Origin: Halioglobus sp.
GTDB lineage: Bacteria; Pseudomonadota; Gammaproteobacteria; Pseudomonadales; Halieaceae
Assembly: GCA_002699145.1 (NCBI GenBank)
Contig: PABK01000059.1
Coordinates: forward strand, 1-43,924
DNA: 43,924 nt
Reading direction: 5' to 3'
Shown in pieces: positions 1 to 43,924 of this stretch. Position 1 is the stretch's first letter. Each line of letters opens with the position of its first letter. The notes under the pieces were generated by a model. The model was given only the letters and a program-made list of their open reading frames with translations. It did not search any database and was not told where the DNA came from. The position numbers and the translations under genes were made by a program.

Positions 1-1092
1 TTGGAAAGTGAAGGGATGCCCGTAACACTCGAAAATCTATTTACGACTAACGGAATACATTTACAACGAGCCGCAAGAGAGCCTGTAGCTTTGCAATTTA
101 AGGATGGCAGTCAATTATACGTACGCGCCGAACTACAATCTGCGCGTACGGTGATCCCACACCACCAAACAGCCTCGATTAAACATGTTGGCTCTAATGC
201 AGAATTAATTTCCCCGTTATATCAACGTGCTCTGAAGGCGTTTTGTGGCGATGTACCTGTATTGATTAATGGTGAAACCGGTACAGGCAAAGACGTATTG
301 GCACGCTGGCTACATCGAAACGGCCCGCTAGGTAGAGGCAACTTTGTGGGGGTGAACTGCGCATCAATTCCAGAAACCTTAATTGAATCTGAACTTTTCG
401 GCTATGAGGACGGAGCTTTTACCGGCGCTCGTCGTGGCGGCATGGCGGGAAAAATTGAACTAGCTAGTGAAGGAACATTATTCCTCGACGAAATTGGAGA
501 TATGCCGCTGGACATGCAATCCAGATTGCTACGCGCTCTACAGGATCGGGAAGTGACGCGTCTTGGGAGTAGCCGCGCTCGAGCAGTTTCATTTTCATTA
601 GTATGCGCCACCCATCGCTCGTTACACGAACAAATTCAGAAGGGGCTATTTCGGGAAGACTTGTATTACCGTATCAATGGCCTTCAACTCACTCTACCGC
701 CCTTGCGCGATCGCCCTGATCTAGAGAAATTGATTGACGAGATTCTACGGGAAGCCGCCGCACCAAGTGCGCCACCTACGCTCTCCCCTGCGGCTCATGC
801 AGCGCTTCATGCTTACAACTGGCCGGGAAATATTAGAGAACTGCAGCAGGCACTTAAGTTGGGCGTTGCGTTAGCAGAAGATGATTGCATTGAACTTAAC
901 CATCTTCCATCGGCGCTGCGTAACCAAGCGATTTTGTCGCCAGCGGCACAAACCTTAGCCGACCAAAATAAACAAGCTATCATCGTAGCTCTGCGGAAAC
1001 ACGATGGAAACGTGTCTGCAGCTGCTCGCAGTTTAGGAATTAGTCGGGCAACTTTTTATCGAAAAATGCGTCTATCGGGTTTGGATCGTTAG
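1..1092 (+). CDS. Sigma-54-dependent activator (AcoR-like), N-terminus missing or outside window
   Basis: This is a bacterial enhancer-binding protein that would use ATP hydrolysis to open sigma-54 promoters. The AAA+ domain shows Walker A GETGTGKD (residues 91-98), the sigma-54 contact loop GAFTGA (138-143) and Walker B TLFLDEIGD (159-167). A Fis-type helix-turn-helix (NVSAAARSLGISRATFYRKM) lies at the C-terminus. AcoR-like regulators usually have a long N-terminal GAF/PAS sensor part of about 300 residues. Here only about 60 residues precede the AAA+ domain and the frame opens at base 1 with TTG, so the gene is probably cut by the window edge. The inducer and targets cannot be read. The GAFTGA loop is intact, so true sigma-54 activation is expected. 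The TAG stop at 1090-1092 abuts degenerate sequence with IS5-like remnants. Confidence 0.85.
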   Translation: MESEGMPVTLENLFTTNGIHLQRAAREPVALQFKDGSQLYVRAELQSARTVIPHHQTASIKHVGSNAELISPLYQRALKAFCGDVPVLINGETGTGKDVLARWLHRNGPLGRGNFVGVNCASIPETLIESELFGYEDGAFTGARRGGMAGKIELASEGTLFLDEIGDMPLDMQSRLLRALQDREVTRLGSSRARAVSFSLVCATHRSLHEQIQKGLFREDLYYRINGLQLTLPPLRDRPDLEKLIDEILREAAAPSAPPTLSPAAHAALHAYNWPGNIRELQQALKLGVALAEDDCIELNHLPSALRNQAILSPAAQTLADQNKQAIIVALRKHDGNVSAAARSLGISRATFYRKMRLSGLDR

Positions 1093-1189
1093 CGCTGAAT
1101 ATCAATGAGCGTTTTGCCGCTGTGTAAGTCCATTGCCTTCGGATTGCGAATCGGGCCGCCCAAAACACGTAGCTGGAGGGCAATCTTTA

Positions 1190-1401
1190 TGAAATTCGAA
1201 AGCAGGTTTGGTATCGTGTACAGATTTTAGCAGCGCTTTGAGGTTTTTGCTGTAGGACATGCCTTTCAAGGCAAATCCCGCCGCTTAAGGTTAGAGAAGC
1301 TCTAAACCATAGACGCCTACTAGGATACTGCGACCAAACTGATCCGTCATGACACCAAAAACGTACTCGACTTTCGACTTGTTGCGATTCTCAGCAGCTC
1401 A
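1190..1401 (-). pseudogene. Degenerate IS5-family transposase C-terminal remnant
   Basis: Read on the minus strand, 1398-1291 gives NRNKSKVEYVFGVMTDQFG followed by a short tail, then two in-frame stops, then ALKGMSYSKNLKALLKSVHD in the same frame down to about 1200. The first block resembles the C-terminal part of IS5-family transposases, where an N-x-x-K-S-x-V-E-x-V-F-G-x-M-K-x-Q-F-G-like stretch contains the catalytic Glu. The second block resembles the MSYNLKR-like tail. The frame is interrupted by stops and has no start, so it is a fossil. The rest of 1093-1637 holds no credible intact gene; a short plus-strand frame at 1349-1534 is judged to be a shadow. The call rests on remembered family motifs only. 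Confidence 0.4.
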
Positions 1402-1637
1402 AATCGCACAATTTCAACCCATTGTTCTCGCTGGAAATGACACACGAGACCTATTAAACTTGGGTATCCGGAATTTCTGGTTGATAAAATGCCAAAGATG
1501 TAAAGAAGAAAATCTTTCTCAGCGGATTATCTGATTGATCCTCTTCAGCCTACTCTACTGCCAATTTTCTGTTTCCACCTTCGCCTGAGTCTTCATAGCG
1601 ATGCTGACTAGGGAGGACAGCGAGAGCTGGGCAAGCG

Positions 1638-1952
1638 TCAAAGCGGTTCTGGTTCATGCGCAATCCGAACACCTGCACAACATTCCTCTTGTAAGAAACC
1701 GATCAAATTCTCTAGGTGCCCATACTCGGATATACAGACAATCGTGCGGCTATGTTTCTCCTGCCGGATCAGCCCTACCTTGGCCATGCGCGCAAGGTGA
1801 TGTGATAGCGTCGAAGCAGGAATACCCAGCCCCTTCTGGATATCTCCGACCGAAGCCCCATCATGGCCAGCTTTGACCAGAAAGCGGAACACGGACAGTC
1901 GGTGACTATTCCCTAGCTCAGCTAAGCTGGCTGCAACCTTTTCGTGATCCAT
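1638..1952 (-). CDS. ArsR/SmtB-family metalloregulator
   Basis: This is a 104-aa winged-helix repressor with the ArsR fold. The recognition helix region is STLSHHLARMAKVGLIRQEK (residues 47-66), and the protein ends with a Cys pair (C91-C92, sequence EECCAG) plus C73. Cys residues of this kind are candidate thiol ligands for arsenicals or soft metals. The reading frame can start at TTG 1964, but ATG 1952 is chosen because GGGG lies about six bases upstream. It is divergent from the permease at 2064, so it most likely represses that gene and itself through the shared 110-bp region. No CxC motif is seen in the recognition helix, so classical ArsR sensing of As(III) is not assured. Confidence 0.82.
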   Translation of the reverse strand: MDHEKVAASLAELGNSHRLSVFRFLVKAGHDGASVGDIQKGLGIPASTLSHHLARMAKVGLIRQEKHSRTIVCISEYGHLENLIGFLQEECCAGVRIAHEPEPL

Positions 1953-1967
1953 AGCACGCCCCAATAA

Positions 1968-2051
1968 TTCGATGTTTCTAGAATTATAGTTGACAGGTCG
2001 GATAAACGCAAGTAGGCTGCGTACATCATTTCGACAATACTAGAAATATAG
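1968..2051. promoter_or_regulatory. Paired operator-like direct repeats between arsR and permease
   Basis: Two related 22-bp sites occur at 1968-1989 and 2030-2051. Both have the form TTCGA-N5-CTAGAA-N-TATAG. One overlaps the upstream edge of the repressor gene, and the other sits 12 bases before the permease start. This layout suits binding of an ArsR dimer to both divergent promoters. That the sites bind this ArsR is inferred. Confidence 0.55.
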
Positions 2052-2063
2052 GAGTAATATTGA

Positions 2064-2768
2064 ATGTCATCTCAACTCCAAGACGCTCTAGGCATGTTCG
2101 CCTTTCTCGCTATCGAGCTATCGGTTTTATTCATTGGCATTAGCTTGCTGGTCGGAGTTCTTCAACGTCACATCCCACCATCCAAGGTGGAAGCGTTACT
2201 GACTTCCAGTGGGAAGCGAGGCTATTTTCTTGCTGCTGGTTTAGGAGCTATAACGCCCTTCTGTAGTTGCTCGACTATCCCCATGTTGAAAGGGTTGATT
2301 CGGGCACGGGCCGGTTTTGGGCCGATGATGGTGTTTCTTTTCTCATCTCCGTTGCTGAATCCTATCGTCGTCGGCCTGCTGGTTGCCACGTTTGGATGGA
2401 CACTTACTGCTATCTATGTGCTCGCCGCTTTGGTGGTCGCGGTAGGTGCCGGATGGCTGCTTCACACGCTTGGCTTCGAGCGTTATGTGCGCCGGACGGC
2501 GACACAAGAGAGCAGTGGATGTAGTTCATCAGCAAGCCCGTGCAGTGCTACATCGACCGCATCGAGTTGCGGCACCAACAGCTGCGACACCACTCCGAAG
2601 ACGGCTTCTTGCGGGGCTGATAGGAAGACAACAGTCTCTACGTCTAGCGAATGCTGTGACAGTCAACCCACTGTCACGGTTAAGAAAGAAGGGAAGTACA
2701 GTGGTGTGTGGCGGGAAGCTTGGTGGGGTACTAGGGATTTTCCGTCCAAAAACGACAAGAATCGCTGA
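2064..2768 (+). pseudogene. ArsP/COG0701 permease, 3' half removed by Tn3-family insertion
   Basis: The N-terminal half is a membrane permease of the COG0701 (DUF318/UPF0718) family, which includes the methylarsenical exporter ArsP. The family signature TPFCSCSTIPMLKG is at about residues 64-77, and FLFSSPLLNPIVVG follows. About four hydrophobic segments are present. A hydrophilic loop (about residues 150-205) carries many Cys residues, including CC and C-x(n)-C pairs. At base 2725 the reading frame runs into the transposon inverted repeat, so the last codons (from about residue 221) are transposon sequence. Family members are normally about 300-400 aa with a second permease half, so the product is probably inactive. 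Its gene is divergent from arsR and presumably controlled by it. Confidence 0.8.
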
Positions 2769-2808
2769 AAGCCCCGCCATCCGAGGCCTCCCAGGGGGTA
2801 TTACTTTT
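2725..2808 (+). repeat. Left inverted repeat of the Tn3-family element
   Basis: The 84 bases match the reverse complement of 5880-5963 at 76 positions by my count. The repeat begins GGGGTACTAGGG. The tnpA stop codon (2801-2803) lies inside it, so the transposase C-terminus is encoded by the repeat. Confidence 0.9.
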
Positions 2809-5800
2809 CCCGAACCGGTAAATATCCCTCGATTGTGCGCATCAGTTCCTCCAGATCCGGTAGTTTTTCACTCATTTCGAAGGTATAGATACCCTTCAAG
2901 TTGATGTTATACCAAGCCACTGGAGAAGCCTGTTTGACAATCTGTATTCGCTTATCGTCATTCTGATATTCGAAGCTCGTCAGCAGCTGGCTGAGTATGC
3001 TGGAATTGAAGTAAATAATGGCGTTGGTGACCAAGCGCGCGCATTCGTTCCATAGTTGGATTTCTTCATCAGAGCTGCCCCGGAACTGATCCCCATTGAC
3101 GTTGCTGATTGCTCGACGCAGCTGGTGGTAAGCTTCCCCCCGATTAAGGGCTCGCTGAACGTAGTTACGCAGGCTGGCATCATCGATGTAGTTCAACAAG
3201 TAATTCGCTTTTACCAAGCGGTTGTACTCCGTTAGGGCCTCCAGCAAGGGATGGTTTTTCTTGTACCCGGAGAGTTTACGAACCAGCGTGGCCTGTGTCG
3301 TTTTTCGCTCCTTGAGTGACACTGCGATCCGTTGGATGGTGTCCCAGTGCTGCATGATACGTTTGGTATTGATGGCTTTTTTCAGGCGTAGCTGAATTCT
3401 CTGATCTTTGTCTTCTTTTACATCAAACATCTCGTTGATGACGCGACTAACCTGCGCGTAACGCGGTGCAAAGCTGTATCCAAACAAGTCTAGCAGAGCG
3501 AAGTTGACGTGATTAACTCCGTGGGTATCCGTAGAGAGCACGTCCGGAATGATTTCCGAGCTGTTATTCATCAGCAAGTCAAAGATGTAATGGGATTCGT
3601 GTTCATTCGCTCCGATCACCCTGGCGTTAATAGCGGCATGGTTAGCGATTAAGCTCATGGCCGAGACGCCTTTCTGAGTTCCAAAGTACTTCGATGAATA
3701 GCGGGTTTTGAAGGTCTCTCGCCGGGCCTCAAACTTTTGACCATCGGCACTGGCGTGGATAATATCCTCTTGGATATTGTAATGCTTGAAGATTGGAAGC
3801 ATGGCCGTCGCATTGTTGATGTTGTCGTTGGCAGCATTCAGGGTTTCCAGTCGCAGGTAATTCGCTTGGATGGTACTGAGCTGATCATAAGTGCGATCGG
3901 AGATTTGAGCCATGCCGTAGATGCCTTGGTTCGTTGCATTCCCCACCAGAATCGCCAGAAGGTCATATTCGTGGGCTCGGTTCTTGGACTGAGCGCCCAG
4001 CACATGTTCAAAGCACTCAATGAAGCCGGTATCACGGTCCACCATGCGCAGCACATCGGCAACGCCCGTCGTCGGTATCTGCTGGAAGAAGGGGTTGTTG
4101 ACCAAGTACTTTTTACTCCCCGTCGGCAACCGCCATAGGCGCTTACCCTTCGGATTACGTAGGATAATGTTCCGGTTGTCATCCTGTTCCAGGTAGTCAC
4201 TGACCTCATACAAACGGATCTCCAGATCATTGGCTGTTCGCTCGATCAGCTTACTCGGTTCAGCGGTCAACTTTGGTAGCTGAGTTTGCTCCAGCAAATT
4301 GTGCTTTTCTCTTCGCCAGCGTTCTCGACTCACCAGATCTGCATCCAAGGCCCGGTATTTAATGACATCAGGCAAGGTCAGCTGGCCATTCAACCGATCG
4401 GGGATCTGTAGATACAGGTACCATTCGTAGCGATCTGGGTTAAACGTCCCACCCTCGTCCTGCAAGAACGGTAATTGTTTCTTGGAGGGCAACCGGGCGT
4501 CTATCGTTGCATTTGAGATGACCCCTTGTGCTGCAAGATCAAGCCGAGCGTGATTCAGTGCTGCTGCCAGGCGTTGGGCGCCTGCGCTGGCTTCATAGCG
4601 TAGGCAAAGAAACAGCTGCCGAAGCAACCCTTCCCTTAAGCTATCTCTCTGGTCATAGTATTGCCACATAGCTTCCTCAACGGAACGCTTTTGTTCATTC
4701 AGGAACAGGTAGACAGACTTCAGATCTTTCTCCGCAAGCAGCTTCAGCGCTTTCTGTCTTACCGCCCCAAACGGTTGCTGTTGATCGATGCTATCATCAA
4801 TGAACAGATGTAGAACTTCCGCAGCCTTGCTGACATTTTTAGCGGCTTTTTGCCAATCTTGATAAACTACTTCCTGCGCATAAGCCTTCGATTTATTCTT
4901 GGCCTGTCGGACATGATGAACAAAACCATCGGCTATGCGTTCCAACGCCTGCTGCCAGCGGAACTGCAAATAGCACAGGAGATAAAGCCTCTGATTTCCC
5001 ACAGACTGCCGCTTCAGTTTAGCCCCATAGTAATCGACCCGTTCTGCAAAGTGCTGCTGATTTTTCTGGGACAACGATAGCGTACTCAATATGGCATTCA
5101 CTTGCGACATCCAGTGCTGGATGTGGCGATGTACGGTCAGCTCCTTCTCCAGCTCAGTTCCTGTGAAGTTACGGGCAGATTGACGTAACTGTCGCAACGT
5201 TAGCGATCCGTCTACGTTTACGAGGGCAGCCAATGCGTCTTTTAGCTCCTGAGGCAGTTCGAGATCTACGTGGGTAATCAGCCGATCTTGCTCCTGACCA
5301 ACAACCTGGCTGATGATCTTTTGCAGGGTGCTGTAGGCAGGGATCGCAATTTTCTGCCCTGATAAATACTCAATCGCTGCGTCGAAGAGGTGCCTCGGAG
5401 CAGACCAGGCTTTGGCCTGCTGCGTTAGGTGGGCTACCAAAGCAGATCCATGGGCTTTAAAACTCCAGCGCTGGTATTCGCAGAGTTCGAATATCCGCTT
5501 GTAAATCCTCTCGTTTTCTTTCTGCGAGAGATTGAACGGTCTGAAGCCGGGTCCTGGCAGTACCGTTTCGTGGACGTGCTTTAGATCATGTTTTATCTGA
5601 TGAAATCCAGGATTCAGCACTACAGGTTTAGCCTTAAAATAACCCAGCAGCACAATAAACATGTAGCGCTGCCCACGATTTCGGAATTTATTAGCGACAG
5701 CCAGTTCCTTGTCGTTCAGAGCGAAAATGAAGCGTTGATCGTTGGACGTGAAAATTGGGGGCCCATAAAAATCGTCTTGTTCTGCATCGGACAAGATTTG

Positions 5801-5821
5801 AACACGTTCTTCATATGCCAT
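2801..5821 (-). CDS. tnpA: Tn3-family transposase TnpA
   Basis: This 1006-residue DDE transposase has the usual length of the family. The N-terminal half (DUF4158-like, starting with AYEERVQILSDAEQDDFYGP) binds the terminal repeats, and the C-terminal half is catalytic. The candidate catalytic triad is D693 in SADGQKFE, D765 in STDTHGVNHVNFALL and E896 in NRGEAYHQLRRAI. The frame is uninterrupted and both inverted repeats are present, so the element may still transpose replicatively. No resolvase gene lies inside the repeats. The TnpS/TnpT pair immediately to the right may serve that role. It is not the same sub-lineage as the decayed transposase at 16451-18743, which has a different N-terminus. 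Confidence 0.95.
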   Translation of the reverse strand: MAYEERVQILSDAEQDDFYGPPIFTSNDQRFIFALNDKELAVANKFRNRGQRYMFIVLLGYFKAKPVVLNPGFHQIKHDLKHVHETVLPGPGFRPFNLSQKENERIYKRIFELCEYQRWSFKAHGSALVAHLTQQAKAWSAPRHLFDAAIEYLSGQKIAIPAYSTLQKIISQVVGQEQDRLITHVDLELPQELKDALAALVNVDGSLTLRQLRQSARNFTGTELEKELTVHRHIQHWMSQVNAILSTLSLSQKNQQHFAERVDYYGAKLKRQSVGNQRLYLLCYLQFRWQQALERIADGFVHHVRQAKNKSKAYAQEVVYQDWQKAAKNVSKAAEVLHLFIDDSIDQQQPFGAVRQKALKLLAEKDLKSVYLFLNEQKRSVEEAMWQYYDQRDSLREGLLRQLFLCLRYEASAGAQRLAAALNHARLDLAAQGVISNATIDARLPSKKQLPFLQDEGGTFNPDRYEWYLYLQIPDRLNGQLTLPDVIKYRALDADLVSRERWRREKHNLLEQTQLPKLTAEPSKLIERTANDLEIRLYEVSDYLEQDDNRNIILRNPKGKRLWRLPTGSKKYLVNNPFFQQIPTTGVADVLRMVDRDTGFIECFEHVLGAQSKNRAHEYDLLAILVGNATNQGIYGMAQISDRTYDQLSTIQANYLRLETLNAANDNINNATAMLPIFKHYNIQEDIIHASADGQKFEARRETFKTRYSSKYFGTQKGVSAMSLIANHAAINARVIGANEHESHYIFDLLMNNSSEIIPDVLSTDTHGVNHVNFALLDLFGYSFAPRYAQVSRVINEMFDVKEDKDQRIQLRLKKAINTKRIMQHWDTIQRIAVSLKERKTTQATLVRKLSGYKKNHPLLEALTEYNRLVKANYLLNYIDDASLRNYVQRALNRGEAYHQLRRAISNVNGDQFRGSSDEEIQLWNECARLVTNAIIYFNSSILSQLLTSFEYQNDDKRIQIVKQASPVAWYNINLKGIYTFEMSEKLPDLEELMRTIEGYLPVREK

Positions 5822-5879
5822 ACGTTTAGCCTAAAAAGGCCAAATCTTAACCAAAATTGGTGTAAATATGGACTTCAGA

Positions 5880-5963
5880 AAAAGCAATCCCCTCTTGGAG
5901 GCCCCGGATGGCGGGGCTTTCGGCGATTATTGTCGTTTTTGGACGGAAAAACCCTAGTACCCC
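5880..5963 (-). repeat. Right inverted repeat of the Tn3-family element
   Basis: This is the partner of 2725-2808 and ends 59 bases upstream of the tnpA start. The conserved inner block CCGTCCAAAAACGACAA is present in both ends. Confidence 0.9.
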
Positions 5964-6044
5964 AATATGTGAGAGAAGCACAGGGCTGTTGTTTCAGTTT
6001 TTTAGGGTATTCCCGTGGCTCAAGCACTATCAATGCTGGGGTCA

Positions 6045-7205
6045 TCAGAATTTAAGTCGCTGCCACTCGTCATGCCATTTATGATCTTCGGCATGCTGGT
6101 AGATAGCGGTGGTTTCCAGCTTGTCGTGACGGGCAGAAGCCTGAATGTATTTGAGGCCGATACCTGAATCATCACCATGAGTAACAGCTGTATGCCGGAA
6201 CCAGTGGGTAGATGCACTTCTGAGCTTTCGTGCACAGGCTGGCGATTCAGCCTCTATGCTGTCAGCCGCCCCAACGACAATCTCCTTCACCAGGCGATAG
6301 ATCATATTGCCAGTGACGCCATTGGTCCCCTTGACGCTCCGAAACACCGGTGACGTGTCATCCTCGGGGGGGAAGTCATCCAAACCTAAAAAACGACGAT
6401 AACGTATCAATGCATCCATCATTTCATCATTAGCGGGGACCCGGGCGCGCTTGCCACCTTTGCCTTCGACAAACCACCACCACCTACCCCGGAATTCCCT
6501 GAAGCTATTCATTGAATGGCTCGCAATTTCCGACACCCTGGGTGCGAGCAAATAGAGGAAGTGAAACAAATAGCGGATCCGCTCGAAATGCTCGATCTCT
6601 CGGCGTGTGCCTTGGGGCAGGGCAGCGATATAAGTCTTCAGGTGCTCCCACGTCTCTTGGTCGAGAAAGCGCTCTTGTACGATGACATCATCGGTAGCAG
6701 GCGTCAGCATCTTATTCCGCCGGCGGATCAACGACAGCGGATTCCCGCGTATATACCCGGCGTCCACCCAGTAGGAGAGGAGGGCATTGATCACGATCAG
6801 GGCCTGTCGCTGGCTACTCTGGCTCAATGGCCCCTGGAAAGGCTTCCAGGATGGCGAATGCCGCGGAGCTCGCGGACCACACCAGTAGGCCTCGGGCTGG
6901 GGATTTCCTATAAACACCTGGTAGGCCTGAAAGTCCTCCCTCAACAATCCCGAGATCGGCTTGTACTGCTGCTTGATCGACCAGAGGAGCAGGCGTTCGG
7001 CTTCGATACGATATTTGCGGTAGGTGTGCGGTGAGTCCTCGAACTCTGCCAACCAGCACTGAATCGCTTCCCAATCGTTATTCGCTTGGATCTGGCAATG
7101 CGACTGAGACAGCCGATTGTCTCCCTGGCTGCCATCCAGTTCCTCGGGCAGGGCGCCCAATCCATCCAGCGACACCGGATGCAGTCCAAAATTGGCTAAT
7201 TCCAC
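6045..7205 (-). CDS. tnpS: Tyrosine recombinase, TnpS-type cointegrate resolvase
   Basis: This 386-aa site-specific recombinase has an N-terminal core-binding (SAM-like) domain at about residues 45-165 and a catalytic domain after it. The full catalytic set is visible: R223 (LAPRVSEI), K249 (EGKGGKRARVP), H334 and R337 (HWFRHTAV), H360 (SARHDKLETT) and the nucleophile Y369 (AIYQHA). The start is GTG at 7205 with GGAG nine bases upstream. It is divergent from a coiled-coil gene at 7418, which is the layout of tnpS-rst-tnpT in Tn4651-type transposons. There TnpS and TnpT resolve cointegrates at the intervening site. It is longer than I remember for Tn4651 TnpS, so a plain integron- or phage-like integrase cannot be fully excluded, but the neighbour makes TnpS the best call. 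Confidence 0.8.
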   Translation of the reverse strand: MELANFGLHPVSLDGLGALPEELDGSQGDNRLSQSHCQIQANNDWEAIQCWLAEFEDSPHTYRKYRIEAERLLLWSIKQQYKPISGLLREDFQAYQVFIGNPQPEAYWCGPRAPRHSPSWKPFQGPLSQSSQRQALIVINALLSYWVDAGYIRGNPLSLIRRRNKMLTPATDDVIVQERFLDQETWEHLKTYIAALPQGTRREIEHFERIRYLFHFLYLLAPRVSEIASHSMNSFREFRGRWWWFVEGKGGKRARVPANDEMMDALIRYRRFLGLDDFPPEDDTSPVFRSVKGTNGVTGNMIYRLVKEIVVGAADSIEAESPACARKLRSASTHWFRHTAVTHGDDSGIGLKYIQASARHDKLETTAIYQHAEDHKWHDEWQRLKF

Positions 7206-7417
7206 ACCTGAAAGGTCTCCTACTGCTAAATCGGCGATATTGAGATTTTACCTCTCATAAATTCATGATAATAGGGTTAATCATGAAAATATTATAAAAA
7301 TAGGCCAAAAAGTATTAATATCAATACACCTTACATCGCACATTTTGTAGAATTCCAACTGCTGAGAATGTTTATGTTAATTACGGCGGGCAAATCCCCA
7401 CCGGGAGGGGAGTGATC
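7206..7417. other. Candidate rst resolution site / divergent promoters of tnpS-tnpT
   Basis: This AT-rich 212-bp gap lies between the divergent recombinase and coiled-coil genes. At its centre is a perfect inverted repeat, TTCATGAT (7262-7269) and ATCATGAA (7280-7287), separated by 10 bases. That is the form expected of a tyrosine-recombinase core with two arms and a central crossover region. In Tn4651-type elements the resolution site occupies this position. Assignment as rst is inferred from layout and dyad. Confidence 0.6.
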
Positions 7418-8446
7418 ATGCCCAAGACAATTGCCAATGCCAGTAACGTCTTTGCTGCCTGCGACAGGCTCGATGCGGCTAAAGACCGCTGGAATCGCGA
7501 GGATGTGCGCAGTGAAGTTGGAGGCGGTGGCTGGGTAGTCATCGATCCACTGATCAAAGCCTGGCGCGCATTGCGACCATTGAGGGAGGTGGCGCCAAGT
7601 ACCCCGACTGAATTGCTTCAACAGGTGGCGGCCTCATTGGAGGCACACATTGCTGGCTTCACGGAGGAAGCGGAGGGGCGACTCTCTGAGAACCAAAAGA
7701 TCTTTGATACGACCGTTTCTGAGCTGTCTGAAAAGTTGGCGATCCTGGAAGCTGAGTTGGAACAAAAAACCGAGAGTTTGCAGGCAAGCGACGTCGTTAA
7801 CGCAGCATTAACCGAGCAACTCGAACAAGCGCAAATGGAACTCGCGGAATCGAGGACAGAGAATGCCAAGTTGGTGACCGAGAACGACGGCCTCACCGGA
7901 CAAGTCTCTCGCATGGAGAAAGAGCACAAGACCGCAATTCAGTCGATACAAACTGAGCAACGGGAGCTGCTCAAGCAGCATGCCCAGGAGCGATCGCAGG
8001 CAGCAGAGGAGCACGCTACAGCAATTGCCGCTCAGCGTAAGGAACTGGCGCAGCAAGCTGAACAGGCTGAAAACCGACTGATGGTGCTCCTGGACCAGGA
8101 GAGACAAGAAGCCAAGACAGCTGAATCAAAATTGTCCGGAAACCTGGAGAAGGTTACGCAGAAGGTCCAAGCGCAGCGAGATACGATCATTGCCTTAGAA
8201 ACCAGCGTGAAGGAGCTTACTCGTCAGAACGAAAAACTAGATTTAGAGCTGACTGCTCGAGTTGAGAACTACACTGCTCTCCAAACATCACTCGAAGAGC
8301 AAAAAGCGACTACAGCGTCGATCAAGCAGGAATTCACAGCCTATAAACAGCAACATGCCTTGGGTGGTGAATTAGGGGCATTACAGGACGCTGTAGCGGG
8401 CCTACAGGCCCAGCTAACCGAACGCAAAAAGAAAAGGAGGGAGTAG
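7418..8446 (+). CDS. tnpT: Coiled-coil DNA-binding protein, TnpT-type
   Basis: This is a 342-aa protein. An N-terminal domain of about 80 residues resembles the KfrA-type DNA-binding region (AACDRLDAAKDRWNREDVRS). A very long coiled coil rich in Glu, Gln, Lys and Leu runs from about residue 80 to the end. In Tn4651-type transposons TnpT binds the resolution site and stimulates TnpS-mediated recombination. The start is ATG 7418 with the strong ribosome site GGGAGGGGAG; GTG 7412 in the same frame is less likely. The C-terminus is very basic (ERKKKRRE). It is transcribed away from tnpS across the candidate rst site. Plasmid KfrA proteins share this architecture, so the TnpT name depends on the context. 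Confidence 0.75.
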   Translation: MPKTIANASNVFAACDRLDAAKDRWNREDVRSEVGGGGWVVIDPLIKAWRALRPLREVAPSTPTELLQQVAASLEAHIAGFTEEAEGRLSENQKIFDTTVSELSEKLAILEAELEQKTESLQASDVVNAALTEQLEQAQMELAESRTENAKLVTENDGLTGQVSRMEKEHKTAIQSIQTEQRELLKQHAQERSQAAEEHATAIAAQRKELAQQAEQAENRLMVLLDQERQEAKTAESKLSGNLEKVTQKVQAQRDTIIALETSVKELTRQNEKLDLELTARVENYTALQTSLEEQKATTASIKQEFTAYKQQHALGGELGALQDAVAGLQAQLTERKKKRRE

Positions 8447-8530
8447 GCAATAAAACAGCTTCGAATTTCGAGAGACGGAAAGTTGGCGGCTATCGCAGCT
8501 ACCCGGTCACTACCTGTGATAGCTCAGATG

Positions 8531-8552
8531 TGAGCTGACAGACAGTGTCAGA
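8531..8552 (+). repeat. 22-bp inverted repeat, left copy (cassette boundary)
   Basis: The 22 bases contain the imperfect dyad TGACAGACAGTGTCA and are identical to the reverse complement of 12511-12532. About 20 bases further inside, both ends also share AAAGC(A/G)GACG. The pair brackets four genes and a broken one. Confidence 0.75.
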
Positions 8553-8572
8553 GATCATCGAAACTAAGCCCC

Positions 8573-8616
8573 AAAGCAGACGTTCATAACGCAAATAATT
8601 GGGGTCTGCTTTTGTT
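8573..8616 (+). terminator. Hairpin terminator-like structure after tnpT
   Basis: The perfect arms AAAGCAGAC (8573-8581) and GTCTGCTTT (8604-8612) are separated by 22 bases and followed by TGTTT. The structure lies between convergent tnpT and the LysR gene and could end transcription from both sides. The long loop makes it weaker than a classic terminator. Confidence 0.4.
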
Positions 8617-8639
8617 TCTAATCGGCCAACTGCGGCCGT

Positions 8640-9557
8640 TCAGATAGCTCGTTCGACGCCCTCAATCTCAGGAACCTCGGTCTCGATGGTTTCGAGAAAG
8701 GTTTTCAGTCGTAGCGTTCGGTGCCGCCCTGGCAAGTAGGACACATGAATGTCGAGCGACGGTGCGCGCCAGGTAGGTAGCAAATCCACAAGTTCTCCGC
8801 TTTGTAACTCATCAGCTATAAACCAGCTCGGGAGGACCGCCATGCCCAAACCCATGTTCGTCGCTTCTTTGAGCGCGAAAATGTTGTTGGTCTGCATCCT
8901 CGCATCGGGCTGAATGGTCACCACGCGCTTACCCTGATGCAACGGGATCTGTCCACCCTCAAACGGGTCTAAGGCGATAAGCGGCAGCTTCTCCGCCTGT
9001 CTTGGTGAGTTCGGCTGGCTGTGTTCTGCAACGAATCCCCGAGAGGCAACCAGCAACCGCTCCACTGATCCCAAGCGCTTTACGATGAGTGTTTCGTCGG
9101 GCACAGGCCCGATCTTCACCCAGCAATCGCAGCCGACTTCGGCGAAACGTATCGGCTGATCGTCGAGCTGCCAGGTAATCGTCACTCCGGGATGATCGCG
9201 CTGGAACTGCCACGCGATACGCGCCAAGTGCATCTGACCCAGCGCGATCGGGGCAACCACCTTGAGCTTGCCGCGAATCCCCGTCTCACCCGCCAAGTGC
9301 TTTTCTTCCAAAGAGTCCCAACTGTCAAGCAGCACACGTGCGTCGGCCAGCAGATCGATACCTGCGTCCGTTAGGGCCAGGGAGTGCGTCGTGCGACGGA
9401 CAAGCTGTGTCTTTAGTCGGCCTTCCAACTCCGCAAGCTGCCGACTGACCGAGGGCTGAGACAGCCCAATGTCGCGCGCGGCCGCACTGATGCTGCCGGT
9501 ATCGGCGATGCGAACAAAAGTTTCCAGCAGGGTGATTCGATCGAGTGGCTTGCTCAT
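8640..9557 (-). CDS. LysR-family transcriptional regulator
   Basis: This 305-aa protein has an N-terminal winged helix-turn-helix (about residues 18-40, SISAAARDIGLSQPSVSRQL) followed by a linker helix and a two-lobe periplasmic-binding-like effector domain. The effector domain includes GLGMAVLPSWFIADEL, typical of the CrgA/AaeR-like branch. It is divergent from the aldo/keto reductase gene with about 105 bases between starts, so it most likely controls that gene and the genes behind it. LysR proteins of this branch often sense small organic compounds; the ligand here is unknown. It lies inside the 22-bp-repeat cassette. Confidence 0.9.
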   Translation of the reverse strand: MSKPLDRITLLETFVRIADTGSISAAARDIGLSQPSVSRQLAELEGRLKTQLVRRTTHSLALTDAGIDLLADARVLLDSWDSLEEKHLAGETGIRGKLKVVAPIALGQMHLARIAWQFQRDHPGVTITWQLDDQPIRFAEVGCDCWVKIGPVPDETLIVKRLGSVERLLVASRGFVAEHSQPNSPRQAEKLPLIALDPFEGGQIPLHQGKRVVTIQPDARMQTNNIFALKEATNMGLGMAVLPSWFIADELQSGELVDLLPTWRAPSLDIHVSYLPGRHRTLRLKTFLETIETEVPEIEGVERAI

Positions 9558-9662
9558 ACGAAATACGTATATCAGTTATTGCTATTACTCGTCTACCAAC
9601 TTTCTCGTAATTCACGGAAAGTAGCCTCAACACGAACGGCAAGCCACACAAAGGACATCGCC

Positions 9663-10445
9663 ATGACGAACGATATCAATACAACATTCAATCTCGGCGG
9701 AGAGCTGGCAGTGAATCGCCTTGGCTACGGCGCTATGCGCCTTACGGGTCAGCCTGGCAACTTCGGCCCTTACCCCAAATGGGATGACGGCAAGGCACTG
9801 CTGCAACGCGCCGTTGAGTTAGGGGTAAATTTCTTCGACTCAGCCCGCGCCTACGGTCCCGAATGGGCCGACAAAATCATTGCCGATGCACTGCACCCGT
9901 ACGCAGAGAACGTCGTTATCGCAACCAAAGGTGGCGTCGACAAATTTGCGCCGGACCAGATTGTCACTGATGGATTACCTGCAACGCTGACTCGTCAAAT
10001 CGATCAGGCGTTGGTGAACTTACGAGTTGAGCTAATCGACCTCTTTCAATTGCACCGCGTCGATCCCAAGGTCGCTATCGAAGAATCGGTGGGGGCCATC
10101 GAAGCCGCACGCCAGGCCGGCAAGGTCCGACTAATCGGCTTATCGAACATCGATCGCACAAACCTGGATCGTGCGATGAGCATCGCTCCGATCGCTTCGG
10201 TGCAAAACCGATTCAATCAGGCTGAGGAAGCGCAGAGTGACTTGGTGGATTACACGGCCGAACACGGCATTGCATTCATTCCTTACGGTCCACTTGGTGC
10301 GCACCCGATGAAGCAAGGCGCTGCTCTGCCGGCACAAGAAGCTCTGGCCTGGTTGCTGCGCCGCTCGCCAAACATCGTGGTTATTCCGGGCACAACATCA
10401 ATTGGGCATCTGGAAGAAAACGTCCGCACTTGGGACTTGGTTTAG
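9663..10445 (+). CDS. Aldo/keto reductase family oxidoreductase
   Basis: This 260-aa TIM-barrel NADPH-dependent carbonyl reductase carries the expected catalytic residues: Asp and Tyr in FFDSARAYGPEW, Lys in VIATKGGVD and His in LFQLHRVDP. The C-terminal cofactor loop VVIPGTTSIGHLEEN is present. The frame is open upstream to 9579, but ATG 9663 fits the family N-terminus (LGGELAVNRLGYGAMRLTG). The length is slightly short of the common 280-320 aa but all barrel parts are seen. It is followed after 25 bases by a small membrane-protein frame, and all genes to 12448 run the same way, which suggests one operon under the divergent LysR regulator. The substrate is unknown. Confidence 0.9.
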   Translation: MTNDINTTFNLGGELAVNRLGYGAMRLTGQPGNFGPYPKWDDGKALLQRAVELGVNFFDSARAYGPEWADKIIADALHPYAENVVIATKGGVDKFAPDQIVTDGLPATLTRQIDQALVNLRVELIDLFQLHRVDPKVAIEESVGAIEAARQAGKVRLIGLSNIDRTNLDRAMSIAPIASVQNRFNQAEEAQSDLVDYTAEHGIAFIPYGPLGAHPMKQGAALPAQEALAWLLRRSPNIVVIPGTTSIGHLEENVRTWDLV

Positions 10446-10470
10446 TCCGACAGAGCATTAGGAGACCGTT

Positions 10471-11016
10471 ATGAATCATCGACTTCGAACAACGCTCATC
10501 ACGTGGCTTGTCGTGTACCCAATGATCACCGGGCTACTGGCGCTTCTGGAGCCGTTCGTCACGAGCTGGCCGATGCCGCTACGAACGCTGCTACTAACGG
10601 CGCTGATGGTGCCGCTGATGGTTCTTTGGGCCGCCCCTAGCCAACGCTCGATTCAAAGCCTTCCTGAATCCCGACACCAACAACTGCACGCAATAACAAA
10701 TACTCAGCAATTGGAGAAGATCATGACACAGACATTCAGCCAACATTTCGCGCCCCACTTGGGCCTAATGTCACCCGACGAAGGTATGTTCAGAACGCAT
10801 GCCGGCGACGATCCGGTGGATCAAATTCACTTCATGGCCGACGAGGGATTTACGGCGATTGAAGACAACTTCATGGCGGCACGATCGATCGAGACCCAGG
10901 AGGCGATTGGTAAAGCGCTGCGAGAGCGCGATATGCGAATGGGCGTCATCGTCAACACGATGGTCTACGACAGCCGAGCTTTGTGCTCAACAACAAGGAC
11001 GAACGCGCGCGGTTGA
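10471..11016 (+). CDS. Small two-helix membrane protein, frame running into next gene
   Basis: The first about 60 residues form two hydrophobic segments (TLITWLVVYPMITGLLALLE and LRTLLLTALMVPLMVLWAAP), a pattern I associate with small membrane proteins found beside oxidoreductase genes. No stop codon follows. The frame continues through a linker (about residues 61-84) into the hydroxypyruvate-isomerase-like start MTQTFSQHFAPHLG at 10723. It ends at 11016 in frameshifted sequence. The natural stop of the small protein was therefore probably lost, or the two have become fused. An internal ribosome site (GGAGAAG before ATG 10723) shows the second gene was once translated separately. The function is unknown. 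Confidence 0.5.
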   Translation: MNHRLRTTLITWLVVYPMITGLLALLEPFVTSWPMPLRTLLLTALMVPLMVLWAAPSQRSIQSLPESRHQQLHAITNTQQLEKIMTQTFSQHFAPHLGLMSPDEGMFRTHAGDDPVDQIHFMADEGFTAIEDNFMAARSIETQEAIGKALRERDMRMGVIVNTMVYDSRALCSTTRTNARG

Positions 11017-11588
11017 TTGAGGAAGTACGCAGTACCGCCAAAATTGCGCGCCGAGTGGGGGCCACGCACGTAACGACTTTGTCGGGTACCGCGCATCCGG
11101 ACCTGCCGCGTGACTACCAGACTGCCAACATGATTGAAAACTTGAAGTGGGTGGGCGATGTCGCCGCCGAAGAAGGACTGGTGTTGGCTTTGGAGCCAAT
11201 CAACCACAAGGGCTGGCCCGGCACCTTCATGACCGAAGTCGCCCATGCTTACCAAATCAGCAAAGCCGTGGGCTTGCCATCGGTGAAGGTGTTATACGAC
11301 TTCTGGCATCAACAGATTCACGCCGGCGACCTGCTCGACAATCTTGAGCTGGCATGGGATGAAATCGCCTACTTCCAAGTTGCCGATAATCCTGGCCGCG
11401 TTGAACCTGGCGCCGGTGAAATCAACTACAAAACGATACTGCGCCGCATCGCTGAGAAAGGATTCGACGGCATTATCGGAATGGAGTTTGGCCCCTCGAA
11501 ACCCGGCTTAGAAGGCGAACAGTCGATGCTCCAAGCCATGCGTGATATTGATCCTCGTTTGCCAAGGACCGTAAAGGAGGCCGCATGA
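10723..11588 (+). pseudogene. Hydroxypyruvate isomerase-like TIM-barrel gene, frameshifted
   Basis: Two frames together encode a xylose-isomerase-like TIM barrel of the Hyi family, which interconverts hydroxypyruvate and tartronate semialdehyde or acts on related sugars. The first part (10723 to about 10975) reads MTQTFSQHFAPHLGLMSPDE and ends at VNTMVYDS. The second part resumes in another frame at FVLNNKDERARLIEEV and runs to 11588. A single-base indel near 10975 joins them. Metal-ligand candidates are the Glu in LALEPIN and the Glu in GMEFGPSK. The downstream hydrolase overlaps its end by four bases (ATGA at 11585). Unless the indel is a sequencing error, no full-length enzyme is made. Confidence 0.75.
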
Positions 11589-12448
11589 ATCGCACACCCC
11601 TTCTGACGCTGGTTGGCATCCTACAGGCCACGGCCACCACGACGGCCGTCGCACAAACCGCTGCGGAAACGGCCTTGTTTCGCGGCCACAACACACATGT
11701 TGTGGACCGTGGAACGCGCCCCGCCGTTGTCCTGGTGCATGGGTTGGGGGCGGATGTGTCCAAGTGGCATGCCAACATTGATGTGTTGGCCCAAACACAT
11801 CGCGTATTGGCCCTCGATCTGCTGGGATTTGGTCAGTCAGACAAGCCGAATGTCGATTATCGCATTCAGGTTTACGTCGATCAGATTCGCGAGCTACTGG
11901 ATTCGCGCGGTATCGAACAAGCGACGTTGGTCGGTAACTCGATGGGCGGGTTAGTGTCTCTCCAGTTTGCGGCCCAACACCCGGAACGGGTGAAGTCACT
12001 GGTACTGGTCGCACCCGCGTTTGTGTTTGGGTTGCCGAATGGGCTGAACGCAGACCAGCTAGCCGGTGGCGCTAATCCCCAAACCTTGGCCGCAATGAAA
12101 GCATACCTTAACCGCATCTACCACGAGCCAGTCATCGATGACGAAACGATAGCGAGCGAACTCATGCGCAAACGCGCTATCGGCGACGGTCGCACTATTG
12201 AGCGGATTGCGCGATCACTAGCATCGGAAACCGATGTGTTCTCAGACTCTAGCCTAAGAAAAATTGTCGCGAAAACACTTGTCGTACACGGCACGAGCGA
12301 CGGTGTTGTGCCAGTAGATCAATCCCGCCATCTGGTCGGCTTGTTGCCCAATGCCACGCTTATTGAACTCGAAGAAACCGGGCACTGGCCTCAAATCGAG
12401 GCTGCCGATGAATTCAACACGCTATTGTTGAGGTGGGAAGATGAATGA
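11585..12448 (+). CDS. Exported alpha/beta hydrolase
   Basis: This 287-aa alpha/beta-hydrolase fold enzyme has an N-terminal signal-like segment (LLTLVGILQATATTTAVAQT, residues 6-25), so it is probably periplasmic. The oxyanion region is VLVHGLGADVSKW and the nucleophile elbow is GNSMGG. The acid is likely the Asp in HGTSDGVVPVD and the base the His in ETGHWPQIE. The start codon overlaps the stop of the preceding isomerase-like gene (ATGA), which points to translational coupling in one operon. The substrate cannot be read; esterase, lactonase and C-C hydrolase activities are all possible. A hairpin follows 13 bases after the stop. Confidence 0.85.
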   Translation: MNRTPLLTLVGILQATATTTAVAQTAAETALFRGHNTHVVDRGTRPAVVLVHGLGADVSKWHANIDVLAQTHRVLALDLLGFGQSDKPNVDYRIQVYVDQIRELLDSRGIEQATLVGNSMGGLVSLQFAAQHPERVKSLVLVAPAFVFGLPNGLNADQLAGGANPQTLAAMKAYLNRIYHEPVIDDETIASELMRKRAIGDGRTIERIARSLASETDVFSDSSLRKIVAKTLVVHGTSDGVVPVDQSRHLVGLLPNATLIELEETGHWPQIEAADEFNTLLLRWEDE

Positions 12449-12461
12449 CCGCAATGGGAAC

Positions 12462-12486
12462 AAATCGGCTGTTGCCGATTTCTTTT
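12462..12486 (+). terminator. Rho-independent terminator after hydrolase operon
   Basis: The perfect stem AAATCGGC (12462-12469) and GCCGATTT (12474-12481) has a 4-base loop and is followed by CTTTT. It lies just after the last gene of the LysR-linked operon and inside the 22-bp repeat boundary. The remainder of 12487-12699 holds the right repeat copy and nothing else that I recognise. Confidence 0.65.
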
Positions 12487-12510
12487 GGCCAGCGTCCGCT
12501 TTAGAGAACA

Positions 12511-12532
12511 TCTGACACTGTCTGTCAGCTCA
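12511..12532 (-). repeat. 22-bp inverted repeat, right copy (cassette boundary)
   Basis: This is an exact reverse complement of 8531-8552, giving a bracketed segment of 4,002 bp. The outer flanks are not similar beyond the repeat, and I see no clear target duplication. Confidence 0.75.
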
Positions 12533-12699
12533 GATACCGACTATTACAACTACCCCATCTCATGTGGCACATGTAGCAGAACGGGAGTGCGACTTTCTGA
12601 GCAGCAGGGCAATCTTCAGTATTTGCCTTGCCCTGGTGGCCGTATGCATGGGAAAATCACTGGCTCCGGTTGAACCCAATAATTCGGGTTTACCTCCCT

Positions 12700-13101
12700 C
12701 TAAGCGGGGCTGACCGATAGGCCTTTTAGAATGCCGCATTGCGCTACCGTTCCTTGGTTGGAACAACTTAGGCGAAGCGCTTTCAATTGCTCGCTGAGTT
12801 TCGTCAACTCTCCGATGCGCGCTTCCACCTCTTCAATATGAGCGTCCATCATCCTGTTCACATTATCACATTGCGCGCCGGGTGACTGATTTAACGCCAA
12901 TAACTGCCGGATCTCCTGCAAACTGATATCCAGGCCGCGGCAATGTTTTATGAACAGCAATTGATCGATGGCAGTTTCATCGTACAGACGGAAATTCCCC
13001 TCACTGCGTTCGGCACAGGTCAACAGGCGTTCCTTTTCATAATGACGGATGGTCTGTACTGAGCAGCCGGTTACTTTTGAAAGCTGGCCGATTTTTATCA
13101 T
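12700..13101 (-). CDS. pbrR: MerR-family Pb/Cd/Zn-responsive regulator (PbrR/CadR type)
   Basis: This 133-aa MerR activator has an N-terminal helix-turn-helix (IKIGQLSKVTGCSVQTIRHYE), a dimerisation helix and a C-terminal metal loop. Counting from ATG 13101, cysteines fall at 78, 113 and 122. These are the spacing and positions I recall for the metal-binding Cys of PbrR-type proteins; CadR has a slightly shorter final spacing. The alternative ATG at 13107 adds two residues. It is divergent from a CDF transporter, with an optimal MerR-type promoter between them. It should sense Pb(II), Cd(II) or Zn(II) in the cytoplasm and activate the exporter. The exact metal is not decided by sequence. Confidence 0.88.
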   Translation of the reverse strand: MIKIGQLSKVTGCSVQTIRHYEKERLLTCAERSEGNFRLYDETAIDQLLFIKHCRGLDISLQEIRQLLALNQSPGAQCDNVNRMMDAHIEEVEARIGELTKLSEQLKALRLSCSNQGTVAQCGILKGLSVSPA

Positions 13102-13116
13102 CTGCAATTTTCACGG

Positions 13117-13147
13117 TTGACTCTACAGTTAGTATAGAGTCTAAACT
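13117..13147 (+). promoter_or_regulatory. MerR-type promoter with 19-bp spacer
   Basis: The -35 TTGACT (13117-13122) and -10 TAAACT (13142-13147) are separated by 19 bases. In the spacer a dyad, ACTCTA (13120-13125) and TAGAGT (13135-13140), forms the operator. The long spacer is the hallmark of promoters untwisted by MerR-family activators. It drives the CDF gene at 13181. Confidence 0.85.
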
Positions 13148-13180
13148 CATTAGCCTTCCAGTTACAAGAGTTGTGCAACC

Positions 13181-14086
13181 ATGAGTGAACTATGGGGCGG
13201 CGGTTGCCAGGGAGGCAAGACTCCTGGTGCCTCCGTGCCTCCTAAGCAGACCGCTGGCCCCGCAGCTCAACATACCTATGTCAGCGAATATCGAGTACCA
13301 GGGATGGACTGTCCCTCAGAAGAGGGCCTGATCCGCATGGTGCTGGATGGTATTGAGCCCCGAGTCCTCCTGGAGTTCGACCTCCCCGGCCGGCAGGTGC
13401 GTGTTTTCCATGGCGCAAACGCGGCCATTATCAAGGAACGGATGCTCTCCGTGGGGCTGGGTGCCACGTTGGTAAAGACCTCGCCCGTTTTGGAAGAGGA
13501 GGTTGCCCGGGCACGAGACCTTGAGGAAACGGCAGCCCAGGTCGAGGCCGGTATTCTGAAGTGGTTGCTGGCCATCAATGGCGTGATGTTTGGGGTTGAA
13601 ATCACGGTGGGCTGGTTAGCGCAATCGACCGGCTTGATTGCTGATTCCCTGGATATGTTTGCCGATGCGGCGGTCTATGGTGTGGCGCTCTATGCAGTGG
13701 GTCGCAGCGTCCGCACGAAGCTCCGGGCGGCCCATTTTTCCGGCTGGCTGCAGTTAGTATTGGCTCTCGGAGCTCTGGCGGAAGTCGGGCGGCGATTGGT
13801 ATTCGGCAGCGAGCCTGTGTCTGGCCTGATGATGGGATTCGGGCTGCTGGCCCTTACGGCCAATGTGTGGTGCCTGGTGCTCATTTCGCGTAACCGGCAC
13901 GGTGGTGCCCATATGAAAGCGAGTTGGATATTTTCCGCTAACGATGTCATCGCCAACCTCGGCGTCATTCTGGCGGGTGCGTTGGTCGCCTGGACCGGCT
14001 CTCGCTATCCCGACCTGATCATCGGCGTGATTATCGGCTTGATTGTACTGAATGGCGCTCGGCGCATTCTGCAGCTGCGGAATTAG
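13181..14086 (+). CDS. CDF-type cation exporter with N-terminal HMA-like domain
   Basis: This is a 301-aa inner-membrane transporter. Residues about 34-100 form a ferredoxin-like heavy-metal-associated-like domain with one Cys (VPGMDCPSEEG). Five to six membrane helices follow. The metal-site helices read ADSLDMFADA (Asp where the typical CDF H-x-x-x-D has His) and SANDVIANLGV. This matches a CDF branch found beside MerR-type regulators. The short N-terminus has a GGGC motif and no His-rich loop. It would exchange cytoplasmic Zn/Cd/Pb-like ions for protons. It is controlled by the divergent PbrR-like regulator through the 19-bp-spacer promoter. The HMA fusion is unusual for CDF proteins and may load the metal. 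Confidence 0.82.
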   Translation: MSELWGGGCQGGKTPGASVPPKQTAGPAAQHTYVSEYRVPGMDCPSEEGLIRMVLDGIEPRVLLEFDLPGRQVRVFHGANAAIIKERMLSVGLGATLVKTSPVLEEEVARARDLEETAAQVEAGILKWLLAINGVMFGVEITVGWLAQSTGLIADSLDMFADAAVYGVALYAVGRSVRTKLRAAHFSGWLQLVLALGALAEVGRRLVFGSEPVSGLMMGFGLLALTANVWCLVLISRNRHGGAHMKASWIFSANDVIANLGVILAGALVAWTGSRYPDLIIGVIIGLIVLNGARRILQLRN

Positions 14087-14200
14087 GTTTTGTTGGTGGG
14101 ACTACAAGAGATGAGCTTCGGGAACTGGAGGTGCGGTTCTGACCGCGATAGTCCGCGCCGTCAAAATTGCATAACCTGAGAAGACCGAAAGGAGATTGCT

Positions 14201-14803
14201 ATGCGGGAGATACTAACGTTCTTTTTGCCAGTTTATTTTCTACTTTTTTTCGGTTTCGCCTTTCTGTGGCGAACCTGGAAAACCTATAAAATGACGGGTG
14301 TAAATCCTTATCGCTTGATGAGCAATCCTGGTGCAGAGGAGATTACCAGTCGCTACTTCCGGGTACTTCCGCTTTTGTCGCTTCTGGTGATGGTGGTGTA
14401 TTTGCTGCCGGAGCGGTATTACGAATACCTCGCTCCATTTCATTGGCTGAACCATGAGAGTTTGCAGACTTTGGGGATTGCAGTGATGTCTATAGCGTTG
14501 GGAATTATTGTGGTTGCCCAGGGGCAGATGGGTGAGTCGTGGCGCATCGGTGTTGATTATGACCATCGAACCGAGTTTGTGCAGCAAGGGTTGTTCAAGT
14601 ACTCCCGCAATCCCATTTTCGCGGGCATTATGCTAAGTGTTTTTGGGTTCTTCCTGGTACTTCCTAATGCCGTCACCCTGTTGATCATGATGTTGGACCT
14701 GGCGCTAATACAAGTACAGATAAGACTGGAGGAGCAGCATCTGGCGGTGGAGCACGGGGAATTGTACAAGCGGTATTGTAATGCTGTGCGGCGCTGGATT
14801 TAG
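14201..14803 (+). CDS. Isoprenylcysteine methyltransferase-family membrane protein (CzcN-like)
   Basis: This 200-aa protein has four to five membrane helices and the C-terminal ICMT/PEMT-type motif: GLFKYSRNPIFAGIMLSVFGFFL, then a late Glu-Glu (RLEEQHL) and a terminal YKRYCNAVRRW. These bind S-adenosylmethionine in the family. Related proteins, CzcN and NccN, occur in Czc/Ncc metal-resistance loci with no proven reaction. Its place between two CDF exporters supports a metal-linked role, perhaps methylating a thiol or a membrane lipid. The start follows a good ribosome site (AAAGGAG). A small hairpin overlaps the end of the gene. No prenylated target is expected in bacteria, so the name does not imply that substrate. 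Confidence 0.78.
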   Translation: MREILTFFLPVYFLLFFGFAFLWRTWKTYKMTGVNPYRLMSNPGAEEITSRYFRVLPLLSLLVMVVYLLPERYYEYLAPFHWLNHESLQTLGIAVMSIALGIIVVAQGQMGESWRIGVDYDHRTEFVQQGLFKYSRNPIFAGIMLSVFGFFLVLPNAVTLLIMMLDLALIQVQIRLEEQHLAVEHGELYKRYCNAVRRWI

Positions 14804-14823
14804 GGTCATTAAAATGACCGTTT
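14804..14823 (+). terminator. Short hairpin after the ICMT-like gene
   Basis: The stem GGTCAT (14804-14809) and ATGACC (14814-14819) has a 4-base loop and is followed by GTTTGC. It starts at the last base of the stop codon. The T-run is poor, so termination is tentative. I see no further feature in 14824-15048 apart from the ribosome site of the next gene. Confidence 0.35.
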
Positions 14824-15048
14824 GCTCGCTGCGAAAACCTCGTATGGTGCCGTCCATGAAGGTGAATCATAAGATTTTGCATGACTGCGCTTCTCTACCT
14901 TTTCATTGAGGAGCTGCTTACAGAAGCGCACTAAACCACAAACCGGCCATAGGGTACAGCGATGTTCTTCATCGGGATTTTTCATCTCCTTGCATCTGAG
15001 GAAGTGATGAGATTAGATCGATACTACAAGCGAATGAAAGGAAAACAG

Positions 15049-15957
15049 ATGACGCACGACCACGTCCATATGGAACCCAAAGAGGGTGATCGAAAGGTTG
15101 CAATGGCCATCTGGGCCAACGGGCTTCTGACCGTCGCACAGATCATTGGCGGAATATTCTCGGGCAGTCTCGCACTGATCGCGGACGCCATCCACAACTT
15201 CTCGGACATGGCCTCGCTCGTCATCGCCTTCGGTGCGCGCAAGATAGCGCGTCGCCCGACCGATGGGAAGATGACATTTGGCTACGGGAGGGTTGAGATC
15301 GTGGCAGCCTTGATCAACTACACATCGCTAATCATCATCGGGCTCTATCTCATCTATGAAGGCGCGATGCGCTTCGTCGATACACCAGAAATTGCTGGCT
15401 GGACCGTGGTAATCCTTGGCGGAGTGGCCCTTGCCATAGATACATTTACAGCGTTACTAACCTATAGCATGCAAAAAGGCAGTGTAAATATCCGAGCGCT
15501 GTTCTTGCACAACCTCAGTGACGCGTTGGCTTCGGTAGCGGTCATAGCTGGCGGGGTCCTGATACTGCTCTACGATATCCGCTGGGTCGATCCAGCAATC
15601 ACTATCGGTATTGCAGCCTACATCCTCTGGCTCGCTTTCACGGAAATCGGCGGCCCGATCCGCACACTGATGCTGGGCAGCCCGCCCAACATCGACATTG
15701 ATGCGGTACTTGCCGCCATGGAGGGCGTGGACGGGGTCGAAGAGGTGCACCACGCCCATTTCTGGCAGATGCAGGAACATCAGGCCGCGCTGGATACTCA
15801 TGTTGTGATTCAGGATGGCCGATGGGACGGCCTCGACAGTATCAAGGAGGCGATCAAGATTTGCCTTGACGAGGAGTTCGAAATCACCCATTCGACATTG
15901 GAATTCGAGCGATCAGGCAACAAGCATAAGGATGCAGCGCGGTATGGTCATGGTTGA
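15049..15957 (+). CDS. czcD: CzcD-type CDF zinc/cadmium/cobalt exporter
   Basis: This 302-aa cation-diffusion facilitator has six membrane helices. Both canonical metal motifs are present: AIHNFSD (H-x-x-x-D) in helix 2 and LHNLSD in helix 5. The C-terminal cytoplasmic domain has HHAHFWQM and HVVI, typical metal-binding positions for CzcD. The N-terminus MTHDHVHMEP is His-rich. The start ATG 15049 is chosen for its AAAGGAAAA ribosome site; the frame is open back to 14962. It would act as a Zn/H+ antiporter dimer in the inner membrane and feed periplasmic metal to RND pumps. It shows low identity to the CDF at 13181 and complete motifs, so the two are separate branches. Confidence 0.92.
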   Translation: MTHDHVHMEPKEGDRKVAMAIWANGLLTVAQIIGGIFSGSLALIADAIHNFSDMASLVIAFGARKIARRPTDGKMTFGYGRVEIVAALINYTSLIIIGLYLIYEGAMRFVDTPEIAGWTVVILGGVALAIDTFTALLTYSMQKGSVNIRALFLHNLSDALASVAVIAGGVLILLYDIRWVDPAITIGIAAYILWLAFTEIGGPIRTLMLGSPPNIDIDAVLAAMEGVDGVEEVHHAHFWQMQEHQAALDTHVVIQDGRWDGLDSIKEAIKICLDEEFEITHSTLEFERSGNKHKDAARYGHG

Positions 15958-16046
15958 GTCTGAGACTACTCTCGTTCTGTCGGGTTCTAGTGCCAAAATG
16001 GTCTTCTTGGCCCAGATCGCCGAAAAGGTTCACTAGGGGAGGGGAT

Positions 16047-16292
16047 TCACCAGTAATCCTTGTGCGGCTTGTGGTTCCCGAGCGGAAAAACCACCTCGTC
16101 GCCATCAACTGATCCCCGATTTAGCAACCGGCACAGACGTGCCTCCTCCCTACGCCGGGGATGTGTCATGAATAGGTTCACCCACCACCCAGGTGTCTCT
16201 CCCGAGTGAATCCATGACCGGTCGTGGTGATTGTATTTGCGGCGAATAGGCCGATATTTCTCGCGATCTTCCGCTTTGTTTTTGACAGACAT
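16047..16292 (-). CDS. Small basic protein of unknown function (transposon-linked)
   Basis: The 81-aa product begins MSVKNKAEDREKYRPIRRK and ends with KPHKDYW. It is rich in Arg, His and Trp. The ending PLGNHKPHKDYW resembles the K-P-H-x-Y-Y-W tail of small uncharacterised proteins I associate with plasmids and Tn3-type elements. The start ATG 16292 has AGGAG six bases upstream; earlier ATGs at 16298 and 16349 have no such site. It is divergent from the decayed tnpA at 16451, with a 19-base palindrome between them. No domain is recognised. It may be a DNA-binding accessory protein of the lost transposon. Confidence 0.5.
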   Translation of the reverse strand: MSVKNKAEDREKYRPIRRKYNHHDRSWIHSGETPGWWVNLFMTHPRRREEARLCRLLNRGSVDGDEVVFPLGNHKPHKDYW

Positions 16293-16410
16293 TGCCATCT
16301 CCTGGGTGTGAATACCTAGAAGATGTCCTGCCCCCAATAGAAGATGCACATAGTCGGCACCTGATTTCCGCCGACCGCACAGTCTACGCTTCAGGGGTGG
16401 CCTTTACAAG

Positions 16411-16429
16411 GTTTTGGCCACGCCAAAAC
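16411..16429. promoter_or_regulatory. Perfect palindrome upstream of the decayed tnpA
   Basis: The arms GTTTTGGC (16411-16418) and GCCAAAAC (16422-16429) are separated by 3 bases and end 21 bases before the tnpA start. It could be an operator or an mRNA hairpin that shields the ribosome site (GAGGGAGG). Confidence 0.5.
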
Positions 16430-16450
16430 GGTTAGCGAGGGAGGCAATGC

Positions 16451-18743
16451 ATGCCACAAGACGACGATTATTCTACCGATGATATCCTGCCACAGAGCGA
16501 GCGCCTCCAGGCGCTCTCTCCGGAGGAGTACGAACTGCTTTGGGGGCATCCGGTCTTCTCAGATTCTGACCGGGCCTTGTTCTTCCAGCTCAATGCCCGT
16601 GAGCAGGAGTACTTCGGTCAGCTGCGAACACCCAAAACCCGAGCCAATTTCCTGCTCCAGCTCGGTTACTTCAGGGCGCGACAGCGATTCTTCGTCCTGA
16701 CGCCCGCTTTGGTCGCTGACGACCTGGCTTACCGCAGAGAGAAATACCTCGAGGGTAAGCCGGTCCCCAATCTAAAGATGTCCAAGGTGGTGTGCCAGCG
16801 CCAATTGGCCTGGATTCTCGATCACTTCGGGTTCGAGTGCATGTCCTCACAGCACCGGGATACCCTGGAGAGCAGGGCATTGGATACGGTACGGATATCC
16901 GGTCGTCCGTTGTATGTCATGCGTGATCAGGGCAACCAAACTAACCCCGGAAAGCGTGCGCTTCTACGCCTCGCTTGTGGACTACTACACGGTGTACAAA
17001 CTGAAGAGAATGGCCGAATCGAGTAGTCGCTTATATGTGCTGTGCTTTATCCACGACCGATACCGCCGGTTGTACGATCATCTGCTCAATGCACACTGTG
17101 CACTGATCCGTCGCTACAGCGAGGAGGTGAAAGAAGCTACTCGGGAGGCCATTCTGGAACAGCGCCAGCAAGTTTCCAGTGATATGGACCGGGGTATCGA
17201 GATCCTGCAGATGTTTCTCGATTCGGACATCGACGACGCGGTGACCTTTGGCAGTATCAGGCGTATGGCCTTCAAAAAGCTGCCAAAGGCTCGCCTTGAG
17301 CGGCTCTGCGATTACCTGGCTGAAGATGGCGCCATTGATGACCGCGTACTGGAGTGGCAGGCGGTCGATAGTATTATGCCTAAGGTGAAACGGAATCTCC
17401 GTCCGCTGCTCCGTTTCTTGGACCTATCGGGCACACGCTCCCAGGCCACGCTGGTATCAGAGCTCAATAAGATGGCAGATTCCTTCCGTCGGGGAGTGCA
17501 CATGCCCGACAACATGCCGCTATCGATCGTCCCAGAGCGTTATCGGCGCCACCTAATCCAGAGCGATGGTACGCTCAACCGCAATCGCTATGAATACTTC
17601 CTCTATCGGCAATTTAGAGATCGCCTTGAAGCGGGTGACATCTTCTGCGCTGAAAGCACGCGATACCGAAGCCTGGAAGATGACCTTGTGGACCGCGAGG
17701 TGCTGGAGAACAAAGAGGTCTTGCTGCCAAATTTGGGATTGGTCGAGGCCAGTTCGCCAGTCCGAGATCAGCTAGACAATCTGAAAGAGGAACTGGCGGC
17801 GCGCTATAAGGCGGTGAATGAGCGCATCAAGGGCGGAGCCAATCCTTATGTTCATCTGCGTAACGGTCGACTCGCCTGGTCCAGGAGTCTGGAGGCGGAT
17901 GAGCCAGCCGAGCACGAACCCCTTTTCGATGTGGCTGAGCGGATCGATATCGACCAATTACTGCTTCATATCGATCGGCGGACGCATTTCTTGTCTTCCT
18001 TTGAACATGTGATGGGGCGGTACCAGCGGGGGAGGGCTAATAAGCCCCTTCTCGTTGCAGGCCTGATGGCGTTCGCCACTAAAATGGGCCTTGGGCGCAT
18101 GTCTGAGATATCTAACTTCACGCGGGACCAGCTAAGTACGGCAGCGGCTAACTTCACAAGGCTGGAGACGCTCCGGGAAGCGAATGACCGACTGGCGGAT
18201 GCCACTGCCAAGCTGCCGATCTTCCGGTACTTCGACATCGGTGACACCGTGCATTCCTCCAGTGACGGCCAGAAGTTTGAGACGGAGGTGCCCACGGTAA
18301 ACTCTCGCCACTCAGCCAAGTACTTCGGGCTAAAAAAGGGGGTTATTGCGTACACGCTGCTGGCCAGCCACGTACCCCTCAGCGCACGCATCATTGGCGC
18401 TAATGAGCACGAGAGCCACTATGTGTTCTATGTCCTGTTCAACAATACGTCTGATGCCCAGCCAAGCACTCACTCGACGGATACGCATGGCTCAAACCAG
18501 GTGAACTTCGCGCTGCTGCATTTCTTCGGCTACCGCTTTGCGCCGCGGTACCGCGATTTCAGGCACAAGATTGATACTGGACTGTATGGATTCGATAATC
18601 CCCGAACAGCCGCGGGGCCGTTGAAACCCATCCGGAAGATCAAGGAAGATCTCATCTGTGACAGGGGCGGCCGCCACCCGTTTTGTCTTGCTCTTAGTAA
18701 GCCGCACAAGTATGAGGTCAGTTCCGGAATGCTGCTGCTTTAG
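16451..18743 (+). pseudogene. tnpA: Second Tn3-family transposase, frameshifted and C-terminally truncated
   Basis: The N-terminal part (16451 to about 16935) reads a typical TnpA start (LSPEEYELLWGHPVFSDSDR). The frame then breaks near 16935 and continues in another frame from KLTPESVRFYASLVDYYTV to 18743. Catalytic Asp blocks are present: SSDGQKFE and STDTHGSNQVNFALLHFF. The final Glu block and about 200 residues are missing: after KPIRKIKEDLICD the sequence departs from the family. The TAG stop overlaps the stop codon of the TonB receptor. The protein is therefore dead by two lesions. No inverted repeat comparable to the 2725 element is seen near 15960-16450. It marks an old transposon boundary joined to the iron island. 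Confidence 0.88.
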
Positions 18744-20854
18744 AACGACCAGTTAAAACCGATCGAGGCGGTGCGTGGCTTGTTCGGCCGTGCGCCATCG
18801 GGCTGGCGGGAAACGATCGCCTGTTCATCCATCAGGTTGTCCACCTTGAGGATGATCGTGGCGGAGTCGTTCAGTTCATAGCGACTGATAAAGTCCACAA
18901 CGAACAGGTCTTCACTCCGATCGAACCGGGAGCCACCGTTGTTGCAACCCACGTCCATGCACATCTCGTCGATGTACTTGGCAACCGCGTAGTTGTTCCA
19001 GCCGAAGCCGGTCTCCACGCCCAGGCGCAGGCTGAACACGTTTTCTGGCACCGAGGCCAGGTGGTCGCCCTCGCTGAAACCTGCCTCGTCATTGTCCTTG
19101 CTGACTTCCGCATCGGTGTAGGTGTACATGGCATCGAGTGGAATCATGAGATTGCCCAGCTCGAGGGAAGTACCCGCCTGCAGTTCCAGGCCGGTAATAG
19201 TTGCCTCGCCGGTATTGAAGGAGCCCGAGGTCGAGCCATCGCTGCAGGGGCTGGCGTTGGAGCAGTTTTCGGTTTTGTTGTTGAAATCGCTGTAAAAACC
19301 GATCGCCTCGACAAACCAGCTGCCCTGGTAGCGCACACCGGCTTCCCAGTTGGTGCTGGTTTCGGGATCTTCATTGCGCTGGGCGCTACCACCGAGGGGA
19401 GAGAATCCGCGGTGAACACCCGCCAGTACCTGCCAGTTGTCGCTCAGGTCATAGGTGAATGATGCGCCGGGGAGCCACTCGGCGGAACTGTTCTCGCGAC
19501 GGCTATCCAGTACCTGGCGCTCGGGGTCCTCGTACTGTTTGCGCCAGGATTCGACATCTTCGTAACGCAGGGCTAGGTTTGCATTGAGTGCGTCGTTAAG
19601 CTGCCAACTGTCCACTGCCCAGAAGGAGAGGGCGTCGGCCTGTTCCAGGCGGTTGTCGCTGCCAGAGGGCTCTTTGATGCTGACGAATACCAGTCCACCG
19701 TTTACCTGATCGTAGTACTCGGTGGGCTGAAAACGGTCCATCTCGTCTTGGTGAACGCGTCCGCCCAGGGCCAGCTGGTGAGCGCCCAGATCGACGTCGA
19801 AGTTGACATCCAGGCCCTTGGATTCATATTCCCGGCTGTTGTGCTTGTAGGGCAGGCCCTCGGCGTCGATGGTGCCTTCGAGGATGCCCTGGGTTTCCAG
19901 GTCACCGCCGTTGGCGGCTTCCACCAGGCTGCCGCCACCACTGAGCTTGAACCAGTCCCGGGTGAACTCGTTGTAGTAGCCGATTGCGGTCATGTTCACG
20001 TTGCTCCCGAGGCGGAGCTGGTAGGTTAGGCTATAGCCCTGGTGCTCGTTGTCCATCTGGTCGATAGATGACAGGCCATAGCGCCGATTCTCGTTTCGAT
20101 CGAAATCCCGGTCGGTGGCACCTAGGTAGGTCTCGTCTGACGTCTCCTCGGAGTACTGGGCCTTGAGGAGCAGGCTCTGGAGGTCGCCTTCCCAACCCAG
20201 CTTGACCACATAGTCGGCAATATCGTAGCCGGTGTCATTGCTGCTGCGGTCGATGTCCTTGAAGCCATCGCTCTGGCGCTGGGCGGTTTCCACTAGGTAG
20301 CCGAAGTCACCGGAGCGCCCGCCCCAGTTGGCCAGCAGATCCATCTCGTTGTTCTCACCGTATCGGAAACTGACGCCACCTGTGTTTTCCTGCGGGATCG
20401 GGGTGGAAACCATGTTTACCACACCGCCGGTAGTCTGGGGGCCGTAGCGCAGAAGCGGTGCGCCCTTGAGTACCTCTACTGAGTGCATGCGCAGCGCAGT
20501 GGGGAAATAGTAGGCCGCCGGGTTGGAGTAGGGCGCGGGGGCGATCATGACTCCGTCTTCCATCAAGGTCACCTTGGAAGCTCGTTCACTGGTTGCACCG
20601 CGGATACCGATGTTGGGTCGCAGGCCGTAACCGTCTTCCTCCTGGATGTAGATTCCCGGGACCGTCTTGAGCAACTGGTTGATGTCGTTGGCGGCCTCGA
20701 TAAGAATCTGGTCATTGCCCACCACGGAACCGGATCCTGGCAGGGTCCTAGCCTCGTCCTGGCTGCCGACGATGGTGATTTCTTCCAACGCAATACCGTA
20801 CGCGTTGCTGGCCACAATGGTCGCTATCGCAGCGCTCAGGAAATGCTTCTTCAT
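18740..20854 (-). CDS. fecA: TonB-dependent ferric siderophore/citrate receptor, FecA-like
   Basis: This 704-aa outer-membrane receptor has a signal peptide (MKKHFLSAAIATIVASNAYG), a TonB box-like EEITIVG near residue 25, a plug domain to about residue 150, and a 22-strand barrel ending in aromatic Phe (FNWSF). The plug reads GLRPNIGIRGATSERASKVTLMEDG and IAPAPYSNPAAYYFP, close to the FecA family. No FecR-interacting signalling extension is present, and no fecIR genes are nearby. It lies 139 bases downstream of fbpC, with a Fur box in that gap. A FecA-like gate plus FbpABC would carry ferric iron across both membranes. Its stop codon sits directly at the junction with the decayed tnpA, so its native terminator was probably lost. 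A Cys pair lies in one barrel loop (CSNASPC). Confidence 0.9.
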   Translation of the reverse strand: MKKHFLSAAIATIVASNAYGIALEEITIVGSQDEARTLPGSGSVVGNDQILIEAANDINQLLKTVPGIYIQEEDGYGLRPNIGIRGATSERASKVTLMEDGVMIAPAPYSNPAAYYFPTALRMHSVEVLKGAPLLRYGPQTTGGVVNMVSTPIPQENTGGVSFRYGENNEMDLLANWGGRSGDFGYLVETAQRQSDGFKDIDRSSNDTGYDIADYVVKLGWEGDLQSLLLKAQYSEETSDETYLGATDRDFDRNENRRYGLSSIDQMDNEHQGYSLTYQLRLGSNVNMTAIGYYNEFTRDWFKLSGGGSLVEAANGGDLETQGILEGTIDAEGLPYKHNSREYESKGLDVNFDVDLGAHQLALGGRVHQDEMDRFQPTEYYDQVNGGLVFVSIKEPSGSDNRLEQADALSFWAVDSWQLNDALNANLALRYEDVESWRKQYEDPERQVLDSRRENSSAEWLPGASFTYDLSDNWQVLAGVHRGFSPLGGSAQRNEDPETSTNWEAGVRYQGSWFVEAIGFYSDFNNKTENCSNASPCSDGSTSGSFNTGEATITGLELQAGTSLELGNLMIPLDAMYTYTDAEVSKDNDEAGFSEGDHLASVPENVFSLRLGVETGFGWNNYAVAKYIDEMCMDVGCNNGGSRFDRSEDLFVVDFISRYELNDSATIILKVDNLMDEQAIVSRQPDGARPNKPRTASIGFNWSF

Positions 20855-20934
20855 GTTCTACCCTTGGTTGTTTTGATTTTGTGCAAGACCAACCACCGAA
20901 GCCTGGTCAGCCGGTCAAGATTGGAGTGAATACT

Positions 20935-20953
20935 AATGATAATGATTATTATT
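20935..20953 (-). promoter_or_regulatory. Fur box before fecA-like gene
   Basis: AATGATAATGATTATTATT (plus-strand reading) is three adjacent NATWAT hexamers, the modular Fur site. It is about 80 bases upstream of the receptor start, so the receptor should be iron-repressed. Confidence 0.8.
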
Positions 20954-20993
20954 TGCAACAGATAATGGAATAATTCTTATGGGGGGAATCGAG

Positions 20994-22028
20994 TTAGTTC
21001 CTGAAGGTGACCCGGCGGCGCTGGACGAGGGCGACCGGCATTGCGTCACCAATTGCCAGGCTGACATGGTTGGGGGCTTGGCACAGAATTCGCTGGCCAT
21101 CGGGTAGCGACAGCGCGTAGAGATAACTTGCCCCGCGGAAAGTGCGGGCGGCTACCGGCAGGCGCAGGTCGCTTCCTGGCTGGTAGCTGACATCTTCCGG
21201 GCGCAGCAGCAGCTTCAGCCGCTCCCCTGGCACCGGGTCTTCCCCCTCATTGAGACCGAGTGCGCGATCCAGCTCGGGGTTCTCGCCAGTGGCGAGACGG
21301 AGTATGGCCCCCTGGCCGACGAAGCCGGCCACGAATTCGGAGACGGGATCGTGATATAGCTGGTAGGGTGTGCCCGCCTGTATGAGTTCGCCGTCCTTGA
21401 GTAGGGCTATGTGGTCTGACATAGCGAAGGCCTCGTGCTGGTCGTGGGTAACCAAGATGGCCGTCACGTTGTTGGCCTTAAGCAGGTCGCGCACCTCACA
21501 GGCCAGCTGTTCACGCAGATCGGTGTCTAGGCTGGCGAACGGCTCATCCAGCAGCAGTATCTCAGGGTCCGGCGCCAGGGCGCGGGCCAGGGCTACCCGC
21601 TGCTGTTGGCCGCCGGATAGTTCGTGGGGGTAGCGGTCCGACTGTGCACTAAGGCCAACCAGCCGCAGCATTTTGTCAATTCGCGCACGCCGCGCGTCTG
21701 CCGCCAGCGAGTTGAGCCCGAAGCCCACGTTGCCGCGCACATTGAGGTGGGGAAACAGAGCAAAATCCTGGAAAACCATGCCCACCCTGCGCTGCTCCGA
21801 TGGCAATCTGAATCCGGGGCAGCTGATCAGGTGGTCGTGCAGGCTGATCTCGCCGGCGGCGACCGGCTCGAATCCGGCGATGGCGCGCAACAGGGTGGTC
21901 TTGCCACAGCCCGAGGGGCCCAGCAGGCAACCAATCTGGCCCGTTTCCAGGTTGAGGGAAATATCGCGGGCGGCGGTGAAGCTGGCATAGTTCACTGACA
22001 CCTGCCGTAATTCAAGTTGCCTGGTCAT
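20994..22028 (-). CDS. fbpC: Ferric iron ABC transporter ATPase
   Basis: This 344-aa ATPase drives FbpABC import. Walker A is GPSGCGKTTLLRAIAG, the signature is LSGGQQQRVALARAL, Walker B is ILLLDEPFASLD and the switch His lies in ILVTHDQHEA. The C-terminal about 100 residues form a TOBE-like regulatory domain with LLRPEDVSY, as in FbpC and PotA. Its start overlaps the stop of fbpB by four bases (ATGA), giving translational coupling. Length and motifs are complete. Fe(III) is favoured by the neighbouring YY-containing binding protein and the Fur boxes. Confidence 0.93.
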   Translation of the reverse strand: MTRQLELRQVSVNYASFTAARDISLNLETGQIGCLLGPSGCGKTTLLRAIAGFEPVAAGEISLHDHLISCPGFRLPSEQRRVGMVFQDFALFPHLNVRGNVGFGLNSLAADARRARIDKMLRLVGLSAQSDRYPHELSGGQQQRVALARALAPDPEILLLDEPFASLDTDLREQLACEVRDLLKANNVTAILVTHDQHEAFAMSDHIALLKDGELIQAGTPYQLYHDPVSEFVAGFVGQGAILRLATGENPELDRALGLNEGEDPVPGERLKLLLRPEDVSYQPGSDLRLPVAARTFRGASYLYALSLPDGQRILCQAPNHVSLAIGDAMPVALVQRRRVTFRN

Positions 22029-23701
22029 TGTTCCTCTCCTGAGGAGATACCCCGGCTGAGCAGTATGACCGGCAGCAGCCCGATCAGCACAATGGTCAGT
22101 GCCGGTGTGGCGGCATCCGCCAAGCGTTCATCCGAGGCCAGTTCGTAGGTCCTGACCGCCAAGGTGTTGAAGTTAAAGGGGCGCAGGATCAGGGTGGCGG
22201 GTAACTCCTTGAGTACATCCACGAATACCAGTAGCAGGGCAGTCAGCATGCTGCCCCGCAGTATAGGCAGGTGAACCCGGCGCAGCACGGCGGCCGGTGT
22301 ATGGCCGAGGGAGCGGGCGGATTCATCGAGGCTGGGTCTGACTCTCGCCAGGCCGGACTCAACTGACTGCAGGGATACCGAGAGGAACCGCACCAGGTAG
22401 GCAAAGACCAGCGCGATCAGGGATCCGCTCAACAGCAGCCCGCTGGAAATGCCGAAGTGCTCACGCAGGAAGCTGTCAAGGTGATTGTCGAACCAGGCAA
22501 AGGGAATCAGTACTCCAACCGCGATAACGGTGCCGGGCACGGCGTAACCCATGGCCGCTGTCCGCACGGACAGGGCCTCCATACGCCCGGGATAGAGTCG
22601 CCTGCCGTAGGCGAGGAACAGCGCGATCAACAGGCAGCAGGTACTGGCGACCGCAGCCAGCATGAAGCTGTTGCCGGCCAGCGCCAGAAAGTCCGTATCG
22701 AACTGCCGGGGCCAGTCGCGGGCGGCCCAGAACAACAGCTGTCCGGCGGGCAGGATGAAACCGGCCAGGAGTATGGCGGCTGACGCGCCGAAACAGGCGC
22801 TGCCGCGCCAGCCATGTAGTTCAACGCGGGCTACCTGTCTGCGCACTGCACTGTGGTGAAAGCGAATGCGTCCCCTGGATATCCGTTCCAGGGCGAACAG
22901 GGCAAATACGAACAGCAACAGGAAGGAGGCGAGTTGGGCGGCAGTGGTTAGTTCACCCAGGCCATACCAGGTGCGAAAAATCCCGGTGGTGAATACGCTG
23001 ACACCGAAGTAATCCACGGTACCGAAATCCGCAAGGGTTTCCATCAGTGCCAGGCTGACACCCGCGGCGACAGCCGGGCGGGCCATTGGCAGGGCAACCA
23101 GGAAGAGAGTTGTCCAAGGGCCCCGTCCCAGGTTACGGCTGGCCTCCAGCAGGGCGGTGGACTGCTCGGTGAAGGCCACGCGCGCCAGCAGGTACACGTA
23201 GGGGTAGAGCACCAGCGACAGCATACATGCCGCCCCGCCGAGAGAGCGGATCTCCGGGAACCAGTAGTCGCCATAACCCCAGTTGAAAGTTTCCCGAAGG
23301 ATTGTTTGAACAGGTCCGGTGAAGTCCAGTATGCCGGTATAGGTGTAGGCTATAATGTATGCGGGCATGGCCAACGGCAGCAGCAGTGCCCAGCTGAAAA
23401 AACGACGCCCCGGGAAGTCACACATGGCAGTCAGCCAGGCGGCGCTAACTCCAAGGAAAAAGGTGCCGAGGCCAACTCCAATCATCAACAGTAGGGAATT
23501 GACGATGTAATCAGATAGCACCGTCTGAATCAGGTGGTGCCACATCTCGCTGAAGGGCAGCGCGAGGCTGCCAATAATCACTAATACCGGGACGGCCAGG
23601 AGCAGTGCGACCACAAGCAGGCCGCCGCGCCAACTTTTAACGTTTGCGACAGGCGCAACCTTTTGGGAGATTGGTTGAGCAGAGCTCTCGCCTACTTCCA
23701 A
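22025..23701 (-). CDS. fbpB: Ferric iron ABC transporter permease (two-domain)
   Basis: This 558-aa inner-membrane permease consists of two fused BPD_transp_1 domains, with about 12 membrane helices. Each half has an EAA-like coupling loop, seen in EASRNLGRGPWTTLFLVALPMARPA and DESARSLGHTPAAVLRRVHLPILRG. Fused permeases of this length are standard for FbpB/SfuB/HitB. The start is TTG at 23701, overlapping the end of fbpA by ten bases; no in-frame ATG precedes the first helix, so TTG is likely right. The order fbpA-fbpB-fbpC is a single operon led by a Fur box. Confidence 0.93.
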   Translation of the reverse strand: MEVGESSAQPISQKVAPVANVKSWRGGLLVVALLLAVPVLVIIGSLALPFSEMWHHLIQTVLSDYIVNSLLLMIGVGLGTFFLGVSAAWLTAMCDFPGRRFFSWALLLPLAMPAYIIAYTYTGILDFTGPVQTILRETFNWGYGDYWFPEIRSLGGAACMLSLVLYPYVYLLARVAFTEQSTALLEASRNLGRGPWTTLFLVALPMARPAVAAGVSLALMETLADFGTVDYFGVSVFTTGIFRTWYGLGELTTAAQLASFLLLFVFALFALERISRGRIRFHHSAVRRQVARVELHGWRGSACFGASAAILLAGFILPAGQLLFWAARDWPRQFDTDFLALAGNSFMLAAVASTCCLLIALFLAYGRRLYPGRMEALSVRTAAMGYAVPGTVIAVGVLIPFAWFDNHLDSFLREHFGISSGLLLSGSLIALVFAYLVRFLSVSLQSVESGLARVRPSLDESARSLGHTPAAVLRRVHLPILRGSMLTALLLVFVDVLKELPATLILRPFNFNTLAVRTYELASDERLADAATPALTIVLIGLLPVILLSRGISSGEEQ

Positions 23702-24720
23702 CTAGCTCGGTCCATAGCCATTACGGCTTGGGCATTTAGCCGACCCAATTCGCTGACATCGACCTGATCGGCTTTGAAATCGCCCCAGGATTTGAGCAGT
23801 TCGCCGGGGTCAACACCAGCTCGGCTGGGGTATTCGTTGTTGGATTCGGCATACCACGTCTGGCTATCACTGCGGGCGAGAAACTCGATCAGGGCGATGG
23901 CCTGCTCCCTGTTCTTGCTCGCCGAGGTAACGCCGGCACCACTGACATTGATGTGGGTGCCGCGATCCTCTTGGTTGGGCCAAAAAATGCCAACTTTGGC
24001 CGCCGCTGCCTGTTGTTTTGGGTCGCTGGATTTGATCATGGCGCCGAGGTAATAGCTGTTCACCACGGCCACATCACACAGTCCTGCAGCAATCGCAGCA
24101 ACCTGGTCCCGATCGCCGCCCTGTGGTGGACGGGCAAAATTGGGTACAAACGCTGCCAGCCAGGAGGCGGTCTTTTTTTCGCCCTGGGTTGCCAGCATGC
24201 CTGCCACCAACGACTGGTTATAGATATTGCTGGAGGATCGGATGCAAATGCGGCCCTTCCACTGGGGTTCGGTCAAGGCCTCGTAGGTGCTGAGATTCGT
24301 AGGCTGAACACGGTTGTTGGAGTAAACGATGGCTCGGGCCCTAACGGACAGACCGAACCAGAAGTTTTCCGGGCTGCGCAGATGGGCGGGGATGCTCTCG
24401 GACAGCATCTCGGACGCTATCGGCTGCAAAACATCGGCCTGCTGGGCCCGGTAGAGACGTCCGGCGTCGGTTGTGATCAGAACATCCGCAGGCGAGTTGA
24501 GCCCTTCGCTTTTCAGCCGCGTCAGCAGGGCATCGCCCTTGGCGGTAACTAGGTTTACCTTAATGCCGGATTCGGCGCTGAACTTATCGAGTAGCGGTTT
24601 GATTAGCGCTTCCTTGCGGGCAGAATACACGTTGACCTCTGCGGCAATGAGACTGGGGGTCACCAGGATAAAGGTGAACAGTGGGATTAGGCGGGTCAGT
24701 TTTTTCAGAGGAACTAGCAT
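23692..24720 (-). CDS. fbpA: Periplasmic ferric iron-binding protein
   Basis: This 342-aa solute-binding protein has a signal peptide (IPLFTFILVTPSLIAA, cleavage before EVNVYSAR). The mature start VNVYSARKEALIKPLLDKF and the adjacent tyrosines Y223-Y224 in VVNSYYLGAM are the Fe(III)-binding hallmarks of FbpA/HitA. The frame extends upstream to TTG 24753, but that start would lie inside the Fur box, so ATG 24720 is chosen. No strong Shine-Dalgarno is visible before it. It would hand ferric ions to FbpB/C. Confidence 0.93.
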   Translation of the reverse strand: MLVPLKKLTRLIPLFTFILVTPSLIAAEVNVYSARKEALIKPLLDKFSAESGIKVNLVTAKGDALLTRLKSEGLNSPADVLITTDAGRLYRAQQADVLQPIASEMLSESIPAHLRSPENFWFGLSVRARAIVYSNNRVQPTNLSTYEALTEPQWKGRICIRSSSNIYNQSLVAGMLATQGEKKTASWLAAFVPNFARPPQGGDRDQVAAIAAGLCDVAVVNSYYLGAMIKSSDPKQQAAAAKVGIFWPNQEDRGTHINVSGAGVTSASKNREQAIALIEFLARSDSQTWYAESNNEYPSRAGVDPGELLKSWGDFKADQVDVSELGRLNAQAVMAMDRASWK

Positions 24721-24742
24721 GGGATTTTTTCGGGCAGATTTC

Positions 24743-24761
24743 GAGAATGGCAATTATTCTC
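24743..24761 (-). promoter_or_regulatory. Fur box before fbpABC
   Basis: The 19-mer GAGAATGGCAATTATTCTC (plus strand) is a near-palindrome with 6-bp arms GAGAAT and ATTCTC, close to the Fur consensus. It is 23 bases upstream of the fbpA start, so Fur with Fe(II) should repress the operon. Confidence 0.8.
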
Positions 24762-24952
24762 ATTTAGATGCCGTTGGCAAGGGGTATTTGTAGGTGAGTA
24801 ACCAAAACCCAGAGTAATTCTCACTATCCAATTGCATAATTCCGCATAAAATACTGAAAAATATAGATGTTACCAAGGAGCGCGGGTGAATGAGAGGCGG
24901 TCCCGCCGAATGGTTCCTAGTCTCAAGTCCGGCGTATGGGAATTTTCTTACA

Positions 24953-24981
24953 TTGACTCCTTATAGCCACTACTGTAACGT
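24953..24981 (+). promoter_or_regulatory. Candidate promoter of first czc operon
   Basis: TTGACT (24953-24958) and TAACGT (24976-24981) have a 17-base spacer, 33 bases before the czcI-like start. TTACA (24948-24952) and TGTAA (24974-24978) make an inverted pair around it that could be an activator site. No regulator gene is adjacent. Confidence 0.45.
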
Positions 24982-25014
24982 GACAGCGATGCTTGTTGTA
25001 GGGACCGTAGACTG

Positions 25015-25371
25015 ATGTCCAGATCGTGGACAATAATACTGATTGCGATAGTGATGGTGGTGCAAACCTTCTCCGTCATATCTGATGTCTTGCCGTCGCA
25101 CCTTGGTGATATCCATCAGCACGAGCAGGATTCGCATGCGATTATCGATGATCTCCCCTCCTCGACGGACATTGGTTTAAGCGAGTCAACTGAGCACTCG
25201 GCCGATCTTTCCGATAACTGTCAGGGAAACCATTGTCATGGTTCTCATTTATTGGTGATCACGAATGTCGGTGATTACCCAGCATTGATGACTTCACTGT
25301 ACGATTCTAGTTACAGCGTTAAATACATAGCCAAACACGTAGACTCATTCCTCCGCCCTCCCATCGCCTGA
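25015..25371 (+). CDS. Small exported His-rich protein, CzcI-like (copy 1)
   Basis: This 118-aa protein has one N-terminal hydrophobic segment (WTIILIAIVMVVQTFSVI), giving a signal or anchor, then a His/Asp/Ser-rich region (HLGDIHQHEQDSH, NCQGNHCHGSH). It ends in LRPPIA, as does its paralogue at 30928-31272. It sits directly before czcC, where small periplasmic CzcI proteins occur in known czc operons. A role as periplasmic metal buffer or regulator is inferred. Sequence similarity to the reference CzcI is weak, so the name is used only for position and composition. No Pro-rich or CXXC motif is seen. Confidence 0.7.
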   Translation: MSRSWTIILIAIVMVVQTFSVISDVLPSHLGDIHQHEQDSHAIIDDLPSSTDIGLSESTEHSADLSDNCQGNHCHGSHLLVITNVGDYPALMTSLYDSSYSVKYIAKHVDSFLRPPIA

Positions 25372-25432
25372 ACCTGTAAATCAAGCCCCCGGAAGGGGAT
25401 TTACTTACTGTTGATTTCACAGGAATCAGGTT

Positions 25433-26737
25433 ATGTACTACCACGATTTTTTGTGGCGCCCACGGCGTGGGCTGCCGGCAAAACTATTGGCTCTGTGCCT
25501 GAGTATAATTGGCCTCCTACCGGGAGGCGCACAAGCTGACACGCAAGCGCTGACACTCGCCGATGCCGTGAGACTATCTCTCAAGCAAAACCCCATGCTT
25601 GAGGTGTTTTCACTGAGACTGGAAGGGCTCGAGGGCCAGCGGCTCGCCGCCGACCAGGCTCCCGCGCTGGAAACGGCTTTCGAAGCTGAAAATGTTCTCG
25701 GTTCGGGAAACTACGGAGACCTTGATGGGGCTGAGTACACCCTTTCCCTATCATCGGTCATCGAACTGGGCGACAAGCGTGTTGCGCGCACCCAGGCTGT
25801 CTCTGGCCGCTATACGCTCGTTGACGCTGAACGTAAAGCCGAAGCGCTAAGCCTGATAGGCGAGGTTACCCGCACCTTTATCAGCACTCTCGCGCTACAA
25901 GAAAAGCAGCGACTCGCCAGCGACGCCGTAAGCCTTGCAAAAGACACCCTCGAGGTTGTCACTCGGAGGGCAGAACGGGGTGCCACGCCTCAAGCAGAGG
26001 TACTGCGTGCCCGGGCACAAATGAAGGAAACGTTACTGGATCAGCAAAGGCTGCAGGCGGCACTCGACAGCAGCCTAATGGCAATGTCCGCCTTGCTTGG
26101 CATGCCAAACGTAGATTTTAGACGGCTCAATGGCAATCTATTTGCCTTCACTAATCCAGCGAATTTTTCAGCATTGTTCAAGCGCGCTAGCGACAGTCCG
26201 AATATTCAAGTGTTCGCCAGTGAACAACGCTTGCGAGATGCAGAGCTCGCGCTTGTCCGCAGTCAATCGCGTAGTGATCTCCGCTGGCAGATCGGCGCTC
26301 GGTATTTCGAGGAAAGTGGAGACTCAGCGCTGGTGGCGGGCGTCTCAGTGCCTCTGTTCTCGAAGAGCCGCAACCAGGGACAGATACGGGCGGCACAGGC
26401 GGCCCGAAATGAGGTGAGTCTGCGACGGGATAGCGCGCTACTGATGCTGCGCGCACGTCTCTATGAAGCCTACCAGCTTCACGTCCAGGCGGTGGGTGCT
26501 GCGACCACAATGCAAAAGCAGGTGATTCCGGACCTTGAGAGGGCATTAGAGCTTACCAGAGACGCCTATGAACAGGGTCGTTATAGCTATATCGAGTGGC
26601 AATCCGCCCAACGGGACTTGCTCGCAAGCCAGCGCAACCTTGTCGATGCGGCTACCTCAGCGCTACTCAACCAGGCCCTAATCGAACAACTGACAGGCGA
26701 GTCGTTGGCTGCTGCAGCCGTTGACTCCAGCCGTTGA
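25433..26737 (+). CDS. czcC: CzcC-type outer-membrane factor (operon 1)
   Basis: This 434-aa TolC-like protein forms the outer-membrane channel of the efflux complex. It has a signal segment (LLALCLSIIGLLPGGAQA) and two outer-membrane efflux repeats starting at LTLADAVRLSLKQNP and ADAELALVRSQSR-like helices. The end of each repeat is rich in long helices (EKQRLASDAVSLAKDTLEVV). The length is typical for CzcC. It is followed by czcB after 19 bases and czcA after that, all in one operon led by the czcI-like gene. Confidence 0.9.
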   Translation: MYYHDFLWRPRRGLPAKLLALCLSIIGLLPGGAQADTQALTLADAVRLSLKQNPMLEVFSLRLEGLEGQRLAADQAPALETAFEAENVLGSGNYGDLDGAEYTLSLSSVIELGDKRVARTQAVSGRYTLVDAERKAEALSLIGEVTRTFISTLALQEKQRLASDAVSLAKDTLEVVTRRAERGATPQAEVLRARAQMKETLLDQQRLQAALDSSLMAMSALLGMPNVDFRRLNGNLFAFTNPANFSALFKRASDSPNIQVFASEQRLRDAELALVRSQSRSDLRWQIGARYFEESGDSALVAGVSVPLFSKSRNQGQIRAAQAARNEVSLRRDSALLMLRARLYEAYQLHVQAVGAATTMQKQVIPDLERALELTRDAYEQGRYSYIEWQSAQRDLLASQRNLVDAATSALLNQALIEQLTGESLAAAAVDSSR

Positions 26738-26756
26738 AAGCACAGGATTTCCGATC

Positions 26757-27710
26757 ATGAATCTATTACAGACACTGCTGGTTGTCGCAAGCACATTGGG
26801 CTTTGCGTGGGGACCGGCATACGCAACTGAGTCCTCCGATTCGGTAAAACATGACCATGAATATGAAACAGAAGGGGGTCACGAAGAGGTCCGTCAGGAA
26901 GAGGAAGCCCATGTACGTATTAGCCTCGCATTGGCTGAACAGTCCGGATTAAGAGTTGCGGAGGCGGGGCCGATGGTTGTAACCGAGACCCGGACAAGTT
27001 ATGGACGCCTAGTGACAGATCCAGAACGATTGGCGCATGTCACCGGTCGGTTTAATGGGCAGGTGCGGCGAGTGGAAGTGAGTCTTGGTGATGCGGTCAA
27101 GGCAGGGGACGCCCTGGCTGTCATCGAATCCAATGAAAGTCTTCAGTCCTATACGGTAACTGCGCCGATTGCTGGCACAATTACCCAACGAAACGTCAAT
27201 GTTGGAGAGCTGGTCAACGGCCAGCCGCTGTTCGCTATCGCCGATCTCGATACTCTTTGGGCAGAGTTGAAGATTTTTCCAGGACAACGCGAGGACGTCA
27301 GTATCGGACAGCAGGTGCGATTTGCCATTGAAGATAAAGCTTATGACGGCAACATCCTGCATCTTCTACCGAGCAAGAATGATGCTCCCTATGTTGTTGC
27401 TCGTGTTGCTGTTGATAATAACCTGGGACTGCTTTCGCCAGGTTTGCTCGTGACTGCCAAGATCGTCGTCGAATCCTCCGAAGTACAATTGGCCGTTGAT
27501 AGGCGGGGTATACAGCAATTCGAAAACCGAACGGTGGTGTTCGTTCAGGAGGGAGAGACTTATGAGCCCCGCCCTGTGGTGTTAGGTCGTAGCGATGAAC
27601 GCGTTGCCGAAGTACGGTCAGGCCTGGAGCCCGGCGACAAGTATGTTGTCGAGAACAGCTACTTGATCAAAGCCGATCTGGAAAAGTCCAGCGCTACTCA
27701 CGAACATTAA
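26757..27710 (+). CDS. czcB: CzcB-type membrane-fusion protein (operon 1)
   Basis: This 317-aa periplasmic adaptor has a signal peptide (LLVVASTLGFAWGPAYA) and a metal-binding, His/Glu-rich leader (HDHEYETEGGHEEVRQEEEAH). A lipoyl/barrel-sandwich hybrid (VTGRFNGQVRRVEVSLGDAVKAGD, GTITQRNVNVGELV) and a beta-barrel domain follow. It ends with His (THEH). The frame is open from TTG 26721, but ATG 26757 fits the signal peptide and avoids overlap with czcC. Compared with the second CzcB it lacks the longer His repeat. It links CzcA to CzcC. Confidence 0.9.
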   Translation: MNLLQTLLVVASTLGFAWGPAYATESSDSVKHDHEYETEGGHEEVRQEEEAHVRISLALAEQSGLRVAEAGPMVVTETRTSYGRLVTDPERLAHVTGRFNGQVRRVEVSLGDAVKAGDALAVIESNESLQSYTVTAPIAGTITQRNVNVGELVNGQPLFAIADLDTLWAELKIFPGQREDVSIGQQVRFAIEDKAYDGNILHLLPSKNDAPYVVARVAVDNNLGLLSPGLLVTAKIVVESSEVQLAVDRRGIQQFENRTVVFVQEGETYEPRPVVLGRSDERVAEVRSGLEPGDKYVVENSYLIKADLEKSSATHEH

Positions 27711-30845
<3,135 letters not shown>

Positions 30846-30927
30846 ATAAAAGTAGCATTTGCCAGTCTAGGTCTTTAGCGCATTTCAACATTCAGGTAAA
30901 AGGCTGTCGGATTGCGCGGCGCAGATA

Positions 30928-31272
30928 ATGCTTAAGTGGACATCACTAATACTAACCGTTTTGATTGCTTTTCAATCAGGGGTTGCTATGGGTGATGTCC
31001 ACCAGTCCGACCAAAGTGGTTTGGATCACCTGGAACTCAAGCAGGGCCATGATTCCGAGTCATTCAGCGAGGCTGAAAACCCCTCCCCGTTCGGAGCCTC
31101 CGATCACATCGACTGCCATCATTGCTGCCATTGTCATAACATATTTCCAGCATTCTTAACTGTTCATAGTTGTGGCTTGGTACCTTCACGCTCTGACCGC
31201 AACGCCAGTGTTTATTTGCTTGTATACCAATCCAATTTTGTGTCCCCAGGCCTTAGACCCCCTATCGCCTGA
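30928..31272 (+). CDS. Small exported His/Cys-rich protein, CzcI-like (copy 2)
   Basis: This 114-aa protein begins with a hydrophobic segment (LTVLIAFQSGVAMGDV), followed by DHLELKQGHDSES and a remarkable cluster, DCHHCCHCHN. It ends GLRPPIA, the same tail as copy 1 at 25015. It lies 83 bases after czcA1 and before czcC2, so each RND operon has one such leader. The two proteins share ends but differ in the middle: copy 1 has NCQGNHCHGSH. Soft-metal or Zn binding by the CHHCCHCH block is an inference. The promoter of the second operon is not clear in the short gap. Confidence 0.7.
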   Translation: MLKWTSLILTVLIAFQSGVAMGDVHQSDQSGLDHLELKQGHDSESFSEAENPSPFGASDHIDCHHCCHCHNIFPAFLTVHSCGLVPSRSDRNASVYLLVYQSNFVSPGLRPPIA

Positions 31273-31334
31273 CGTCACTCTCCGGTTGCCGACTGGCATC
31301 AAAATTTCTCAATAATCTGTACGTGAGGTAATGC

Positions 31335-32750
31335 ATGTTCATGTATTTTCGTTGCCGTCAGGATATAGGCCGAAACCTGATACCCTGGACAAGACGCATA
31401 TTTCAATGCGGTGCGCTTATCGGCTTTTCCTCCCTTGTCTCAGCCACGGGAGTTCAAGAGACAAGGCTTACGTTTCCCGAGGCCTTATCTCGGGTTCTAA
31501 GGGGGAATCCCGAACTGGCTGTGTACCCCTATGACATTCGCGCGGCCGAGGCACGGGCCCTTCAGGCAGGGTTCCGGCCTAACCCGCAAATTTCCCTCGA
31601 TGTAGAGAATATCGCTGGTGGTGGTGAATTTTCGGGGACCGACGCCATGGAAACCACCCTGGCGCTCAGCCAGGTCATTGAGATGGGTGGCAAGCGTTCC
31701 CTGCGCCGTGATGTTGGCCAATGGCGCCGCCAAACCATTGAACGCGACTACGAACTTGCCCGTCTGGACGCGTTGTCGGCGGCGGCCAGTCGTTATCTGG
31801 AAGTGGCGCAAACACAACGCTTGCTGGTCTTTGCTCGGCAAGTCGTGGACTTTACAAGCACCGCAGAAAACGTCGCCCAAAGGCGGTTTAATGCTGGCAG
31901 CGCTAGTCGGGCGGAACTGAGCCGTGCTCGCACGGACTTGATGCAGGCCAGGCTGGCGGTGAGCAATCTCACGGTGCGCCAGGCGAACACCAAGCGGCGC
32001 TTGGCGAGTCTGTGGGGCGAAACCTCAGTGGATTTTACCGGTGTCGAGGCCGAGCTCTTTGCCCTGGCGCCAACGCCTGAGTTTGCCAGCGTCCAATTCC
32101 AACTGGAACAGGCCCCGCAGCTCCAACAGTATATTACCCTGGAAAGACTGCGCCAGGCTGAACTGGACCTGGCCATTGCCCGGGGCCGACAGGATATCGA
32201 AGTCGGCGCGGGCTTCCGACGGGTCGAAGACACCGGCGATACTGGTGTGGTTTTTTCGTTTTCCATGCCCCTTGGCGTCTCTAACCGAAACCAGGGCAAC
32301 ATCACTGCCGCGCGGGAAAACCTGACAAAACTGGATCTCGAAGAGAAGGCCACCCGGGTGAAAGTGTTCACAGAACTGCGCAATGCCTTCGCCTGGCTGG
32401 ATCAGGCCCGCGAGCGGGTTACCCTGTTACGTGAGCAGATACTACCCGAGTCCCATCAGGCACTCGCGCTGATTCAGGAAGGCTACGGTGACGGGCGTTT
32501 CTCCTATCTGGAGCTGGTGGAGGCCCGGCGCCAATTGCTGTCATTCGAAACCGAGGCCATTGTCGCTGCCACTGACTTTCACCAAACCCTGATCACCTTG
32601 GAGACTTTGACCGGCCAGCCACTCACGGCGGAACGTCGTTTACTGTACCCCACCGGCACAGTGAGTAATTTCGGATCTGATCTGCGCCTGCCTACGCTTG
32701 ACGGCATCAAAGTTAAAGGGTCTCTTTCACCACAGGATGAATCACAATGA
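31335..32750 (+). CDS. czcC: CzcC-type outer-membrane factor (operon 2)
   Basis: This 471-aa TolC-like channel has both efflux repeats: TFPEALSRVLRGNPELAVYPYDIRAAEARA and QAELDLAIARGRQDI. The N-terminus is long (about 30 residues before GALIGFSSLVSATG, the likely signal). Its last codons overlap the next gene by four bases (ATGA at 32747). Helix-rich segments of the LEEKATRVKVFTELRNAFAWL type match the family. It works with CzcB2/CzcA2, though mixing with operon 1 is possible. Confidence 0.88.
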   Translation: MFMYFRCRQDIGRNLIPWTRRIFQCGALIGFSSLVSATGVQETRLTFPEALSRVLRGNPELAVYPYDIRAAEARALQAGFRPNPQISLDVENIAGGGEFSGTDAMETTLALSQVIEMGGKRSLRRDVGQWRRQTIERDYELARLDALSAAASRYLEVAQTQRLLVFARQVVDFTSTAENVAQRRFNAGSASRAELSRARTDLMQARLAVSNLTVRQANTKRRLASLWGETSVDFTGVEAELFALAPTPEFASVQFQLEQAPQLQQYITLERLRQAELDLAIARGRQDIEVGAGFRRVEDTGDTGVVFSFSMPLGVSNRNQGNITAARENLTKLDLEEKATRVKVFTELRNAFAWLDQARERVTLLREQILPESHQALALIQEGYGDGRFSYLELVEARRQLLSFETEAIVAATDFHQTLITLETLTGQPLTAERRLLYPTGTVSNFGSDLRLPTLDGIKVKGSLSPQDESQ

Positions 32751-33820
32751 ATACTTTGTTGAGTTGTGTATTTTGCGGAATTTTGATTCTTGCACTATCA
32801 CCACAAAGCTCGATCGCCGCCGCTACCACTACTATCGCAGACGAAGCCGCTCACACTGAAGAGCGCGCTCGGCATACAGACGACAAACAACACTCTGAAC
32901 ATGACCCCGTTGAAGGGAAACATGAGGGGAAAGCTCACTCCGACGATTACGGCGACCACGTTGAAGAAGCCAGTCATGAGGGCCATGAGGAGGAAGAGCC
33001 CGAGCTAAACCTTGGCGCCGACCTGCTATTTGACTTTGGCGGTGAAATTGCTACCGCTGAAGCTGGTGTGATTCGCCAACAAGTCTCGCTGCCCGGAGAA
33101 GTAAAACTCAACGAGGAAGCCGTGGCCCATATCACGCCTCGCTTCCCGGCCAAGATCGTCGAGGTGCTGGCAAAAACCGGTGACAGTGTGAAAACGGACG
33201 ATATTCTCGCCGTGGCCGAAAGTTCCGAGACGCTGTCTCGTTTCTCACTGAGATCCCTCATCGATGGCGTGGTCATCAAACGCCACGTCACCTTGGGGGA
33301 ACACCTGGCACCTGACGATACCGCTTTTGTGGTGGCGGGTTTGTCTACATTGTGGGTGGATATCGCCCTCTATCCCAAGCAAGTACCTCTGGTAAAGATA
33401 GGGCAGCCGGTGCGGGTAACTACCAGCCACGGTCCAGCACCTGTGGAGACCAGCCTGGACTATGTGGCTCCCTTGGTGGACGAGGCCACGCGTACGGGCT
33501 TGGCAAGGGTCTTCCTGGACAATTCGGAGAATGACTGGAAACCGGGCATGTTCATTGAAGGCCAAATCACCCTAGGTGAATTTTCCGCTGCTGTCGTGGT
33601 ACCCAGGACCGCCATTATTGATTTGGAAGGCCAGTCAACGATATTCGTGCGGCACGACGGGAACTGGGAACCTCGCCAGGCCAAGCTGGGTCGCGGAGAC
33701 AGCGACTCGGTGGAAGTCTTGGCTGGCCTGGAGTCGGGCGAACGTTATGTTGCCAAGGGGGCATTCGTGCTCAAGGCACAGCTGCAGAAAAGTGAATTTG
33801 AATCCGGACACAACCACTAA
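32747..33820 (+). CDS. czcB: CzcB-type membrane-fusion protein (operon 2)
   Basis: This 357-aa adaptor has a signal peptide (LSCVFCGILILALSPQSSIAA) and an exceptionally long His/Asp/Glu-rich leader (residues about 35-88, for example HTDDKQHSEHD, HSDDYGDHVEEASHEGHEEEE). This leader is probably a periplasmic metal trap. The lipoyl-type hairpin (VTLGEHLAPDDTAFVVAGLSTLWV), beta-barrel and MP domain follow, and the protein ends with HNH. It is translationally coupled to czcC2 by ATGA and precedes czcA2 by 15 bases. Confidence 0.9.
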   Translation: MNTLLSCVFCGILILALSPQSSIAAATTTIADEAAHTEERARHTDDKQHSEHDPVEGKHEGKAHSDDYGDHVEEASHEGHEEEEPELNLGADLLFDFGGEIATAEAGVIRQQVSLPGEVKLNEEAVAHITPRFPAKIVEVLAKTGDSVKTDDILAVAESSETLSRFSLRSLIDGVVIKRHVTLGEHLAPDDTAFVVAGLSTLWVDIALYPKQVPLVKIGQPVRVTTSHGPAPVETSLDYVAPLVDEATRTGLARVFLDNSENDWKPGMFIEGQITLGEFSAAVVVPRTAIIDLEGQSTIFVRHDGNWEPRQAKLGRGDSDSVEVLAGLESGERYVAKGAFVLKAQLQKSEFESGHNH

Positions 33821-33835
33821 TTGCGGGAGAACAGT

Positions 33836-36800
33836 ATGCAAACTCTTATTCGTTTTGCGCTGGAGAACCGGCTCTTAGTGGTCGTGATTTCTCTTGCAAT
33901 GCTTATCGGTGGTTACTTCGCGTATCGGACTTTACCGGTTGACGCCTATCCGGATATTTCACCCGCGTTGGTGCAGGTCTTTGTGGAAACCGAAGGCCTG
34001 GCGCCGGAGGAAGTCGAGAAATACGTTACCTACCCGATCGAAAGCGCCATGAATGGCCTGCCGCAACTGGATCATGTGCGATCGATCTCCAACTTCGGTT
34101 TGTCCGTGGTCAATATCTACTTTGAGGACGGAACCGATATCTACTTCGCCCGCCAGTTGGTAGGGGAACGCCTGCAGGTGGCCCGGGGGGCCATTCCTGA
34201 GGGTTTCGGCGAGCCGGTAATGGGACCAATTACCACAGGCCTCGGCCAGATACTGTTCTACGTGCTTGAAGATACTAGCGGACAATACAGCAACACCGAG
34301 TTGCGGGAGGTCCAGGACTGGATCGTCAAGTTCAATCTCCAGACCGTTAAAGGCGTGACGGAGGTCCTCTCCATCGGCGGCGAGGTCAAGCAATTCCAGG
34401 TGCGCATCGATCCCGACTCGCTGATCCGCTACGACGTGTCGCTGCCCGACATCAAGGATCGGATCGAGGCCAACAATGCCAACGCTGGGGCACAATTTAT
34501 CGTCAAGAATGATGAGGAATACATCGTCCGCTCCGTGGGCCTGGCCACGGACCTGGATGCGCTGCGCAATATCGTGGTGAAAACTATCGATGGCACGCCC
34601 GTCTACCTGCATCAGTTGGGCGAGCTGGACATTGGCGGCGAAGTCCGGCGCGGCCTGACAAGTAAGGATGGTCAGGGCGAAGTGGTCGTGGGCATGGTGT
34701 TGAAGCTGATCGGCAGCAACACCTCCCAAGTGATCGGCGCCGTCAAAGAAGAACTGGCCACGATCAACGCCAACCTGCCAGACGGTATCGAAGTACAGCC
34801 CTATTACGACCAAGCAACGCTGGTCAAAGCAGCGGTGAGCACGGTGATCAATGCCCTGTTGCAGGGCATTATTCTGGTGGCGCTAGTACTGTTGGCGTTT
34901 ATGGGTGGCCTACGGCCCAGCTTGGTGGTGGCACTCTCGATTCCGTTTTCCGTCGGTTTTACCTTTCTCACCATGAAATTCTTTGACATCTCCGCCAACC
35001 TGATGTCCCTGGGCGGGATCGCCATCGCCATCGGCATGATGGTGGATGGCGCGGTGGTTGTGGTGGAGAATATCGACCGGATGTTGCGCGAATCCTCCCC
35101 GGAAGAATCGCGGCTACACCTAATTGCGCGGGCCTGTCAGACAGTGGCGCGCCCTATTCTGTTTGCCATCAGTATCATCATCATCGTGTTCTTGCCACTG
35201 TTCACTTTACGGGGTGTAGAGGGTGCAACTTTCCGGCCACTGGCCTATACAGTGGCAATGGCGATGCTCGGTTCGCTATTTTTTGCCCTGATTGTGGCAC
35301 CAGTAGCTTCATCCCTGCTGATGAAACGCCCAAAGACAGACCCTGACAAACCCCGCAGAGACATTGTCAGTCTGCTACTGAAAGGCTACCAACCCCTGGT
35401 TCAGGCCATGGTGGCTCACCGTTGGATTGCGGTGACCTTGGCAGCGGTGGTCCTCGGTATCGGCATTGTTGTCGCCCCGAGACTGGGATCCGAGTTTGTG
35501 CCACGCTTCAATGAAGGGGATTTACTGATCCGCGCCACCATGGCGCCTTCCATCTCGCTGGAAAAAGCCGAGACGACAATCAGCGTATTCGAGCGGGAAT
35601 TAATCGAGGCGTTTCCGGAGGTCACCCAGGTGGTATCTCGAATAGGCCGCGGTGAAGTCGGCGCTCACGCCGACCCAGTGAATAACGCGGAGATATTCGT
35701 CGCACTTAAACCGCAGGATAAATGGGAAAGTGCGGAGACGCTGGATGGCCTGTACGCAGCCATGAGTGAAGAATTCGCAGATTTCCCCGGCGCGCAATTC
35801 AACTTCACACAACCCATTGCCGCGGCCGTGGATGAACTACTGACTGGCACCAAGGCGGAACTGGCCGCCAAACTCTTTGGCGATGACCTGGATGTGCTAG
35901 TGGAGAAGGCACAGGCCATCGAACAGGTGATGCGCACCGTGCAGGGTGCCCAAGACGTTCAGCGTGATCAAATCGGCGGCACACCGCAACTGCGAATTAC
36001 TTTAAACAGGGAAGCGATCGCCCGCTACGGCCTCAATGTCAGCGATGTACAGCGCACCCTGAGCATCGCTGTGGGTGGCAGCGAGGCGGGACAGGTGTTC
36101 GAAGGTATCCGCCGCTTTGACATCTTTGTGCGTCTTAAGGAGCCCGCGCGCGATCGGGTCGATGTTATCGGGCAACTCATTATCGAAAATGCCACCGGGC
36201 AGCGTATTCCCTTGGAGGAACTGGCAGCCATCGAGGAAGTCGTGGGGCCGCGTCAGATCACACGGGAAAACAACCAGCGCTTTATCACCATCCAGACCAA
36301 TGTCCGCGACCGGGATATTGGCTCCTTCGTGGCTGAAGCCGATGCCGCTATTGCCGAACAGGTGGATTTGCCGCCGGGTTATTTTCTCAAGTGGGGAGGG
36401 CAGTTCGAGCTCCAGCAGCAAGCGAACAAGCGCCTGATGATCGTAGTGCCCATTACCCTGGCACTAGTGTTCTTGATGCTATTCGTCAACTTCAGATCCC
36501 TGAGAAACGCCATGTTGATCATGCTCAATATCCCTCTGGCACTGGTGGGCGGTATTGTCGGTCTATGGCTAAGTAATCAGAGTCTCTCGGTACCGGCTTC
36601 GGTAGGGTTTATCGCCCTGTTTGGTATAGCTCTGGAAAATGGGCTCGTGTTGGTGAGTTACCTGAATGAGCTGGTCAAGGACGGGATGTCTATTGCGGAA
36701 GCCAGTGTACGGGCGGCCTGTGCCAGGCTGCGCGCGGTGATCATGACCGCCGTGACCACCGCCCTAGGGCTTTTTCCGTTGCTGTTCGCCACCGGTACCG

Positions 36801-36937
36801 GTAGTGAAGTCCAGCGGCCATTGGCGACCGTCGTTGTCGGTGGCTTGGTGACGGCAACAATCCTGACCCTATTGGTTCTTCCCGCACTTTATCAGTGGTT
36901 TGCCGACAAACCAACTGATTCGAGCGAATCCCACTAA
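33836..36937 (+). CDS. czcA: HME-RND antiporter with Ala-variant helix-4 motif (operon 2)
   Basis: This 1033-aa RND pump has full length and 12 expected membrane helices. The helix-4 motif is GIAIAIGMMVDGAVVVVEN: the first acidic residue of CzcA (D402) is Ala398 here, while D404 and E411 remain. This pattern corresponds, from what I recall, to HME3-type pumps (Zn or other divalent cations) rather than HME1. The CusA set (DAA) is not matched either. The start ATG 33836 follows GGGAGAACAG; TTG 33821 is less likely. Having an HME1 and an HME3-like pump in tandem suggests different metal ranges. Confidence 0.92.
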   Translation: MQTLIRFALENRLLVVVISLAMLIGGYFAYRTLPVDAYPDISPALVQVFVETEGLAPEEVEKYVTYPIESAMNGLPQLDHVRSISNFGLSVVNIYFEDGTDIYFARQLVGERLQVARGAIPEGFGEPVMGPITTGLGQILFYVLEDTSGQYSNTELREVQDWIVKFNLQTVKGVTEVLSIGGEVKQFQVRIDPDSLIRYDVSLPDIKDRIEANNANAGAQFIVKNDEEYIVRSVGLATDLDALRNIVVKTIDGTPVYLHQLGELDIGGEVRRGLTSKDGQGEVVVGMVLKLIGSNTSQVIGAVKEELATINANLPDGIEVQPYYDQATLVKAAVSTVINALLQGIILVALVLLAFMGGLRPSLVVALSIPFSVGFTFLTMKFFDISANLMSLGGIAIAIGMMVDGAVVVVENIDRMLRESSPEESRLHLIARACQTVARPILFAISIIIIVFLPLFTLRGVEGATFRPLAYTVAMAMLGSLFFALIVAPVASSLLMKRPKTDPDKPRRDIVSLLLKGYQPLVQAMVAHRWIAVTLAAVVLGIGIVVAPRLGSEFVPRFNEGDLLIRATMAPSISLEKAETTISVFERELIEAFPEVTQVVSRIGRGEVGAHADPVNNAEIFVALKPQDKWESAETLDGLYAAMSEEFADFPGAQFNFTQPIAAAVDELLTGTKAELAAKLFGDDLDVLVEKAQAIEQVMRTVQGAQDVQRDQIGGTPQLRITLNREAIARYGLNVSDVQRTLSIAVGGSEAGQVFEGIRRFDIFVRLKEPARDRVDVIGQLIIENATGQRIPLEELAAIEEVVGPRQITRENNQRFITIQTNVRDRDIGSFVAEADAAIAEQVDLPPGYFLKWGGQFELQQQANKRLMIVVPITLALVFLMLFVNFRSLRNAMLIMLNIPLALVGGIVGLWLSNQSLSVPASVGFIALFGIALENGLVLVSYLNELVKDGMSIAEASVRAACARLRAVIMTAVTTALGLFPLLFATGTGSEVQRPLATVVVGGLVTATILTLLVLPALYQWFADKPTDSSESH

Positions 36938-36952
36938 ATTGGGGATAGTGCT

Positions 36953-37135
36953 ATGCAAGAGATCAGGGCCAATATCAAGCGCCACCAACCCTCTTGATTT
37001 GGATAGCGAATCCATCAACTACTCGAAGGTGGAAATTATTTTTTGAAGACCGGTGCTTGGCCGAGGTCGTTCAAGTACCAAAAAAGAAAACCACATCGGA
37101 CTGCATGACAGTTCTAGTCTTTATCACGGCGTGGG
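36953..37135 (+). pseudogene. Decayed P-II-like gene after czcA2
   Basis: ATG 36953 starts MQEIRANIKRHQPS and stops at once. Nearby, 37017-37070 reads YSKVEIIF and, after a one-base shift, EDRCLAEVVQVPKKKT. This resembles the KLEIVxEDxxxxEVV strand-helix of P-II-like trimeric proteins. P-II-like genes (MKEIRAxIK...) often lie behind RND metal pumps. The middle part is gone and the frame is broken. The identification is from short motifs only. Confidence 0.35.
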
Positions 37136-37174
37136 CTGCAATAAAATGTGCTACATATTTTTGGAGATATTGAG

Positions 37175-37555
37175 ATGGACGGTACTGTAGAAGAAATTAT
37201 GACTACGGCGGTAGTCTGCGCGAAAACTGACTACAGCGTAAAAGAATTGATGGAGATAATGGACAGAGAAGAACTCCACTGTATGCCAATCATAGATTGC
37301 GAGGGTTTCTGCGTCGGCATTGTCAGCGGCGCTGATTTGATCCGCTGGCACAAAATACGAAAGAGAAGTACTGAGGTTTATGCTCATGAGATCTTATCTC
37401 ACCCGGTCATCACAGTGTCTCCCCAGATTGAATTGAAAGATGCCGTGAAATTGATGATCTCAAACAACATTCACCATCTCTTGGTAATGGAAAGCGGCGA
37501 ACTGATCGGAATAGTTTCTGTTATGGATGTCTTAAAGCATTTCATTTTGGATTAA
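37175..37555 (+). CDS. Twin CBS-domain protein
   Basis: This 126-aa protein consists of two CBS motifs and nothing else: TTAVVCAKTDYSVKELMEIMDREELHCMPIIDCEGFCVGIVSGADLI, then LSHPVITVSPQIELKDAVKLMISNNIHHLLVMESGELIGIVSVMDVL. Such proteins bind adenine nucleotides or SAM and act as sensors. The start ATG 37175 has TTGGAG at the right distance; the frame can be extended to GTG 37148. It precedes the DUF411-like gene by 10 bases, suggesting one transcript. Two Cys lie in the first domain. Its role near metal efflux is unknown. Confidence 0.88.
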   Translation: MDGTVEEIMTTAVVCAKTDYSVKELMEIMDREELHCMPIIDCEGFCVGIVSGADLIRWHKIRKRSTEVYAHEILSHPVITVSPQIELKDAVKLMISNNIHHLLVMESGELIGIVSVMDVLKHFILD

Positions 37556-37565
37556 AGCGTGAATC

Positions 37566-38072
37566 ATGGCTAGCTACAAAAGACGGCGGCGAGAGACTTT
37601 GAACAGACCTTTCCCAAAGAAAATGGTTTTAATATGGCTTTTGATGACGGCTATTTCACTTGGTTTTTTGATCACTCTGCAGATTTTTGAGATCGATATT
37701 GATGAAGCAGACATGGTGGTCTATCAATCAAAAAAATGTAGCTGTGTAAATGAATGGATTGCGCAGCTAAAGAGTGAGGGCTACTCTGTTGCAGTTAAGA
37801 AACCCATGTTTGTCAGTGTTATCAGGAAAAAGAACGATATACCAAAGGAGTTTTCCTCATGCCATACCACCATTGCTGGGCAGTACTTTATTGAAGGGCA
37901 TGTACCTATGAGAAGTGTTAATTTCCTTTTGGACACCCAGCCTAATGTCGCGGGTATAGCACCTCTGGGCGAGATGGAAGGAGAATATTCTAATATGACC
38001 GAAATGAAGACTTCTAAAGAAGTTGTAGCTTTTAGTGATGATGGACGATACAGCATATTTGAGCAGGAATAA
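37566..38072 (+). CDS. DUF411-like membrane-anchored protein with CxC motif
   Basis: The 168-aa protein has one N-terminal hydrophobic segment (MVLIWLLMTAISLGFLITLQIF, about residues 20-41) and a soluble domain beginning MVVYQSKKCSCVNEWIAQLKSEGY. It resembles DUF411 (metal-binding, often copper, VYKSPTCGCC...WxxHLKxxGF). Here CGCC is reduced to CSC. The conserved SCHTxxxxxYxxEGHVP is kept (FSSCHTTIAGQYFIEGHVP), while the GMPxGSPxM loop is degenerate (APLGEMEGEYSNMTEM). It is thus a divergent member that may bind a metal through C-x-C, His and Cys. The operon partner is the CBS protein upstream. Confidence 0.7.
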   Translation: MASYKRRRRETLNRPFPKKMVLIWLLMTAISLGFLITLQIFEIDIDEADMVVYQSKKCSCVNEWIAQLKSEGYSVAVKKPMFVSVIRKKNDIPKEFSSCHTTIAGQYFIEGHVPMRSVNFLLDTQPNVAGIAPLGEMEGEYSNMTEMKTSKEVVAFSDDGRYSIFEQE

Positions 38073-38083
38073 GCGTCCGCACA

Positions 38084-38109
38084 TTGCTGTGATTCGAGAG
38101 TCACAGCAA
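38084..38109 (+). terminator. Perfect 9-bp stem hairpin after DUF411-like gene
   Basis: The arms TTGCTGTGA (38084-38092) and TCACAGCAA (38101-38109) are separated by 8 bases, 12 bases after the stop codon. No T-run follows, so it may be a 3' mRNA hairpin, or a CRP-like dyad with non-standard N8 spacing. Nothing else is recognised in 38110-38287. Confidence 0.4.
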
Positions 38110-38308
38110 CAAATGGACCAAGGCCTTGGCGGCTCTTCTCACTGTGTGCTTCACCACATATGTTCAATGAATGAAAAGGGTCGGCAGCATCGGTCAGCTC
38201 ACTGCAAGATTCCCTCGTTTTAGTAATAGATAGGGCCATTGGCAGAACGGCTAGCGTTATCTTCCATGCTCGAAAAGCGTACCGAAAATGAAAAGTGAAA
38301 TGACAACC

Positions 38309-38317
38309 AAAAAAAAA
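38309..38317 (+). other. A9 tract separating a candidate start from the ATPase frame
   Basis: Nine adenines follow ATGAAAAGTGAAATGACAACC. From ATG 38288 (or 38300) the frame runs MKSEMTTKKK and stops at 38324. One additional A would join it to IDLKLILPDVDDQ of the downstream ATPase. Confidence 0.6.
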
Positions 38318-38334
38318 TCGACCTAAAACTGATA

Positions 38335-40728
38335 TTGCCGGACGTAGACGACCAGGGGGATGCGTGTCTTGAACGTCTTCGCGACATCGTTCAAGCGAAG
38401 CGCGGTATCGAACGCTCGCACGTCGTCGAAACTGGCGATCGGCGCACAGGCGAACTGTGCGTGCACTTCGATCACGGCCTACTGTCGTTGCAGGACGTGC
38501 GTCAACTTGCGCAACAGGCAGGCCTACAACTGCAAGCATCCTACGGCCACCTGCGCACGGACATCGATCCCTTACCGGAGAGGCGGGCAAAGCAGTTCGC
38601 CCGGTCGCTACAAAATGAGGAAGGTATTCTCGAAGCGTTCGTTTCCGGAGACGGAGCAGTTCGGGTCGAATTCAATCGCGAACAAATCGACGACGACGGC
38701 GTACGCAGTCACATAGAGCGCCTGAGCGGTATCGCAGAGCATGCGGACGACGAGACGCACGCACACGGTGGCATTTTCGGCGAACGGACCGAACTGATTT
38801 TTGTTGTATTGTGTGGTGTTGCACTTTTCTTGGGTTGGCTGATGCCCAAGCTCGCGACTGTCCCCGAAGGGGTTACGTTGTCAGTACTGATTGGCGCCTA
38901 TTTCTTCGGTGGCTGGTTCACGGTCAAAGAGGCCTGGGCAAACCTCCGCTCCGGACGCTTTGAGATCGACTCACTGATGTTGGTCGCAGCCGCTGGCGCC
39001 GCTGCGCTGGGCGCCTGGGCCGAAGGCGCGCTGCTGTTGTTCTTGTTTAGCCTGGGTCACGCCCTCGAAGCCTACGCAATGGGGCGTGCCAAGCGAGCGA
39101 TCGAAGCATTGGGTGAGTTAGCGCCGCGGACCGCGACTGTTCGCCGCAACGGTTCGGTGCAAGAGGTCGAGGTCGAAAGCCTGCGTATTGGAGACGTCGT
39201 CCTGGTCAAGCCGAATGCGCGCTTACCGGCTGACGGATTTGTCAGCCTTGGCGAGAGCAGCGTGAACCAGGCGCCGATTACCGGCGAGAGCGTCCCGGTT
39301 GACAAATCGCCTGTCCCGGATGAGGCGATGGCCGCTGCGAATCCAGACCAACTTGAGGCCGCGCATCGCGTGTTTGCGGGGTCGATCAATGGTGGTGGTG
39401 CGCTGGAGATCTGCGTGATACGAGTGGCCGCCGACTCCACGCTGGCGCGTGTGGTTGAAATGGTGCGCAATGCCGAAACACAACAATCACCGACACAGCA
39501 ATTCACGGATCGATTCGAGAGAATTTTTGTCCCGGTCGTGATCGCTGGCGCAGTGCTGGCTATGTTTTCCTGGGTGGTTATCGATGAAACATTTAGTGAG
39601 AGTTTCTATCGAGCCATGGCATTGCTCGTTGCGGCAAGTCCTTGTGCACTGGCCATCGCGACTCCGAGTGCAGTGCTCAGCGGCGTCGCCCGCGCAGCGC
39701 GTGGCGGCGTATTGGTGAAAGGTGGTGCGCCACTGGAACACCTGGGTCGACTCAACGCGATTGCCTTTGACAAAACCGGCACGCTCACCGAGGGCAAGCC
39801 CAAGCTAACCGATGTTGTTCCGTACGGGCCGACCGACGAGCAACATTTACTGCGGGTTGCCATTGGCATTGAGATGCTGAGCGATCATCCCCTGGCCGCG
39901 GCCGTCGTGCGGGATGGCAAAGAGCGGCTCGGTTCAGTCGAGCCTTTTTTAGCGTCGAATCTGAAGAGCATCACAGGGCGCGGTGTAACGGCCGAGATCG
40001 AAGGCGAAACCACTTTCATCGGGAAGGATGATTTGTTCGCCGAGGTGGACGGACCACCGCTTCCGGATGGGTTACGTGAGGAGGTAGAGAACCTCGAATC
40101 GGCCGGTCGCACGACAATGATCGTGCGACATGGTGACGCCTATCTTGGCGTGATTGGGTTAATGGATACCCCGCGCGAAGCGGCAACGGCGGTGATAAAG
40201 CGTCTGCGGTCTTTAGGTATCAAACGCATGCTGATGATCTCTGGTGACAACCAGCAAGTAGCAGATGCCGTTGCGCGTGAAGTTGGACTCGATGAAGCGC
40301 GCGGTGACCTGATGCCTGACGATAAGGTCACGACCATCAAGCAACTGCGATCAGAGGCTCACGCTGCTATGGTTGGCGATGGCGTCAACGATGCACCGGC
40401 TATGGCCAATGCGACCGTGGGTATTGCGATGGGTGCCGCGGGCTCTGACGTTGCCTTGGAAACGGCAGACGTCGCACTGATGGCGGATGACCTCAATCAT
40501 TTGCCATTTGCGGTAGGCCTGAGTCGCGCGACCAGCCGAATCATTCGACAAAATCTTTGGCTAAGCCTCGGTATTGTGGCCGTCCTGGTTCCCTCGACGC
40601 TTTTCGGTTTGAGTATCGGCGCAGCGGTTCTGGTACATGAAGGTTCAACGGTCATCGTCGTATTCAATGCATTGCGGCTGCTGGCATTCAGCGATGCAGA
40701 AAATTTGAAGGGGAAAGCACGTGGATAG
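38335..40728 (+). CDS. P1B-4-type heavy-metal ATPase
   Basis: This is a large metal-exporting P-type ATPase. From TTG 38335 it has 797 residues. The frame is already open from 38299 with IDLKLILPDVDDQ, so the true N-terminus is longer; an ATG at 38288 joins only if one A is added to the A9 tract. A degenerate HMA-like N-terminal region (GDACLERLRDIVQ) lacks CxxC. A His-rich linker HADDETHAHGG follows. The catalytic DKTGT is near residue 479, the actuator TGES is present, and the hinge is GDGVNDAPAM. Helix 6 has SPC (near residue 435) and helix 8 HEGST (near residue 768): these are the P1B-4 marks, associated with Co/Zn/Fe(II) or Cd. It is in the same direction as the czc operons. Confidence 0.9.
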   Translation: MPDVDDQGDACLERLRDIVQAKRGIERSHVVETGDRRTGELCVHFDHGLLSLQDVRQLAQQAGLQLQASYGHLRTDIDPLPERRAKQFARSLQNEEGILEAFVSGDGAVRVEFNREQIDDDGVRSHIERLSGIAEHADDETHAHGGIFGERTELIFVVLCGVALFLGWLMPKLATVPEGVTLSVLIGAYFFGGWFTVKEAWANLRSGRFEIDSLMLVAAAGAAALGAWAEGALLLFLFSLGHALEAYAMGRAKRAIEALGELAPRTATVRRNGSVQEVEVESLRIGDVVLVKPNARLPADGFVSLGESSVNQAPITGESVPVDKSPVPDEAMAAANPDQLEAAHRVFAGSINGGGALEICVIRVAADSTLARVVEMVRNAETQQSPTQQFTDRFERIFVPVVIAGAVLAMFSWVVIDETFSESFYRAMALLVAASPCALAIATPSAVLSGVARAARGGVLVKGGAPLEHLGRLNAIAFDKTGTLTEGKPKLTDVVPYGPTDEQHLLRVAIGIEMLSDHPLAAAVVRDGKERLGSVEPFLASNLKSITGRGVTAEIEGETTFIGKDDLFAEVDGPPLPDGLREEVENLESAGRTTMIVRHGDAYLGVIGLMDTPREAATAVIKRLRSLGIKRMLMISGDNQQVADAVAREVGLDEARGDLMPDDKVTTIKQLRSEAHAAMVGDGVNDAPAMANATVGIAMGAAGSDVALETADVALMADDLNHLPFAVGLSRATSRIIRQNLWLSLGIVAVLVPSTLFGLSIGAAVLVHEGSTVIVVFNALRLLAFSDAENLKGKARG

Positions 40729-40870
40729 GGCGAATCCGTCACGGCTGGATCAGGCAGACATCGTCGTTGTCTCAGTGCGTTGTGGCGGCCGGCGCGTAGG
40801 TATCTCAACCCGCTTTCCATTAAGTAGATCCGAACATCGATAGTTCTCCGATAAGCCAAGGTAACCAGTC

Positions 40871-41464
40871 ATGAAGCGCATTTTTCACCGTCATCGATCG
40901 ATGCTCGTCCAGCTAGCTATAGGCGCGTTTCTTGGGGTTTTGTTACTGCACCCATTGACGATGCTGGTCTTCTATTTTGAGTTCAATGAGGAGTTGGCTG
41001 CACCTTATTCCAACGCATTGTCCTTTATGGCGAATCGGCTGCAAACCTCGACGTTTCAGGAGTTGGTTCCTATGAATGCTGTATTTGCTGTGCTTGGTGC
41101 TGGTCTCGGGGTCGTTATATTTTTTTACAATCGGATAATTGAAACGGAGCAACGACGGGCCCAATGGTTAGAGCGGGAGCTGAACGTAAACCTACCGGGT
41201 CTTATTGCGACAGGCGAGAATGAGCGCCTGGAGTTCAAGTCGACGTTGCGCTGGAATCTGCGAGAAAAACGAGCCGATAAAGCACTCGAGCAAGTTATCG
41301 TAAAATCAATTGCCGGATTGATGAATCACCGTGGGGGTAGTTTGTTAATCGGTGTTAGTGATACCGGCGATGCCGTCGGCATCAGTGCCGATTGCGAAAC
41401 ACTGAGGCACAAAAACGCGGACGGCTTTGAGCGTGCACTCATGGATATCGTGCGCAGTTGTTGA
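40871..41464 (+). CDS. Membrane-anchored AlbA_2 domain protein, truncated by IS21
   Basis: The 197-aa fragment has two membrane helices (about residues 13-33 and 67-87) followed by a cytosolic Schlafen AlbA_2-like domain (ENERLEFKSTLRWNLR, IAGLMNHRGGSLLIGVSDTGDAVGI). AlbA_2 domains are linked to nucleic-acid or nucleotide binding in many signalling and defence proteins. The frame runs into the IS21 terminal repeat at 41459 and stops at 41464, so the C-terminus (the normal GFExxLxxII.. continuation) is lost. Its function is unknown. A weak ribosome site (AAGG) precedes ATG 40871; the 40729-40870 gap holds nothing else that I recognise. Confidence 0.75.
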   Translation: MKRIFHRHRSMLVQLAIGAFLGVLLLHPLTMLVFYFEFNEELAAPYSNALSFMANRLQTSTFQELVPMNAVFAVLGAGLGVVIFFYNRIIETEQRRAQWLERELNVNLPGLIATGENERLEFKSTLRWNLREKRADKALEQVIVKSIAGLMNHRGGSLLIGVSDTGDAVGISADCETLRHKNADGFERALMDIVRSC

Positions 41465-41509
41465 TTTGCACTTAAAACTGACCCAGGATTTGCATCTAAT
41501 ATTGACCCA
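41459..41509 (+). repeat. Left terminal repeats of IS21 element
   Basis: TGTTGATTTGCAC followed by two tandem 23-bp repeats. Both hold GATTTGCA and TGACCCA, the transposase-binding pattern of IS21 ends. Confidence 0.85.
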
Positions 41510-41523
41510 CCCTGGTCGCCAGA

Positions 41524-42303
41524 TTATGGCGTAGTTTTAGGTTTCTTGCTGCCTTTTCCTCCCTCCTGATTGATCGTCGAGTGCTTTAGTCGGTAGCTGT
41601 CATTGCCTGTCTCGAGGATATGGCAGTGATGGGTCAACCGATCCAGCAGCGCTGTTGTCATCTTCTCGTCTACAAACACCGTCGACCACTCCGCGAAGCT
41701 GAGGTTGGTGGTAATGATGATGCTGGTGCGCTCGTACAGCTTGCTGATCAGATGGAACAAGAGAGCTCCACCCACCTGGCTGATAGGCAAGTAGCCCAGT
41801 TCATCCAGGATCACCAGGTCGGTGTGGATCAACCGGTTGGCCAGTCGGCCCTGCTGTCCGGCCTGCTTCTCCTGCTCCAGTGCGTTGACCAATTCGATGG
41901 TGGATAGGAACCTGACGCGCTGACGGTGGTGCTGTATAGCCTGGACAGCGATGGCAGTCGCCAGATGGGTTTTGCCAGTGCCTGGGCCTCCCACCAATAC
42001 AACGTTCTGGGCATCTTCCAGGAACTGGCACCGGTGCAGCGATTTCACCAACGCCTCATCCACCAGGCTCTGGCTAAAGTCGAAGCCGGTGAGATCCCGG
42101 TAGGCCGGGAACTTGGCTACCTTCATCTGGTAGTTGATCGAGCGCACATCCCGCTCTGAGGCTTCAGCCTTGAGCAGCATCTCCAGCACCGGGACTGCCT
42201 GTTGGTAGGCCGGCGACGACTGCGTAGAGAGCTCGCCGACAGCATCGGCCATGCCGTGCAGCTTCATTGATTTCAGGGTGGTGATCATGGCATCAGGGTT
42301 CAT
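41524..42303 (-). CDS. istB: IS21-family helper ATPase IstB
   Basis: This 259-aa AAA+ ATPase of the DnaC/IstB family helps IstA choose targets and assemble the transpososome. Walker A is [11 protein letters not shown] and Walker B is LVILDELGY. The sensor region is [13 protein letters not shown]. Its start overlaps istA by 11 bases, which suits translational coupling. The protein is of full length. Confidence 0.95.
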
Positions 42304-43819
42304 GGCGTGTCCTCCGGAGTTTGTCGTAGCGTGCGGTGTCGGCCAAGGGCTCAGTGACCAGCTTCAGCGCTGGCGGTGCCTTAAGCCGTTTGGGCCGTCT
42401 GGGTTCCTCTAGTCGGCTGAGGCAATTCAAGACGTGCTGTTTGGAGGGCTCGCCGGCTTCCAAGGCCTTAGCCACGGCTCGCTCTACCTGCTGTTCGTCG
42501 TGGAGTAATACCAGGGCGAGGATGTCGACCATCTCCCGGTCGCCACCAGGGCGCTTCAGAAGCCGTGTACGTAATTGCCGGAAGCTCTCAGGCAGTTCCA
42601 TAAACGGGGCACCGTTGCGTAAGGCGCCTGGTTTGCGTTGCGCCACCGAGAGGTAGTGGCGCCACTTGTAGATGGTTTGCCCCGGCGTGCTCTTGTCCCG
42701 ATTGAACGCACGGACATGTTCTGCGACTACCTGGGCCTCGGCAACAATCACCAGCCGCTCCGGATAGACGCGCAGACTGATCACACGGTTGGCGAAGCTG
42801 GCAGGCACACTGTACCGATTATGTTCGAAGGTGATCAGGCAGGTGGAGGAGACCCGTTTGCTGTGCTCAACAAAGCCGTCGAAGGCGGCAGGCACCTGCA
42901 TCATCTTCGATTGCTCGTCCTCCAGGCATTCGGCCAGGGAGCGGTTCTTGAGCTGAGGATGGGCAGTCTCCTGCCACAACACCTGGCAGCGTTCCTGTAG
43001 CCAGATGTTCAGCTCTTGCAGGGATTTGAACGGCGGGGTGTCGTACCAGAGGCCGTGGCGAGCATCCAGAACCGCTTTTTCAACCTGACCCTTCTCCCAG
43101 CCAGCAGCGGGATTACAGAACTCGGGCTCATACAGGTAGTGGCCGACCATGGCGTGGAAGCGCTTGTTGACCTGGCGTTGTTTGCCGCGGCCTACCTTGT
43201 CCACGGCAGTCTTCATGTTGTCGTAGATGCCCCGCTCCGGTATACCGCCGAAGGCCATGAACGCGTGGTAGTGCGCATCGAACAACATCTCGTGGGACTG
43301 GGTCAGGTAGGCCCGCATGAAGTAGGCCCGGCTGTAGCTCAGCTTGAAGTGGGCGATTTGCAGCTTGGTCCTGATGCCGTTGATCTTTACCCAATCTTCG
43401 CTCCAGTCGAACTGGAAGGCTTCTCCGGGGGCAAACTGAAGTGGCACATAGGCCTGCTTCGCCGCCTGCAACTTGGCGTCCTGCTGAGCCTGGCGCCACT
43501 GGCGGGCAAATGCCGCTACGCGATCATAAGAGCCGGTGTAGCCCAGGCCCACCAGATCTTTGTAGAGCCGCTTCACGGTACGTCGCTGTTTACGGTGTCG
43601 CCGGGATTCCCGGAACAGCCAGTTGGTTAAGGTTTCTTCGTAGCTGTCCAGTTTGCTGGGAGACTTGCGAGAGGGGTACGCCGGTTCGAGATCCTTGCTG
43701 GCAAGGTACTTGCGAACCGTGTTTCTGGACAGTCCGGTGCGGCGTGCGATCTCCCGGATCGGCATGCCATCACGTAGATGCCAGCGTCGAATTACACTTA
43801 CTAGTGCCACGTCTATCAC
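42293..43819 (-). CDS. istA: IS21-family transposase IstA
   Basis: This 508-aa DDE transposase has an N-terminal helix-turn-helix ([19 protein letters not shown]) and an rve-type core. The triad is likely the Asp in [10 protein letters not shown], the Asp in [12 protein letters not shown], and the Glu in [16 protein letters not shown] Mu-C-like tail ([25 protein letters not shown]) follows. The start is GTG 43819; another GTG at 43810 has a better-spaced GGAG. The frame is intact. Confidence 0.95.
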
Positions 43820-43863
43820 TCCTGTTACCCCTGCTCATTATTTGTGCAGGGAGGGGTTATACG

Positions 43864-43924
43864 TGGGTCAAAATTCGATGCAAATCTGGGGGGTTAGTGG
43901 GTCAATTTTCGGTGCAAATCAACA
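43864..43924 (-). repeat. Right terminal repeats of IS21 element
   Basis: Two inverted 23-bp repeats (43864-43886 and 43898-43920) plus AACA at the very end, matching the left end in reverse complement. Confidence 0.85.

Follow-up and report, generated by a model that had tools for sequence, protein, structure and literature searches.

A predicted metal-pump gene of the CzcP type is offset by one base from the reading frame of the codon that appears to be its own start, and the break falls on a run of nine adenines (the A9 tract, 38309–38317 on the plus strand) read directly from the sequence. The window, by which we mean the whole stretch of DNA analysed (43,924 bases, the entire contig), holds six homopolymer runs of at least seven bases in all, and A9 is the longest of them. 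Under a first-order Markov model, the window would be expected to hold 0.10 A runs of nine or more, and there are 14 exact A9 or T9 tracts in the 5.2-Mb genome. By either the Markov model or the genome count, the chance that such a tract would lie wholly inside the 25 nt that are open in both frames (38299–38323) is ~4–5 in 100,000. Because tract and break coincide against such a small chance, they are very probably causally linked. We consider it about an even chance that this is a slipped, leaky-OFF allele, one that would yield mostly an 8-residue peptide and, by slippage, some full-length pump, from a DNA tract that would be readily reversible.

Two Reading Frames at the Start of the Pump Gene

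Two ATG codons upstream of the tract share a frame. The first (38288–38290, plus strand) opens the reading MKSEMTTKKKST; the second, at 38300, is read through the tract as MTTKKKST, eight residues, and then TAA (38300–38326, plus strand). Their common frame is ATG AAA AGT GAA ATG ACA ACC AAA AAA AAA TCG ACC TAA, with its stop at 38324–38326. The P1B-4 (CzcP-like) heavy-metal ATPase has its open frame at 38299–40728 (plus strand); this frame begins after a TGA at 38296–38298, is one base off the frame of ATG38300, and continues for 803 codons without a stop, its catalytic motifs kept. The original prediction had put the ATG of MKSEMTTKKK out of frame with the ATPase, with nine adenines between them, and direct reading of the sequence agrees.

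Comparison with homologues was used to locate the break. The start table covers 37 homologues, which include some close pairs and are not independent; the window's own loci, and matches with alignments starting after query residue 14, were dropped. The start was taken as the nearest in-frame ATG, a rule that makes some offsets (those of L013 and L007) look short. In 20 of the 37, the nearest in-frame start (19 ATG, one GTG) stands exactly 18 nt, or six codons, upstream of the residue that aligns with Ile38317. The start is five codons before the aligned Ile in five others, seven codons before it in another five, and elsewhere or not found in seven, so that by this rule 17 of the 37 rows lack the 18-nt spacing. 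Among annotated plasmid genes, five of six start 18 nt before the Ile point and one at 15 nt. The 20 six-codon starts carry Thr2 in 11 cases, Lys4 in 14 and both in nine; the window's own sequence is MTTK. ATG38300 stands 17 nt before the Ile38317 codon, versus 18 nt in most homologues. This difference of spacing indicates that the homologous start is the second ATG, ATG38300, rather than ATG38288, which is not at the homologues' start position, and that the frame break lies inside the gene, within codons 4–6, at the A run. The earlier suggestion that tract length would decide whether start and pump are connected is likewise supported. Lying in the first codons, and with the reading frame depending on its length, the tract has the defining property of inlA-like loci with a 5′ poly(A) frame break. 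Placed between the two frames, it also has the length given for a transcriptional slippage site, an A or T run of at least nine (PMC5009743).

The tract itself is not shared. At the corresponding place in 36 homologues (L057, one of the 37, is not an N-terminal alignment, has no start and is absent from this set), the longest A run is six, found in four of the 36, and none exceeds six. A9 as a conserved device of the CzcP family is therefore not supported, and among the homologues compared the tract appears to be lineage-specific.

The Pump and Its Genomic Setting

The pump protein scores 583.2 bits against TIGR01525 (heavy-metal P-type ATPase; cut-off 346.25) and matches PF00122 and PF00702, and it has the A domain, DKTGT and GDGVND of the core. 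Three motifs were placed on the plus strand: SPC in TM4 (39637–39645), the DKTGT phosphorylation motif (39769–39783) and HEGST in TM6 (40636–40650). The first and last are the signature motifs given for PIB-4 ATPases, SPC in TM4 and HEGxT in TM6 (PMC8880997), and they support the P1B-4 call made at the outset. The stretch 38317–38721 (plus strand; query residues 1–135) matches the solved CzcP N-terminal domain (PDB 4u9r; phmmer E 3e-20), the mark of a CzcP-type N-terminal extension, and the solved chain closest to the pump, 7qbz, aligns from query residue 144 on. The gene is accordingly annotated here as a predicted CzcP-type P1B-4 metal-export ATPase (Co, Zn or Cd). Its identity to four plasmid homologues is 60%–69%. 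The pump of Cupriavidus metallidurans CH34 plasmid pMOL30 (L150) is 60% identical and has the same N-terminal extension, SPC and HEGST, but it starts MTEKLRLDIPVLLP in frame, without such an A run. We take this gene to be czcP; its record says only heavy metal translocating P-type ATPase, and the 4u9r match supports the assumption.

Five other homologues (L014, L015, L017, L025 and L067) are 63%–64% identical over the core and align only from query residue 123–134 on. The CzcP-type N-terminal domain looks to have been lost or gained as a block among the homologues.

The contig carries one IS21, two Tn3-family transposases, two cation-efflux proteins and two RND efflux sets, of which NCBIfam identifies one as CusA/CzcA, and by its predicted gene content it is a mobile metal-resistance region. 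Its G+C content is 54.4%, versus 64.7% over 400 kb sampled from the genome, so the region was probably acquired. A 16S stretch shares 85.3% identity with E. coli across 860 bases, as would be expected of a gammaproteobacterium. Loss of the pump could be cushioned by the other exporters nearby.

Several further features of the region and genome were recorded. The product of the gene upstream of the pump (37566–38072) is 168 residues long and includes part of a DUF411 domain. A Schlafen/AlbA_2-domain gene (40871–41464; profile positions 1–54 of 118) extends into the left end of the IS21 at 41459–43924 and looks to have been cut by its insertion; the genome has four identical full copies of this IS21, plus nine partial copies at contig ends. 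The Tn3-family transposase at 16914–18743, which adjoins a TonB receptor gene, matches only positions 2–232 of a 389-position DDE profile, at its C-terminal end, and looks 3′-truncated. An ArsP-like permease (2064–2768) covers half its profile (2–147 of 294) and adjoins a full Tn3 transposase. Two of the genomic A9 tracts, L126 on contig C1 and L130 on contig C21, have identical flanks and are copies of one repeat.

Predicted Slippage at the A9 Tract

If the allele is leaky-OFF, translation from ATG38300 would mostly end after eight residues. A minority of full-length pump would arise where RNA polymerase adds one A on A9 or, alternatively, where ribosomes slip −1 on A_AAA_AAA. The DNA tract would mutate back and forth at a raised rate, which would make the OFF state both leaky and readily reversible. 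Published work makes slippage at such a run credible: nine A or T are reported to give high-efficiency slippage in vivo in bacteria (PMC5009743), insertions in E. coli transcripts to rise exponentially with run length up to nine (PMC5574713), and frameshifts at A8 runs to be bypassed, giving functional protein (PMC3812077). For the ribosomal route, codon phasing places an in-frame A_AAA_AAA heptamer at 38311–38317 (plus strand), a possible −1 slip site with the form of the slippery heptamers of programmed −1 frameshifting. The intact 803-codon frame, the kept motifs and the identity to plasmid homologues suggest that the break is recent or tolerated.

How much pump might be made is a separate matter. 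Folding of 38318–38420, calculated without pseudoknots, gave no stimulatory structure downstream of the heptamer (z 0.78; 161 of 200 shuffled sequences fold as well or better), and a strong ribosomal frameshift cassette is not supported. No Shine–Dalgarno-like stretch, the other stimulator of frameshifting, was seen by eye upstream of the heptamer. Neither ATG38288 nor ATG38300 has a Shine–Dalgarno sequence (−0.1 and −0.4 kcal/mol); the energies of 12 other ATG starts in the window are −2.4 to −11.6 kcal/mol. No sigma-70-like promoter was found in 37900–38500, and E. coli RNA polymerase is reported to slip more on poly(T) than on poly(A) (PMC6260861). Taken together, the lack of structure, Shine–Dalgarno sequence and sigma-70 match and the polymerase's poly(T) preference argue against a strong output of pump.

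Three known systems offer points of comparison. Poly(A) tracts have been described as over-represented and situated towards the 5′ ends of genes, and the A6 allele of Listeria monocytogenes inlA has a stop after amino acid 8, with reversion to A7 at ~5.5e-7 (Orsi et al. 2010, PMC2831843). The present locus resembles it in the one-base poly(A) contraction in the first codons, in a zero frame that ends after eight residues and in being reversible in principle; it differs in that the A6/A7 change of inlA comes with measured polymorphism and reversion, whereas here an A9 at a metal pump was read from sequence alone. In Citrobacter rodentium tssM1, an 807-residue frame has an A11 run 28 nt ahead of its stop, and ~20% slippage was measured (PMC4256274). 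There too a poly(A) run precedes a stop and the mRNA must gain extra A's for the full-length protein to be made, but the run is late in the frame and its slippage was measured, whereas here A9 is at codons 4–6 and slippage is predicted.

A metal pump offers the third comparison. The zero frame of E. coli copA makes the pump, and frameshifting yields a small chaperone. The relation is thus the reverse of that proposed here, where a shift would be needed for the pump. Common to both is a P1B-type metal ATPase with a frameshift in its decoding, proposed here and, in copA, −1 and ribosomal (PMC9548414).

Alternative Explanations

An assembly or sequencing error, with the real tract in frame and an ordinary CzcP-like pump gene behind it, is less likely, though still a reading to be taken seriously. 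Indel errors fall in long runs and A9 is the longest in the window, while the pump frame is otherwise perfect over its 803 codons. Spurious tract indels are possible in Illumina data, although above all beyond 14 bases (PMC8808543), and contigs run across three of the four full copies of IS21, so non-short-read data or gap filling may have been used. However, nine contigs end 89–99 bases inside IS21, which suggests a read length of ~100 bases. Runs of comparable length also appear to have been assembled without damage. Among 30 runs of seven or eight in the 400-kb genome sample, 17 are well inside intact coding-like ORFs and a frame-overlap test flagged one, which separates a DsbA-like gene from a sigma-54 activator gene; the sample gave no shown gene break, the other 12 not being inspected singly. 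All five other runs in the window, each of seven, are in open ORFs. Three of the 13 other genomic A9 tracts (L134, L137 and L138) were judged by eye to lie inside ORFs, which are unbroken, and the rest by the same sorting at gene edges or by hairpin-like sequence. The original prediction had itself allowed for a sequencing error; that option is weakened by the unbroken runs of seven to nine and the apparent ~100-base reads. It is rather improbable that A9 is real and the gene a recently broken pseudogene, its pump essentially not made and its loss neutral thanks to the contig's other exporters. The two RND efflux sets and two cation-efflux (CDF) proteins nearby fit such a loss, as do a start without a Shine–Dalgarno sequence and a tract that is not conserved, but the frame shows no further lesion, without a stop in 803 codons, and nine adenines are within the range where slippage rescues frames.

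A start at an internal in-frame codon, either TTG38335 by re-initiation or GTG38461, would give a pump with a damaged or shortened N-terminal domain, and we regard this as decidedly improbable. Within its first 158 codons the pump frame has no ATG, and the only GTG or TTG codons there are TTG38335, GTG38461, TTG38488 and GTG38497; hence a full pump from ATG38300 needs a frame shift. In an ORF scan, TTG38335 (38335–38337, plus strand) is the first ATG, GTG or TTG in the pump frame and the likely pick of an ORF caller. It lies only 8 nt past the TAA, a close stop–restart geometry. Several homologues align only from query residue 123–147 on, and 7qbz from 144, so the core can exist without the N-terminal domain. 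On the other side, TTG38335 lacks a Shine–Dalgarno sequence (+0.4), that of GTG38461 is weak (−2.9), and the residues that would be lost are common to homologues. Of the in-frame TTG start considered in the original prediction, then, the codon stands, but as a start it would be without a Shine–Dalgarno sequence and would skip those first shared residues. An ORF caller that began the pump at TTG38335 would probably give it a wrong N-terminus.

A Possible Regulatory Switch

By analogy, the locus looks like a 5′ poly(A) frame break of the inlA kind, and switching at A9 is plausible. It was not filed as phase-variable, because the tract is not conserved across relatives. A selected switch, by phase variation or programmed slippage, with metal export set by tract length or slippage rate, is the least probable of the readings considered. 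In its favour, the tract occupies the 5′ end, separates the start from the pump frame and is followed directly by a zero-frame stop, and inlA and tssM1 are precedents. Against it stand the A runs of at most six in comparable homologues and the lack of stimulatory structure downstream. No second genome with DNA of the locus was found among 56 others, so the tract could not be compared between genomes. That search covered 57 genomes, with 17 of the 56 others in the genus, and the 12 that matched were the locus's own and 11 with matches of only 30–163 bases. The own genome has no second copy of the locus (one match), and no copy was found among viral contigs.

Protein searches reached further. 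At the order level (390 genomes from a larger group), two long close homologues were found, L097 (67%) and L098 (61%), both with in-frame starts; a class-level search with the N-terminal part (369 genomes) gave matches in ten, the own genome included. A literature search found no phase-variable metal ATPase; it required several terms together and is weak evidence of absence.

It is very doubtful, though conceivable, that slippage on the 5′ A9 sets pump output in a metal-fluctuating habitat. The default would then be leaky-OFF: polymerase or ribosome slippage would supply a basal level of pump, and heritable high or null expression would come from changes in the DNA tract.

If A9 is real, the locus would be a clear example of a metal pump that is intact but joined to its own start by slippage alone. 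It would offer a simple test of the functional cost of losing one base from a 5′ poly(A) run, and would test whether metal stress selects tract length.
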